Assembly: GCF_024666595.1 (NCBI RefSeq)
Contig: NZ_CP088296.1
Location: 3,865,033 to 3,929,032, forward strand
Length of the DNA: 64,000 bases
From: Sphingomonas sp. J315
GTDB lineage: Bacteria > Pseudomonadota > Alphaproteobacteria > Sphingomonadales > Sphingomonadaceae
Reading direction: 5' to 3'
Within the stretch, counting starts at the first letter, position 1. Each line of letters starts with the position of its first letter. The position numbers and the translations under genes are program-made. The notes beneath the pieces were generated by a model, which saw nothing but the letters and a program-made list of their open reading frames with translations, did not search any database and was not told the DNA's origin. This document shows positions 1 to 64,000 of the stretch, piece after piece.

Positions 1-1
1 G

Positions 2-148
2 GACGAACATGTCGTCTCGGCCGCGCGGATCGAGGAGAGCGAAGAGGATGCCGAGGTCAATCTGGCCGATGGCGATACCGAAACCGCTCCGGTTCCCGAC
101 GCAACCCCGGGCGACGACCTCGCTTCGGGGACGGAGGGCGGCGAATGA
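2..148 (+). CDS. gyrA: C-terminal end of a protein, probably DNA gyrase subunit A
   Basis: The frame is open from the window edge and stops at 146-148, giving the last 48 residues of a protein that begins outside. The visible part reads DEHVVSAARIEES and then becomes a disordered tail rich in Asp, Glu, Ala and Pro. This resembles the end of GyrA, where the last blade of the DNA-wrapping domain (VVGLQRI in E. coli) is followed by an acidic tail. The assignment rests on that short resemblance only, so another protein with an acidic tail is possible. The stop overlaps the next start (ATGA), which suggests translational coupling to the DUF952 gene. Confidence 0.5.
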   Translation, partial: DEHVVSAARIEESEEDAEVNLADGDTETAPVPDATPGDDLASGTEGGE

Positions 149-492
149 CCCGCCCGACAACCGCCTACAAGGTTTTGACCGCCCCCCAGATGGCCGACCT
201 TGAAGCGGGCAGCTTCGACGGCGCGCCGATCGACATCCAGGACGGCTATATCCACCTCTCCACCGCCGCCCAGCTGACCGAGACGGTCGACAAGCATTTC
301 GCCGACCAGCCCGATCTGTGGGTTGCGGCGGTCGACCTGGAGGCGCTGGGCGACGCGATTAAATGGGAAGCGTCGCGCGGCGGCGCGGAATTCCCCCACC
401 TCTACGGCGCACTGACGCTCGAGACGGTGGTGGCTTATTCGCCGCTCGAACGCGCGGAGGACGGATCGGTCGCGCTGCCGGTCACCGGCTGA
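145..492 (+). CDS. DUF952 family protein
   Basis: This 115-residue protein matches the DUF952 family over its whole length. The family core is visible as DGYIHLSTAAQLTETVDKHF near residue 30 and as the later RGGAEFPHLYGAL segment. The family is small, soluble and of unknown biochemical role, often found as a single-domain cytoplasmic protein. The start codon overlaps the stop of the upstream gene. The 3' end overlaps the 3' end of the convergent DUF488 gene by 11 bases, so no separate terminator fits between them. Confidence 0.8.
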   Translation: MTRPTTAYKVLTAPQMADLEAGSFDGAPIDIQDGYIHLSTAAQLTETVDKHFADQPDLWVAAVDLEALGDAIKWEASRGGAEFPHLYGALTLETVVAYSPLERAEDGSVALPVTG

Positions 493-931
493 GCGCGTCG
501 TCGGCGAACAGATCGACCACCTCGACCCCCTCACCCTCCGCATCGAGCAACAGCGTCCGGTGGCACATCCCCGGATCGCGTTCGAAGCACAGCAACGCAC
601 TCGGCGTCTCCGCGATCAACTCGCGCATCCGCGCCGCCTGCGCCTGCGCCTCGGGCAATTCGAGCTGCCTGGCATAAACTGACTCCAGTGTCCGCCGATC
701 GCCCTTCTTCGCGGCATCGCGCCCCGGCTTTGGTGTGCCCAGTGCCTTCAGGTGCACATAGCCGATCCCCCGCTCGGCCAGTGCTGCGCCCAGCGAGGAT
801 TTCGAAAAGCCCGGCCGCCGCGATAGCGGCAGCTGCCGCACATCGATCACTTGCCGCACCCCCGCCCGCTCCAGCGCTGCAAGGAACGAGGCGACCGTCG
901 CGCCCTCATAGCCGATGGTGAACACCTTCAT
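482..931 (-). CDS. DUF488 domain-containing protein
   Basis: The 149-residue product shows the DUF488 hallmarks: TIGYEG at the N-terminus, DVRQLPLSRRPGFSKSSL near residue 30 and CFERDPGMCHR near residue 115. The conserved Arg, Cys and His residues are typical of the family, whose enzymatic role is not established. It is transcribed toward the DUF952 gene and overlaps it tail to tail. It starts three bases downstream of the end of the VOC gene at 935-1324, so the two are probably co-transcribed. Confidence 0.85.
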   Translation of the reverse strand: MKVFTIGYEGATVASFLAALERAGVRQVIDVRQLPLSRRPGFSKSSLGAALAERGIGYVHLKALGTPKPGRDAAKKGDRRTLESVYARQLELPEAQAQAARMRELIAETPSALLCFERDPGMCHRTLLLDAEGEGVEVVDLFADDALSR

Positions 932-934
932 CGC

Positions 935-1324
935 CTACTCCTCGGCGTAGCACACCGCCTCCAGATTAATCCCGTCGGGATCGTACACGAACGCCGCATA
1001 ATAGTTCGGCCCATAATTTGGCCGCAGCCCCGGCTTGCCATGATCGCGCCCGCCCGCTGCGATCGCCGCTTCGTGGAATGCATCGACCTGCGCGCGCGTC
1101 GCGGCGCGGAACGCGACATGCGTCCCCTCTCCGACCTTCTCATTGTCGCCCACCCAGAACTCGCCGCCGCCCTCGACGCCAAAGCCATAGGCTGCACCCC
1201 CCGATCCATTCTCCTCCGCCGGCACCTCGGTCAGGCACTTCATCCCCAGCGGCTTCAGCGCCGCCTCGTAAAATGCCCTGGACCGCGCCGCGTCGCGCAC
1301 CGCCACACCCATATGATCGATCAT
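935..1324 (-). CDS. VOC family (glyoxalase/dioxygenase-fold) protein
   Basis: The 129-residue protein has the single-module vicinal-oxygen-chelate pattern: MIDHMGVAVRDAARSRAFYE at the start, a central FWVGDN segment, HVAFRA near the middle, and YYAAFVYDPDGINLEAVC at the end. The HVAF and final Glu region supplies the usual metal ligands. Such proteins act as lyases, isomerases or resistance proteins, and the substrate cannot be read from sequence. The start lies 16 bases from a perfect palindrome at 1340-1357, so the regulator transcribed in the opposite direction could also control this gene. Confidence 0.8.
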   Translation of the reverse strand: MIDHMGVAVRDAARSRAFYEAALKPLGMKCLTEVPAEENGSGGAAYGFGVEGGGEFWVGDNEKVGEGTHVAFRAATRAQVDAFHEAAIAAGGRDHGKPGLRPNYGPNYYAAFVYDPDGINLEAVCYAEE

Positions 1325-1339
1325 GATTGACTCTCTTTA

Positions 1340-1357
1340 TTTCTGTAATTACAGAAA
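1340..1357. promoter_or_regulatory. Perfect 18-bp palindrome, likely operator of the adjacent regulator
   Basis: TTTCTGTAATTACAGAAA is a perfect inverted repeat lying between the divergent VOC and MarR/GbsR-type genes. The same arms, TTTCTG and CAGAAA with a 6-base spacer, recur at 1951-1968 in front of the desaturase gene and nowhere else that I noticed. A dimeric winged-helix regulator would bind such a site. Autoregulation plus control of the desaturase gene is the simplest reading. Confidence 0.7.
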
Positions 1358-1364
1358 TTACATC

Positions 1365-1913
1365 ATGGCCCGCTTCGCAGAGCATCCCGACGCAAGAGCC
1401 TTCATCCTCCACTGGGGTGAGATGGGAACGCATTGGGGCGTCAACCGCTCCGTCGCGCAGATCCACGCCCTGCTCTACCTCGCCGATCGCCCGCTCCATG
1501 CCGAAGAGATCGTCGAGGCGCTCGGCCTCGCCCGCTCGAACGTCTCCACGGGTCTGAAAGAGCTACAGGGCTACAGCATCGTCCGCCGCGTCCATGTCGA
1601 GGGCGACCGCCGCGACCATTTCGTGGCGGAGACCGATCTGTGGGACATGCTCATGCGCATCGTCGCCGAGCGCAAGCGGCGCGAGATCGACCCGACCGTC
1701 CAGCTGCTCGGCGAACTCGCCCAGCGCCTCGCCGCCGACAAATCCGCCCCGCCGCAGGTGCGCGAACGCGTCACGCGGATGCACGAATTCATCGGCACCC
1801 TCGGCGGATGGTACGACCAGGTCCGCGTCCTGCCCAAGCCCACGCTCGTCACGCTGATGAAGCTGGGCGGCAAGGTCGCGCGGTTCATTCCCGGCGCTTC
1901 AAAGAAGGACTGA
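1365..1913 (+). CDS. GbsR/MarR family transcriptional regulator
   Basis: The 182-residue product is a winged-helix DNA-binding protein of the GbsR type. It has FILHWGEMGTHWGVNRSVAQIHALLYL at the N-terminus, then the recognition region EEIVEALGLARSNVSTGLKEL and the wing VRRVHVEGDRRDHF. The C-terminal half (MRIVAERKRREIDPT onward) is helical and suits dimerisation. I chose the ATG at 1365 rather than an in-frame ATG at 1323, because the latter would put the palindrome at 1340-1357 inside the gene and lies in the VOC start. A second copy of that operator precedes the next gene, a desaturase, which points to control of membrane lipid composition. Confidence 0.85.
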   Translation: MARFAEHPDARAFILHWGEMGTHWGVNRSVAQIHALLYLADRPLHAEEIVEALGLARSNVSTGLKELQGYSIVRRVHVEGDRRDHFVAETDLWDMLMRIVAERKRREIDPTVQLLGELAQRLAADKSAPPQVRERVTRMHEFIGTLGGWYDQVRVLPKPTLVTLMKLGGKVARFIPGASKKD

Positions 1914-1950
1914 CCACCCACTCCATCCGGCGACAACGCATATCCATCAG

Positions 1951-1968
1951 TTTCTGATCTTACAGAAA
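1951..1968. promoter_or_regulatory. Second operator-like repeat upstream of the desaturase gene
   Basis: TTTCTGATCTTACAGAAA has the same 6-base arms and the same 6-base spacing as the perfect palindrome at 1340-1357. It ends 21 bases before the desaturase start, over the expected promoter or leader, so binding there would probably repress. Confidence 0.65.
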
Positions 1969-1989
1969 TAACAGCAAGGGAGAAGCGAC

Positions 1990-2826
1990 ATGGCACGGCA
2001 CCATCTCGACACGATCGACCCCGCGCTCCGCCACGTAGCCTGGCGCGATCTGGTGGCGATGCGTCCGCGCGATGGGCTGGTCGAGTGCCTCCACCCGATC
2101 CCCTGGCTCGCCGTTTCGCTGACCGCTGCCGCATTCGGCATCTGGCCGCTCGCCGCGCTCGCCTCCTTCCTGTTCTTCCTCACCGCGCTGCGGCTGAACC
2201 ATGAGGCGATCCACCATAATCTTGGCTTCGGGCCGAGCGGTCACCGCGTCGTCCTCCACGCGCTCAGCGCGGTGATGCTCGGCTCCAACAGCTCGGTCGC
2301 GTTCAACCATCTCCACCATCACAGCAAGGTCGGGACCGACGACGATATCGAGGGCCGCTGCGGCCAGATGACGCTGTGGCAGGTGCTGTGCTTCGGCCCG
2401 CGCTTTCCGCTCGAGACGCATCTCTATGGCTGGCGCAACGGCGGCCCGGTCCTGCGGCGGCGCATGGCAATCGACCTGACGCTCAACCTCGCCGTGATCG
2501 GCACCGCGCTCGCGACCCTGTCCCCGCCTTTGCTCTACCATATCGCCGCAATGGTCACCGCCCAGTGCCTCACCGCCTTCTTCGCGGTGTGGATCACCCA
2601 TCATGGCTGCGACGGCGCCCTGATCGCCCGCACGCAGCGCGGCCGCCTGCTCAACCTCGTCAGCTACAACATGTTCTTCCACCTGGAGCACCATTTGTTC
2701 CCGGCCGTCCCGGTGAGCCGCCTGCCGCTCCTCGCTGAGCGGATCGATAATGCTGCGCCAATGCTGGGGGCAAAGATGGTGGTGCCTGTTCGGCTTGGAT
2801 TTCACGCGATGAAGGAAGTAAAATAA
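1990..2826 (+). CDS. Membrane fatty acid desaturase family protein
   Basis: This 278-residue integral membrane di-iron protein carries the three histidine boxes of the desaturase/hydroxylase superfamily: HEAIHH at 71-76, HLHHH at 107-111 and HLEHH at 231-235. An extra HH lies at 204-205. Hydrophobic stretches at about 40-66, 163-180 and 183-203 would form the membrane core. The boxes bind the two irons that oxidise an acyl or similar lipid chain. The exact substrate (fatty acyl group or carotenoid-like lipid) is not evident. AGGGAG precedes the ATG. The operator repeat at 1951-1968 links it to the MarR/GbsR-type regulator just upstream. The stop overlaps the next start (TAATG). Confidence 0.85.
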   Translation: MARHHLDTIDPALRHVAWRDLVAMRPRDGLVECLHPIPWLAVSLTAAAFGIWPLAALASFLFFLTALRLNHEAIHHNLGFGPSGHRVVLHALSAVMLGSNSSVAFNHLHHHSKVGTDDDIEGRCGQMTLWQVLCFGPRFPLETHLYGWRNGGPVLRRRMAIDLTLNLAVIGTALATLSPPLLYHIAAMVTAQCLTAFFAVWITHHGCDGALIARTQRGRLLNLVSYNMFFHLEHHLFPAVPVSRLPLLAERIDNAAPMLGAKMVVPVRLGFHAMKEVK

Positions 2827-3245
2827 TGCGTCGTGTTACCTATTTGGGCGGTGTTGCTCGGGCGGTGCTCGCCGCTGGTCCGATCTTCGTTCTCGCGGTT
2901 ACCTTTGGTAGCCTCTTGGTCGATCCGGGCGCATTCGATCCTATCTGGCTTTTCACCATCATCCCTGTCCTGATGATGTCTATAGCAATTGGCATGTTGA
3001 TCTCTGCCGTCCCGATTGTTGTCGGTGGAGCGGCCATGGCGTTTGCCGGCGTCAAATGGCCTCGAACGCGCGGACGCGAAATCTGGGCTGGAGCGGGTGC
3101 GATGCTGGGCATGGCGCTCGTCCTCCCGCTCGATATTCCCGGCACACCCAGCAGCTGGGAGCATTATGCCCTGATGGCGTTCACGGGGGGCATCTGCGCC
3201 CTGATTGTCCGGCGCGGCACCTACTGGTCCGTGGACAATGCCTGA
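2826..3245 (+). CDS. Hypothetical four-helix membrane protein
   Basis: I do not recognise this 139-residue protein. It is mostly hydrophobic, with likely membrane helices near residues 10-30, 38-62, 91-108 and 116-130. Its base composition is lower in GC than its neighbours. Its ATG shares a base with the desaturase stop, so it is probably translated together with the desaturase and falls under the same operator. It ends inside the 3' end of the convergent YhhN-type gene, with an overlap of 25 bases. Confidence 0.6.
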   Translation: MRRVTYLGGVARAVLAAGPIFVLAVTFGSLLVDPGAFDPIWLFTIIPVLMMSIAIGMLISAVPIVVGGAAMAFAGVKWPRTRGREIWAGAGAMLGMALVLPLDIPGTPSSWEHYALMAFTGGICALIVRRGTYWSVDNA

Positions 3246-3856
3246 CTCACCCCCCACGCGATCAGCGCCTGCGCTGCGAAGTAAGTGGGCCAGATCAACA
3301 GGCTCGGGATCGCCGATCCTTCAAGCGGCCCGAAGCGTGAGAAAATCAGCAGGTCCGACGCCACGAACAACACCGCGCCCAGCCCGACGCGATAGCGCGG
3401 AAAGCGGCTGGTCCAGGCGAGCGCCGCCATCACGCCCAGAAACGCCGAATAGGCTCCAGCCTGCACCGCCCCACCCGTAGGCGCAGCAAACAGCGCCGCA
3501 ATCCCGATCGTCGCCGGAGCGAGCAACCACCCGAAAGCCCGCTGGCTCGGCGTCAGCGCCTCCCGCCGATTGCGCCAATACAGCACGCACGCCACGAGAT
3601 GCCCCGCCGCAGATGCCGCGCCGCCGACGACCAGCCCGTGCGTCTCTAGCAACAAATCGCCCAACGCCCCCAACGCCAGCGCCCCCGTCAACAACCACCC
3701 GTCCGTGCCCCGCGCCCGCGTCGCCGCCCAGATCGCCAGCAATGCCACGCCGCTCGTCTTCCACACCGGCCCCCACGCACCCGGCTCGACCAGCCCCCAT
3801 GCCTCCAGGCAATAGCTCGCCCCCGCGACCACAGCCGCCCCGAACAGCCACCCCAT
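3221..3856 (-). CDS. Lysoplasmalogenase (YhhN/TMEM86 family)
   Basis: The 211-residue product is an integral membrane protein with about eight hydrophobic segments. It matches the YhhN/TMEM86 family, with [13 protein letters not shown] near the start, [10 protein letters not shown] near residue 60, a central HLVACVLYW segment and [11 protein letters not shown] near residue 170. The two membrane-embedded Asp residues (GDLLLE and SDLLIF) are the conserved polar positions. Relatives hydrolyse the vinyl-ether bond of lysoplasmalogens, though bacterial members are often uncharacterised. I start at 3856 because GGAAAGGG directly precedes this ATG. Upstream lies an 18-base motif also found at 43032-43049. 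Confidence 0.75.
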
Positions 3857-3862
3857 CCCATA

Positions 3863-3880
3863 CCCTTTCCTACAAGCCCC
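3863..3880. repeat. 18-base motif, copy 1 of 2
   Basis: CCCTTTCCTACAAGCCCC occurs here and again exactly at 43032-43049. Here its complement supplies the ribosome-binding stretch of the YhhN-type gene. The function is unknown and two copies are too few to define a repeat family. Confidence 0.5.
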
Positions 3881-3999
3881 GCCTTGGCGTAAGGGCATCG
3901 ACAGAGGCGTCCGGCACCACCGGACATGTGTCAAGCGCGCGCATGACAACCCTCCATTTTTGTAAGTTTCCCCACCACCGGGTGTCAGGCTCGAATTCT

Positions 4000-5352
4000 A
4001 TGAATGCCCATTTAGTCCATATCATCGGCGGCGGCCTCGCCGGGTCGGAAGCGGCGTGGCAGCTCGCCCAAGCCGGTATCCGCGTGAAGCTGTCCGAAAT
4101 GCGAGGGTCTGGCGACATGACCCCGGCGCACCAGACCGATGGCCTTGCCGAACTCGTCTGCTCGAACAGCTTCCGCTCCGACGATGCCGAGCGCAATGCG
4201 GTGGGGCTGCTGCATCAGGAGATGCGCGACCTCGGCTCCCTGATCATCGCCAAGGGCGACGAGCACAAGGTTCCCGCCGGTTCGGCGCTGGCGGTTGACC
4301 GCGACCTGTTCTCGCAAGGTGTGACCGCCGCGCTCGAAGCCCACCCCAACATCACCATCGTCCGCGAACGCATCGACCAGCTTCCCGTCGAGGGGCTGAC
4401 GATCGTCGCCACCGGCCCGCTCACCGCCCCCGGCCTCGCCGACAGCATCGGCGCCGCCACCGGCAGCGACGCGCTCGCATTCTTCGACGCCATCGCCCCG
4501 ATCGTCCATTTCGAGAGCATCGACATGGACAAGGCGTGGTTCCAGTCGCGCTGGGACAAGGTGGGGCCCGGCGGCAATGGCAAGGATTACATCAACTGCC
4601 CGATGACCAAGGACCAGTATCTGGCCTTTCATCAGGGCCTGCTCGACGGCGAAAAGACGCAGTTCAAGGACTGGGAGAACGTCCCCTATTTCGAAGGCTG
4701 CATGCCGATCGAGGTGATGGCGGAGCGCGGTGTCGACACCTTGCGCTACGGCCCGATGAAGGGCGTCGGGCTCGACGATCCGCGGACCGCGTGTGACGAA
4801 TTTCCCAACGGCCGCTGGCCCTATGCCGTCGTCCAGCTACGGCAGGACAATGCCACCGGCACGCTGTGGAACATGGTCGGCTTCCAGACCAAGCTCAAAT
4901 ATGCCGAGCAGGTGCGCCTGTTCCGCACCATCCCCGGCCTCGAAAATGCCGAGTTCGCCCGGCTCGGCGGCCTCCACCGCAACACCTTCATCCGCTCGCC
5001 CGAGCTGCTCGACGCGACCCTGCGGTTGAAGAGCCGCCCGCATATCCGCTTTGCCGGGCAGGTGACGGGGTGCGAGGGCTATGTCGAAAGCAGCGCCATC
5101 GGCCTGCTTGCGGGCCGCTTCGCCGCGGCGGAAATCCTCGGCCGTAACCTGACGCCACCCCCGGTCGAAACCGCGCTCGGCGCGCTGCTCGGCCACATTA
5201 CGGGCGCGGCAGAGGTCGAAACCTATCAGCCGATGAACGTCAATTTCGGCCTGATGCCGCCGATCGAGGGGCGAACGAAAAAGGCCGACCGCAAACTCCT
5301 CTACACCGCCCGCGCCCGCGCGGCGTTCGCGGAGTGGCTGAAAGCGGCCTGA
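4000..5352 (+). CDS. trmFO: Methylenetetrahydrofolate-tRNA-(uracil-54) methyltransferase TrmFO
   Basis: TrmFO uses FAD and methylenetetrahydrofolate to methylate U54 in the T-loop of tRNA. The 450-residue length is normal. The N-terminus has the dinucleotide-binding motif [16 protein letters not shown] and the family signature [12 protein letters not shown] near residue 50. Later come [30 protein letters not shown] with the conserved Cys, and [20 protein letters not shown] near residue 350. The chosen ATG at 4000 gives the usual short leader before the FAD motif, and longer in-frame extensions are not family-like. It appears to stand alone, facing the YhhN-type gene head to head. Confidence 0.95.
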
Positions 5353-5353
5353 G

Positions 5354-5833
5354 CTACTCCTCCGCCTCGGCCAGCGCCTTGGCCACCTCGGCCCGGCAGT
5401 CGCAGCGCGGGGTGGTCTTGGGCTTGCGCTTCGGCGCGGTGGTGGCAAATTCAGCGCGGGTCAGCGTGCCGGACTTGTCCTTGTCGGCGGCGGCGAACTT
5501 GTCGCTGGTCCGCACCGACCATTCCTCGAACGACAGCCGTCCGTCGCCATTCTTGTCCAGCTTGGCAAAGGCCTTGCGCCGCGGCTGCTGCAATTCGGCC
5601 AGCGAAATCAGCCCGTTCTTGTCCTTGTCATTGCGGTCAAACCGCTTCTCCTCCCGGGTTCGGTCGGGGGCTTGCGGAACCTCGGCAACCTCCTCGACAG
5701 CCTCGCCACTCTGCGCGGCCTTGGCTGGCGGAGGCGAAGGCAGCGGTTCACGGGTCGCACTTCCCTGGAACAGAAACACCCCAGCCCCGGCCATCAACAG
5801 CGCCGCGAGGCCGCCCGCAAAATATCGCCACAT
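5354..5833 (-). CDS. Exported EF-hand calcium-binding protein
   Basis: The 159-residue protein has an N-terminal membrane segment or signal peptide (about residues 5-22), a Pro/Ala/Glu-rich linker, and then three EF-hand loops: DRNDKDKNGLIS near 67, DKNGDGRLSFEE near 92 and DKDKSGTLTRAEF near 118. The acidic residues at positions 1, 3, 5 and 12 needed for calcium are mostly present. Location in the periplasm or on the membrane is inferred from the leader. It converges on trmFO with one base between the stops. Confidence 0.8.
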   Translation of the reverse strand: MWRYFAGGLAALLMAGAGVFLFQGSATREPLPSPPPAKAAQSGEAVEEVAEVPQAPDRTREEKRFDRNDKDKNGLISLAELQQPRRKAFAKLDKNGDGRLSFEEWSVRTSDKFAAADKDKSGTLTRAEFATTAPKRKPKTTPRCDCRAEVAKALAEAEE

Positions 5834-5890
5834 GCCGACTCTCCCCTGTCGCCGCGACAGGCTAACGCCTTCAGCAGCGGCAGCAAGCCG

Positions 5891-6554
5891 TCACCGCCCG
5901 GTTATTCGGTGCCACAAGACCCGTCCCGTCCGTTGCGGCGAACCCGGCGCGACGCCCGCAAGCTCCATCCGCGCCAGATGCGCCATCGCCCCCAGCGCCC
6001 GGCCATTCCGGCTCCAAGGGGCACCGCAGGCTTCGTCCAGTGCAGCCTCCGCCATCCGGCGCGCCGCCGCTGCCTCGCCGGGATCGCTCAGCTTGCCAGC
6101 CAGATCGGCCAGCGCCCAGCCCTCGCCCCCCAGCGCCAGCGGGTCGCTCCCCCGCAGCACCCGCCACCGCTCCGGCGATCGCGAACAATGTCCGCCCCCG
6201 CGCGCCGTGCAGCGTCAGCGCCGCATCGTCCAGCTCGGCCTGGAGCAGGCTCTGCCACCCCTCGACCATCTCCGCGACCCTTGCCCCGGTGATGCCATCT
6301 CGCACCACATCGCGCGCGATGCCCTGCAACACCGGCTCGGGCGGCGGCGGCGCGGCGTCGAGCCGGGACAGCGCGTCATGCCACCATTGCACCCGGATCT
6401 GCCCCAGCATCGGCTCGCTCGTGGTGCGCAGCGTTTCGGCGAGTTTGTCATCGAGCGCCAACAGCGCTTCGAGCGCCGCCGCAGCCCCGGGGCTTGGCGC
6501 ATAGGTCATCACCAGGCGGCGCTCGGCATCGATCACCCGCCTACTCCGCGCCAC
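5891..6554 (-). CDS. Squalene/phytoene synthase family protein, frameshifted
   Basis: The N-terminal two-thirds, from 6554 to about 6165, reads as a squalene/phytoene-synthase-fold protein with the typical SEPMLGQIRVQWWHDAL segment. The match resumes in another frame from about 6160 to the stop at 5891 (VLRGSDPLALGGEGWALADLA). The break falls in the G-rich run near 6155-6170, so a single-base error is likely. The joined product is about 220 residues, shorter than true squalene synthases, and I see no pair of DxxxD motifs. It may therefore be a non-catalytic relative (NDUFAF6-like) rather than an isoprenoid synthase. Confidence 0.65.
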
Positions 6555-6645
6555 ACAGTCCTGATCGTTTCGTTAACCATGCGCCTTCAATCCCCGTTAG
6601 CCCAACTTCGCGCATAGCAGATGCAGGAACCGGGGATCCCATATC

Positions 6646-8699
6646 ATGCCGTTGCGCCCAACCACCGTGACCAGCGCTCGCGCCACGATGGCCGCGCTTG
6701 CGCGCGACAAGCGCGGCAACACGCTTGCCATCGTCGCCGCATCGCTGATTCCCTTGGCGGGAATGGTTGGTGGCGGCGTCGACTTGAGCCGCATGTACAT
6801 CGTCAAGACACGGCTGCAACATGCCTGCGACGCCGGTGCGCTTGCCGGGCGCAAGCAGATGGGCGGTGGCACATGGGCGTTCAACAACTACGCCGCGCGC
6901 GGTGCCGCCGAACGCTTCTTCGACGCGAATATCCAGGAGACGCCCTATGGCGCGTCTTCGGTGACCAAGAGCTACACCGAAAGCGCCGGCAAGGTGACCG
7001 GCGTCGCGAGCGCGACGCTGCCGATGACGCTGATGCGCGTACTGGGCAAGACGACAGAAACGCTGAGCGTCACCTGCGACGCCGAAATGCGCCTCCCCAA
7101 TACCGATGTGATGTTCGTACTCGACACGACGGGGTCGATGGCGAGCAAGGCGGTCAACACCGACAGCCAGACCAAGATGGAAGCGCTGAAGTCGGCGGTG
7201 AAGTGCTTCTACGAAACCGTCGCCCGGCTCGACACAACAGAGAATTGCGTCGGCGGTGCGCCGTCAGGCGGCACAAGCAACACGGTCCAGATCCGCTTCG
7301 GCTTCATGCCCTATGCGACCAATGTGAACGTCGGGAAGCTGCTGCCCACCGCCTATATCGCTGACAGCTGGCCCTATCAGTCGCGCGAGCCGCAGTTCAC
7401 CACGACGACCCAGACAATCTGGTCCGACGGCGCGACCACGCAGACGGGTACCGGGTGGGACCGCGACGATTCAGGTAGTTGGAACAACGCGCCATCCAGC
7501 ACCAACACCACCGCGTCGAGCACCAGCGACTGCCAGTCCAAGGTGCCCGGCAATGAGCTCACATCAAGCTGGGGGGTGAGTCGGGTCGACTCAACGAAAG
7601 TACGTCAGGCGGCAACCCGCGCACTGTCACCTGGTACACCCGCGAGAACGCGGAATGGTACGAGTATCGCTATCGGGACTATCGCTCGACGGACGGACGG
7701 TGCCGGTTCCAGCGGCGCACCGCAGACGGATATTTCCTGCGCTATTACAGCATGCCACAGACGGGCACTGAAACGACTGTCCAGACGTTCAACCGCTGGC
7801 GCTATGCGCAGATCACGCACAATATCAGCGGCCTGAAGAACGGCACCAGCTGGAACAATTCGGTCAGCCTGCCGATCGGCTATCAGGGCGCGGCGCGCAG
7901 CGTGAACTGGGACGGGTGTATCGAGGAGCGCGCGACCGTCTCACAGGCGAGCTACGCCCCGATCCCCTCGGGCGCGAAGGATCTCGACATCGACCTCGTC
8001 CCCAACTCGGGCGACGCGACCACCTTGTGGGGTCCGGCATTGCCCGGCGCGATCTTCGCACGCGACGTCACCACATCGTGGAACCAGCTCGACCGGAACG
8101 AGGCGCTGACGACGACCGACTATTACAACAATGTCCCCTATTATTGTCCGGAAGAGGCCAAGAAGCTCCAGTCCTGGCCGACCGCCTCGACCTTCGAGAG
8201 CTATGTCAACGGGCTGACTCCGAGCGGCAACACCTATCACGATATCGGTCTGCTCTGGGGCGCACGGTTCGTGTCGCCGACGGGAATCTTCCGCTCGGAG
8301 AATGAATATACTCCCCAGGGCGGTGAGATCGAACGCCACCTGATCTTCATGACCGATGGCGAAGCGTGTACCGGCGACACCGATTATGCCGCGTATGGCT
8401 TCCCCTGGCTCGACCGCCGCACGACGGATCCGTCAAGCGCGCCGACCGGCGGCTGTCTGACTACTGGAACGATCACGCAACAGGTAAACGCCCGGACTCA
8501 GGCCATCTGCACTGCGGTCAAGAACAAGAACATCACGCTGTGGGTGATCTGGTTCGGTGCGCAGAGCGCCACGATCGAAGGGATGATGCAGAGCTGCGCC
8601 ACCACCGGCCGCTACTTCGCGGCGCGCAACTCGACCGACCTGCAGAACACCTTCCGCTCGATCGCGGACCAGATTTCCCAGTTGAGACTTACGAAGTGA
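6646..8699 (+). CDS. TadG-like pilus-assembly protein with von Willebrand A domain, frameshifted
   Basis: The protein begins with a Tad-type N-terminal segment (KRGNTLAIVAASLIPLAGMVGGGVDLSR), which anchors it in the membrane with an exported C-terminal part. A von Willebrand A domain follows, with the metal-binding DTTGSM motif near residue 160 and MTDGE near the C-terminal third. The frame breaks around 7555-7576, next to a run of six G, and continues to 8699. The joined product is about 680 residues. The Ser/Thr/Asn-rich middle is an insertion inside the vWA fold. It is the first of three overlapping genes for Tad-like proteins, and its stop overlaps the GTG of the next. Confidence 0.8.
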
Positions 8700-9325
8700 A
8701 GCGGCGATTCTCCCTCCGTCGCTTCGCCCCCGGCGCGCTCAGGCGCGACGAGTCGGGTGCCACCATCGTCGAATTCGCGATGGTGGCACCCGTCCTTGGC
8801 TTTGTCCTGCTCGGCGCCTTCGACGTGGCCCACACGCTGTACACCCGCGCTGCATTGCAGGGCGTGGTGCAAAAGACCGCACGCGACTCGACGCTTGAGA
8901 GCGGGGGCGAAACGGCGACCCAGGCTTTGCTGGACGAAAAGGTGAAGGCTCAGGCCAAGGCGTTGGCGAATAACGCGACAATCACCATCACCCGCCGCTT
9001 CTACCGGACCTTCAGCGAGGCGGCCGCCGCGCGCGCGGAAACGTGGACCGACACCAACAGCAATGGCGTGTGCGACGCCGGCGAACCCTATGAGGACGCC
9101 AACCGCAACAATGTCTGGGATCGCGACGGTGGCAATGCCGGACAGGGCGGTGCGAAAGACGCAACGCTCTACACGGTTTCCGCCACCTATCCCCGGATGT
9201 TCCCCTTCTACAACCTGATCGGCGGATCGCGCACCACCACGATCACCGCATCGACGGTGCTGCGCAACCAGCCCTTTGGCGATCAGGGTAACTATGGCGC
9301 GATGCAGGTGCGCAACTGCACATGA
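8696..9325 (+). CDS. TadE-like family protein
   Basis: This 209-residue protein starts with basic residues followed by DESGATIVEFAMVAPVLGFVLLGAFDVAHTLYTR, the TadE-like signature that carries a prepilin-type membrane segment with a Glu. The rest is exported and contains a calcium-loop-like stretch, DTNSNGVCDAGEPYEDANRN, near residue 120. The GTG start at 8696 overlaps the upstream TGA and is the only start consistent with the conserved segment. TadE proteins are minor pilins that help assemble Flp pili, but no tad ATPase or secretin gene lies in this window. Confidence 0.8.
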   Translation: MKRRFSLRRFAPGALRRDESGATIVEFAMVAPVLGFVLLGAFDVAHTLYTRAALQGVVQKTARDSTLESGGETATQALLDEKVKAQAKALANNATITITRRFYRTFSEAAAARAETWTDTNSNGVCDAGEPYEDANRNNVWDRDGGNAGQGGAKDATLYTVSATYPRMFPFYNLIGGSRTTTITASTVLRNQPFGDQGNYGAMQVRNCT

Positions 9326-9969
9326 ACCGTTTCCGCTCCCTCCGCCGTCTGGGCGCCGACACGGGCGGGGTGGCGATGCTCGAATTCGCCTTCTCGCTGC
9401 CGATCCTGCTGGCGCTCAGCCTGACCGGGGCTGAGCTTACCAACTACATTATCAGCCGGATGCGGATCAGCCAGATTGCGTTGCACCTGGCCGACAACGC
9501 CGCGCGGATCGGGTCGGGCAGCCAGCTGCAAGCCAAGACGATCAATGAAGCTGATATCAATGACCTGCTGACCGGTGCCGGCCTTCAGTCGGGTGAGCTT
9601 GGTCTGTTCACCCATGGCCGCGTCATCATTTCCAGCCTTGAGCCGGACCCCGCCAACAGCGGCAAGAACCGCATCCGCTGGCAACGCTGCCGCGGCGCGA
9701 AGACCGCGCAGACTTCGGCTTACGGCAATGCCGGTGCGACCAACCTCAACGGCATGGGCAAGACCGGACGCCTCGCCACCGCGCCGACCGACGGCGTGAC
9801 AATGTATGTCGAGGTCTATTACGAATATCAGCCGCTGCTGAAGGCGTCGCTCGCGCCCAACACCAATTTTCGCGAGGAAGCGTCGATGATGGTGCGGGAC
9901 CGCCGCGACACGGTGGGCGGCACCAACGGCGTCTATCAGGTCAGCGGCGTCACGGCGTCGACTTGCTGA
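9322..9969 (+). CDS. TadE/TadG-like family protein
   Basis: The 215-residue product has the same architecture as the previous gene: a basic start, then GGVAMLEFAFSLPILLALSLTGAELTNYIISR, a Glu-containing membrane segment, and an exported domain of about 170 residues. Its ATG overlaps the previous stop (ATGA). With the vWA-containing TadG-like protein this forms a three-gene minor-pseudopilin operon. The conserved Glu in the hydrophobic stretch is the feature that supports the family call. Confidence 0.75.
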   Translation: MNRFRSLRRLGADTGGVAMLEFAFSLPILLALSLTGAELTNYIISRMRISQIALHLADNAARIGSGSQLQAKTINEADINDLLTGAGLQSGELGLFTHGRVIISSLEPDPANSGKNRIRWQRCRGAKTAQTSAYGNAGATNLNGMGKTGRLATAPTDGVTMYVEVYYEYQPLLKASLAPNTNFREEASMMVRDRRDTVGGTNGVYQVSGVTASTC

Positions 9970-9974
9970 TCGGG

Positions 9975-10002
9975 GCGCCCCTCCCCTGGTGGAGAGGAGC
10001 GC
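9975..10002. terminator. GC-rich imperfect hairpin between convergent genes
   Basis: GCGC and C/T-rich sequence is followed by an almost complementary G/A-rich stretch ending GCGC. It sits in the 40 bases between the TadE-like gene and the end of pdhB, where a bidirectional terminator would be expected. There is no clear U-tract. Confidence 0.4.
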
Positions 10003-10009
10003 GCAATTC

Positions 10010-11416
10010 TCACCGATATGTAACCTTCTTCACCCCGGCCACCACCTTGTCGGCCGTGATCAGCGCGAGCTTCTCAAGGTTCGCGGCATAGGGCAGCGGC
10101 ACGTCCTCGTTGGTCACGCGGATCACCGGTGCGTCGAGGTCGTCGAAGCCCTGCTCCATGCACACCGCGACGATTTCCGACGCGATCGAGCAGACCGGCC
10201 AGCCTTCCTCGACCACCACCATGCGGTTGGTCTTCTTCAGGCTCTTGAGCACGGTTGCGGTGTCGAGCGGGCGCAGCGTGCGCAGGTCGATCACCTCGGC
10301 ATCGATGCCCTCTTCGGCCAGCTTCTCTGCGGCCTCGAGCGCGACGCCCACGCCGATCGAATAGCTGACCAGCGTGACATCCTTGCCCTCACGCACGATG
10401 CGCGCCTTGCCGATCGGCAGCACCCAGTCGTCGAGCTTGGGCACGTCGAAGCTGCGGCCGTACATCAGCTCATTCTCGAGGAACACGACCGGGTCTTCCG
10501 ACCGGATCGCCGCCTTGAGCAGCCCCTTGGCGTCCGCCGCGTCATAGGGCGCGATCACGATCAGGCCCGGGACGCTGGCGTACCACGGGCCATAATTCTG
10601 GCTGTGCTGCGCGCCGACGCGGCTCGCCGCGCCGTTGGGACCGCGGAACACGATCGGGCAGCGCATCTGGCCGCCCGACATGTAGTTTGTCTTCGCGGCC
10701 GAGTTGATGATGTGGTCGATCGCCTGCATCGCGAAGTTGAACGTCATGAACTCGACGATCGGCTTGAGGCCACCCATCGCCGCGCCCGACCCGATGCCGG
10801 CAAAGCCATATTCGGTGATCGGCGTGTCGATCACGCGGCGCGGACCGAATTCGTCGAGCAGACCCTGGGTCACCTTGTAGGCGCCCTGATATTCCGCGAC
10901 TTCCTCGCCCATCACGAACACGCGATCGTCCGAGCGCATTTCCTCGGCCATCGCGTCGCGCAGCGCTTCGCGGACCGTCGTCTTGACCATCTCGGTACCC
11001 GCAGGAAGTTCGGGATCGGCGACGCTCGCCGCCTTGTCGCTCGCCAGCTGCTTGGTGCCGCTGTCGGCCTTTTTCGGGCCGCCATCCTCACCAGCTTCAG
11101 ACTCGGCAGCCTTCTGCTCCTGTGCCGGAGCCTCGGCCTTCGCAGCAACGGGCGCAGGTGCCGAAGCATCCTCGCCCTCGCCCGCGATCGTCGCGATCAC
11201 GGTGCCGACCTTCACGCCATCGGTGCCTTCGGCGACCAGAATCTGCGCAAGCGTGCCTTCATCGACCGCTTCGAATTCCATCGTCGCCTTGTCGGTTTCA
11301 ATCTCGGCGATGATATCGCCCGACTTGATCGTATCGCCTTCCTTCACCAGCCACTTGGCGAGGGTTCCCTCTTCCATCGTGGGCGAGAGCGCGGGCATTT
11401 TCAGCTCGATCGCCAT
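10010..11416 (-). CDS. pdhB: Pyruvate dehydrogenase E1 component, beta subunit, with lipoyl domain
   Basis: The 468-residue protein has an N-terminal biotinyl/lipoyl domain at about 1-78, with the lipoylation site TDKATME (Lys43). An Ala/Pro/Glu-rich mobile linker runs to about 145, followed by the E1-beta transketolase-like domain to the end ([26 protein letters not shown], then [17 protein letters not shown]). With PdhA it decarboxylates pyruvate using thiamine diphosphate and transfers the acetyl group to lipoate. The fused lipoyl domain is characteristic of alphaproteobacterial PdhB. I start at 11416 because it begins directly at the lipoyl fold. It lies one base downstream of pdhA. Confidence 0.95.
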
Positions 11417-11417
11417 T

Positions 11418-12467
11418 TCAGTACGTCTCCACCAGAACGTCGGTATACAGCTCGGCCGGATCCGGCTCCGGCGCCTGCTCGGCAAAGTCGGCCGACTCGT
11501 TCACCGCCTTGCGGATCTCGGCCTCGATCGCCTTCAGCTCGTCTTCCTTGACGCCGATCGCCTCCAGTTCCTTCTTCACGCCCTCGATCGGGTCACTCTT
11601 CTCGCGCACCGACTGGACCTCGTCGCGCGAGCGATACTTGGCCGGGTCGGACATCGAATGGCCGCGATAGCGATAGGTCTTCATCTCGAGGATGATCGGC
11701 CCCTTGCCGGCGCGGACCCATGCCAGCGCTTCCTCGGCCGCGCCACGGCACGCCAGCACGTCCATGCCGTCGACCTGGAGGCCCGGAATGCGGAAGCTCT
11801 CGCCGCGCTTGTACAGCTGGTCCTCGGACGATGCGCGGTTGACGCTGGTGCCCATGGCGTACTGGTTGTTCTCGATCACGAAGATGATCGGGAGCTTCCA
11901 CAGCTCGGCCATGTTGAAGGTCTCATAGACCTGGCCCTGGTTCGCCGCGCCGTCGCCGAAATAGGCCATCGCGACGCCACCATCCCCGCGATACTTGTGC
12001 GCAAAGGCAAGGCCCGCGCCGAGCGAAACCTGCGCGCCGACGATGCCGTGCCCGCCGTAGAACTTCTTCTCGGTCGAGAACATGTGCATCGACCCGCCCT
12101 TGCCGCGGCTGATGCCCGCGGCGCGACCGGTCAGTTCGGCCATGATCTCCTTGGGATCGATGCCATATGCGAGCATGTGGCCATGGTCGCGATAGCCGGT
12201 GATCACCGAGTCCTTGTCACCGTCCAGCGCCGACTGAAGGCCGACCGCGACCGCCTCCTGGCCGATATAGAGGTGACAAAAGCCGCCGATGAAGCCGAGG
12301 CCGTACAGCTGCCCCGCCTTTTCCTCGAAGCGGCGGATGAGCAGCATCTGGCGATAGAATTCGAGCAGCTCCTCCTTCGATGCCTCGTACCGTTTTGGTT
12401 CGTTTGGGCGCTCGCGGTTTGTCGGAGCCGGTTCGATAGTGCGGCCCTTGGCCGGGGATTTTGCCAC
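11418..12467 (-). CDS. pdhA: Pyruvate dehydrogenase E1 component, alpha subunit
   Basis: The protein of about 349 residues carries the E1-alpha features: [31 protein letters not shown] near the start, and the thiamine-diphosphate motif from GDGAANQG to the ENNQYAMGT segment. The phosphorylation-loop equivalent [20 protein letters not shown] follows near residue 280. I prefer the GTG at 12467, which has GAGG at a good distance, over the ATG at 12479, though both are possible. A longer N-terminal extension reaching 12695 is open but not family-like. Next in the operon is pdhB, one base away. Confidence 0.93.
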
Positions 12468-12700
12468 GATGATCCTCATCCTGGGGAAAGACGGAAGCGG
12501 CCCTATAGGCCGGTTATCGCCCCGGGCGCAATGGCTGGCGCCGGTAGTAACGAATGCATCTAACGTTACGGTCTGGCGGATGCGGGCCTTGCCCGGGGAC
12601 ACGGGGGCAAAGCGGCACGAGGGGCCAGCGCGGGGCCATGCATTCATAGCTGGGATGACCGGAATCGCGTGTGGCGCGCGAAGCGCGCCGATCATCGCCA

Positions 12701-12738
12701 GGTAAAGGGGGGGCAGAGGCTCCGCCCCCCCTTCTGTT
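12701..12738 (-). terminator. Strong G/C hairpin terminator
   Basis: On the minus strand seven G, a short loop and seven C are followed by TTT. It lies just after the end of the secreted-protein gene at 12749 and separates it from pdhA. The rest of 12468-12748 shows only weak inverted repeats: GTAACG/CGTTAC arms at 12547-12569, and GAATGCAT at 12552-12559 with its complement at 12638-12645. Confidence 0.7.
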
Positions 12739-12748
12739 GCTCTAAATG

Positions 12749-13414
12749 TTAGACGCTCGCTTTATCGGCCTCGCATCTGCACGCGACTGCATCATCCGAA
12801 GATCTCGCAGCGGCACCCAGTTCGGGCGACCTCGGGCAATCGGTCAGCAGCGCGCCCTGAAGGATCATTCCGGTCGGACCGTGCGGGTTCGTAACCCGCA
12901 CCTCGATCGTATGTGTTCCCGCGCCGACCGGGACGCTGAAGCTGGCGAAATTGGGTACCTGGAACCCGAGATTACCGCCGGCGGTCGATGCGACCACGTT
13001 GCCGCCGATGCTCAACTGTCCGCTATTGTCGGCTCCGAAACGCCCCTTCAGCGAGACCTTGCCACCGATCACGCACTTCGGCACTACAATCGTCAGCTTG
13101 TAGATATAGGTACCCGTCGACGGTGTCGCCGGCCCGACCCATCCCGCCGGAGCGGCAGCGCCCCAAGCGGGGTTGGAGACATTGCTGACAGCCTGCGCTG
13201 CCCCATTCCCCAATGCAACCGTCCATGGTGCCGTGCGCGTGTTGATCGAAGCAGACTGCTGGCTTCCATCGACACATCGACAACAAATCGCGCGAACGAC
13301 CTTTGCAGGACCGGCCGCCTGCACCGGTGCTCCCGCTGGTGCGCTCGCGGTTGTCAGCGTCATCGCCAACGCTGCGGCGACGGTGCCAATTCTAGGATAT
13401 ATGCTCGATTTCAT
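12749..13414 (-). CDS. Secreted protein of unknown function
   Basis: The 221-residue protein begins with a clear Sec signal peptide (basic start, hydrophobic stretch about 10-26, AGAPVQA cleavage region). The mature part has CCRCVDGS near its start, then a beta-rich domain with KLTIVVPKC, LKGRFGADNSGQLSIGGNVVAS and VPVGAGTHTIEVRVTNPHGPTGMI. The last third reads like a sugar- or ligand-binding beta-sandwich, but I cannot name a family. I start at 13414, where the signal peptide begins. A LuxR-type regulator lies directly upstream in the same direction and may control it. Confidence 0.65.
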   Translation of the reverse strand: MKSSIYPRIGTVAAALAMTLTTASAPAGAPVQAAGPAKVVRAICCRCVDGSQQSASINTRTAPWTVALGNGAAQAVSNVSNPAWGAAAPAGWVGPATPSTGTYIYKLTIVVPKCVIGGKVSLKGRFGADNSGQLSIGGNVVASTAGGNLGFQVPNFASFSVPVGAGTHTIEVRVTNPHGPTGMILQGALLTDCPRSPELGAAARSSDDAVACRCEADKASV

Positions 13415-13522
13415 AGTGCTATCCCTCTTCCCGGCCATATCTGGCGGTGGGGAGCATCCGGCGACGTGAGATGCATGTCGATTCACCTCGTCTGGTCCGT
13501 TCGGACCAGCGCATCGCAGCAT

Positions 13523-14242
13523 TCAGGGAAGCGCCGCGAGCAATCTCACCGCCTCCGCCTGGGTCATGACGCAGCATTTGGCGAATATACCATGCAGGTG
13601 ATTGCGCGCGGTGTTGTGCGCCATCCCCGCTGCCGCAGCGGCAGAGGCCAATCCCCCTGCCCGCACCAGTTCGATCGCCAGATCGGCTTCACGCTGGGTC
13701 AGCCCGAACACTTCGCGCAGCACCACCGGATCGGGAAGATGCACGATGCCAAGGTCGAAGATGTGCACCGCACAGACAACTTCGCCGCATGACGTCGCGA
13801 TCACCCGGACCAGATAGGGCCGGCAGCCCGAATTCCGGGTCACCAGCATCTGCATCCGCATAGCCGGGTGCGCGGCAGGCCCTCGCGACAGGCCGCAGGA
13901 TATCATCTGGCACAAACGCCGGGTTTCGGGGCCCCGCACGGCGGCAAACCCGTCACATTCCCAACGAAGGCCATCTCGCGCCGCCAATATCGCGCGCGCG
14001 CCGTCGTCGACAAAGGACGGGTTGCCTACCCCGTCAAGCAGGATCAGGCCGCTGACCCGCGCCGCCAGCGCCTGCTGAAGCAGAGACTGAACCTGCGCCG
14101 CCTGTTCGGCGAAGACCGGTATGGCGGCTGCGGTGGGTGAAGACGGGTCGACCCCACCAGCCATGCCTGGCCGGTCGATCCCCCGCGTCGCGGCAATGGG
14201 CGTTTCCGTCACGGCATCGCCGTGCACGTTCTGCGTCACCAT
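13523..14242 (-). CDS. LuxR-type helix-turn-helix regulator
   Basis: The 239-residue protein ends in a LuxR-type DNA-binding domain at about 175-239 (FGLTQREADLAIELVRAGGLASAAAAAGMAHNTARNHLHGIFAK). The N-terminal part, about 45-165, looks like a small sensor domain of PAS type (GLILLDGVGNPSFVDDGARAIL), though the ligand is unknown. There is no receiver domain with a phosphorylatable Asp. It stands between ftsB and the secreted-protein gene, all on the minus strand. Together with that gene it separates pdhA from the eno-ftsB pair. Confidence 0.75.
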   Translation of the reverse strand: MVTQNVHGDAVTETPIAATRGIDRPGMAGGVDPSSPTAAAIPVFAEQAAQVQSLLQQALAARVSGLILLDGVGNPSFVDDGARAILAARDGLRWECDGFAAVRGPETRRLCQMISCGLSRGPAAHPAMRMQMLVTRNSGCRPYLVRVIATSCGEVVCAVHIFDLGIVHLPDPVVLREVFGLTQREADLAIELVRAGGLASAAAAAGMAHNTARNHLHGIFAKCCVMTQAEAVRLLAALP

Positions 14243-14332
14243 ATTTCGGTTACCCCGCGGTGACTATACCGCAACCGAAATGGTTTCGCAAAACGGGAAG
14301 GACGCGGATACGCTGGTGCGCTGCCGCTCCGC

Positions 14333-14644
14333 TCAATCGAGCGTGACGATCACCTCGTCGGGGTGGACGACATTGAGCTTCTTGCGGGTCAGTTCGTCGA
14401 CCATGTCGGGATCGGCGCCGCTCTGCTTGAGCAGCGCCACCCGGTTGCGCAGCTGTGCGCGTTGCGCCTCCAGCTTGGCGAGTTCGGCCTTCTTGACGTC
14501 GAGCTGGCGCTTGTAGTCGCCATAGACCAGCACCCCGTTCGGACCCAGCACCGCCGAATAGGCGAAAAAGCCCATCAGGATGATCGCCACGGCGGGAAGA
14601 CCGGCGCGACGCAGGATCGTGTTGAACGGGGTGGACCGGCTCAT
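14333..14644 (-). CDS. ftsB: Septum formation initiator FtsB/DivIC family protein
   Basis: The 103-residue protein has one membrane helix near 18-36, followed by a coiled coil (GDYKRQLDVKKAELAKLEAQRAQLRNRVALLKQ) and the conserved tail DPDMVDELTRKKLNVVHPDEVIV. This is the bitopic FtsB/DivIC layout, which links FtsQ and FtsL in the divisome. I start at 14644 because the preceding 24 in-frame residues are not family-like and overlap the end of eno by reading. The position next to eno, upstream of the pdh genes, matches the usual alphaproteobacterial order. Confidence 0.85.
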   Translation of the reverse strand: MSRSTPFNTILRRAGLPAVAIILMGFFAYSAVLGPNGVLVYGDYKRQLDVKKAELAKLEAQRAQLRNRVALLKQSGADPDMVDELTRKKLNVVHPDEVIVTLD

Positions 14645-14675
14645 AGGGTTAATCTCGCGCAAACCGAGTCGGCGA

Positions 14676-15965
<1,290 letters not shown>

Positions 15966-16095
15966 CTACGTTGGGCAATGACGGTGTCGCGCGGGCCTCT
16001 ATCCCGTTCGGCGGCGTCGGGCAAATCGTGTCGTGCGGGGAACCGCGATGGGGCGGCGTGGTTGTTCGATTGGACAAGCAAAAGGATTTCGAGCG

Positions 16096-16617
16096 ATGGC
16101 TGACGAAACTTTCCCCAAGGATCAGAGCATGGACCCCGCGACCGACGCGCTGGTCGCGACCCGCCCGGTCAAGGACACCGGCGCAGCGGGCGAAGAAGGC
16201 AAGCGCGCACCCGGCGCCTTCGTGCGCGACGAGGCGAGCAAGCTGGCCGGACAGGCGGGCGAAAAGGCGCGCTCCTTTGCCGATACCGGCAAGGACAAGG
16301 CGACCGGCGCGCTCGACGAATTCTCGAACCTGATGCGCGACGCCGCCGGGACGGTCGATGAGAAGTTGGGCGAGCAATATGGCCAATATGCCCGTTCCGC
16401 CGCCGACCAGATTTCCGGCCTTGCCGATTCGCTGCGTGGCAAGCAGGTCGACGACCTGCTCGACGATGCGCGCGAGTTCGTGAAGAAAAGCCCGGCGGTC
16501 GCGGTCGGCATTGCCGCAGGGGTCGGCTTCATCCTCGCCCGCCTGCTCAAGTCCGGGCTCGACGCCGCGGGCGACCTCGCCGACAAGGGTGATCCGGGCA
16601 ACGGCCCCAAGGTGTAA
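16096..16617 (+). CDS. YqjD/ElaB-like (DUF883-type) membrane-anchored protein
   Basis: The 173-residue protein is Ala/Lys/Asp-rich and probably helical over residues 40-140. It ends in a single membrane segment of about 20 residues (PAVAVGIAAGVGFILARLL) preceded by Lys. That is the YqjD/ElaB layout: a long amphipathic helix with a C-terminal anchor. E. coli relatives bind ribosomes at the membrane in stationary phase, and whether this one does is inference. The ATG at 16096 was chosen because the upstream in-frame codons lie in the intergenic region next to eno. It leads a four-gene operon with overlapping or near-adjacent starts. Confidence 0.7.
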   Translation: MADETFPKDQSMDPATDALVATRPVKDTGAAGEEGKRAPGAFVRDEASKLAGQAGEKARSFADTGKDKATGALDEFSNLMRDAAGTVDEKLGEQYGQYARSAADQISGLADSLRGKQVDDLLDDAREFVKKSPAVAVGIAAGVGFILARLLKSGLDAAGDLADKGDPGNGPKV

Positions 16618-16636
16618 TCGGTGACGGGGGGCGTGC

Positions 16637-16978
16637 GTGGACGAACGGGATGATGACAGCATCGGCGCATTGGTGGCCCAGGCGGTCGCCGATGCGCGCG
16701 CCTTTGCCGATGCGGAAATCAGCTATTGGAAGACGCTCGCTCTCGCCCGGCTGGAGGATGCACGCGCCGCGTTGATCCTCGGCGCGATCGTGTTTCTGCT
16801 CGCCAATTCCGCTGCGATCGCGCTGATCGTGGGACTGGTGCTGATCCTCTCGCCGCATGTCGGCCCGACCGCCGCGACGTTGATCGTGTTCGTCTCTGCG
16901 CTCGCCGCCGCCGCCCTCGCGGGGCGCGCGGCGCTGCGCCGCTATCGCCGCGCCATCCGCCCCCGGAACATGCCATGA
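16637..16978 (+). CDS. Phage-holin-like (YqjE/DUF1469-type) membrane protein
   Basis: The 113-residue product has an N-terminal amphipathic region, a hydrophobic helix at about 53-75, a second at about 79-100, and a basic end ([11 protein letters not shown]). This two-helix plan matches the holin superfamily III/YqjE proteins. Despite the name these are usually chromosomal and not phage lysis proteins. The start is GTG at 16637, 19 bases after the previous stop, and the stop overlaps the next start (ATGA). Confidence 0.65.
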
Positions 16979-17334
16979 GCGACCTTCTTCCCTCCGACCT
17001 GGCCGAAGCCGAAGCGCGCAGCCGCAATGCTCGCGCGCGGCTGTTCGGAACGCTCGGCCGGATGCAGGACAAGCTCAATCCGATGGCGCTGGCGCAGGAC
17101 GCGGTGGAAAATGTCGCAATCGGCGTCGCACGCGACACCGTCGCCACCGTCCGCGCCCATCCGCGCACTGTCGCAACCGTGGCAGGTGCGGCGTTGCTGT
17201 TCCTCGCCCGTCGCCCGCTCACGCGCCTGCTCGTCGGCAGTGCAACCGCAGCGGCCAAGGCGAGTTTGAAGAAACGCAGCGCAACCCCCAAATCCAGGAC
17301 CAAGCCCCGTCCGAAGAAAGGATCGTCAACATGA
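16975..17334 (+). CDS. DUF3618-like small membrane-associated protein
   Basis: The 119-residue protein has a helical N-terminal half ([28 protein letters not shown]), a central Val/Ala-rich hydrophobic stretch near 65-80 and a very basic tail ([20 protein letters not shown]). The family call is by layout and by position after the holin-like gene. Both ends overlap neighbours as ATGA, so it is translated with them. Confidence 0.55.
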
Positions 17335-17662
17335 CCACTCCCCCCGCAAGACCGCGACCCCCGACCGCGCCGAGGGCATCGAGAAGAATCCGCTCGCGAT
17401 CGTCGCCGGCGGCGTGGCGCTGGGCGTCGTGATCGGCGCGCTGGTCCCGCGCCTGCAAAAGGAAAAGGAACTGCTCGCCCCGGTGGGCAAGCGCATCGCC
17501 GAAGGTGCCACCGCCGCCGCTGCTGCCGCGCGCGAAGCGGGGAAGGCCGAAATTGACGCGATCCTCCCCCAGCGCGACGCCGCCAAGGAACAGATCGGCA
17601 AGATCATCGGATCGGCGTTCAGCGCAGCAAAGGACGCTGCGTCCGCCAAGGCAGACGCGTAA
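17331..17662 (+). CDS. YtxH/YqjD-like membrane protein, frameshifted near its start
   Basis: The ATG at 17331 overlaps the upstream stop, but the frame changes at a run of six C (17340-17345). Downstream the product reads KTATPDRAEGIEKNPLAIVAGGVALGVVIGALVPRLQKEKELL and continues as an Ala/Lys-rich helix to 17662. It has one membrane segment followed by a long helix, close to the layout of the first gene of this cluster. The single-base break at a C run is most likely a sequence error. Confidence 0.6.
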
Positions 17663-17672
17663 TCATCTCTTC

Positions 17673-17694
17673 TCCTCCCCCGCCAGGGGGAGGA
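17673..17694 (+). terminator. Hairpin after the membrane-protein cluster
   Basis: A 9-bp inverted repeat with a GCCA loop (TCCTCCCCC...GGGGGAGGA) follows the last gene by 10 bases. A very similar hairpin with a GCAA loop lies at 24021-24044. Confidence 0.6.
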
Positions 17695-17782
17695 TTGATG
17701 AGACCTCCGTCACCGCACGGTATTGAGTGCGATGCAGCATAACGGCTAAGGCGCTCCGGTATCTCATTCCCCGGGAGCATAT

Positions 17783-18001
17783 ATGAGCAAGCTGCACCTC
17801 GTCTTCGGCGGTCGCGTAACCGACCCGATGACGCTCGATTTCCAGGATCCGACCAAGCTCGACGTGGTCGGTATCTTTCCCGACTACGCCAGCGCCGAAA
17901 AGGCATGGCGCGGTGCCGCGCAGCGCACGGTCGACGACGCCGAGATGAAATATGTGGTGGTTCACCTCCACCGGCTGATGGAGCCGGAAGCGGAGGGGTG
18001 A
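17783..18001 (+). CDS. DUF4170 domain-containing protein
   Basis: The 72-residue protein matches the small DUF4170 family across its length: LHLVFGGRVTDPMTLDFQDPTKLDVVGIFPDYASAEKAWRGAAQRTVDDAEMKYVVVHLHRL. The fold is a single small alpha/beta domain, and the function is unknown. GGGAG precedes the ATG at a normal distance. It converges with greA over a perfect hairpin. Confidence 0.8.
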   Translation: MSKLHLVFGGRVTDPMTLDFQDPTKLDVVGIFPDYASAEKAWRGAAQRTVDDAEMKYVVVHLHRLMEPEAEG

Positions 18002-18012
18002 GAACTCAATCT

Positions 18013-18034
18013 CCCCTCCCGCATGCGGGAGGGG
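18013..18034. terminator. Perfect 22-bp palindrome between convergent genes
   Basis: CCCCTCCCGCA followed by its exact complement lies between the stops of the DUF4170 gene (+) and greA (-). It can form the same hairpin on both strands and so could serve as a bidirectional terminator. Confidence 0.65.
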
Positions 18035-18041
18035 AACCCGA

Positions 18042-18518
18042 TCAGATGAACTCGATCTTGTTGACCTCGTACCAGCGGTCGCCAGCGGGAACGGTCACTT
18101 CGACCTCTTCGCCCAGCATCTTGCCGATCAGTGCACGGCCTAGCGGCGAGTTGTAGCTGATCCGGCCGGTCCTGGCATCCGCCTCGGCCTGGCCGACGAT
18201 CTGGTACTTCACCGTCTTGTCGTCCTCGTCCAGCAGCGTCACCGTTGCGCCAAAAACGATCTTGTCGCCGGACAGATCGCGCGGATCGATGATCTGCGCA
18301 CGGCTCAACTTGTCCTCGATGTCGGCGATCGACGCCTCCACCTGGCCCTGCCGTTCCTTCGCCGCATGATATTCGGCGTTTTCCGACAGGTCGCCATGCG
18401 CGCGTGCTTCCTCGATGGCATCCACGATCAGCGGACGCTCGGCTTTCAGCGCCTTGAGCTGCTCATTGAGCTTCTCATAGCCTTCCGCCAGCATCGGCAT
18501 CTTCTCGACCGTCGCCAT
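18042..18518 (-). CDS. greA: Transcription elongation factor GreA
   Basis: The 158-residue protein has the GreA layout. An N-terminal antiparallel coiled coil (about 1-75; [46 protein letters not shown]) holds the acidic tip that enters the RNA polymerase secondary channel. A C-terminal FKBP-like domain follows ([48 protein letters not shown]). It stimulates cleavage of backtracked RNA. It is followed on the other strand by the DUF4170 gene and preceded by carB, on the same strand with an 83-base gap. Confidence 0.97.
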
Positions 18519-18601
18519 TTCAACACGCGTCCTTCGTCAAAGCCCCTTCCCCCGGCGTGCCTGAATTGGCTCGCCCGCACCCTAACCTTCGTTGTGGGGG
18601 A

Positions 18602-21933
<3,332 letters not shown>

Positions 21934-21934
<1 letters not shown>

Positions 21935-22266
21935 TATTTTTTCTCTTGTACCGTCAAGGTCAGCTCCGGGATCGCTCCGAGGCGCTCAGTCGTGCAGATG
22001 CGCGAGTTTTCATCCGAAGCAGGCTCAAATCTATAAAGGAAAGTATCGTCATATTTATCAGGAACGGGCGGCCCGTGAAAAATGGCCACGACAGTGACAG
22101 CTGCTGAGCACGCCGCTGCCGCCTCATCAATCTTCGTCGGCGTCGTGCCTTTCGGAACCCAGTACGATCCCGTTGTGGGCGGCCCCCACGAATAGGACAT
22201 ATCCTTCGAAGGTGCGGCGTCCGTTGCGTATGTGCCAAGAAGCCAGAGCGCTAGAACAGCCCTCAC
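21934..22266 (-). CDS. Small exported protein of unknown function wedged between carA and carB
   Basis: The 110-residue product starts at GTG (22266), overlapping the carA stop as GTGA, and its TAA overlaps the carB ATG. It has a short signal peptide ([15 protein letters not shown]) and a mature part with two Cys ([12 protein letters not shown] and SRICTTER). I do not recognise it. Its base composition is clearly lower in GC than carA and carB, which suggests acquisition. The exact overlaps at both ends mean it is translated with the operon. Confidence 0.6.
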
Positions 22267-23423
22267 CGCAACATCCCCACAAACCGCTCAAACAGATAGA
22301 AACTATCCTGCGGCCCCGGCGAAGCCTCGGGGTGATATTGCACGCTGAACGCCCGCCCGCCGTCGATCTCGATCCCGCAATTGCTGCCGTCGAACAGCGA
22401 CACATGCGTTTCGACCACGCCTGCGGGCAGCGTCGCGCTCTCGACCGCGAAGCCGTGGTTCATCGACGTGATCTCGACCGTCCCGTCGCTCAGCCGCTTG
22501 ACCGGATGGTTCGCGCCGCGATGGCCCTGGAACATCTTGGTCGTCTGCGCGCCCACCGCCAGCGCCAGCAGCTGATGGCCCAGGCAGATGCCGAACAGCG
22601 GCTTCTTCGTCGCCAGCAACTCGCGGATCACCGGCACCGCATATGCGCCGGTCGCGGCCGGATCGCCCGGCCCGTTCGACAGGAAGATGCCATCGGGGTT
22701 GAAGCTCAACACCTGCTCGGCCGTCGCGGTCGCGGGCAGCACCGTCACCTTCGCCCCGGCCTTCACCAGATTGCGGAAGATATTGTGCTTCGACCCATAG
22801 TCGATCGCCACGACATGCGGCCGCGCGCCATCGCCATCGACCTCATAGCCAAATCCCAGCCGCCACACGCCGCCTTCCCATCCGAAATGGGTCTCGGTGG
22901 TGACGGTAATGGCAAGGTCCATGCCCTCCAGCCCCGGCCAGGCCTGCGCCTGCGCGATCAGCGCGGGAATGTCGAACTCGCCGCTCGCCGAATGCGCGAT
23001 CACGCCGTTCGGCGCGCCCTTGCCGCGAATGCGCCGCGTCAGCGCGCGGGTGTCGATCCCCGACAGGCCGATGCGGTCATGCTTCTTCATCCATGTGTCG
23101 AGATGCTCGACGCTGCGGAAGTTCGACGGCTCGGTCACATCCTCGCGCACGATCATGCCCAGCGCGTGCGGATTGTCCGCCTCCACGTCGTCCGGGTTCG
23201 CACCGACATTGCCGATATGGGGAAAGGTAAAGCAGATCATCTGGCCCGCGAACGACGGGTCGGTCATGATCTCCTGATATCCGGTCATCGCGGTGTGGAA
23301 GCACACTTCCCCCGCCGCCGCGCCCTCGGCCCCGAATCCACGGCCCCAGATGACCTCGCCGCTGGCGAGAACCAGAACGCCTGTAGCTCCTTCAGGCACG
23401 ATAATAGGCGTGGCTTCGGCCAT
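22263..23423 (-). CDS. carA: Carbamoyl-phosphate synthase small subunit
   Basis: The 386-residue protein has the N-terminal CarA domain (GVLVLASGEVIWGRGFGAEGAAAGEVCFHTAMTGYQEIMTDPSF). Its C-terminal class I glutaminase domain has the nucleophile Cys in FGICLGHQLLALA and the His/Glu pair in QYHPEASPGP. It hydrolyses glutamine and channels ammonia to CarB. It runs in the order carA - small exported ORF - carB. Divergent from it lies the yqeY-like gene, with the promoters in 23424-23557. Confidence 0.97.
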   Translation of the reverse strand: MAEATPIIVPEGATGVLVLASGEVIWGRGFGAEGAAAGEVCFHTAMTGYQEIMTDPSFAGQMICFTFPHIGNVGANPDDVEADNPHALGMIVREDVTEPSNFRSVEHLDTWMKKHDRIGLSGIDTRALTRRIRGKGAPNGVIAHSASGEFDIPALIAQAQAWPGLEGMDLAITVTTETHFGWEGGVWRLGFGYEVDGDGARPHVVAIDYGSKHNIFRNLVKAGAKVTVLPATATAEQVLSFNPDGIFLSNGPGDPAATGAYAVPVIRELLATKKPLFGICLGHQLLALAVGAQTTKMFQGHRGANHPVKRLSDGTVEITSMNHGFAVESATLPAGVVETHVSLFDGSNCGIEIDGGRAFSVQYHPEASPGPQDSFYLFERFVGMLR

Positions 23424-23557
23424 CAGAGAAGGTCGCTCCTGTCAGTTTTTCCGGCGATGTCGCTAAGCGCTGCCCGCTAGACCCCTACCCCCCTCGCGTC
23501 AACCGCCTGTGCGGTCTAATGGCGGATAATTCCGATTCACCTGTGGGTAGAGAGAAT

Positions 23558-24010
23558 ATGATCCGCGACGACATCAAGGCAGCCCTCGTCACCGCAATGA
23601 AGGGCGGCGACAAGGAAGGCACCGCCGCCATCCGCCTGATCCAGAGCGCGATCAAGAACCGCGATATCGAGGCGCGCACGCAGGCGCCGGTCGCCGACGA
23701 CGACGCGCTCGTCGTGGAAGTGCTTCAAAAGATGGTCAAGCAGCGCCGCGAATCGATCGAGATGTTCGAAAAGGGCGGCCGCCAGGAACTCGCCGACAAG
23801 GAAAAGGCCGAAGTCGCGGTGATCGAAACCTTCCTCCCCGCGCAGATGAGCGCGGAGGAAACCACCGCAGCCATTGAGGCGATCAAGGCCGACCTCGGCG
23901 CCACCGGCATGAAGGACATGGGCCGCGTCATGGCCGAACTCAAAGCCCGCCACGCGGCAAGCCTCGACATGAGCAAGGCGTCCGGGCTTGTGAAGGCGGC
24001 GCTGAGCTGA
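23558..24010 (+). CDS. GatB/YqeY domain-containing protein
   Basis: The 150-residue protein matches the YqeY family: MIRDDIKAALVTAMKGGDKEGTAAIRLIQSAIKNRDIEAR at the start, EVLQKMVKQRRESIEMFEKGGRQELADKEKAEVAVIETFLPAQMS in the middle and MGRVMAELKARHAASLDMSKASGLVKAAL at the end. The domain resembles the tRNA-binding tail of the GatB amidotransferase subunit. A stand-alone role in tRNA metabolism is likely but unproven. I chose the ATG at 23558, preceded by GAGAGA, over an upstream in-frame start at 23519. Confidence 0.9.
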   Translation: MIRDDIKAALVTAMKGGDKEGTAAIRLIQSAIKNRDIEARTQAPVADDDALVVEVLQKMVKQRRESIEMFEKGGRQELADKEKAEVAVIETFLPAQMSAEETTAAIEAIKADLGATGMKDMGRVMAELKARHAASLDMSKASGLVKAALS

Positions 24011-24020
24011 GCGAGATCCA

Positions 24021-24044
24021 ATCCTCCCCCGCAAGGGGGAGGAT
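24021..24044 (+). terminator. Hairpin terminator after the yqeY-like gene
   Basis: ATCCTCCCCC, a GCAA loop and the exact complement form a 10-bp stem 11 bases after the stop. There is no T-run. Confidence 0.6.
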
Positions 24045-24115
24045 AAGGGCCCCAAGAATTCCTTCCGCCAACAACGCTTGGCGTCGCGCCAATCCCCGCC
24101 TAAACGCGCCTGACC

Positions 24116-25341
<1,226 letters not shown>

Positions 25342-25345
<4 letters not shown>

Positions 25346-25527
25346 GAATCCTTGGGTGGCTTTTCGCGTCGGCACTTGCTGCAAGCATGGCCATAGGCAT
25401 TTGGGCATGGTTGTTCACTGAGCGCAGCGACGCGGATTTTATCAGGAATGCTACCGTCGTGAGTATGGCGCTGTTCATGATTGGCTTGGGAGTCGTTGAA
25501 CATTTTGAGCGCAAGAAGAATGGCTGA
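25342..25527 (+). CDS. Small two-helix membrane protein between trpB and trpA
   Basis: The 61-residue protein has two hydrophobic helices, at about 5-25 and 38-52, and ends FERKKNG. I do not recognise it. Its GC content is lower than that of the flanking trp genes. It starts on the trpB stop (ATGA) and overlaps the trpA start by 8 bases, so its translation is tied to both. It interrupts a pair that is normally adjacent and whose products form one complex. Confidence 0.6.
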
Positions 25528-26326
25528 CCGCCTCGCCACCACCTTCGCCGCCGCCGCGCGCGACCATCGCGCCGCGCTCGTCACCTTCGTCACCGCCGGT
25601 GACGGCGACACCGCCGCCATCCTCGACGCGCTCGTCGCGGGCGGGGCCGATGTGATCGAACTCGGCATGCCGTTCACCGATCCGATGGCCGACGGCCCGG
25701 CGATTCAGGCGGCGAACCTGCGCAGCCTCGCCGCCGGCACGCGCACGGCCGACGTGCTCGCCATCGCCGCCGCCTTTCGCCAGCGCCACCCGGACACCCC
25801 GCTGGTGCTGATGGGCTATGCCAACACCATGACCCGCCCGACGCCAGAAGCCTTCGCGCAAAAGGCGGCGGACGCAGGCGTCGACGGCGCGATCATCGTC
25901 GACATTCCGGCCGAGGAAGCGGACGAGATCGCCGCCTTGGCCCCGCACGGCATCGCCACCATCCGCCTCGCCACCCCCACCACCGACGCCGCGCGCCTGC
26001 CCGCCGTGCTCAATGGCGCGAGCGGGTTCCTCTACTACGTCTCGGTCGCCGGCATCACCGGCAAGCAGCAGGCGGCACAGGACAGCATCGAAGCCGCCGT
26101 CGCCCGGCTCAAGGCCGCAACCGACCTGCCCGTCGCGGTCGGCTTCGGCGTCCGCACGCCCGAGCAAGCCGCCGCGATCGGCCGCGTCGCCGATGGCGTC
26201 GTCGTCGGCTCTGCGATCATCGACATCATCGCGGCACAGGGCGCCAATGCCCCCGCCGCCGTCCGTACCTATATCCAATCCCTGTCGGCCGCACTGGCCG
26301 CAGCACGCAAGGAAATCGCCGCATGA
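25520..26326 (+). CDS. trpA: Tryptophan synthase alpha chain
   Basis: The 268-residue TIM-barrel protein cleaves indole-3-glycerol phosphate and passes indole to TrpB. The catalytic Glu48 and Asp59 sit in [23 protein letters not shown]. The rest of the family pattern follows: [39 protein letters not shown] and [14 protein letters not shown]. The ATG at 25520 is inside the end of the upstream small ORF. The stop overlaps the accD start (ATGA). Confidence 0.96.
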
Positions 26327-27183
26327 GCTGGCTCACCCGCGTCCGCAACGCGATCTCGCTCGTCATCCCGAACAAGGCGGAGACGCCCGACAACCTCTGG
26401 CACAAGTGCAAGGGCTGCGGGCAGATGGTGTTCGTCAAGGAACTCCAGGAAAACCAGTCGGTCTGCCCGATCTGCGACCATCATGAACGCATCGGCGGCC
26501 GCGCGCGGTTCGAGCAACTGTTCGACGCGGGCAGCTACACCGTCCTCCCGAACCCCAAGGTCGCCGAAGACCCGCTCAAGTTCCGCGACCAGAAACCCTA
26601 CCCCGCCCGCATCAAGGCCGCGCGCGCCAGCACCGGCGAGCAGGACGCGTTCCTCAACGCCAGCGGCACCATCCTCGGCCAGCGCGCGGTGATCGGCGTG
26701 CAGGATTTCGCCTTCATGGGCGGATCGATGGGCCAGGCGGTCGGCGAAGCCTTCATCGCCGGGGTCGAGGCCGCGATCGGCGCCCGCGCCCCCTACATCG
26801 TCTTCACCGCTAGCGGCGGCGCGCGCATGCAGGAGGGCATCCTGTCGCTGATGCAGATGCCGCGCACCACCGTCGCCATCTCGATGCTCCACGACGCCGG
26901 CCTGCCCTATATCGTGGTGCTGACCGACCCGACCTCGGGCGGCGTGATGGCGGCATACGCGATGCTCGGCGACGTCCAGATCGCCGAGCCCAAGGCCACC
27001 CTCGCCTTCACCGGCCGCCGCGTGATCGAAAGCACGATCCGCGAAAAGCTCCCCGACGATTTCCAGACCAGCGAATATTATCTCGACCACGGTCTGATCG
27101 ACATGGTCGTCCACCGCAAGGACCTGCGCGAAAAGCTCGGCGCCCTGATCGGCCTGCTGGTGGAGGAAAAGGCGGCGGCGTGA
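26323..27183 (+). CDS. accD: Acetyl-CoA carboxylase carboxyltransferase subunit beta
   Basis: The 286-residue protein has the AccD zinc ribbon with Cys29, Cys32, Cys48 and Cys51 (CKGCGQMVF...CPICDHH), followed by the crotonase-fold carboxyltransferase domain ([23 protein letters not shown], then [19 protein letters not shown] and [18 protein letters not shown]). With AccA it transfers CO2 from biotin to acetyl-CoA, the first step of fatty acid synthesis. In related genomes accD is followed directly by folC. Here a DUF559 cassette stands between them. Confidence 0.96.
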
Positions 27184-27197
27184 GGCATTCGTAAAAG

Positions 27198-27233
27198 CCC
27201 TCTCCCCTCCGGGGAGAGGGTTGGGAGAGGGGC
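27198..27233 (+). repeat. Left inverted repeat flanking the DUF559 gene
   Basis: This 36-base sequence, itself containing a CCCTCTCCCC...GGGGAGAGGG palindrome, is matched in inverted orientation at 27577-27613 with one extra T. It begins 14 bases after the accD stop, ends just before the GTG start, and includes the GGGAGAGGGG that serves as ribosome-binding site. Confidence 0.75.
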
Positions 27234-27234
27234 A

Positions 27235-27618
27235 GTGCCACAGACCAACCCCAAGTTACTCGAACGCGCCCGCTCGATGCGCAGCGAGATGACGCAGCCC
27301 GAGCGCGAACTCTGGACCGCCCTCCGCGCCAAGCGGCTCGAAGGGGTCAAGTTCACCCGCCAGGTCGTGATCGGCCCCTATATTGCCGACTTTGTCTGCC
27401 GCTCGCGCAAGCTCATCATCGAACTCGACGGGGCCACCCACGACGATTCAACGCACGACGACGGGCGCACGGCCTATCTGGAAACGCAAGGCTACCGCGT
27501 GATCCGCTTCTGGAACAACGATGTGATGAACAACCTCGATGGCGTCCTGGCCGCCTTGAGCGAAGCCCTCGACACCGCCCCTCTCCCAAACCCTCTCCCC
27601 GGAGGGGAGAGGGTTTGA
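27235..27618 (+). CDS. DUF559 (Vsr-like endonuclease fold) protein inside inverted repeats
   Basis: The 127-residue protein shows the DUF559 pattern: RARSMRSEMTQPERELWTALRAKRLEGVKFTRQVVIGPYIADFVCRSRKLIIELDGATH, then YRVIRFWNNDVMNNLDGVL. The segment FVC..RKLIIELDG is the PD-(D/E)xK-like core shared with Vsr mismatch endonucleases. It starts at GTG in the left repeat, and its last residues (PLPNPLPGGERV) are encoded by the right repeat. It overlaps the folC ATG by one base. The arrangement suggests a small cassette rather than an ordinary operon member. Catalytic activity is untested for this family as far as I know. Confidence 0.8.
   Translation: MPQTNPKLLERARSMRSEMTQPERELWTALRAKRLEGVKFTRQVVIGPYIADFVCRSRKLIIELDGATHDDSTHDDGRTAYLETQGYRVIRFWNNDVMNNLDGVLAALSEALDTAPLPNPLPGGERV
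27577..27613 (-). repeat. Right inverted repeat flanking the DUF559 gene
   Basis: The complement of this stretch matches 27198-27233 with a single added T in the TTGGG/TTTGGG part. It encodes the C-terminus of the DUF559 protein and contains the ribosome-binding GGAGGGGAGAGG of folC. Confidence 0.75.
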
Positions 27619-28929
27619 TGGACCACGCGACCTCCTCCCACCCCGCCGTCCAACGCCAGCTCGACCGTCTCTGGGCGCTCGGCCCCGGTGCCGATGTGCT
27701 CGGCCTCAGCCGCATCACCGCACTGCTCGACCGGATCGGCAACCCGCATCTCAACCTGCCCCCCGTGCTCCATGTCGCGGGGACCAATGGCAAGGGCTCG
27801 ACCTGCGCCTTCCTGCGCGCCGCGGTCGAGGCCGCGGGCCTCGCCGCGCATGTCTATTCCAGCCCGCATCTGGTCCGCTTCAACGAGCGTATTCGCCTTG
27901 GCGGTAAGCTGATCGACGACGCGACCCTCGCCGCCCTGCTCGAACAGGTGCTCGACGCCGGCGGCGACATCGGCGCGAGCTTTTTCGAGGTCACCACCGC
28001 CGCCGCCTTCCTCGCCTTCGCCCGCACCCCGGCGGACGCCTGCATCATCGAGGTTGGCCTGGGCGGCCGTCTCGACGCCACCAACGTCATCTCCGCCCCC
28101 GCCGCCTGCGCCATCGCCCAGCTCGGCATCGACCATCAGGCGTTCCTCGGCGACACCGCCGAAGCGATTGCGGGCGAAAAGGCGGGCATCGCCAAGCCCG
28201 GCGTCCCGCTCGTCACCATGGCCTATGGCGACAGCGTCTCCGCGCGCATCGCGCAGGTCGCCGCCGCCGCGAACGCTCCGGTCCACGCGCGCGGCACCGC
28301 ATGGGACTTCACCGTCACCCCCGATCGCCTGCTCTACCGCGACGCACAGGGCGAGGTAGAAGCCCCGCTCCCCACCCTCGCCGGCCCGCATCAGCCCGCC
28401 AATCTCGCGCTCGCCATCGCCACGCTGCGTCACCAGCGCACGCTGACGATTCCCCACAGCGCCTTCGCCAGCGCCGCCAGCGCCGCGCGCTGGCCCGCGC
28501 GGATGCAGCGTCTGACCCCCGGCCCACTCCACGCGCTTCTGCCCGCCGGAGCCGAAATCTGGCTCGACGGCGGCCATAACGAGGCCGCCGCCCAGTCGGT
28601 CAGCGCCACGCTGGCGCAGGTCGCAAACGGCCGCCCCGCGCACCTGATCCTCGGCATGTTGTCGAACAAGGACGCGACCGGTCTGCTCGCCCCCCTTCGC
28701 CCCGCTCGCGGCCAGCTTCACCGCAGTCCCGGTCCCCGGCCACGCGCATCACGACCCGGCGGACCTCGCCGCCACCGCCCGCGCGCTCGGCATCCCCAGC
28801 ACCGCGACCGCACCCGACGTTCCGACGGCACTCGCCAGCATTCAGGCGGCGGCCCCGCTCGTCCTTATCCTCGGCTCGCTCTACCTGGCGGGCGAAGTGC
28901 TCCGGGAAAACGACGAACTCCCCGACTGA
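27618..28929 (+). CDS. folC: Folylpolyglutamate/dihydrofolate synthase, frameshifted near the end
   Basis: FolC adds glutamate to folates and to dihydropteroate. The Mur-ligase P-loop HVAGTNGKGSTCAFLR is near residue 55, VGLGGRLDATNVI and QLGIDHQAFLG follow, and WLDGGHNEAAAQSV marks the C-terminal ligase domain. The frame breaks near 28690-28712 in a C-rich stretch. In the shifted frame the expected end appears (FTAVPVPGHAHHDPADLAATARALGI and then LILGSLYLAGEVL), with a stop at 28927-28929. A single-base error is the likely cause, since the gene is normally essential. The ATG at 27618 shares a base with the DUF559 stop. Confidence 0.9.
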
Positions 28930-28940
28930 CCCTTATTGCG

Positions 28941-28953
28941 ATTGACTATCAAT
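28941..28953. promoter_or_regulatory. Short inverted repeat before the DUF6628-like gene
   Basis: ATTGA-CTA-TCAAT is a perfect 5-base inverted repeat ending seven bases before the likely ATG at 28960. It resembles half of an iron-type operator (TGA-N3-TCA core), but the match is weak and the site is short. Confidence 0.25.
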
Positions 28954-28959
28954 AGAAGG

Positions 28960-29447
28960 ATGGCAGACTGGCACTCCAGAGCAAGGAGTCGCCCCGTTGC
29001 GCCATTCATCCCCCCGCCCCCCTCACCGCCGCCACTCTCGGCAACGCCCTCCCCCGCGTCCAGCCCGAAGACCCCGCCGCGCGCCTGTTGCTGTTCGGCG
29101 TGCGTCAGCTCGGCGCACAGGGCCTCAATGACGCGGCCACCGCCCATGCCTTCATCACCGCCTTCGGCAAGGGATTCCGCGGCCCGCTGCTGCTGCTGCG
29201 CGCGCTGATGGCAGAGATGTCGGCCGCCAGCGCCGGCCCGATCCAGATCGCGCCCTGGTGCTGTGCGCGCATGACCGCGTCCGAAGGCGCGCTGATCGAA
29301 GTGATCGCCAGCATCGAGCGCGATAGCGAACGCGCCCGCCTCCTCCTCTCCGACCTGCTCGGCATCCGCCGCGTGGACGGCGTGCTGGCGACCGCCAACG
29401 CCCTCGCCAACGCCTTCGCCGACGCCGGGATGCCGGTAGAGGTTTAG
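28960..29447 (+). CDS. DUF6628-like protein, probably frameshifted near its start
   Basis: From about 29035 to 29447 the product reads as a conserved small protein (PEDPAARLLLFGVRQLGAQGLNDAATAHAFITAFGKGFRGPLLLLRALMAEM, then APWCCARMTASEGALIEVI). It is helical and close to the sphingomonad DUF6628 type, of unknown function. No ATG or GTG exists in that frame upstream. A good start with AGAAGG lies at 28960 in another frame, with C runs at 29010-29032 in between, so a one-base error there is likely. It ends in a 4-base tail-to-tail overlap with the permease gene. Confidence 0.6.
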
Positions 29448-30802
29448 GTCACGCCCGACCGCGCCTTGCGCACACTTTCGACGACAAATCCCTTGCGCCA
29501 CAACAGCCACAGCAATGCCATGCCGGGCAACGCGACGAGCGTGGTGAGGAGCCAGAAGCCCGTCCAGCCCAGCGCATCGGCCGCGATGCCCGCCGGACCT
29601 CGAGAGCCAAGTCCGGCCGACGCCCGCAAGCGACGAGAGCAGGGCATATTGGGTCGCGGTATAGGCCAGGTTGGACAGACCGGAGAGGTACGTCACGAAC
29701 ACCGTCAGCCCCATTCCGCTGGTCACCTGTTCGGTCGCGACGGCGATGGTCAGCCAGGTCACGTCATGCCCACGGCTGGCGAGCATCGCAAATGTCAGAT
29801 TGCTCACCATCATGAGCACGCCCGACACGAACAGCGAGCGACCGAGCCCCAACCATGCCATCAGTGGCGCGGCGAGCGCGGTGCCGACGATCAACCCCCA
29901 AAAGCCGACGACCTTGTTGATCGCCACAAACTCGGTATCGGTAAAGCCGAGCTCGACGATCATCGGGTTCAGCATCACCTGCCCCATCGCGTCGCCCAGC
30001 TTGTAGATCAGCACGAACAACAGGATCAGCACCGCGCCCTTGCGTCCGAAAAACTCGCGAAACGGGCCGACCAGCGTCTCCTGGAGCCACCCGCCGATGC
30101 TCTGGCGCGCCTTGTCCCGCATCACCGCCTCGTGCAGCCCCGGCCCGGCCCAGAACGCGGCGATGATCCCCGGCACGATGCACAGTCCGGTCAGACCATA
30201 AGCGGCCGCCCAGCCAAGGTTGAATCCCTCCGACGATGCAAGCGCGATCGTTCCCACGCCCGCCGCGAACGCGCCCAGCCTGTATCCGAACTGGTTGTTC
30301 GCGGTGCCGTGCGACAATTGCTCGTCGGGCAGGATTTCGATGCGATAGGCGTCGATCACGATATCCTGCGTCGCCCCGAGGAACGCCACGACGATCGCCC
30401 AGAAGGCGAACGGCCCCATATTGCCGTCGCGCGGATCGCTCGCGCCCAGCATCCAGACCGCACCGAACAACAGCGCCATGATCAGGAACAGCCAGGCCCG
30501 CCGCTGCCCGAAAAGATCCGAGAGCAGGGGCAAGCGGATCCGATCGATCAGCGGCGCCCACAAGAATTTGAGCGTATAGGGGTCGTCAGCCCGACTGCGA
30601 AGCCGATCGTCTTCTTGTCGATCCCGACCTTCGCCAGCCAGAACGTCATCGTGCCGAGCAGCAGCGCAAGCGGAAATCCGCTCGAAATCCCCAGCAGCAG
30701 CGCGGCGAGCGGGCGCGGCTTCACATAGGGCAGCATGACCTCGCCAATGCTGCGCTTGCGCGCCTCCACCCCTGCTTCCAATCCCCCGCGTCGCTCATCC
30801 AA
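29444..30802 (-). CDS. AmpG-like muropeptide permease (MFS), with two frameshifts
   Basis: The joined product of about 450 residues has the AmpG pattern: LAALLLGISSGFPLALLLGTMTFWLAKVGIDKKTIGF at the start, LKFLWAPLIDR, FLGATQDIVIDAYRIEIL near residue 130 and YLSGLSNLAYTATQYALLSSL near residue 380. Such permeases bring anhydro-muropeptides from the periplasm for cell-wall recycling. The frame breaks near 30570-30585 (residue about 75) and near 29597-29607, after which the end reads GIAADALGWTGFWLLTTL. The breaks look like sequence errors because the matching residues resume immediately. The start at 30802 is uncertain, and 30736 is an alternative. Confidence 0.8.
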
Positions 30803-30862
30803 ATCCTCCCTAGGTCGGGCGACCCTAGCGACAAATTCGACGCTGCAAAGCCCGGCGAAGGA

Positions 30863-31294
30863 TTATTGCGCGGCGGGCTGGAACAGGCGCAGGGCGGATG
30901 GAATGCGCTTGGGGCTTTTCCCTTCGGTCAGCGCCTCGCAAATGTCGATCGCGGCGATCAGGTCACGCTGCTTGTACGGCTTCGTCAGGCAGCCAAGACC
31001 GACCGCCTCGATCTCGTCGGGATTGCGGCCCGTGACGATCAGAACGGGGATATTCTCGGCGCAGGCGGCATGGGCGACATCCGCGCCGCTCCCATCGCTC
31101 AGGCCCAGATCGACCAGCACGATATCCGGCTTGTCCGGCGCAATGATGTACCCAATCGCCTCGCCTACCGAATCGGTCGTGGCAACGACGGTAAAGCCTT
31201 CTTCCGACAGGAAATGTTCGGTGTCGAACGCCACCAGCGGCTCGTCCTCGACGATCAGCACCCGAACGATCCGCCGCTTCTTCTTCCCGAACAC
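30863..31294 (-). CDS. Single-domain response regulator
   Basis: The 143-residue protein is a lone receiver domain with a basic leader (MFGKKKRRIVRVLIVEDEPLVAFDTEHFL). The acidic pocket residues are in VEDEP, the phosphorylation site is Asp62 in IVLVDLGLSDGSG, and the Thr/Lys switch residues are in VTGR and LTKPYKQ. There is no output domain, so it probably acts by protein contact or in a phosphorelay. No histidine kinase is near. It stands alone between the divergent rluB and the permease gene. Confidence 0.85.
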   Translation of the reverse strand: MFGKKKRRIVRVLIVEDEPLVAFDTEHFLSEEGFTVVATTDSVGEAIGYIIAPDKPDIVLVDLGLSDGSGADVAHAACAENIPVLIVTGRNPDEIEAVGLGCLTKPYKQRDLIAAIDICEALTEGKSPKRIPSALRLFQPAAQ

Positions 31295-31400
31295 GCTGCA
31301 CCCACCCGAATGTTACGGTTGCCAAACGCATTGAACGCTTTCGGGTTCGTCCGCGCACAAGAATTTTGCGCCCCGGCCCAACCCGCTGTATCGCGCGCCA

Positions 31401-32767
31401 ATGTCCCCCTCATCCACCAATGAACCTGAACGGCAACCAGCCAAATCCGGTGAGCGTATCGCCAAGCTGCTCGCCCGTGCCGGAATCGCGTCACGCCGCG
31501 AAATCGAACGCATGATCGCTGATGGCCGCATCGCGCTCGACGGTCAGGTCCTGACCACCCCCGCAACCGTGCTGACCTCGCTCCATGGCGTCACCGTCGA
31601 TGGCAACCCGGTTGCCGCCCCCGCCCCCGCACGCCTGTTCCGCTTCCACAAGCCCGCCGGGCTGCTCACCACCGAACGCGACCCCGCCGGTCGCCCGACC
31701 ATCTACAGCAAGCTGCCCAAGGGGCTCCCCGGCTGATGCCGGTCGGCCGCCTCGATCTCGCGACCGAGGGGCTGTTGCTGATGACCACCGATGGCGAGCT
31801 CAAGCGCCAGCTCGAACTCCCCGCAACCGGGGTCGAGCGCAGCTATCGCGCTCGCGCCTATGGCCAGGTCAGCCAGGAGCAGCTGGAAGAGCTGATGTTG
31901 GGTGTCGAGATCGACGGCGTCCGCTATGGCTCGATCAACGCCAATCTCGAACGCCGCACCGGCGCGAATGTGTGGATCGAACTGACCCTGACCGAGGGCA
32001 AGAACCGCGAAGTCCGCCGCGTCCTCGAACATCTCGGGCTCAAGGTCAGCCGCCTGATCCGCACCCGCTACGGCCCCTTCCACCTCGGCGACATGCCCAT
32101 CGGAGGAGTGGACGAGATTCGCCAGCATGATCTGGTGGTGTTCCGCAACACGCTGACCGGACCCGGCGGCGGCAAGGCGGCGTCGAACCTGCAATTGTCG
32201 GGCAAGCCCAAGGCGGTGGACGCCGACCCAGAGGAAACGCCCGCTGCACCCACTGCCGCGCTCCCGACCAACCGCGCCGAACGCCGCAAGATCGTCGCGC
32301 AGGCCCCCGCCAACGCTCGGGAGCCCGAGGCTTATAAACCCGCGCGTCCGCAGCGCTCCGCAGCGGAAAAGAAAGGTCCCGAGAAGTTCGGCGTGGCCCA
32401 GCGCCGCCGTCATCAGGCCAGGACCCAACGTCAATCCAACCCCGCCCCGTTCGGCGACGGCCAAGGGGAAGGGCAGCGCCGACAGCGGCCCGATGCAGCT
32501 GCAGGTGCTACACGGCCCCCGCGCCCGGACTCCTCCGGTCGAACCGCTCCCCGAAAGGGAAGCCGTTCAGCAAAACGCCCGCCGCGCGTCACGCCCAGCA
32601 TGACGACGACGCCGGCCCGTTGCTCGACCGGCCCAAGCGCGCCTACCGCCCCAATGACCGCCGCCCCGGTGCGGCTCCCGGCAACCGCCCGCCCGCCGGC
32701 AAGGGCGGACCGCCCAAGCCCCCCGCGCGGTACGCCCGCGCCCGGCAAGCGAGGCCCGCGCAAATGA
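31401..32767 (+). CDS. rluB: Pseudouridine synthase RluB/RsuA family, frameshifted
   Basis: The first part (31401 to about 31727) has the S4 RNA-binding domain (ERIAKLLARAGIASRREIERMIADGRIALDG) and the start of the synthase domain (FRFHKPAGLLTTERDPAGRPTIYSKLPKGLP). The frame breaks near 31727-31731 in CTCCCCGG and continues as RLMPVGRLDLATEGLLLMTTDGELKRQ, whose Asp in GRLD is catalytic. The enzyme isomerises a uridine in 23S rRNA (U2605 in E. coli). The C-terminus is a long basic, Pro/Arg-rich extension of about 200 residues ending GKRGPRK. The GC-rich extension may hold further errors. Its stop overlaps the rsmD start (ATGA). Confidence 0.88.
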
Positions 32768-33300
32768 GAATCATCGCCGGCACCTGGCGCGGCCGCCCGC
32801 TGGTCGCGCCCAAGGGCGACGCCACCCGCCCCACCGCCGACCGCACGCGTGAGGCGCTGTTCTCGATGCTCACCAGCCGCGTCGGCAGTTTCGAGGGGCT
32901 GGCCGTCGCCGACCTGTTCGCCGGTTCGGGTGCACTTGGCCTCGAGGCCCTGTCACGCGGTGCCGCGTCGTGCCTGTTCGTCGAACAGGACCGCGCCGCG
33001 CTCGACGCGCTGCGCACCAATGCCGAAAAGCTCGGCATCCGTCCCGACATCCGCGCCAGCTCGGTAATGGGGCTCGGCCCCGCACCCAAGCCGCTCGACC
33101 TGATCATGATGGACCCGCCCTATGGCACCGGCGCGGGATCTGTCGCGCTCGACAAGCTCGCCCGCCTCGGCTGGACCGGTCCCGCCACCTGGATCAGCAT
33201 CGAAACCGCCAAGGCCGAAAGTGTCGACGTCGCCGGTTTCATCACCGATACGGAGCGGGTTCACGGCAAGGCCAAGCTGACGATCTTGCGGCCCGCCTAG
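32764..33300 (+). CDS. rsmD: 16S rRNA (guanine(966)-N(2))-methyltransferase RsmD
   Basis: The 178-residue protein has the RsmD start MRIIAGTWRGRPLVAPKG and RPTADRTREALFSML, the SAM-binding motif VADLFAGSGALGLEALSRGA, and the catalytic MDPPYGTG. It methylates G966 of 16S rRNA during 30S assembly. It is coupled to rluB by an ATGA overlap, a common pairing of rRNA-modification genes. It ends in a 4-base overlap with the convergent MHS-type transporter gene. Confidence 0.95.
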   Translation: MRIIAGTWRGRPLVAPKGDATRPTADRTREALFSMLTSRVGSFEGLAVADLFAGSGALGLEALSRGAASCLFVEQDRAALDALRTNAEKLGIRPDIRASSVMGLGPAPKPLDLIMMDPPYGTGAGSVALDKLARLGWTGPATWISIETAKAESVDVAGFITDTERVHGKAKLTILRPA

Positions 33301-34556
33301 GCTTTCGAGCGCATCGCCACCAGTGCCACAAGGCTCACCGCCGCAGCCCCGCTCAGATACCAGCCCACCGGGGCGAGCCCGTAGCTCATCGCCAGCTTCT
33401 GCGCGATCACCGGGGTCAGCCCGCCGCCGATCACTCCCGCCACGTTGAACGCCATTGACACGCCGGTATAGCGCACCCGCGCGGGAAACAGGTCGGTCAG
33501 CCATGCGCTGAGCGGCCCATAGACAAACCCCATCAGGAACAGGATCCCCGACAGGAACACCAGCACCCCGGCAATTCCGCCCGCCATCAGCGGCGCCATC
33601 ACGAACCCCGCGCCGACCACCGCGACGCACCCGCCCGCAAGCACGCGGCGCGGGTCGAGCTTCGCGTCGGCCAGCCACGCGGCGAGATAGATGCCCAGCG
33701 CCATGAACAGGATCGCGACCAGCTGGCACCCCAGGAACGTCTGCATTGAATAGCCCAGCGTCTTGGTCCCCCAGCCGAGCAGGAACGCCGTCGCAACGTA
33801 ATAGGCCGCAAAGCACGCGATCGCCCCCACCGTGCCCGCCAGCAACGTCGCGCCATGCTTTTCGATCAACTCGCCCAGCGGCACCCGCGGCGGCGGCGCT
33901 TCGGCGAGGCACGCCTTGAACTCGGGCGTCTCGCCCAGCTTGAGGCGCACCCACAGCCCGACCAGCACCAGTGCCGCCGACAGCGCAAACGGAATGCGCC
34001 AGCCCCATTCGGCGAACTGCGCCGGAGTCATCCAGCTCAACAGCAGCAGAAACAGCCCATTCGCGGCGATGAACCCAGCCGGCGCGCCCATCTGCGGCGC
34101 ACAGCCATAGCGTGCGCGCCAGCCCGGCGGCGCATTCTCCACCGCCAGCAACGCCGCCCCGCCCCATTCGCCACCCAGGCCGAACCCCTGCCCGAAGCGC
34201 AGCACGCACAAGGCCAGCGGCGCGACGACCCCTGCGGTCGCATAGGTCGGCAGGAACGCCACCAATGTCGTGGAAAGCCCCATCGTCAGCAGTGACGCGA
34301 CCAGGGTCGCCTTGCGCCCGATCCGGTCGCCATAATGGCCAAACACCGCTGCACCCAATGGCCGCGCGAAAAACGCCACGCCCAATGTCGCGAAGCTCAG
34401 CATCTGCTGAACCCCGGCATCGCTCTTGGGAAAGAAGATCTGCCCGAACACCAGCGCCGCGGCGGTCGCGTAGATATAGAAATCGTAGAACTCGATCCCC
34501 GTCCCCACGAAACTCGCCCACAGCGCGCGCCGTCGCCGCGTCCGGTCAGCGTCCAT
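33297..34556 (-). CDS. MFS transporter of the metabolite:H+ symporter (MHS) type
   Basis: The 419-residue protein has about 12 hydrophobic segments. The MHS signature is visible: SFVGTGIEFYDFYIYATAAALVFGQIFFP at the start, LGVAFFARPLGAAVFGHYGDRIGRK in loop 2-3, and RFGQGFGLGGEWGGAALLAVENAP in helix 5. Such proteins import organic acids (citrate, alpha-ketoglutarate, shikimate) or betaines with protons. The substrate cannot be told from sequence. The frame is clean and no catabolic genes are adjacent. Confidence 0.88.
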   Translation of the reverse strand: MDADRTRRRRALWASFVGTGIEFYDFYIYATAAALVFGQIFFPKSDAGVQQMLSFATLGVAFFARPLGAAVFGHYGDRIGRKATLVASLLTMGLSTTLVAFLPTYATAGVVAPLALCVLRFGQGFGLGGEWGGAALLAVENAPPGWRARYGCAPQMGAPAGFIAANGLFLLLLSWMTPAQFAEWGWRIPFALSAALVLVGLWVRLKLGETPEFKACLAEAPPPRVPLGELIEKHGATLLAGTVGAIACFAAYYVATAFLLGWGTKTLGYSMQTFLGCQLVAILFMALGIYLAAWLADAKLDPRRVLAGGCVAVVGAGFVMAPLMAGGIAGVLVFLSGILFLMGFVYGPLSAWLTDLFPARVRYTGVSMAFNVAGVIGGGLTPVIAQKLAMSYGLAPVGWYLSGAAAVSLVALVAMRSKA

Positions 34557-34590
34557 CCGTCCCTCCCAAATTCAGCGCCCCCGGCGCCGC

Positions 34591-34809
34591 TTATTTCTTC
34601 GCGTCCTCAAAGCATGTGGTGCGCGTCACCTGCACCACCTTGCCGTCCTTGTCCTTGATCTCGTTCCGCCCCTCGACGCACGGCTTTTGCTCAGGCTGCT
34701 GCTCCTGAAACCCGCCCGTGCGCCACCCGACATACAGCCCCACCAGCGCCAATGCCGCGATCAGCACCAGCCTGCGTCTGTCGAACCGCTTGCGATATTT
34801 CTCGAACAT
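34591..34809 (-). CDS. Small single-pass membrane protein
   Basis: The 72-residue product, starting at MFEKYRKRFDRRR, has a basic N-terminus, one membrane helix at about 15-30, and an exported tail with two Cys (KPCVEGRNEIKDKDGKVVQVTRTTCFEDAKK) that could form a disulfide. I do not recognise it. An ATG six codons upstream (34827) is an alternative. It lies upstream of the MHS-type gene on the same strand and divergent from the helicase gene. Confidence 0.55.
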   Translation of the reverse strand: MFEKYRKRFDRRRLVLIAALALVGLYVGWRTGGFQEQQPEQKPCVEGRNEIKDKDGKVVQVTRTTCFEDAKK

Positions 34810-34897
34810 CGCGCATCCCTGCCTCACTCCGCGCCGCCCGGCAACTCCCCACGCAATCGCGCTTGCCCCGACTCGCTCCGTTCCCTACCTGTTCGCA

Positions 34898-37227
34898 ATG
34901 TCCGTACCCCAGCCTTCCGCCGACGATCCCCCTATCTGCGTGGCCTCAACGCGCCGCAGCGTGAAGCGGTGCTCACCGTCGACGGCCCCGTCCTCGTCCT
35001 CGCCGGCGCCGGCACGGGCAAGACCGCCGCGCTCACCGCGCGCCTCGCCCACCTGCTCTGGACCCGCCGCGCCTATCCGTCGGAGATCCTGTCGGTCACC
35101 TTCACGAACAAGGCCGCGCGCGAGATGCGGGAGCGCGTCCGCCACCATGTCGGCGACGCGGTCGAGGGGATGCCCTGGCTCGGCACCTTTCACGCGATCG
35201 GCGCGAAGATGCTGCGCCGCCACGCCGAGCTGGTCGGGCTGCAGAGCAACTTCACCATCCTCGACACCGACGACCAGCTGCGCCTGCTCAAGCAGCTCAT
35301 CGTCGCCAACGACCTCGACGAAAAGCGCTGGCCCGCGCGCCAGCTCGGCGGCCTGATCGACGGGTGGAAGAACAAGGGCCTGACCCCCGACATGCTCGAC
35401 GCGGGCGAGTCCGAGCATTTCGCCAACGGCAAGGGCCAGTCGCTCTACCAGCAGTACCAGGACCGCCTGCGCGCGCTCAACGCCTGCGATTTCGGCGACC
35501 TGCTGCTCCACATGCTCACCATCCTGCGCACCCACCGCGACGTGCTGCAGCAATACCAACAGCGCTTCCGCTACATCATGGTGGACGAGTATCAGGACAC
35601 CAACAGCGTCCAGTATCTCTGGCTCCGCCTGCTCGCGCAGGAGCGCAAGAATATCTGCTGCGTCGGCGACGACGACCAGTCGATCTACAGCTGGCGCGGC
35701 GCGCAGGTCGAAAACATCCTGAAGTTCGAAAAGGACTTCCCCGGCGCCAAGGTCATCCGCCTCGAACAGAATTACCGCTCCACCCCCCATATCCTCGCCG
35801 CCGCCGGCGCGGTGATCGCCAACAATAGCGGCCGCCTCGGCAAGGAATTGTGGACCGAGATCGATGCGGGCGAAAAGGTCCGCGTCATCGGCGTGTGGGA
35901 CGGCCCGGAAGAAGCGCGCCGCGTCGGTGAGGACATCGAAAGCGCCCGCATCCGCACCGGCAAGAGCCTCGACGATTTCGCTATCCTCGTCCGGGCCCAG
36001 CACCAGACGCGCGAGTTCGAAGACCGCTTCATTGCCATCGGCCTGCCCTATCGCATCGTCGGCGGCTTCCGCTTCTACGAACGCGCCGAAATCCGCGACG
36101 CGCTCGCCTATCTCCGCCTCGTCCACCAGCCCGCCGACGACCTCGCCTTCGAACGCATCGTCAACGTCCCCAAGCGCGGCCTGGGCGACAAGGCGATCGC
36201 GAAGATCCACATGCTCGCCCGCGCCGAGGGCATCCCGCTCCTGACCGCCGCCGCGCGCATCCTCGACACCGACGAGCTGACGCCGCAGGCCCGCCGCGCG
36301 CTCGGCAGCTTCGTCGGCGACGTCGCCCGCTGGAGCCAGATGCTCCGCGCGCCCGTGCCCACGGAGGGTGAGGCGCTGCCCGAAACCCGCATCGGCCAGC
36401 TGCCCCACACCGAACTCGCCCAGATCATCCTCGACGAAAGCGGCTACACCGCGATGTGGCAGGCGGACCGCACCGCCGAAGCCGCCGGCCGCCTCGAAAA
36501 CCTCTCAGAACTCGTCCGCGCGATGGAGGAGTATGAAACGCTCGGCGCGTTCCTCGAACATGTCAGCCTCGTCATGGATAACGAGAATAACGCCGACGAG
36601 CCCAAGGTCACGATCATGACCATCCACGCGGCCAAGGGGCTGGAATTCGACACCGTCTTCCTCGCCGGGTGGGAGGAAGGCCTGTTCCCCAGCCAGCGCG
36701 CGCTCGACGAAGGCGGCCTCGCCAGCCTCGAGGAGGAACGCCGCCTCGCCTATGTCGCGATCACCCGCGCCCGCCGCCAGGCGACGATCCTCCACGCCGC
36801 CAACCGCCGCATCTACGGCCAATGGACCAGCTCCATCCCCAGCCGCTTCGTCGGCGAGCTACCCAAGGCGCATGTCGACGAGGAATCGACCCTATCCGGC
36901 GGCGCGAGCCTGTGGCGCGCCAACTGGAGCGAACACGCCGACCCCTTCGCTGACGTAGGCCGAGGCACCGGCCGCGGCCCCGGCTGGCAACGCGCCGCCG
37001 CCCCCAGCTCCAGCTTCACCACCGCCCCCAAACGCGTCGTCGAAAACCGCGGTAGCGCGGTGAGCCTCGGCAACAAGGGCCGCGACGACCTCTCGCTCGG
37101 CATGCGCGTTTTCCATCAGAAATTCGGCTATGGCGAAATCGTCGAGATCGAAGGCAACAAGCTGGAGATCGAGTTCGAGGCCGCCGGGCGGAAGCGGGTG
37201 ATGGATAGTTTTGTGAGTTTAGGGTGA
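34898..37227 (+). CDS. UvrD/Rep-type superfamily 1 DNA helicase, frameshifted at codon 12
   Basis: The protein of about 775 residues has the SF1A motifs in order: Q-motif LNAPQREAV, Walker A LAGAGTGKTAALTARLAHLL, motif Ia SVTFTNKAAREMRERV, motif II MVDEYQDTNSVQ, motif III CVGDDDQSIYSWRGA, motif IV VIRLEQNYRS, motif V TIMTIHAAKGLEFDTVFLAG and motif VI RRLAYVAITRARRQ. It unwinds DNA 3' to 5' in repair and replication. The start ATG at 34898 (MSVPQPSADDPP) and the body are in different frames, with the break in the C run 34926-34930, so a missing base is likely. The C-terminus (FGYGEIVEIEGNKLEIEFE) is the usual PcrA/UvrD tail. Confidence 0.92.
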
Positions 37228-37228
37228 A

Positions 37229-38029
37229 CTATGCCCGAAGAACAGTATCTTGTCCGACCAGATTTATCCGCCCTGCCTTACCCTGATCCCGATAAATTCT
37301 ACCAATTTTGGCGACATCCGTAGATTCGATAAGCCCCTTCTCTCGAAGACTGCGCAATAAGGCTTCAACTCTTTTTTTAGGAAATGTGCCAGTCACATTG
37401 GATAGCCGTTCAAGCAGAAAGAAGCGCTGTGCAATATCCAGCGGCTTGCTCAGTTCATGTTGAGGAAAAAAATGCCTGATCGCAGCCGGAAGGCCAATAA
37501 CACCTCGCTCATATCTCACAGAACAGAGATACAAATCTAGAATTGCGGACTTTGAGAACATCCTGTTGACCCAAGGCGCAATTATCCATTCAACTATTTT
37601 ACGCGATATAGGCCGCTCTATCGACTTGAGAAAATTAGATCGTACAAGTTGATGATGAATTGTCGATGCACCACTCCGAGTCCCATAACGCACTCTGCGA
37701 TATAGAGCAGCAGCAGCAGCTTTGATACTGTTTCCATTATGCTCAAAGTGCCTCTTATCCTCGATGAAAACTAGCATCGCATGGTATTTTGTTAAATCGA
37801 TTCCCAACCGACCCGCTTCGAAAACGGACAATCTCATGCGATACAGCACATGGCCAATTCGCTCCTTCAGACGAGAGCCAACCAGCCACGCTACCTTTCT
37901 ACCAAGATAAAGCCGAGTATTCTCGTAATCTTCGCGGAGCGACCATCGATACAATGTGAGCAACAGCACTAATGTGAAGCTAGCCAACGCCGCCGCGACC
38001 TTCGTTTCTGAAACAAGCACCTGCCCCCC
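37229..38029 (-). pseudogene. Fragment 3 (C-terminal) of an IS-disrupted membrane protein with a divergent GT51 domain
   Basis: This part encodes residues 192-457 of a protein broken by three IS copies. It has one membrane helix (about 201-217), then a domain with the motifs of family 51 peptidoglycan glycosyltransferases. These are IEDKRHFEHNG with Glu281 as candidate catalytic base, GASTIHHQLVRSNFL near 311, and SRKIVEWIIAPW with Glu338. The pattern YERGVIGLPAAIRHFFPQHELSKPLDIAQRFFLLERL also fits. It is divergent: the usual LE and YLN positions read VN and YLC, and there is no penicillin-binding domain. Excising IS copies 1 and 2 plus one TA joins it in frame (TGG TTT CTA GGG) to the fragment at 39710-39914. 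GC content is far below that of the flanking genes. Confidence 0.8.
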
Positions 38030-38031
38030 TA

Positions 38032-38868
38032 GGGTCGGGACTCATAACCACCATGTGACGGCTGCGGCGAGGTAGATGGCGCTGAGGAAGTTGGTGGCGA
38101 GCTTGTCGTAGCGGGTGGCGATGCGGCGATAATCCTTGAGGCGGCAGAACATGCGCTCGACGGCGTTGCGGCCCTTGTAGAGCGTCTTGGAGAAGCAGCT
38201 TTTCCAGCGGCGGTTCGTCTTGAGAGGGATGTTCGGAACGGCACCCTGCCGCTCGATCAGGTCGCGGATCGCATTGCTGTCGTAAGCCTTGTCCGCGAGC
38301 ACGATGGTGCGCGGCGCGAGATCATCGAGCAACACATCGGCTGCGCGGCAGTCGGCGACCTGGCCACCGGTCAGCAGGAAGCGGAGCGGCCGACCTTCGC
38401 CGTCGGTGAGCGCGTGGAGCTTGCTGTTGCGGCCGCCCCGGCTGATCCCGATCGCCTGGACGAGCGCCCCCCTTTTCCACCGCCCGCGGAGCGGTGCGCC
38501 TTCATATGCGTGCTGTCGATCAGGACCTCGGCGGGCGGCCCGCCTGCTGCCGCGAGCGTGACGAACAGCTCCTGCCACACACCCTTTGCCGCCCAGCGCA
38601 CGAACCGGTTGTAGAGCGTCTTCCTCGGCCCGTAGCAGGCCGGCGCGTCGACCCAGCGCCCGCCCGACTTCACCACATGAATGATGCCGCTGATCACCCG
38701 CCGATCATCGACCCGCGCCACACCGCGCACCTTGTCCGGCAGCAGCGGACGCAGCCGCTCGAACTGGGCTTCACTCAACCAAAACTCGCTCAAATCCACG
38801 CTCCTGCTGGCGCAGCGCATGAATCACATCCCAGCCGCCAAGGGAATCCCGTTTATGGGTCCCGACCC
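38032..38868 (-). mobile_element. IS5 family (IS427-type) insertion sequence, copy 1
   Basis: An 837-bp element with 16-base terminal inverted repeats (GGGTCGGGACTCATAA at 38032-38047; the other end reads GGGTCGGGACCCATAA inward, one mismatch). It is flanked by TA at 38030-38031 and 38869-38870. It sits head to tail with copy 2, sharing the TA between them. It differs from copies 2 and 3 by three adjacent bases near 38224-38226, changing Ser to Leu in the transposase. Confidence 0.92.
38042..38820 (-). CDS. IS5/IS427-type transposase, copy 1 (two overlapping frames)
   Basis: Two frames make one DDE transposase. OrfA (38371-38820) has LSEAQFERLRPLLPDKVRG, the DUF4096-type N-terminus, and the first Asp in VLIDSTHMKAHR. 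OrfB (stop at 38042) has the second Asp in TIVLADKAYDSNAIRDLI and the Glu in NAVERMFCRLKDYRRIATRYDK. They are probably joined by programmed frameshifting at the A4G6 slippery run (complement of 38467-38476). The frame change is therefore natural here, not an error. Confidence 0.88.
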
Positions 38869-38870
38869 TA

Positions 38871-39707
38871 GGGTCGGGACTCATAACCACCATGTGACGG
38901 CTGCGGCGAGGTAGATGGCGCTGAGGAAGTTGGTGGCGAGCTTGTCGTAGCGGGTGGCGATGCGGCGATAATCCTTGAGGCGGCAGAACATGCGCTCGAC
39001 GGCGTTGCGGCCCTTGTAGAGCGTCTTGGAGAAGCAGCTTTTCCAGCGGCGGTTCGTCTTGGAGGGGATGTTCGGAACGGCACCCTGCCGCTCGATCAGG
39101 TCGCGGATCGCATTGCTGTCGTAAGCCTTGTCCGCGAGCACGATGGTGCGCGGCGCGAGATCATCGAGCAACACATCGGCTGCGCGGCAGTCGGCGACCT
39201 GGCCACCGGTCAGCAGGAAGCGGAGCGGCCGACCTTCGCCGTCGGTGAGCGCGTGGAGCTTGCTGTTGCGGCCGCCCCGGCTGATCCCGATCGCCTGGAC
39301 GAGCGCCCCCCTTTTCCACCGCCCGCGGAGCGGTGCGCCTTCATATGCGTGCTGTCGATCAGGACCTCGGCGGGCGGCCCGCCTGCTGCCGCGAGCGTGA
39401 CGAACAGCTCCTGCCACACACCCTTTGCCGCCCAGCGCACGAACCGGTTGTAGAGCGTCTTCCTCGGCCCGTAGCAGGCCGGCGCGTCGACCCAGCGCCC
39501 GCCCGACTTCACCACATGAATGATGCCGCTGATCACCCGCCGATCATCGACCCGCGCCACACCGCGCACCTTGTCCGGCAGCAGCGGACGCAGCCGCTCG
39601 AACTGGGCTTCACTCAACCAAAACTCGCTCAAATCCACGCTCCTGCTGGCGCAGCGCATGAATCACATCCCAGCCGCCAAGGGAATCCCGTTTATGGGTC
39701 CCGACCC
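38871..39707 (-). mobile_element. IS5 family (IS427-type) insertion sequence, copy 2
   Basis: An 837-bp copy in the same orientation as copy 1, separated from it only by the shared TA (38869-38870). The right flank TA is at 39708-39709. Its transposase frames are the same as in copy 3. The tandem pair occupies a single target site in the GT51-like gene. Confidence 0.92.
38881..39659 (-). CDS. IS5/IS427-type transposase, copy 2
   Basis: The two overlapping frames are arranged as in copy 1, with orfA at 39210-39659 and orfB ending at 38881. All three acidic residues of the DDE triad are present. It reads IPSKTNRRW where copy 1 reads IPLKTNRRW. Confidence 0.88.
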
Positions 39708-39709
39708 TA

Positions 39710-39914
39710 GAAACCAAGTTGGACTACCAGGAAACGCTACGCGAAATGCGGTGAATACCACCCCCTGCCCTGCCGCTGCCAACAACGCCACCGATAGGGT
39801 TGGAATTGCTTGTAGGGACGTCCAGCCAGGGAACATATGGATGGCAAAGGGCTCGTTCGCTCCCTCAAGTCGATCGGCTGGGAGCACTGTTTCAATGCTC
39901 CCATAATCCAATCC
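39710..39914 (-). pseudogene. Fragment 2 (middle) of the IS-disrupted GT51-like membrane protein
   Basis: These 205 bases lie between IS copies 2 and 3 and encode residues 123-191: GLDYGSIETVLPADRLEGAN, EPFAIHMFPGW and a membrane helix near 160-178. With one TA at each junction it joins in frame to fragment 1 (CGC CTG TTA GGA) and to fragment 3 (TGG TTT CTA GGG). No start or stop codon of its own is needed. Confidence 0.8.
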
Positions 39915-39916
39915 TA

Positions 39917-40753
39917 GGGTCGGGACTCATAACCACCATGTGACGGCTGCGGCGAGGTAGATGGCGCTGAGGAAGTTGGTGGCGAGCTTGTCGTAGCGGG
40001 TGGCGATGCGGCGATAATCCTTGAGGCGGCAGAACATGCGCTCGACGGCGTTGCGGCCCTTGTAGAGCGTCTTGGAGAAGCAGCTTTTCCAGCGGCGGTT
40101 CGTCTTGGAGGGGATGTTCGGAACGGCACCCTGCCGCTCGATCAGGTCGCGGATCGCATTGCTGTCGTAAGCCTTGTCCGCGAGCACGATGGTGCGCGGC
40201 GCGAGATCATCGAGCAACACATCGGCTGCGCGGCAGTCGGCGACCTGGCCACCGGTCAGCAGGAAGCGGAGCGGCCGACCTTCGCCGTCGGTGAGCGCGT
40301 GGAGCTTGCTGTTGCGGCCGCCCCGGCTGATCCCGATCGCCTGGACGAGCGCCCCCCTTTTCCACCGCCCGCGGAGCGGTGCGCCTTCATATGCGTGCTG
40401 TCGATCAGGACCTCGGCGGGCGGCCCGCCTGCTGCCGCGAGCGTGACGAACAGCTCCTGCCACACACCCTTTGCCGCCCAGCGCACGAACCGGTTGTAGA
40501 GCGTCTTCCTCGGCCCGTAGCAGGCCGGCGCGTCGACCCAGCGCCCGCCCGACTTCACCACATGAATGATGCCGCTGATCACCCGCCGATCATCGACCCG
40601 CGCCACACCGCGCACCTTGTCCGGCAGCAGCGGACGCAGCCGCTCGAACTGGGCTTCACTCAACCAAAACTCGCTCAAATCCACGCTCCTGCTGGCGCAG
40701 CGCATGAATCACATCCCAGCCGCCAAGGGAATCCCGTTTATGGGTCCCGACCC
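39917..40753 (-). mobile_element. IS5 family (IS427-type) insertion sequence, copy 3
   Basis: An 837-bp copy, same orientation, flanked by TA at 39915-39916 and 40754-40755. It lies 209 bases from copy 2, at a second target site within the same gene. Confidence 0.92.
39927..40705 (-). CDS. IS5/IS427-type transposase, copy 3
   Basis: Same two-frame organisation (orfA 40256-40705, orfB ending at 39927) and same protein sequences as copy 2, with an intact DDE triad and the A4G6 slippery run. Confidence 0.88.
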
Positions 40754-40755
40754 TA

Positions 40756-41119
40756 ACAGGCGCCTGAGCACGATTATCTTCCGTGCGGCATAGACTGCCG
40801 ACCGCTGCAAAAGCGCGAAATATCGCACCGTGATACTTGAAACGGTCAGAAGCATCAGTGAGATCACAATCTCGGCGTTGGTGCCTAACTTAGTCGCCAT
40901 GTTTTGTAGGCTGGCCAAATTTCCCGTAGATCCCACAATAGTGATCAAGGTTCCGCTGAAAAACAGCGCAAGCCCTGCCGCAGCGGTGAGGCTTCTCTGG
41001 TCGGCTTGTAGTGCCGTGGCGGCGAGTTCATATTCTTTGATCCCAACCTCAGCACGATCATTGTCGAGCTTATAGGTTGGGAAGTATTGTTGCGCGGCTT
41101 GCAAGTGCGACGGACCCAT
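40756..41119 (-). pseudogene. Fragment 1 (N-terminal) of the IS-disrupted GT51-like membrane protein
   Basis: This is the start of the broken gene: ATG at 41119, residues 1-121 before the copy 3 insertion. It begins MGPSHLQAAQQYFPTYKL, has membrane helices near 44-64 and 83-103, and ends AARKIIVLRRLL at the insertion. The reconstructed gene is 122 + 69 + 266 = 457 codons plus stop, so the element-free protein would have about four membrane helices before the GT51-like domain. GC is low. A divergent gene starts 215 bases away. Confidence 0.8.
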
Positions 41120-41334
41120 GGATGCACTGTGGCGCGCATCTATTCACGTAGCAAGGTGACACGAGCGAACGGAACAAGCGCTTGCCGTTTATCGGCACGC
41201 CATAGCCCCCTCGACAACCGATGTGGACAAACCACAAACAAACCCCTTTCCGGCGTCTATCCCCTTTGGACATGTAGGAGCAAATGTAGTAACGCACCAC
41301 CATGCCGGAAGCGAGTCGGCGTGATGGGGGAGGT

Positions 41335-42036
41335 ATGCGTCCAGCGATCATTACAGGCCTGTCGTCGGTGGCCTTCGCCATTGGCGGGTGGGTATTGCCG
41401 ATGAGATACCCGAACCTTCAACCTTGGGTGGCGGATGCTCTATTGTGGGCCGCCGCCGCCATGCTTTTTATAGCTGTTATTTTGTGGCTCTGGGGACTTC
41501 GAAAGCCGAATTCATCGCCGACGATGCCAGGGTCTTCCGGCCCCAACTCGCCGATCATAACCGGAAATGATAATACTCTCGCTATCGGCGAAGGAGCGAG
41601 GATCATGGGCGACGACAATCGCAAGGGCAACTTTGCCGGCAATAACTTTGGCACGCAAAATTATCACGAAGCGCCGCCGCAGCGAAGTGTCGGATCTACG
41701 TTCGCTCAAATGTTGGCATCTGCTCCCGCGCCCGTCCCCGTCCGAACCCGGTCATTTGGCACAGAACACGAAAAGAAGGTGCTCGAATCGTCGATTAACG
41801 CGGCGTTTCAGGAGCTAGGGTTCGAGGCTGGTTCGCAGGGTATGTTTGGAGGCGGCGAGACCTTTGTTGGCGTTCGTGTGAACCCCGCAGAGAACCAGCA
41901 ATCAATAGATTTTGCCACAGTCATCGCGAACGCGCTGTCCGCATCGGGCCTTGAAGGCGTCGACCTGAGGGCCGGCAATCCAGCATGGTCGACCCAAAGT
42001 TTCGTGCGTATTGAGATTGGAGAGAATGGTGCCTGA
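41335..42036 (+). CDS. Two-helix membrane protein of unknown function
   Basis: The 233-residue protein has two N-terminal membrane helices (about 5-22 and 33-53), then a Gly/Asn-rich stretch with repeated turns (IITGNDNTLAIGEGARIMGDDNRKGNFAGNNFG). A compact C-terminal domain of about 90 residues follows (HEKKVLESSINAAFQELGFEAGSQGMF through SFVRIEIGENGA). I do not recognise the family. GC content is lower than the genome average and it lies divergent to the broken GT51-like gene. The ATG at 41335 is preceded by GGGGGAGG with very short spacing, so the start is uncertain. The end overlaps the next small ORF by 11 bases. Confidence 0.65.
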   Translation: MRPAIITGLSSVAFAIGGWVLPMRYPNLQPWVADALLWAAAAMLFIAVILWLWGLRKPNSSPTMPGSSGPNSPIITGNDNTLAIGEGARIMGDDNRKGNFAGNNFGTQNYHEAPPQRSVGSTFAQMLASAPAPVPVRTRSFGTEHEKKVLESSINAAFQELGFEAGSQGMFGGGETFVGVRVNPAENQQSIDFATVIANALSASGLEGVDLRAGNPAWSTQSFVRIEIGENGA

Positions 42037-42205
42037 CAACCCCAACACCCGCTTCGACCGCCTCCTAGACGCGATGGCCCACGGTCACGCGCCTGTTACC
42101 GGGCGAAAGAAAACATCAGACGATCAAGCATCAGGTGAGGCGTCTGACGCATGTTCCAGCGATACTCGAACTCGCCCAGATACTTCGGAAGGTGACGACC
42201 GCTGA
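42026..42205 (+). CDS. Short ORF overlapping the transposase 3' end
   Basis: The 59-residue frame reads MVPDNPNTRFDRLLDAMAHGHAPVTGRKK and then a Ser/Asp/Thr-rich tail. Its last 36 codons overlap the 3' end of the IS1595-type transposase on the other strand, so the tail may be only the antisense of transposase coding. The first 24 residues could be the stump of a gene cut by the insertion, or a small real gene coupled to the membrane protein upstream. Function unknown. Confidence 0.35.
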   Translation: MVPDNPNTRFDRLLDAMAHGHAPVTGRKKTSDDQASGEASDACSSDTRTRPDTSEGDDR

Positions 42206-42983
42206 CGTGAATATGCGTGCCGTTGATGCCGCGCTTTAGCTGCGCCCAAAAGCCCTCGATTGCGTTCACGGTCGCGCCGGTCTTGCGGCAAACATACTGG
42301 TCAAGCGAGTGGTTCACGGTGGCGTGCTGATAGCCCATCGTGCCAACGCCGCCATAGCCCAGCCAATCGTCGGTATGGACCTTGCTGGGGCGCTTCACGG
42401 TCGCGCGGATGATCGGAAGCAGGGTGCCGCTCTTGCGGTCGGGAACAACGTGCGTGACCAGATCGCCGCCATGCTCAAGCATCCCGAACACGACCGTCTT
42501 GTTTGACGCGCCAGCATCGCGCTTGTCCTTGGCGCTCTGATAGCCACCGATGAACGTTTCATCGACTTGGACCGTGCGGCCTAGACCGCCAATCGGGGCG
42601 CTGCCGTCAACCGCGCCCATGTATTCGCGGATCATGTGGCACATGCGCCATGCCGTCTTGTAGGTCACTCCCAGCTGACGCTCGACTTCCTTCGCCGCGA
42701 CACCGTTCCGCGATGCGCAGAACTGGAACATGACGAAGAACCAGTCCCGCAGCGGGGTGCGGGTGCGGTCGAACGGCGTGCCAGCGGTCGGATAGACCTG
42801 ATAGGCGCACCACTGACACTGATACGAACGGCGAGCCTTTACGCGGGTGAACTTCGCGGGGCGGTCGCAACCGGGGCAAGCGAAGTCGGTGCCGTAGCGA
42901 ACCTGAAACAGGTGATCCAGGCACGCATCTTCGGTCGGGAAGCGGTCCTGAAACTGACGGAGCGTTGGGGCTTTGTTCGACAT
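42096..42983 (-). CDS. IS1595 family transposase
   Basis: The 295-residue protein has an N-terminal zinc ribbon (CPGCDRPAKFTRVKARRSYQCQWCAYQVYPTAGTPFDRTRTPL), then LGVTYKTAWRMCHMIREYM and the ISXO2-like DDE/DDN domain. The domain reads VQVDETFIGG, then VHTDDWLGYGG and INGTHIHVSGRHLPKYLGEFEYRWNMR. The start at 42983 (MSNKAPTLRQFQDRFP) is the family start, and the long in-frame upstream extension is not. I could not find matching terminal inverted repeats or a target duplication, so the element may be incomplete or domesticated. Confidence 0.85.
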   Translation of the reverse strand: MSNKAPTLRQFQDRFPTEDACLDHLFQVRYGTDFACPGCDRPAKFTRVKARRSYQCQWCAYQVYPTAGTPFDRTRTPLRDWFFVMFQFCASRNGVAAKEVERQLGVTYKTAWRMCHMIREYMGAVDGSAPIGGLGRTVQVDETFIGGYQSAKDKRDAGASNKTVVFGMLEHGGDLVTHVVPDRKSGTLLPIIRATVKRPSKVHTDDWLGYGGVGTMGYQHATVNHSLDQYVCRKTGATVNAIEGFWAQLKRGINGTHIHVSGRHLPKYLGEFEYRWNMRQTPHLMLDRLMFSFAR

Positions 42984-43031
42984 AGGGATTGTATGCCACA
43001 AAGCCTTACATGTCGCAAGGGGATAAGCGCC

Positions 43032-43049
43032 CCCTTTCCTACAAGCCCC
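43032..43049. repeat. 18-base motif, copy 2 of 2
   Basis: Exact second copy of the motif at 3863-3880, here between the divergent transposase and helix-turn-helix genes. No matching inverted copy exists near 42050-42110, so it is not the end of the transposon. Confidence 0.5.
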
Positions 43050-43071
43050 ATCCCAGCACATAAACTGGTGG

Positions 43072-43505
43072 ATGAACGACTCACCCACCCCGCCCGCCGC
43101 GTCTGACGAGGATGAAGCCATCCTCGCCTTCACGCCCGCCCCCAATTGTGGCCGCGCCGATGGCTGGACTGCGCGCCGACAAACCGACTTCATCCACGCC
43201 CTCGCCGTCATGGGCACCGTCACCCGCGCCTGCAAAGCGGTCGGGATGAGCCGCCAGACAGCCTACAAATTGCGCGAGCGGCCCGAGGCGGCCGACTTCG
43301 CCCGCGCGTGGGATGCGGCACTAATGATGGGCTATGACCGCATGTTCAGCATGGCGATGGACCGCGCGCTCAATGGCGTCACCCGCCGCGTTACTATCGC
43401 GGGCGTGAGATCGGCACGATCACCCGCCCCGATTTCCGCATGGCGATGGCGGCGCTCGCCGAACCTCCCAAACCGCCGCAGCGCCATCGCAAACTGACAG
43501 AATGA
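43072..43505 (+). CDS. Helix-turn-helix (small-terminase-like) protein, frameshifted
   Basis: The product reads DGWTARRQTDFIHALAVMGTVTRACKAVGMSRQTAYKLRERPEAADFARAWDAAL, a helix-turn-helix resembling small terminase subunits and common in sphingomonads. The frame breaks near 43390-43392. In the shifted frame the end is YYRGREIGTITRPDFRMAMAALAEPPKPPQRHRKLTE, stopping at 43503-43505. It may be a decaying gene or a one-base error. No phage structural genes are near, so a chromosomal regulator or domesticated phage protein is more likely than a terminase. Confidence 0.6.
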
Positions 43506-43526
43506 AGCGCGTTGCGCGGAACTTCG

Positions 43527-43961
43527 TCAGTTTCGCGACGCCGCGACGCCCCGCTCCACGCGCACCGCGCCGACCGCCCACAACGCCCACGCGATAATCA
43601 ACGGCTGCGCCAGCAACCGCGGCACATGATACCACGCCGACAGCCCCGTCCCGCTCCCGCCCAGCCACGCCAGGTCGATCATCGCGTGCTTCACATTGGC
43701 CGGCCACACGCACAGCGCATAGAGCGCCAGCGCCCAACCCGCCGCCAGCCGCCACCGCCGGGTGATCAGCGCGGCGGCACAGATCAGTTCTGCCGCGCCG
43801 GTAGTCAGCACCCACTCGCGCGCGTCCCACGGCACCCATGCCGGCACGATCCGCGCCATCGCATCGGTGAACAGGAAATGCGCCACCCCTGCCGTCGCAT
43901 AGAAGATCGCGAGCAGCCACCGCCCGATCCGCCGCCCCCGCGTCTCCGGCAGCTCCGCCAT
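43527..43961 (-). CDS. DoxX-like membrane protein
   Basis: The 144-residue protein has four hydrophobic helices and the DoxX-like opening (RRIGRWLLAIFYATAGVAHFLFTDAMARIVPAWVP), followed by TGAAELICAAALITRRWRLAAGWALALYALCVWPANVKHA. The family contains quinone- or thiosulfate-related membrane proteins, but this member has no known function. It lies three bases downstream of tpiA on the same strand. Confidence 0.75.
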   Translation of the reverse strand: MAELPETRGRRIGRWLLAIFYATAGVAHFLFTDAMARIVPAWVPWDAREWVLTTGAAELICAAALITRRWRLAAGWALALYALCVWPANVKHAMIDLAWLGGSGTGLSAWYHVPRLLAQPLIIAWALWAVGAVRVERGVAASRN

Positions 43962-43964
43962 CGC

Positions 43965-44711
43965 CTACAGCTTGGCGGCGGCTTCGATGATCGGCACGAA
44001 CTTCGCGGCGGTCAGGCTCGCCCCGCCGACCAGCGCGCCGTCGACATTGTCCACCGCCAGGATCTCGCCTGCATTCGAACCCGTAACCGACCCGCCATAC
44101 AGGATACGAATACCCTCGGCCTTCTCCGTCCCGACCATCATGCCCAGCTTGGCGCGGGCGATGGCGTGGATCAGCTCGATTTCCTCCAGCGTCGGGGTCC
44201 GCCCGGTCCCGATCGCCCAGCGCGGTTCATAGGCCAGCGTGAACCAGCTGCCGTCGGCATCCTCGGGCACCGATTTCTCGATCTGCGCCTGCACCACCCG
44301 CTCGGCGCGACCGGCATTGCGTTCCGCCTCGGTCTCCCCAACGCAGAGGATTACGTTCAGGCCATGGCGATGCGCCGCCGCCGCCTTGGCCCAGGCGTCG
44401 TGGCTGGTCTCGTTCTGGTCCGCCCGCCGCTCGCTATGCCCGACGATGGTCAGCGTGGCGCCGGCATCCTTCAGCATCGGGGCAGAGATGCATCCGGTAT
44501 GCGCACCGCTGTCATTCTCATGACAATCCTGCCCGCCGATCGGCATGCCGCCTGCCACTGCCACTGCCCGGGCGATCAGCGTCGCCGGTGGGCACAAGGC
44601 GACATCAACGCCGGAATGGGCAGCCGCCGCTTCGGCAATCGCCGCCACTTCGCCCAACGAATCGGTGACGCCGTTCATCTTCCAGTTGCCCGCCACCAGC
44701 TTGCGCCGCAT
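43965..44711 (-). CDS. tpiA: Triose-phosphate isomerase
   Basis: The 248-residue TIM barrel interconverts dihydroxyacetone phosphate and glyceraldehyde 3-phosphate. The substrate-binding Asn/Lys are in VAGNWKMNG, the electrophilic His is in IVGHSERR, the catalytic Glu is in LAYEPRWAIGTG, and the phosphate loop is ILYGGSVTGSNAGEI. I start at 44711, directly at MRRKLVAGNWK. It is divergent from the PpiD-like gene, a common alphaproteobacterial arrangement. Confidence 0.96.
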   Translation of the reverse strand: MRRKLVAGNWKMNGVTDSLGEVAAIAEAAAAHSGVDVALCPPATLIARAVAVAGGMPIGGQDCHENDSGAHTGCISAPMLKDAGATLTIVGHSERRADQNETSHDAWAKAAAAHRHGLNVILCVGETEAERNAGRAERVVQAQIEKSVPEDADGSWFTLAYEPRWAIGTGRTPTLEEIELIHAIARAKLGMMVGTEKAEGIRILYGGSVTGSNAGEILAVDNVDGALVGGASLTAAKFVPIIEAAAKL

Positions 44712-44865
44712 CCCGCTTCCCCTGTTGTCCATTATCGGACAAGCCCGATAGGCGGCGATCCCACGCCGCACAAGCATCTTGCCCGCCACCGCTGCCGTTG
44801 TCGCTTGATGCCAATGCCCCTGCCCCCTAAAGCGAGGCCAATCTTTCCCATTTCAGCGGGTTTCC

Positions 44866-46811
44866 ATGCTCACCAACTTCCGCCGCGTCATTTTCTCGAC
44901 CCCCGGCAAGATCGTTGCCCTGCTGCTGCTGGTGGCGCTCGGCGTCGGCTTTGCGATGATGGACGTCCAGAATCTTGGCGTCGGCGGCCCGTCGTCCAGC
45001 GGCCCGCTGGTTCAGGTTGGCAACAAGAAGCTGACGCAGCAGGAGCTTCAGGACCGCCTCCGCAACGCATTGGAGCGGGTGCGGCAGCAACAGCCGATGC
45101 TCGACATGGCGCAGTTCGTCCGTACCGGCGGGTTCGAACAAGTGCTGAACCAGGTCATCGACGGTATGGCGCTGGAGGAATATGCGACGCAGCAGGGCAT
45201 GGCGGTGTCCCCCGCCGCAATCGACGGCCAGATCGCGTCGATCCCCGCCTTTCAGGGCTTCGACGGCAAGTTCAGCCAGCAGCGCTTCGACCAGCTCCTG
45301 GCGGAACAGCGGCTGACCGCAGAGCAGGTGCGGGCCGATATCCGTCGCGAAACGCTGGTTCAGTGGCTCATCAGCCCGATCGCGAACCCCGGCCCGGTTC
45401 CGGTCGAACTCGCGCTGCCCTATGCCTCGCTGATGCTGGAGCGGCGCAAGGGTTCGGTCGGCTATGTCCCAATCGGCGCGATTGCCCCCGGCAACCCGCC
45501 GACCGACGCCGAACTTCAGGCATATTACCAGAAGAACTCGGGCCGCTACACGCTGCCCGAACGCCGCGTGGTGCGCTACGCCGTGGTCGATCCCGCCCAG
45601 TTTGCGGAAAGCGCCAAAGCGACCGAGGCGGAGATCGCCGCCGAATACCGGAAGAATGCTGCGCAATATGCCGCCAGCACCCGCCGCAACCTTGCCCAGA
45701 TCATCGTTGCCGACGAAAACGCCGCGAAGGGCATCGCTGCAAAGGTGAAGGGCGGCGCGTCGATGGTCGATGCCGCCAAGGCTGCTGGCCTGCAGGCATC
45801 GACCATCCCGAATGCCGAGAAGGCAGCCTTTGCCCGCGCCAGCAGCACCGCGATCGCGGACGCCGCCTTTGCCGGGGCTCAGGGCACTGTGGTCGGCCCG
45901 CTCCGCTCGCCGCTCGGCTGGCATATCGTCCGGGTCGAGGGGATCGAGCAGGTCGCGGGCAAGTCGCTGGACTCGGTCCGGGGCGAACTCGCAGAAGCGA
46001 TCACCAAGACGAAGCTGGAGACCGCGCTGGCCGATCTGCGCGCCAAGATCGATGGCGAGATCGCCGACAATTCGACCTTTGACGAGCTCGTCGCCAGTTC
46101 AAAGCTGACCGCGCAGACCAGCGCGCCGCTGTTCGCCGATGGGCGCGCGGCCGTCGCCGACGAAGCCGCACCCGATCCCATGCTCGCGCAGATCGCCCAG
46201 GCCGGCTTCAGCATGGAGCCGAGCGACGACCCCCAGCTGATCCCGGTCGGCACCGATGGCGGCTTTGCGCTGGTCAAGACCGACAAGGTCGTCGCTGCGG
46301 CACCCCGCCCGCTCGCCGAAATCCGCCCAGGCGTCGCCGACGACCTGGTCCGCAGCCGCCAGCTCGACGGCGCGCGCAAGGCCGCCAACGCGATCCTTGC
46401 CAAGGTGAGCAAGGGCATGCCGCTCGCCCAGGCGATGCAGGAAAGCGGGCTGAAGCTGCCTCCGGTCGAAGCACTCGACGCCTCGCGCGGACAGCTGTCG
46501 CAGATGGGCGATCAGCTCCCCCGCCCGTCCGCCTGATGTTCAGCATGGCCGAAAAGAGGGCCAAGACCGTCCCGGCACCTCAAGGCGGCGGCTACTGGAT
46601 CGTCTGGCTCGACGATATCGAGGAAGGCAATGCCAAGGGCAACGCCGCGCTGATCGGCCAGACCCGGGGCGGCCTCGCCCAGCTGATCGGCAACGAATAT
46701 GTCGAACAGTTCGCCGCTGCGGCGCGCAAGGCGGTGAAGGTCAAGCGCAACGAAGCCGCCATCGCCGCACTCAAGGCGCAGCTGAGCGGCCAGGCAACCG
46801 GCGGCAATTGA
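44866..46811 (+). CDS. Periplasmic peptidyl-prolyl isomerase, PpiD/SurA type, frameshifted near the end
   Basis: The N-terminus has a single membrane anchor (FRRVIFSTPGKIVALLLLVALGVGFAMMDV). A SurA-like chaperone region follows (FEQVLNQVIDGMALEEYATQQGMAVSPAAIDGQI), with a parvulin-like domain at about 270-380 (AQIIVADENAAKGIAAKVKGGASMVDAAKAAG through LRSPLGWHIVRVEGIEQ). This is the PpiD layout for folding outer-membrane proteins. The frame breaks in a C run at 46515-46521, then reads MFSMAEKRAKTVPAPQGGGYWIVWLDDIEEG to 46811, giving about 647 residues. A one-base error is likely. trpE starts five bases later. Confidence 0.85.
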
Positions 46812-46815
46812 TCCG

Positions 46816-48325
46816 ATGCGCGGCGGGATTGAGGGCCTCGACGCCGCCCGCGCGGCGCTGGCCGATGGCCGCCCGGCCCTGGTCTGGCGGAAACAGCTGG
46901 CGGACACCGATACCCCGGTCGCCGCCGCGCTCAGGCTGATCGAACCGGGCCGCGGCGACTTCCTGCTGGAATCGGTAGAGGGCGGCGCGGTGCGCGGTCG
47001 CCACAGCCTGCTTGGACTCGCTCCCGATCTGGTGTTTCGCGCACATGGCGAAGCGGCGGAGGTCAATCCGCACTGGCTGACCGACCGCGACGCATTCAGC
47101 GCCGCCGAAGCCCCGACGCTCGATGCCCTGCGCGCCCTCGTCCAGTCGTGCCGGATGGACGTGCCGCCGGAACTGCCCCGCGCCCTCGCCTGCCTGGTCG
47201 GCTATTTCGGTTACGACACGATCGGGCTGGTCGAAACCCCTACCCCGCGCCGCGAACGACGCACTGGGTCTGCCCGACATGATCTTCGTGCGACCGACGG
47301 TGATCCTGATCTTTGACCGGCTGGCGGATTCGCTGTTTGTGGTGGCGCCGGTCTGGCCCGGTCGCGACCCCGAACGGCTGATCGAGGAAGCCGCCGACCG
47401 GATCGAGGCGACCGCCGCGCGGCTCGCCTCCGCCCCGCTTCCGCCGCGCGCCGCGACCGATCCGATGGATATCGTGCCCCAGCCGGTGGTGCCCGCCGCC
47501 GACTATGCGGCGATGGTCACCCGCGCCAAGGAGTACATCACCGCCGGCGACATATTTCAGGTCGTCCTTGCCCAGCGCTTCACTGCGCCGTTCGCGCTGC
47601 CGCCGATCGAGCTGTACCGCGCGCTGCGCCGGATCAACCCGTCGCCCTTCCTCTATTTCCTCGATCTGCCCGGCTTCGCGCTGACCGGGTCGAGCCCCGA
47701 AATCCTCGTCCGCGTCCGCGATGACGAGGTGACGATCCGCCCGATCGCTGGCACCCGTCCCCGCGGCAAGGACGCCGCGGAGGACGAAGCGAACAGAACC
47801 AGCCTGCTCGCCGACGCAAAGGAGCGCGCCGAACACCTGATGCTGCTCGACCTGGGTCGCAACGATGTCGGCCGCGTCGCAGAAGCTGGATCGGTCAAGG
47901 TCACCGACAGCTACACCGTCGAATTCTACAGCCATGTCATGCACATCGTGTCGAACGTGGTGGGTAAATTGCGCCTCGACGCCGATGCGCTCGACGCGTT
48001 GTTCGCGGGCTTCCCCGCCGGAACCGTCAGCGGCGCGCCCAAGGTTCGCGCGTGCGAGATCATCGCCGAACTGGAGCGCGACCAGCGCGGACCCTATGCC
48101 GGGGGCGTCGGCTATTTCTCGCCCGACGGCTCAATGGACAGCTGTATCGTCCTGCGCACCGCGATCGTGAAGGACGGGACCATGCACGTCACCGCTGGCG
48201 CGGGTATCGTCGCTGACAGCGATCCGGCCTATGAACAGCGGGAATGCGAGGCGAAGGCAGGTGCGCTGTTCGCTGCGGCGCGGGAAGCAACCGCACGTTC
48301 CGGCGAAGCCAGGTTCGGCCAATAA
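46816..48325 (+). CDS. trpE: Anthranilate synthase component I, frameshifted
   Basis: The joined protein of about 502 residues makes anthranilate from chorismate with the TrpG amidotransferase. The N-terminal part has the regulatory region, with FLLESVEGGAVRGRHSLLGLAPD. The C-terminal chorismate-binding domain has GDIFQVVLAQRF, PSPFLYFLDLPGFALTGSSPEILVR, PIAGTRPRGKDAAEDEA, LLDLGRNDVGRVAEAG, GTVSGAPKVRACEIIAELE and the final VTAGAGIVADSDPAYEQRECEAKA. The frame breaks near 47240-47250 (TACCCCGCGCC). Only component I is here. trpG does not follow, unlike the usual trpE-trpG order, because the next gene runs the other way. Confidence 0.93.
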
Positions 48326-48328
48326 GGC

Positions 48329-48745
48329 TCAGTCCTCGCCGCCCGGGATAGCTGCCTCTTCGGCCTTCTTCGCCCGCTGCTCGGCCTTCCATTGCTGGAG
48401 CATGCGGATGGTGCACCCGCTCTGGCCATAGCTGCCGATCGGGTTGCAGCTTCCCGGCAGCACCGCACGGTTAACCTCGTCGATCAGCTCGGCGCGGCGC
48501 ACCCAACTCGTGCCCTCCGGTCCCGGCTCGGTCTTACGTAGCGCCTTGGGGATCCGGAACGGCGAATCGCCCGGTCGCGCGCAAATCACGACCTCATCGG
48601 GACTCTCCGGCTTGGGACAGCTCTCATCGCCATATAGCAGGACGCTGCGCACCTTCTGCGGCGGCGCACCGGCCCCGGCGGATTCCCCCTCCTGCGCCAG
48701 CACGGGAGCAGCGGCCAGCATTGCGATCAGGAAGGGACGGATCAT
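48329..48745 (-). CDS. Secreted protein of unknown function
   Basis: The 138-residue protein starts with a Sec signal peptide (MIRPFLIAMLAAAPVLAQ). The mature region has CPKPESPDEVVICARPGDSPFRIPKALRK in the middle and SCNPIGSYGQSGCTIRMLQQWKAEQRAKKAEEA near the end, with four Cys likely to pair. The DEVVICAR-type segment is common in sphingomonad secreted proteins of unknown role. I start at 48745, at the signal peptide. It converges with trpE with three bases between the stops. Confidence 0.65.
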   Translation of the reverse strand: MIRPFLIAMLAAAPVLAQEGESAGAGAPPQKVRSVLLYGDESCPKPESPDEVVICARPGDSPFRIPKALRKTEPGPEGTSWVRRAELIDEVNRAVLPGSCNPIGSYGQSGCTIRMLQQWKAEQRAKKAEEAAIPGGED

Positions 48746-48793
48746 ACAGGTCTCCACAGGTCCGCTTCCTCTATCGCACATACGCAGATGAAG

Positions 48794-48817
48794 CACGGCT
48801 GAACTGTATCAGCCGTG
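48794..48817. repeat. Perfect 9-base inverted repeat in a divergent promoter region
   Basis: CACGGCTGA, a 6-base loop (ACTGTA) and TCAGCCGTG lie between the divergent secreted-protein gene and the XRE-type gene. It could be an operator or an RNA hairpin. There is no T-run to make it a terminator. Confidence 0.5.
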
Positions 48818-48827
48818 AAGTGCGGCA

Positions 48828-48846
48828 TTTACCCCTGTGGGGTGAA
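48828..48846. promoter_or_regulatory. Operator-like repeat 1 upstream of the XRE/DAHP synthase gene
   Basis: TTTACCC, 5 bases, GGGTGAA: an inverted repeat with one mismatched pair among seven. The same half-sites at the same spacing recur at 48864-48882, with centres 36 bases apart. Confidence 0.6.
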
Positions 48847-48863
48847 AATTGCGCTTGCCATTA

Positions 48864-48882
48864 TTTACCCACAGGGGGTAAG
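48864..48882. promoter_or_regulatory. Operator-like repeat 2 upstream of the XRE/DAHP synthase gene
   Basis: TTTACCC, 5 bases, GGGTAAG, ending eight bases before the ATG at 48891. Binding here would cover the ribosome-binding region or the transcription start. Paired with the site at 48828-48846 it looks like a tandem operator for the regulator encoded next to it. Confidence 0.6.
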
Positions 48883-48890
48883 GGCGGCGC

Positions 48891-50474
48891 ATGACGACAC
48901 TTGCCGGTTCCAAAATCCGTCGCTTCCGCGAGGAACGCTCCATGTCCCGCGCCGCGTTCGGCGCGTGGTTCGATACGCCCGGATCGACGGTTCAGGGCTG
49001 GGAAGAGGACGGCAAGCGCGCGTCTCCGGCGGTGCTCAACCAGATCGCGGCGAACGGCATCGCGCATCATCAGGACTGGTACGTCCATGTCCGCAACCTG
49101 GAGCAGGCGATGGACTGGACACCCGACAGCTGGACCCGGGCCGAAGCGCGTCAGCTTCCGGTTTACCCCGACGCCGCTGCACTGACCGCCGCGACCGACA
49201 CCCTGTCCAGCTTTCCCCGCTGGTCTTCGCGGGCGAGGCGCGCGCACTGACCCAGGAGCTTGCCCGCGTATCGCGCGGCGAGGCGTTCCTGTTGCAGGGT
49301 GGCGACTGCGCCGAAAGCTTCGCCGAGTTCCACCCGAACAATATCCGCGATACGTTTCGCGTCATTCTCCAGATGGCGGTGGTTCTCACCTTTGCGTCGA
49401 AACTCCCGACGGTGAAGCTCGGCCGCATGGCGGGGCAGTTCGCCAAGCCGCGTTCGGCCGATACCGAGACGATCGATGGCGTGGAACTGCCCAGCTATCG
49501 CGGCGACATCGTCAACGACATCGCCTTCACCCCCGAAGCGCGCATTCCCGACCCCCCAGAGGCTGATCCGCGGCTATACCCAGTCGGCGGCGACGCTGAA
49601 CCTGCTGCGCGCCTTCGCCAGCGGCGGCTATGCGAACCTCCATCAGGTCCACAAATGGACGCTCGACTTCATGGGCCGCAGCCCCTGGGCCGACAAATTC
49701 GCCGACGTCGCCGACCGCATCGGCGAAGCGCTCGATTTCATGGAGGCGTGCGGGATCAACCCCGATACCGTGCCCCAGCTGAAGCGCACCGATTTCTACA
49801 CCAGCCACGAGGCGCTGCTCCTGCCCTATGAGCAGGCGCTGACCCGGCAGGACAGCCTCACCGGCGACTGGTACGACACCAGCGCGCATTTCCTGTGGAT
49901 CGGCGACCGCACGCGCTTCGAGAATTCGGCGCATGTCGAATTCCTCCGCGGCATCGGCAATCCAATCGGGATGAAGTGCGGGCCGAGCCTTGAGCCGGAC
50001 GCGCTGCTGCGCCTGCTCGACACGCTCAACCCGACCCGCACGCCGGGGCGGATGACGCTGATCACCCGATACGGCCATGACAAGATCGAGAGCGGCCTGC
50101 CCGCGCTGGTTCGCGCGGTGAAGCGTGAGGGGCATCCGGTCGTGTGGAGCTGTGACCCGATGCACGGCAACGTCATCAAGGCGGCCAACGGCTACAAGAC
50201 GCGCCCGTTCGAGCGCATTCTGGCCGAAGTACGCGGCTTCTTTGCCGTGCATCGCGCCGAAGGGACCTATGCCGGCGGAATCCATGCCGAGATGACCGGA
50301 CAGAACGTCACCGAATGCACCGGCGGCATGATCGACATCGGCGAGCATGACCTTGCAGACCGCTACCACACCCATTGCGACCCGCGACTCAATGCCGGTC
50401 AGAGCCTGGAGCTGGCGTTCCTCCTCGCCGAAATGCTCAATGAGGAGATGGCGGAGCGGCGCAAGGCGGCGTGA
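48891..50474 (+). CDS. XRE-type DNA-binding domain in frame with class II DAHP synthase, two frameshifts
   Basis: From 48891 the frame encodes a 70-residue XRE-like helix-turn-helix ([39 protein letters not shown]). It then runs without a stop into a class II 3-deoxy-7-phosphoheptulonate synthase, from the ATG at 49110 ([25 protein letters not shown]). That internal ATG has GGAG seven bases before it, so separate translation is possible. DAHP synthase makes the first intermediate of aromatic amino acid synthesis; [18 protein letters not shown] and WSCDPMHGN mark the class II active site. The frame breaks at 49215-49218 (C4) and returns at 49552-49557 (C6), so these look like sequence errors. 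If a third error lies before 49110, the fusion is false and the genes are separate. Confidence 0.85.
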
Positions 50475-50483
50475 GCGGCGGCT

Positions 50484-53400
50484 CTATTGCCAGTTCCCCA
50501 ACAGAACGAACGGCGCCCAGTAGAATGGGTGGGCGTAGCCGGTGACAGCTGGTCCAGTCGGCTGGTCAGGCCCGGCGCGACCCGCGCCCCGATCGGCGCC
50601 CGCCTCTCCCTGAGCAGTCATCAGTGCGATCTGCGCCTGGCGCAGCGCCTCCGCCTTGCTCGTACCGCCCTTGGCATGGATCGCGTAGAAGCGCTGCATC
50701 AACACTGCGGTGGATTCGTCCGCCACCGACCAAAGCGAGGCCAGCACCGCCGACGCGCCGGCCTTTTGCGCCAGTTCGGCTAGGCTCGCATCGACCTCCG
50801 ACCCGTTCTGACTGCTGCCTGGCACGCCGGTCTGGCACGCCGACAGCGCGAGCAGGTCGACGTCGATCGCGGTGAAACTGCCGTCCTTGATGAATTCGGT
50901 CAGCGGCAACTCCTTGCCCGTGCCGAGCAGCAGGAACGACTTGTCGGCGCTCGCGGGATCGAGCGCGAAGTGCGACGCGATATGGATCACGCGATAGCCG
51001 CCGGCCATTGCGGTGCCGAGCGCGGTTCGGTCGAATGCCGCGTCGAGCTTCACGACACCCGGCAACACACCGGTCGTCGTGCCATCGGCACGGACAATAC
51101 CGGACAGTTCGGCGGGAACGGCGGGTAATGGACTGAGCCCCGCCCCACCCTGGCTCGCCCCCAGCGCGGCGACACGCCATGATTTCGCGTCGGAGGGGCC
51201 GGTCTGCACCTCATCGATCGATCGGAAGGCGCTGAACGCATAGCGTTTCGCCAGCCAGTCCTTGCCGTCGTGCAGTGCCGCCATCGGCAGATAGCGCAAC
51301 GCATCGTCGAGCGAGAGCATGACCCGGCTGATCCCGGCGGCGCGCAGCGCTCTGTCCACCGGCTCGAACATCGATCTGTACAGCTTCGACGCGGGATCGG
51401 TGATGAACACCGCCTTGTCGCTGATCGCCTGACGATACAGGCCGATATCCTTGCGCACCGCGGTAGTGTCGACGTGCACGACAATCGTCTTCTGGAAATT
51501 GGCTGTGGTCAGCAGCCAATGAATCCTGTCGGGCAGCACGACGGCGTGCAGCGCGGCGACGTCCTTCCCCAATCGCCGGACGGTTGAAATGAGGCGGGGC
51601 TGGATCGACGCGACGCGATCCGCTTTTGCTGCCTGATCCTGCGTCACGGCAGCATCCAGCCCGGCGACGACATCGGCCAGTTCGCCCAGTTCGCCACGGA
51701 ACGCTGTCTGCGCCGCCCCCAGAGCCGTCGTCGCCGCAGCCAGCTTCTGCTGCTGCTCCGGGCTTAGCGCCCCCTTCTGCTGAAGCGCGATCAACCGGTC
51801 ACGCGCGGCTCCGGCCTCTGCGAGCGCGGTCGTCGCGGCTTCGAACGCTGCGATGCTCTGTGTCTGCTTGGCATCGAGCGGCATCTGCTCGAAGGCTTCG
51901 CCCTCTCGCCGCCGGTCGCGAGTATAGTTGTAGCTCTCGAAATCCTTGAGCATCGCCAGCACATGCTCGGCCTCACCGAACCGCCCCATCTCCATGAAGA
52001 TGCCGGCGAGGTAGCGATAGCGGTCCTGATGCACGCGGATGAAGCATTCGCGGATCGACGGATCGAGGTCGGCGATCCGCTTGCGCGCGTCCTGCAATTT
52101 GTTGACCGCGACCTTGGCGAAGAACAGCGCCGCCTCGCGCCGTCCGCCGCCACTCGCCTCCTTGGCCGCGCTCGACCAGTGGCACGAAGATTCGATCAGC
52201 GCGAAATAATTGTCGCGGCTGCCGAACCGGTTGGTCAGCGCGGCTTCCTTGATCGCCAGCGAACGGACCTTGGTCGCGAGATACCGGTCCATCTCTCCGA
52301 AGAGGAGATAATGTTCCTCGAGCCCGCGAAACCCTTCGAACACCGCGAATTCGGAGCCATTCTCGACCGCGGCGTCGAGTTCCTTCTTGAGCGTCGCCTC
52401 ACGCGCCGCGAATGTCGGTTCAGGCGCAATGCCCTCGGTTTCTGGGCCGATCGGCAGCGGGGTAAAGCCCTCGATCTTCACCAGACACTTGATCGTGGCC
52501 TGAATTCCGCACGCTTCCTGCCATTTTTTCGCGTCGTCGCTGCCACGCCGTACCGCTTCGGCGAGCCACAAGCGGGTCTGTTTGATGTCGGGCTTCATCC
52601 CCCAGCCAAGCGCAGACGCGCGCACCATCGCCACCGCGCCGCCGCTCCAGCCCGAGCCTGCCGCGTGCTTGAACCAGCGCAGCGCCATGTCCGGGTCTTT
52701 CGCTACGCCGGAGCCGTGGAGATACGCCTCTCCGAGCGCCACTCGCGCGCTGTAATCACCGCAATGCACCGCCCAGCGCAGCAAGCGGATCGCTTCCTTC
52801 GGATTGGCTTTGGTACCGTCGCCGGCCAGGTACATCCGCGCGAGCAGCACGGCATTGGCAAAGCTTGCCGACGCCGCGCGCTGCATCCATTCGAACGCCT
52901 GCGCAGCGTCACGTTGCGGCGCTCCTGCCAGTTCCGCTTCGGTAAACTCCAGATCGCCCTTGTAATAGAGCGCCAGGCTCAGTGCCGCATAGCCCTCCCC
53001 CTGCGATAGGCATCCTCCCACGCCCGCACCGCCTTGACCGCGCTCTTGTCGACGCCGAACCCCTTGGAGTGGAGATAGCCGATCGCCCGCTGCGCATCGG
53101 CCGATCCGCGCTCGGCGGCGATCACGAACCACTTCATCGCTGCGGCAGAATCCCCCTTGCCGTCGTCGAGCAACCGCCACGCATATTTGGCAGCCGCCTC
53201 CTTCATCCCGAGATTCGCAAGCGCGGCAAAGGTCGGAATATGCGACGCATCGCCGTTGAAGTTGAACATGTACGGCGTATCGAACTGCGCGAGAAAGACT
53301 GTGCGCCGCTCCTCGGGCAATGCCTTGAACTCATCGGTTTCGGCGTAGCGGACGAGTTCGCGCTGCGCTGCCTCCTGCAACCGAAGATCCATCATCAGCT

Positions 53401-55031
53401 TGAGCTGATATTCCTTGGCCACCGACGGGTCGCTCGCCGCCTTGGCATATTGCACCGCCAACCCGAATTGCTGCTTCGCCAGCTTGCCCGACTGCAGGGC
53501 CTTGGCAACGTCGGTCAGCACCTTGGGGTCGGTCAACGCAGCGACCTTCGCGCGCCAGGCGGCACTATCAATTTCGAGCCGGGCTGCGTCGATCATCGGT
53601 CCAGGGTGCGCCAATGCCGCGAGCGCCCAGCCCTCGCCCTTCTCTGCGCGCTCGATCAGTATTTTCAGTGCGTAGGCACGCTCGGCCTCGCCGGGATTGT
53701 CGCGCAACACCGTTTCGACCAGCGGCCGCGCGGTATCGGCGACATCGGCGGCAACGGCCTTCTCATAATATTTGCGCGCCGATTTGAGGTCCATCGGCAC
53801 CGCCTTGCCCTCGGCCAACGCGTCGGCGGCAAAGGCAGCATCCTCGGGATCGTCGGTCTCGGCGAGCTTGTGATACCATCTGATCGCGGCGGGATTGTCG
53901 CTCGGGACGCCGGTGAACTCGCTCGACGCGAGCCCGAGCGCCAATTTCCGCATGCCGGCCCCGTTCCCGGCCTCTGCCGCCTTGCGGTACCATTCGCGCC
54001 CTGCAAGCTCGTCGCGCGGCATCCCCCGCCCGTTGGTTGTCATGTCGCCCAGTTCGACCATCGCGTCGGAATCATCGGCATCCGCCGCCTTGCGGTACCA
54101 GGCGATCGCCATCTGGGTGTCGCGCTCCAGGCCGATCCCGTCGCGATAATAGGTGCCCAGCCGCCGCATCGCGCCGGTCTGCCCACGATCGACCGCCAGA
54201 CGCATATAGTCCGCAGCGCCCTTTTCGTCCTTGGCGCCGCCCTTGCCGACCTGAAGCAGGATCGCGTAATTCTCCGCGCCCCAACCCGATCCGCGATCGG
54301 CACCGAGCTTGTAGAGCCGCCGCGCCTCAACCGGATCCTTCGGGCCGTCAAGACCCATCTCCGCCATATAGCCGAGCGCCACGATGGCGTCGGCCTCTCC
54401 CAGCTCCATCGCCCGCTGATACCATTTGCGGGCGAGCGCCAGATCCTTGGTCACTCCGCTGGTCCCGAACCGGTAGTGATCCGCCAGCGCCTTCGCCGCG
54501 CCATCATGGCCAAGGTCGGCGGCACGAACATAGGTGGCGATCGCCGCCTCGACATTCTTCGGCGTGCCGGTGCCATTCAGATAATATTCCGCCAACCGCC
54601 CCAGCAGCCAGATGTTGCGCCCCCCTCTCCCCCGACTTGGCCAGCGCGAAGGCGCGAGCCGGGTCGTTGGGCACGCCATTGCCGGTCTCATACATCGACG
54701 CGAGCGTGTTCACTGCCTGAAGACTGCCCGCCGCCGCCGCACGTTCGATCAGGCTCAGCGCCGCCTTGCTATCCCCGGCCTTGCTGAAGGCACGGCCGAG
54801 ATTGGCCATGACTGCAGCGTCGCGCGGATGCGCCTCCAGCGCGCGGCGACACAGTTCGATCGCGCGCTCGGCGACCATGTCGTCGAACTGCACGCCAGTC
54901 TTGTCATCAGGGGTGGGCAGCCGCGCTTCCTGCGCGCACGCCCTGCGCAAATCGCCGTCACGCGCCTCTGCATGACCGCAGATCAACGCCGCGATCGAGA
55001 CGCCGGTGCCAAAGAGGATGCCGCGTGCCAT
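50484..55031 (-). CDS. Large exported Sel1-repeat protein with C-terminal CHAT domain, two frameshifts
   Basis: The joined product is about 1515 residues. It starts with a signal peptide (GILFGTGVSIAALICGHAEA) and then a TPR-like pair. A long array of Sel1-like repeats follows, for example HDGAAKALADHYRFGTSGVTKDLALARKWYQRAMELG, to about residue 850. A helical region comes next, then a CHAT domain at about 1220-1500. The caspase-like dyad is visible as His in IHIASHFAL and Cys in LLALSACQTG, followed by GASAVLASLWSVADESTAVLMQRFY. The frame breaks in G runs near 54625-54640 and 53000-53010. Sel1 repeats usually bind proteins and CHAT domains are often proteases. The substrate is unknown, and the leader places it outside the cytoplasm. 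Confidence 0.82.
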
Positions 55032-55104
55032 GGATCCGCCTCCACCCTCTTATCCCCCAGTGGGAGATGCCGTGACAAGCCTTTCAATTCAGACGAAACC
55101 AGTT

Positions 55105-55500
55105 GCCAGAGGGCCTGTAAGCCGGGTTCTGTCCACGCGGCCCTTTCCCGCAAGGGAGGTGCGCGCGATAGGCGACCATTCCTCTAGGCCCACATTTGCA
55201 TGGGGGGCTCAAGCAATCAACCCGGACCGCGGGGCGGAACTCCCCATATGCGGTCCCTATTCGATCTTGCTCCCGGTGGGGTTTGCCGTGCCGCTTCCGT
55301 TGCCGGTCGCGCGGTGCGCTCTTGCCGCACCCTTTCACCCTTGCCCTCAGTCCGAAGACCAGTGGGCGGTCTGCTCTCTGTGGCACTTTCCCTGACCCCG
55401 GCGAACCGGGACCGCCGGGCGTTACCCGGCACCGTGTTTCCGTGGAGCCCGGACTTTCCTCGGTGCATCTTCATGCAACGCGGCCGCCCGGCCCTCTGGC
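55105..55500 (-). ncRNA. rnpB: RNase P RNA
   Basis: The catalytic RNA of RNase P, which trims the 5' ends of tRNA precursors. The conserved GAGGAAAGTCCGGGCTC (complement of 55445-55461), AGAGGAATGGTCGCC in the middle and ACAGAACCCGGCTTA (complement of 55118-55132) are all present in order. The ends are set by the P1 helix: GCCAGAGGGCC at the 5' end pairs exactly with GGCCCTCTGGC at the 3' end. The length of about 396 bases is normal for the bacterial type A RNA. Confidence 0.96.
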
Positions 55501-55516
55501 GTCGGCTGCGATAGGC

Positions 55517-56152
55517 TCAATCCCGGCGCGGTGCAAATAGCGGCTTTGCAGCCGGCCACCACGACAACCACACTTCCGCTACCAGCAGCGGCAGGACGAA
55601 GCTCAGCCACCCCCGCGTCGCCGCACGCAGTTCCGAATTCTCGATAAAGCCCAACAACGCACCCTCCCCCGCCGCCATCATCCGCAGCCACACGAACGAC
55701 AGCGCAATCGCGGTCGCCCGTATGACGAAGCCGCGATGCAGGTCGAACCGTCGCCGACACGCCGCCTGCCACGCCACCACGACGAATCCGATCCACACGG
55801 CTGCGAACAGCGTCAGGGGCACCTGCGTCTCCTGCGCTGCGATGCTGCTGCCAAGATGCAGCGCGAACAGCCCGGCGAGCAGCGATGCGATGAGATAGGC
55901 CCGGCCAAGCGCGCGATGCAGCCATGGCCAGCGCCCGCGCACCGTCGCCGCGAACTGAACCGGTGCGATCAGAAGCACGGGAATGGCCAGCGCAACATGC
56001 GCGAAATACCAGATGCGACGCCCCCAAAACGTCTCGCCGGTCGGCACCTCGCGCGTCGCGATGAATCGGAACGAGTCGCTCAGGAACCAGGCAGCTGCGG
56101 CCGCCACGACCAGCCAGAACAGCGCCCAGCCCCATCGTCTCGCGGCGTTCAC
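55517..56152 (-). CDS. DUF2306 domain-containing membrane protein
   Basis: The 211-residue protein has about six hydrophobic segments and the DUF2306 pattern: YFAHVALAIPVLLIAPVQFAATVRGRWPWLHRALGRAYLIASLLAGLFALHLG, then CRRRFDLHRGFVIRATAIALSFVWLRMM. The conserved His residues (WLHRALGR, DLHRGF) may bind haem or a quinone, but the role is unknown. The start overlaps the upstream lipoprotein gene stop by 4 bases, so both are probably one transcript. Confidence 0.75.
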   Translation of the reverse strand: MNAARRWGWALFWLVVAAAAAWFLSDSFRFIATREVPTGETFWGRRIWYFAHVALAIPVLLIAPVQFAATVRGRWPWLHRALGRAYLIASLLAGLFALHLGSSIAAQETQVPLTLFAAVWIGFVVVAWQAACRRRFDLHRGFVIRATAIALSFVWLRMMAAGEGALLGFIENSELRAATRGWLSFVLPLLVAEVWLSWWPAAKPLFAPRRD

Positions 56153-56559
56153 CTCTTGCGCGCACCCTTCACCGTCGCGGGCAGCCGATAGCGTGCGTCG
56201 TCGATCGCCACCTCGATTGCGTCCTTGTCGATGATCGTCACCGCCGCCGCCTGCGCGCCATCAGCGGCGATCACCCCGCGCCCGTCGCGCGTGACGCGCA
56301 GCCGGTGGAACCCGCCATCGGGGTGGCGGATCGTCAGTATCAGCCCGTCCTGCGTCTGCGCGCGGTCGATCGTGCAGCGCGTGGAAAAGTCATCGCCACC
56401 GCCCAGCGCGCAGGGGATCCGCCCCTCGGCTTCGTCACGCGCCGCTTGCGCGCGCGCGTCCTTGACGTGATCCGCCTTGGTCTTGACCGGGCCGGGATCG
56501 CAGGCGGCGACCGCAATCAACGCCGTCGCCCCCAAAACTCTAGATATCCGCAAATACAT
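56149..56559 (-). CDS. Hypothetical lipoprotein
   Basis: The 136-residue protein has a lipoprotein signal ([14 protein letters not shown], with Cys20 as the acylation site), a charged linker and a beta-rich domain ([55 protein letters not shown]). I do not recognise a family. Its 5' end overlaps the ilvD 3' end by 20 bases on the same strand, and its stop overlaps the start of the DUF2306 gene. Confidence 0.6.
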
Positions 56560-58262
56560 GCGTTTCGGACTTTGCCCCCGGATGCGTTACCGCGCCCTTA
56601 TAGGCAGGTCCGACATTCTGCGCATAGCGCCACAGAGCGCCCGATTGATAGTCGTTGGTGCGCGGCTGCCAGGCGGCGCGGCGCGCGGCCAGCACGTCTT
56701 CGGCGACGAGCAGGTCGATCGTCCCCGCCTCGGCATCGATGCGGATCGTGTCGCCATCCTCGACCAGCGCGATCGGCCCGCCCTCGGCCGCTTCAGGTCC
56801 GACATGGCCGATACAGAAGCCGCGCGTCGCGCCCGAGAAGCGCCCATCGGTGATCAGCGCGACCTTCTCGCCCATGCCCAGGCCATAGAGCGCGGCGGTG
56901 GTCGACAGCATCTCGCGCATGCCGGGGCCGCCCTTCGGCCCTTCATAGCGGATCACGACGACCTCACCCTCAAGGATCGACCGCGCCTCGACCGCCGCGA
57001 ACGCATCCTCCTCGCAATCGAAGCAGCGCGCCGGGCCTTCGAAGACCAGGCGGCTCATGCCGGCGACCTTCACGATCGCGCCATCGGGCGCGAGGCTGCC
57101 GCGCAGGCCGACAACGCCGCCGGTGGGCGTGATCGGGGTCTTGACGTCGTAGATGACCTTCTGGTCCGGGTTCCACGTGACCTGATCGATATTCTCGCCC
57201 AGCGTCTTGCCGGTCACGGTCATGCAATCGCCGTAGAGCAAGCCATTGGCGAGCATGGTCTTCATCAGCATGTAGACGCCGCCAGCTTCGTACATATCCT
57301 TTGCGACATACTTGCCACCGGGCTTGAGGTCGGCGGCATAAGGCGTTGATTTGAAGACCTCGGCGACGTCGAACAGGTCGAACTCGATCCCCGCCTCGCT
57401 CGCCATGGCGGGGAGGTGCAACGCGGCGTTGGTCGAACCGCCGGTCGCCGCCACGATCCGCGCGGCGTTGACGAACGCTTCGCGCGTACAGATGTCGCGC
57501 GGGCGGATGTTCCGCTCGAGCAGCTCCATCACCTGATAGCCCGCCGCAACCGCGATCTGCTCGCGGCTGGTATAGGGCGCAGGGACCATGTTGCTGTTGG
57601 GCAGCGACAGTCCGATCGCCTCGCCGACGCACGCCATGGTGTTGGCGGTATACTGGCCGCCGCATGCGCCGTGACCGGGGCATGCGACCTTCTCGAGCGC
57701 ATGGACTTCGCTGATCGGACAGGTGCCGGCGGCGAACTTGCCCACCACCTCGAACACATCGACCACGGTAACGTCGCGATCCTGATAGCGGCCGGGCAGG
57801 ATCGACCCGCCATAGACGAAGATCGACGGGATATTGAGGCGCAGCATCGCCATCATCATGCCCGGCAGCGACTTGTCGCACCCGGCAAAGCCCACCAGCG
57901 CATCATAGCAATGGCCGCGAACGCTGAGCTCGACCGAGTCGGCGATCACCTCGCGGCTGACCAGCGAGGATTTCATCCCCTGATGCCCCATCGCGATGCC
58001 GTCGGTCACGGTGATCGTGTTGAAACGGCGCGGCATCCCGCCATTGTCATTCACGCCCTTGCGCGCGGCATCGGCTTGCGCGTCGAGCGTCGTGTTGCAC
58101 GGCGCGCTGTCATTGCCCGCGCTGGCGAGCGCGACGAACGGGCGGGCGATTTCCTCTTCGCTGAGCCCCATGGCGTAATAATAGCTGCGGTGCGGGGGCG
58201 CGCTCGGGGCCGACGGAGACGTGGCGCGAGGGCAGGCGGGACTTGTCGAAACGGTCGGTCAT
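56540..58262 (-). CDS. ilvD: Dihydroxy-acid dehydratase, frameshifted near the start
   Basis: IlvD dehydrates dihydroxy acids in valine and isoleucine synthesis using an iron-sulfur cluster. The cluster cysteines appear in [26 protein letters not shown] and [34 protein letters not shown] and [22 protein letters not shown] are also present. The first 24 codons, from the ATG at 58262 ([23 protein letters not shown]), are in another frame, and an extra C in the run near 58191-58197 explains the break. Correcting it gives [21 protein letters not shown], the normal family sequence, and a protein of about 573 residues. Confidence 0.94.
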
Positions 58263-58269
58263 GCGGCGC

Positions 58270-59001
58270 CTATGTCGCTGCAAGCCACCCCTGCGCAAGC
58301 GGATTGCGCACAAATGTTACTAAATTTCGTAGAATTTCGCACCACATCGTCACGCCGGCGTCATCGGAGATTAGATCATTGCGGATTTCGATGCCCAGAT
58401 AGGGCGTCCCGGTCGCCTCGGCGTGGCGGTTCATCGTCGCGTTGAGCAGGCGGCCCGAATAGGGCTCGTTATCGCCGGTCACATGCCCCTGGCGGGTTAA
58501 CCAGTCGACCGCTGGCAGCGCCGCGCGGGCATCGCGATTGTAGAGGATGCCGACTTCCCATGGGCGGGGTGCGACGAACCCGCTTTCCAGCGCGGGGGTA
58601 AAGCTGTGGACCGACACGATCAGCGCCGGGCGCTGCGTCCGGACCTGCGCAGCGATGGCGCGGTGATAGGGTGCGTGGAAGCGGGCGATTCGTGCGACCC
58701 GGTCGGCACCGTCATTGCCGGAGATCGCGTGGCCATCGCTGGCGTGCGGGATGAGGCCCAGCGCATCGGCCTCACGGTTCAGGTCGATCACCAGCCGCGA
58801 GACCGTGGCGAGCATCGCGGTCGCGTCCAGAAGCTTCGCCAGCCCGCGGCTCACCGCCGCCGCACCGATGTCGATCGCGATATGCTTGTCGAGCAATTGG
58901 GGGTCGATACCAAGGTCGATATCGGCGGGCACATGGTTGCTGGCATGATCGCACAGGATCAGCATATCGCCGCTGCCTTCGATGCGCTCGACGACGTTCA
59001 T
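58270..59001 (-). CDS. N-formylglutamate amidohydrolase family protein
   Basis: The 243-residue protein matches the FGase family: LILCDHASNHVPADIDLGI near the start, HIAIDIGAAAVSRGLAKLLDAT, VSRLVIDLNREAD, ARFHAPYHRAIAAQV and SVHSFTPALESG. The His and Asp residues in these segments suit a zinc amidohydrolase. The classical enzyme ends histidine degradation by hydrolysing N-formylglutamate, but no hut genes are adjacent, so the substrate here is open. It ends eight bases before ilvD and its start overlaps the enoyl-CoA hydratase-like gene by 4 bases. Confidence 0.85.
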   Translation of the reverse strand: MNVVERIEGSGDMLILCDHASNHVPADIDLGIDPQLLDKHIAIDIGAAAVSRGLAKLLDATAMLATVSRLVIDLNREADALGLIPHASDGHAISGNDGADRVARIARFHAPYHRAIAAQVRTQRPALIVSVHSFTPALESGFVAPRPWEVGILYNRDARAALPAVDWLTRQGHVTGDNEPYSGRLLNATMNRHAEATGTPYLGIEIRNDLISDDAGVTMWCEILRNLVTFVRNPLAQGWLAAT

Positions 59002-59726
59002 CTCTTGCCGCCCAGAAAGGCTTCGAGTCGCTCGGCAAAGCCGGACGATCCGAAGGCGTCTTCGAAGGACCGGTCATGCGCCGGATCGCCGGGATCGCGC
59101 AGAACCGCCTTGAGCATCCGTACCGCGTCGGGATCATTGGCGGCGATCATTTCGGCCATCGCGCGCGCTTCACCGTCGGCATCCGCCACCCGGCGATGCG
59201 CCAAGCCGATCCGCGCGGCCTCGTCCGCGTCGATTCGGTCGCCGGTAAACAGCATCCGCGCCGCCTGTCCGGCCCCGACTCGTTCGCGCAGCCGTGCAAC
59301 ATCGGTCGCGGGGTAGCCGATGCCGAGCCTGGCCGGGGTCGTCGCGAAGAGCGCCGCGTCCCCCGCTACCACAATGTCGCACGCCAGGGTCAGCGCGACC
59401 GCCGCACCGAAACACCCGCCATCGACGGCGGCGATCACGGGAACCGGCAATGCCGCGGCTGCCTCGATCCCCCGCGCCATCGCGGTGCGGAAGCGGGTGC
59501 GCATCGCCGGGTCGCGGACCAGCGCCGAAAACTCGGAAAGATCTGCCCCAGCGGAGAACATCCCGGGCATCGCCGACTCGATGATCAGCACCCGCGCATC
59601 GCTGGCGGCGACCAATGCGGTCGCATCCGCGATCGCATCCCACGCTGCGATCGCCAGCGCGTTGCGCGCGCCGCCCCGGTCGAGGGTCAGCAGCGCGGTC
59701 GCCTCATGGAACTGAAGGTGGATCAT
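58998..59726 (-). CDS. Enoyl-CoA hydratase/isomerase family protein
   Basis: The 242-residue crotonase-fold protein has the CoA-binding and oxyanion-hole regions: GGARNALAIAAWDAI, MPGMFSAGADLSEFSALV and AAVDGGCFGAAVALTLACDIVVAGDAALFATTPARLGI. The usual second catalytic Glu position near GIGYPATDVARL is not obvious, so the exact reaction is uncertain. I start at 59726 (MIHLQFHEATALLTLDRG). The open frame extends far upstream but loses family character. The 175 bases between this start and the ispE end hold nothing I recognise. Confidence 0.82.
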   Translation of the reverse strand: MIHLQFHEATALLTLDRGGARNALAIAAWDAIADATALVAASDARVLIIESAMPGMFSAGADLSEFSALVRDPAMRTRFRTAMARGIEAAAALPVPVIAAVDGGCFGAAVALTLACDIVVAGDAALFATTPARLGIGYPATDVARLRERVGAGQAARMLFTGDRIDADEAARIGLAHRRVADADGEARAMAEMIAANDPDAVRMLKAVLRDPGDPAHDRSFEDAFGSSGFAERLEAFLGGKR

Positions 59727-59901
59727 CTGCGCCCCGCGGGGCGGGGATGGCGCCCGTCCGAAGACGGGGGCCACCCACGGGCGTCTCGCTCCCGGCGCAT
59801 GACCCGCAATGTCCCTTGAGCAAGTTCGGGGCCAAATGGGCCGCCCCTCCGCTGCGGTGCCGCGAGGGCGGCGGCGCGTCCCGAAACGGGGCAGCGACCT
59901 G

Positions 59902-60730
59902 TCACGACAGCACCGTTTCGAGACACCACCAGCCCGGCTGCTCAGCCACCAGTCGCTCTGCCGCCGCATGGCACGCCGCTGCATCGGCAAAGGTCGCAAA
60001 GCAGGTCGCCCCCCGAACCGGACATGCGGCACAGCTCTGCGCCGGCCTGCGCCTCCAGCCATTTCACCGTGTCTGCGATCTGCGGCGCGACGGTCAGCGC
60101 GGGCGGATACAAGTCGTTGCGCCCAGCCCTCGCCCGCTCGATCAGGCTCTCAGCGTCCGGCACCGGCCCCCGGTCCACACCATCCCAAGCCGCAAATACC
60201 GCACCGGTCGGCACCGCCACCCCCGGGTTGACCAGCAGAACCGGCACGCCCGGCGCGCCGTCGATCCATTCGAGCTGCTCGCCCCGCCCGGTCCCGATCG
60301 CGCTGCGCCCGTACAGGCACGCAGGAACATCCGATCCCAACGCATCCGCCACCGCGAACAGGCGCAGATCATTGATCGCTACCCCAGCACGCCTTGCCAA
60401 CAGCCGCAACGTCGCCGCCGCATCAGCCGATCCACCGCCCAGCCCCGACGCCACCGGCAGGCGCTTGTCGAGAATGATCCGCCCCGGCGTCGCCACCCCG
60501 AACGTCGCGCCGAACGCATCGCGCGCACGGGTCACGAGGTTGTCCCCCTCCCCGCTCAGCGCAGCGCCGAACGGCCCTTCGACCTCGAAACCTTCGCCAT
60601 CCGGGTCGAGCCGAACGACATCGCCGTCGCGCACGAACGCGAACAGTGTCTCCAACTCGTGAAAGCCATCGTCCCGCCGCCGCCGCACATGCAGCGCCAG
60701 GTTGAGCTTGGCCGGAGCGGACTCGATCAG
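59902..60730 (-). CDS. ispE: 4-diphosphocytidyl-2-C-methyl-D-erythritol kinase, frameshifted near the end
   Basis: IspE phosphorylates CDP-methylerythritol in the MEP isoprenoid pathway. The GHMP-kinase features are APAKLNLALHVRRRRDDGFHELETLFAFV at the start, the ATP loop LPVASGLGGGSADAAATLRLLA and the C-terminal RMSGSG. An extra G in a six-G run (60013-60018) breaks the frame. Without it the end reads SGSGATCFATFADAAACHAAAERLVAEQPGWW, with a stop at 59902-59904. No ATG or GTG is available at the start. CTG at 60730 or 60736 fits best, overlapping the TPR gene stop, so the start is uncertain. Confidence 0.85.
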
Positions 60731-60732
60731 GA

Positions 60733-62332
60733 TCAGTTTGCCGCCGTCCTTACCACGACGCCGTCCGCGAGCTTGGTCGCCAGCCGCGCCTTCTGCTCAC
60801 CCTCGGCATACAGAGACGCCGCGCGCCAGGCATAGCGTGCCTCGAACCGCCGCCCGGCGCGCCAATAGGCATCACCCAGATGCTCGTTGATCGTAACGCT
60901 CGACGGCTGGCCCTGCGCCGCGCGCTCGAGCAGCGGGAGCGCGCGCGCAAGGTCGCCGCTGCGATAATAGCCCCAGCCGAGCGAATCGGTGATCGCCGGA
61001 TCGTCGGGCCGCAACCGGCTGGCGCGTTCGAGCAGTACCACCGCCTCGGTCAGATTCTCCCCCGCGCTCGACCTGGGCATAGCCCAGATAGTTGAGCGCC
61101 ACCGGCTCGTCGGGTGCCAGTTCGACGGCCTTGCGCAGATGCGGCAGCGCCGCCGCCCAGTCGCCGGCCCGCTCGAGCGAGCCGCCAAGCTGGAGATAAT
61201 GGACCCAATTCGCCGCCGCCCCGGCGCGCGCCAACGCGTCGGCATAGAGCTTCGCCGCCTCCGCATCGCGCCCCTGATCGGACAGGATATCGGCATAGCG
61301 GCGCAGATCGCGCTCACTCGCTCCGCGTGCCGTCGCCAGCGACCCTGCGAGCGCCAGCGCCTGCGCCGATCCCCCTGCTTGCGGCGCAGCTCGATCCCGC
61401 TCCGCCACCGCAGCGCCGTAGAACGGGCTGGCGGGCTTGATTGTCCCAAGCACCAGCTGCGCACGGTCGAACGCACTTTCCTCGCTCAGCGCCGCAGCCA
61501 GAAGCAATCGCGCGCGATCGTCGCCCGGTTCGAGCGACAGCGCGGATCGTGCAAGCAGGATCGCCAGTACCTGCGTCTCCTGCCCCTGAAGATCGGCGGC
61601 GAGCCGCGTCAGCAACCGGCTGGTGCCGAACGCCGCGCCCGGCCGTACCGCGACCAGTCCGCTGCGCAATCCCGCCATGGTCGGGTCGTCTCCCGCCAGC
61701 AATTCCAACGCCACACGCCGCTCACCAATCCCCGCGAGCAGGCTCGCCGCATTCCAGCGCAGGTCGATGCTTCCCGGGTCGGCTCCCATCGCCGCGCGCA
61801 GCGCCGCCAGCCCTTCCTCGCGCCGGTTCGAGGCCAGCAACAGCAGCGCGCGATGCTCGGCGATGTAGCGGCGGCTCAGCCCGCTTTCGGTCGCATTGTC
61901 GAGGACCGGGAACGGATCGCCGCCGCGATCGAACGCGATCCATGCGCGCAGAACCGGGCTGAGGAAATCCAGCGGCCCCGCCCCGATCCGCCCCAGCGCA
62001 TCGTCGGCGGCAAGCTTGTTCTTTGCCTTAATCGCATCAGCGAAGGCGAGGATCGCGGTATCGGGCGGCGCAACGTCCGACCGGACAAGCACCGCCGCGG
62101 CGCGCCGCGCCAGCGCCAGATCGCCCGCCGCCAGTGCATTGCGATAGGCGCGGATCGCCACCACCTCATCGCCCGGTGCCGCCGCCAGTGCCGCAGCATA
62201 GCCCGCCGCCGCAGCATCGACCGCGCCGTCCGCCGCCGCCGCGCGCGCTTCACATAGGCACCCAGATCGGCACGTGCCGCCCCCGGCAACAGGACCGCTA
62301 ACGCCGCGGCGGGCAGGACGAGATGCTTACAT
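60733..62332 (-). CDS. Exported tetratricopeptide-repeat protein, frameshifted
   Basis: The joined product of about 530 residues has a signal-like start (LVLPAAALAVLLPGAARADLGAYVKRAR) and many TPR-like helical repeats. The clearest are EPVALNYLGYAQVERG, LTEAVVLLERASRLRPDDPAITDSLGWGYYRSGDLARALPLLERAA and NEHLGDAYWRAGRRFEARYAWRAAS near the end. Frames change near 62230-62245 (GCG repeats) and near 61070, and the start itself is unresolved because the ATG at 62332 is followed by TAA. TPR proteins scaffold complexes, and this one is probably periplasmic. ispE follows directly. Confidence 0.75.
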
Positions 62333-63993
62333 ATTGGGGATAGTTCGGACCTCCGCCGCCCTCGGGGACGACCCAGTTGATGTTCTGCGTCGGGTCCTTG
62401 ATGTCACAGGTCTTGCAGTGGACGCAATTCTGCGCGTTGATCACGAACTTCGGATCGCCCACATCCTCGCCGACGATCTCGTAAACGCCCGCCGGGCAAT
62501 AACGCTGCGCCGGCTCGTCGTACATCGGCAGATCATATTCGACCGGGATATCGGGATCCTTCAGCGTCAGGTGGACCGGCTGGTCCTCCTCATGGTTGGT
62601 GTTCGACAGAAACACCGACGACAGGCGGTCAAAGGTCAGCACACCATCGGGCTTGGGATAGTCGATCGGCTGGACCAGATCCTTGCGCCACAGGCTCTCA
62701 TGATCGGGCTTGTGGCCCATCGTGAAGGGCATTTTGACGCCCCAGCTCTCCAGGAACATCGTGACGTTGGCGAGCCCGACCCGACCAGATCGCCGAACTT
62801 CTTGACCAGCGGCACGACGTTCCGGACGACGCTGAGTTCCTTGTACAGCCAGCTCGCCTCGAACGCTTCCGGATAAGCGGTCAGCTCGTCGCCCGACCGG
62901 TCCGCCGCAACCGCCGCGAACGCAGCTTCGGCCGCCATCATGCCGCTCTTCATCGCGCCATGCGTGCCGCTTGATCCGCGGCACATTGAGGAAGCCCGCG
63001 CTGTCGCCGATCAGTGCGCCGCCGAGGAACACCAGCTTCGGGATCGACTGCAATCCGCCATCGCTGATCGCGCGCGCGCCGTAGCTGACGCGCTTGCCGC
63101 CCTTGAGGATCTTGGCGATCGCCGGATGGGTCTTCCAGCGCTGCATCTCCTGGAACGGCGACAGATAGGGGTTGGAGAGTAATTGAGCCAGGTCACGAAC
63201 CCGAGCGCGACCTGTCCATTGGCCTGATGGTACAGGAACCCCCGCCATTCGACCCGGCGGTCTCGTTGAGCGGCCAGCCCTGGGTATGGATCACCCGGCC
63301 CGGCTCGTGCAGTTCGGGATCGATGTCCCCAATGTTCATGACGCCCAGGCCATAGATTTGCGGCTCGACACCCTCGCAAAGGTTGAACTGGCGCTGGATC
63401 TGCTTCGACAGATGCCCGCGCACGCCCTCACCGAACAACGTGTAGCGCGCGTGCAGCTCTAGGCCGGGCTGATAGTCGTGCTTGCGCGTACCGTCGCGCG
63501 CCACGCCCATGTCGCCGGTTGCGACGCCCTTCACCGACCCATCCTCATTGTAGAGGATCTCGGCGGCAACAAAGCCTGGGAAAATCTCGACCCCCGGCCC
63601 TCAGCCTGCTCCGCGAGCCAGCGGGTGAAGATAGCGAAGACTCCCGGTGTACGTCCCTCATTGTGCATGAACTTGGGGGTGATGAAGTGCGGGATCGCCC
63701 ATTTGCCCGTCTTCGACAGCAGCCAGTGCTGGTTGTCGGTCACCGGCACCTGCGCCAGCAGACAGCCGGTCTCGCGCCAGTCGGGCAGCAGTTCGTCGAG
63801 TGCCTTGGGATCGATCACACCGCGCCCGACTGGGATGTGCGCGCCGACCTCGGACCCTTTTTCGAGCACGCACGGCGATCTGGCTTTGCCCGCTGCAAAT
63901 GCATAACTGTTTCAACCGGATCGCCGCCGCAAGGCTACGCCGGCCCTGCGCCCACGATCACCACGTCATGGGGCATCGATCGCGTTCGCTCAC
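62327..63993 (-). CDS. Electron transfer flavoprotein-ubiquinone oxidoreductase, with several frameshifts
   Basis: ETF-QO passes electrons from electron-transfer flavoprotein to ubiquinone at the inner membrane. Pieces in different frames together cover the whole protein of about 555 residues. They are VVIVGAGPA near 63960 (FAD motif), VLEKGSEVGAHI, WLLSKTGKWAIPHFITPKFMHNEG, GDMGVARDGTRKHDYQPGLELHARYTLFGEGVRGHLSKQ, and SWGVKMPFTMGHKPDHESLWRKDLVQPIDYPKPDG. The 4Fe-4S region is INAQNCVHCKTCDIKDPTQNINWVVPEGGGGPNYP. At the 3' end, removing one C from TATCCCCAATATGTAA gives the family ending NYPNM and a stop at 62327-62329. The start is a likely GTG at 63993. At least six breaks make this the worst-read gene here. 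Confidence 0.88.
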
Positions 63994-64000
63994 TTCCCGT

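Follow-up and report, generated by a model that had tools for sequence, protein, structure and literature searches.

The gene at positions 37229-41119 of the window, the stretch of 64,000 nucleotides from Sphingomonas sp. J315 analysed here, almost certainly belongs to a distinct, unnamed protein family in which an N-terminal membrane domain of four helices precedes a catalytically complete C-terminal GT51 (peptidoglycan glycosyltransferase) domain. This confidence applies jointly to the identity of the gene and to the family. The copy in the window is broken by insertion sequences (IS). The family may represent a single-gene, self-toxic and probably anti-phage membrane effector that acts on lipid-linked wall precursors, a reading to which we give slightly less than an even chance.

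The interrupted gene and its surroundings

The coordinates agree with the original prediction of one minus-strand gene split by three 837-bp IS copies at two TA sites (Table 1). Copies 2 and 3 are identical, and copy 1 differs by 3 nt. The gene fragments translate without premature stop or frameshift, again as predicted. Each was searched against homologues as a separate piece. On the intact homologue P0006 they are collinear and non-overlapping, with similarity far above chance expectation: fragment A matches residues 3-122 (55% identical, E 2e-45), fragment B residues 124-181 (62%, E 3e-25) and fragment C residues 212-455 (57%, E 2e-100). Fragment C also aligns to residues 193-452 of P0007. 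Intact homologues of 446-458 aa are covered end to end by the fragments, which bears out their reading as a single gene. Neither separate genes corresponding to the fragments nor differing junctions were seen among the homologues inspected, which are single proteins that cover all three fragments and bridge both junctions. As judged from its sequence, the gene is one inactivated recently at the Sphingomonas sp. J315 locus by an active IS.

Table 1. Features of the interrupted GT51 locus and its flanks (positions in the window).
Feature	Position	Strand	Content or role	Basis
uvrD-like helicase gene	34687..37227	+	left border of acquired segment	Pfam, end of similarity to relatives
Fragment C	37229..38029	-	transmembrane helix 4, linker, complete GT51 domain, stop codon	translation, PF00912, homologue alignment
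IS copy 1	38032..38868	-	IS5-type, TA target site	DDE_Tnp_1 and DUF4096 (Pfam), copy comparison
IS copy 2	38871..39707	-	in tandem with copy 1, one TA common to both	copy comparison
Fragment B	39710..39914	-	conserved loop (RLEGANEPF..MFPGW), transmembrane helix 3	translation, homologue alignment
IS copy 3	39917..40753	-	second TA site	copy comparison
Fragment A	40756..41119	-	N-terminus, transmembrane helices 1-2, start of conserved cytosolic-type loop	translation, homologue alignment
Small membrane-anchored protein	41302..42036	+	neighbour, no family
IS1595/ISXO2-type transposase gene	42096..43235	-	right part of acquired segment	PF12762, E 5.7e-39

A single base separates the 3' end of uvrD from the stop codon of the GT51 gene, and in all eight fetched relatives similarity to the window is lost no more than about 25 bases from the stop codon of uvrD. 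The site after uvrD is occupied by other genes in relatives: PARIS (AriAB, directly after uvrD) in L074 and parDE in another. The predicted low GC holds for the gene (0.47-0.56 as compared with 0.656 for the window). From these sequence features the GT51 locus is taken to be one gene gained by horizontal transfer. Near the start of the contig there seemed to be another broken copy, a paralogue of the first. However, the first 33,952 contig bases repeat window positions 30039-64000 at 99.3% identity with 102 gap openings, and the apparent copy is therefore rejected as an untrimmed contig-end overlap of poorer quality.

Architecture, catalytic residues and distribution

Fragment C matches PF00912 (Transgly) at 90.6 bits against a curated cut-off of 27 (E 1.1e-25), and five intact members do so at 95-109 bits. 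No other Pfam model exceeds its cut-off in those five, in line with the prediction of a GT51 domain lacking a transpeptidase domain. Fold comparison also places the family domain within the GT51 fold, and in P0006 the protein continues for ~50 residues beyond it. About four membrane helices were foreseen for the rebuilt protein; intact homologues, which differ little from it in length, have four hydrophobic helices. The conserved N-terminal domain comprises ~220 residues, and its profile is matched by 304 proteins. Among the 120 of these that were listed, PF00912 is missing in seven. Six of the seven (P0023, P0032, P0052, P0074, P0082 and P0121) look truncated or frameshifted, and the N-terminal domain is not regarded as joined to other C-termini in them; the seventh, P0130, is known here by its length of 259 aa. 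Some members carry the source names "penicillin-binding protein 1A" or "biosynthetic peptidoglycan transglycosylase", and automatic annotation thus conceals the family under wall-synthesis names. A topical literature search, at the level of its listings, returned no described system with the four-helix and GT51 architecture, and the earlier statement that none was known stands to that extent.

The family GT51 domain was aligned to solved enzymes. Both candidate catalytic Glu residues are kept, as predicted: positions 281 and 338 fall in columns that are Glu in all 114 aligned homologues, and we take this pair to be the equivalent of E233/E290 of E. coli PBP1b. Together with these, the motif I-III residues of GT51 are invariant in the 114. 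A motif-II Gln is likewise found in every homologue, with His in the window copy, and the motif-II Lys position is Arg in 114/114 family members (Lys in 25 and Arg in 2 of 27 canonical proteins). The description of the domain as divergent therefore holds only in part, because no GT51 motif has been lost in the family. Intact members are quite probably active enzymes.

The family gene is rare, patchy, often of low GC and mobile, moving alone between unrelated bacteria; GC is not low in three of eight loci (L045, L046, L048). In one gammaproteobacterial genus the gene resembles an integron cassette at three loci (L056, L058, L083), where GTTAAGC precedes the gene by 27 bases and the 3' ends are attC-like as judged by motif. 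Bottom-strand folding at these ends gives z values of -2.55 (L083), -2.70 (L058) and +1.11 (L056), the last being a failure to fold like attC. GC is low in both cassette-like loci measured (L056, L058). An integron integrase above the TIGR02249 cut-off occurs in one of the three genomes, ~0.3 Mb away if the contig is circular. A prophage origin is rejected by null searches: two tblastn scans of viral contigs found no relatives, no phage record matched with 80% coverage (in the 20 listed, the matches lie from residue 193 onwards and span <=43% of the query length) and no viral fold matched at E <= 0.001. A plasmid origin is also rejected, with no plasmid record reaching 80% coverage. DNA searches returned no match in E. 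coli genomes and none for fragment C in plasmids.

Four of ten loci carry restriction-modification, PARIS-like, reverse-transcriptase or candidate defence genes within three ORFs of the GT51 gene; in the remaining six no such neighbour was traced. Defence matches number 5 or 6 among the 56 nearest ORFs as against 2 to 4 among 98 farther ORFs, a difference that is not significant (Fisher p 0.10 or 0.17), and a significant defence-island enrichment is accordingly not claimed. These counts use mechanically called ORFs, with 25 of 35 matching families among the matches listed, and include an RT-Protease_XI match not assigned to a locus. PADLOC models matched none of six GT51 members at E <= 0.1, nor the distant member P0136 at E <= 0.001.

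Membrane side and possible function

The textbook role of GT51 enzymes is to polymerise the wall in the periplasm. In this family, the GT51 domain is predicted with some preference to lie on the cytosolic side, unlike known GT51 enzymes, because of its flanking charges and cysteine content. The flanking charge is opposite to that of 24 of 27 canonical PBPs; by helix, the signal is strong for TM2 and TM4, weak for TM1 and absent for TM3. This per-helix count is relied on in place of an earlier one (inside favoured, 114/114), since the first used unequal segment lengths. Cysteine content differs between the family domain and canonical controls, a contrast that could reflect lineage bias because the controls come from one bacterial family. 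TM4, linker and GT51 domain align to full-length S. aureus MGT, helix included, from model residue 203; such an alignment may point to the usual periplasmic location.

That alignment, the complete motifs and fold, and the transglycosylase name of some members are what would be expected of an accessory periplasmic monofunctional glycosyltransferase, MtgA-like with extra N-terminal helices, acquired as a spare wall polymerase that aids repair or wall-stress tolerance. We consider this unlikely, though the likeliest of the rivals: the flanking charges and the cysteines argue against it, as do rare, patchy, single-gene mobility and a Pfam scan of selected neighbours that found no wall-synthesis family. 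The cytosolic topology signal would also suit an enzyme polymerising another undecaprenyl-linked sugar in a host glycan pathway, without toxicity, and because every member has Arg where motif II usually has Lys, substrate handling could differ. However, the gene is rare and travels alone, and the selected neighbours scanned include no glycan-pathway family, leaving this improbable. Less probable still is a membrane domain of SLATT type, acting as a pore or a sensor, to which the GT51 module is no more than an attachment. The N-terminal model does have two long helices extending past the membrane (23-72, 79-121), but it matches generic helical bundles only, in an uninformative fold comparison. 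Pfam scans, which presumably include SLATT models, gave no SLATT match for intact members (E up to 5) and none for fragment A or B, and an idle GT51 module is not expected where catalytic residues are invariant.

Retained catalytic residues, a four-helix anchor, cytosolic-type charges and solo travel do not fit the role of a textbook wall polymerase, and a defence or self-toxic role comes close to an even chance without reaching it. We infer three steps for such an effector. A cytosolic-side GT51 domain would meet lipid II before flipping; the long N-terminal helices, together with the conserved loop, might restrain the enzyme until a cue of infection or other stress; once released, it could act on the wrong membrane face, where it would polymerise or sequester lipid II or another undecaprenyl-linked sugar of that kind, so that carrier lipid is drained and growth stops, as in abortive-infection-type single-gene defence. 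The full version, an inside-out GT51 enzyme that is released on infection at the cytosolic face, polymerises unflipped lipid II and blocks cycling of the undecaprenyl carrier, with death or arrest of the infected cell as the outcome, is a tentative proposal and on balance doubtful. If true, it would be an immune effector whose attack on the wall precursor of its own cell works through synthesis, not hydrolysis. A cytosolic site, if it holds, would mean a new way of poisoning lipid II metabolism as well as a candidate immune effector.

Comparison with known systems

The family resembles integron cassette-borne single-gene defence systems in consisting of one gene, with the cassette-like ends at three loci and the low GC at two described above; it differs in the scarcity and distance of the integrase, and phage protection by the GT51 gene is putative. 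The link to PARIS (AriA/AriB) and other ATPase-effector systems is an AriA-like ATPase 108 bp upstream of member L046, besides the AriAB genes of L074. However, neither Toprim nor nuclease families match the GT51 protein, and the loci of the other members showed no ATPase partner. The GT51 domain and fold are shared with class A penicillin-binding proteins (PBP1a/1b), whereas the family has no transpeptidase domain, a different membrane anchor and a length of about 455 aa, the 27 canonical PBPs having 590-770 aa. With the monofunctional enzymes MtgA and SgtB it shares the GT51 domain, the catalytic motifs, the absence of a transpeptidase and a helix directly before the domain. MtgA has a single N-terminal helix, N-in, and a periplasmic domain; the family instead has four helices within its conserved N-terminal domain, a charge pattern that predicts the opposite side, and a mobile, rare distribution.

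The interrupted gene and its family

The GT51 (peptidoglycan glycosyltransferase) gene lies in three fragments, separated, as originally predicted, by three 837-bp IS copies at two TA sites, with one TA common to two tandem copies. Translated separately, no fragment contains a stop or a shift. In a multiple alignment, A, B and C lie consecutively on intact relatives, with no overlap and one column free per junction. Because the fragments tile intact homologues in order without overlap, sequence comparison confirms a single gene broken by IS. In pairwise BLASTP, residues 182–211 of the intact homologue P0006, between B and C, are too variable to align, and fragment C aligns to a second homologue (P0007) from residue 193 onward. 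Of the eight proteins that fragment C alone matches in the database, two are nearly the same as the window's, five are intact relatives (446–458 aa) and one has 390 aa.

Features of the window, the host genome (G000) and other loci
Feature	Position	Strand	Remark
GT51 gene	37229-41119	complement	three fragments, three IS copies
Fragment A	40756-41119	complement	N-terminal
Fragment B	39710-39914	complement	middle
Fragment C	37229-38029	complement	C-terminal
uvrD-like helicase gene	34687-37227	+	
uvrD 3' end	37217-43497		variable in genus (L071-L078)
Orphan protein	41302-42036		244 aa; two N-terminal hydrophobic stretches, GNDN-rich tail
HTH gene match	43072-43497		L074, 49% over 90 aa
Similarity resumes near	43565-43939		L077, 70%
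Terminal repeat	30039-64000		repeats G000:C1:1-33952, 99.3% identity, 102 gap openings
ATPase gene	L046:8369-9892		507 aa, AAA_15/AriA-like; directly 5' of truncated GT51 member
Gene run	L084:67-8896	one strand	ends with distant 4TM-GT51 member, small protein, PDC-S50-like protein
NYN + OST-HTH/LOTUS gene	L044:11393-12127		starts ~25 bp past intact Cobetia GT51 gene

The IS transposase frames match DDE_Tnp_1/DUF4096. Copies 2 and 3 are exactly alike and 3 nt separate copy 1; since the copies are identical or nearly so, the insertions look recent. The same IS occupies at least 19 full-length places and one partial place in the assembly (40 of 115 first-look candidates scored), and three of the 19 fall in the repeated contig end, leaving at least 16 distinct copies. 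The assembly is a single contig of 3.93 Mb (the window being G000:C1:3865033-3929032). Its repeated ends represent an untrimmed circular overlap, so that the genome measures ~3.895 Mb and genes in the overlap are present twice in the assembly.

A profile of N-terminal halves (A4) matches 304 proteins at E <= 1e-3, of which 120 were listed. The alignment (A5) consists of 114 full-length or near full-length members of 392–475 aa, shorter ones excluded, with a median pairwise identity of 0.55 over sampled pairs. Source names include penicillin-binding protein 1A, transglycosylase domain-containing protein and biosynthetic peptidoglycan transglycosylase. In a scan of five intact members, PF00912 alone exceeded its cut-off, consistent with the predicted lack of a transpeptidase domain. 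Both candidate catalytic glutamates, E281 and E338, are invariant in all 114 members, as are D282, H288, G290, S313, Q317, Q318, R334 and K335. In PMC6053601, which describes the structure of an E100Q mutant of the S. aureus monofunctional glycosyltransferase (MGT), motif I residues include Asp101, His107 and Gly109, and motif II residues include Ser132, Thr133 and Gln136. Aligned to solved enzymes, the window copy has His in the column of Gln136. The family also has an invariant Arg where canonical PBPs (27 ORFs from 29 loci, all in the window's own bacterial family) have Lys in 25 and Arg in two. At the sequence level, the alignment shows that the family is conserved and its GT51 motifs are complete.

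Predicted orientation of the GT51 domain

Averaged over the 114 members, hydropathy peaks four times ahead of the GT51 domain and does not reach that height again beyond it, in agreement with the four helices first proposed. Mean K+R before and after each helix is 1.98 and 1.19 (TM1), 1.21 and 3.95 (TM2), 1.00 and 0.93 (TM3), and 0.57 and 2.57 (TM4), counted per flank, the presumed outer loops being shorter (10–13 residues). K+R is greater after TM4 than before it in 100 members and equal in 14, while in the canonical PBPs it is greater before the helix in 24 of 27, equal in one and reversed in two. Cysteine occurs in the GT51 domain of 48/114 members versus 1/27 canonical PBPs. An even number of helices places both termini on the same side of the membrane, and the data favour a predicted cytosolic location for these termini, including the GT51 active site.

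Distribution, mobility and genomic context

The gene appears in few genomes sampled, and its six named loci (Citromicrobium, Cobetia, MAG SM23_31, Aliidiomarina, Rhizobium sp. RU33A and a Nitrospirae MAG) come from unlike bacteria; on these grounds it is rare and scattered. The loci are a lower bound, as the species-genome scan used two short peptide patterns. Matches occur in 2/398 genomes of the phylum sample, G000 included, and in 1/337 of its class, G000 itself. For genome G499, they occur in 1/369 of its class (G499), 2/295 of its order (G499 and one distant member), 2/146 of its family and 3/117 of its genus. Among 149 genomes of the window's family, G000 included, no close relative of fragment C was found beyond G000.

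Comparison of loci shows the gene to be mobile. In L043, L044, L047, L056 and L058 its GC content is 0.35–0.49 versus 0.48–0.66 for the entire locus; in L045, L046 and L048 the two differ little. Loci L056 and L058, from one genus, have only the gene and short flanks in common (1453 bp, 78%), at different sites. In L056, L058 and L083, GTTAAGC lies 27 bases upstream and an attC-like sequence overlaps the stop codon. Two of these, L083 (z -2.55) and L058 (z -2.70), fold better on the bottom strand than shuffled sequences do; L056 does not (z +1.11). An integron integrase scored above cut-off in one of the three genomes. The gene in these loci is probably an integron cassette. Chromosomal integrons are reviewed as reservoirs of defence systems in PMC12409362.

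In the window a single base separates the end of the gene from the stop codon of uvrD. Matches to uvrD were listed for 30 of 31 genomes, G000 among these, and in all eight relatives fetched similarity to the window ends within ~25 bases of that stop. It resumes farther on in L074, at an HTH gene, and in L077; unrelated sequence begins in five further relatives. Between uvrD and the HTH gene, L074 carries AriAB (the PARIS defence system, E 6.5e-159); in the window this interval is taken up by the interrupted GT51 gene together with IS elements of two types. A ParD/ParE pair lies 3' of uvrD in L071. By these comparisons the 3' end of uvrD appears to be a small acquisition site. The nearby orphan protein has neither a Pfam match above cut-off nor a PADLOC match.

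Neighbours elsewhere include a type II restriction enzyme and methyltransferase (L045), an AriA-like ATPase and an RT_II-A fragment immediately upstream of the gene (L046), and PDC-M24B (L048). In L084 the distant member is surrounded by a type IIG enzyme and proteins resembling PDC-S50 and PDC-S57. The L046 ATPase and GT51 member are a possible pair. The L084 run, which begins with a truncated type IIG restriction-methyltransferase, a helicase-like protein and a T5orf172 protein, is possibly a combined defence operon. In L043, L044, L047, L056, L058 and L083, none of the nearest ORFs could be assigned a PADLOC match (E <= 1e-15), though one RT-Protease_XI match is of untraced locus. Defence matches fall on 5 or 6 of the 56 nearest ORFs (three per side) versus 2 to 4 of 98 farther ORFs at the same loci, which is suggestive of enrichment beside the gene but not significant (Fisher p 0.10 and 0.17).

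Proposed function

A GT51 domain on the cytosolic side would encounter lipid II early, before flipping. We infer that the protein may be a regulated, self-toxic effector, probably directed against phage, that acts on lipid II or on a similar carrier-linked sugar. As the plainest rival, the gene may encode an acquired spare polymerase, which would be periplasmic, on the side opposite to that favoured by the charge data. Besides the broken window copy, that in L048 is interrupted by an IS3-type element and that in L046 is truncated ~110 bases short of its contig end; such inactivated copies are consistent with a costly gene.

Literature searches that paired GT51 or transglycosylase with terms for phage defence, abortive infection, effectors and topology, most subscription papers being outside their scope, listed no paper on the four-helix GT51 architecture. 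The terms transglycosylase, glycosyltransferase, peptidoglycan, lipid II and penicillin are absent from the main text of PMC13092281 (DefensePredictor). The passages of PMC7159879 consulted do not contain the word transglycosylase; they do mention SLATT, glycosyltransferase and peptidoglycan-associating effectors.
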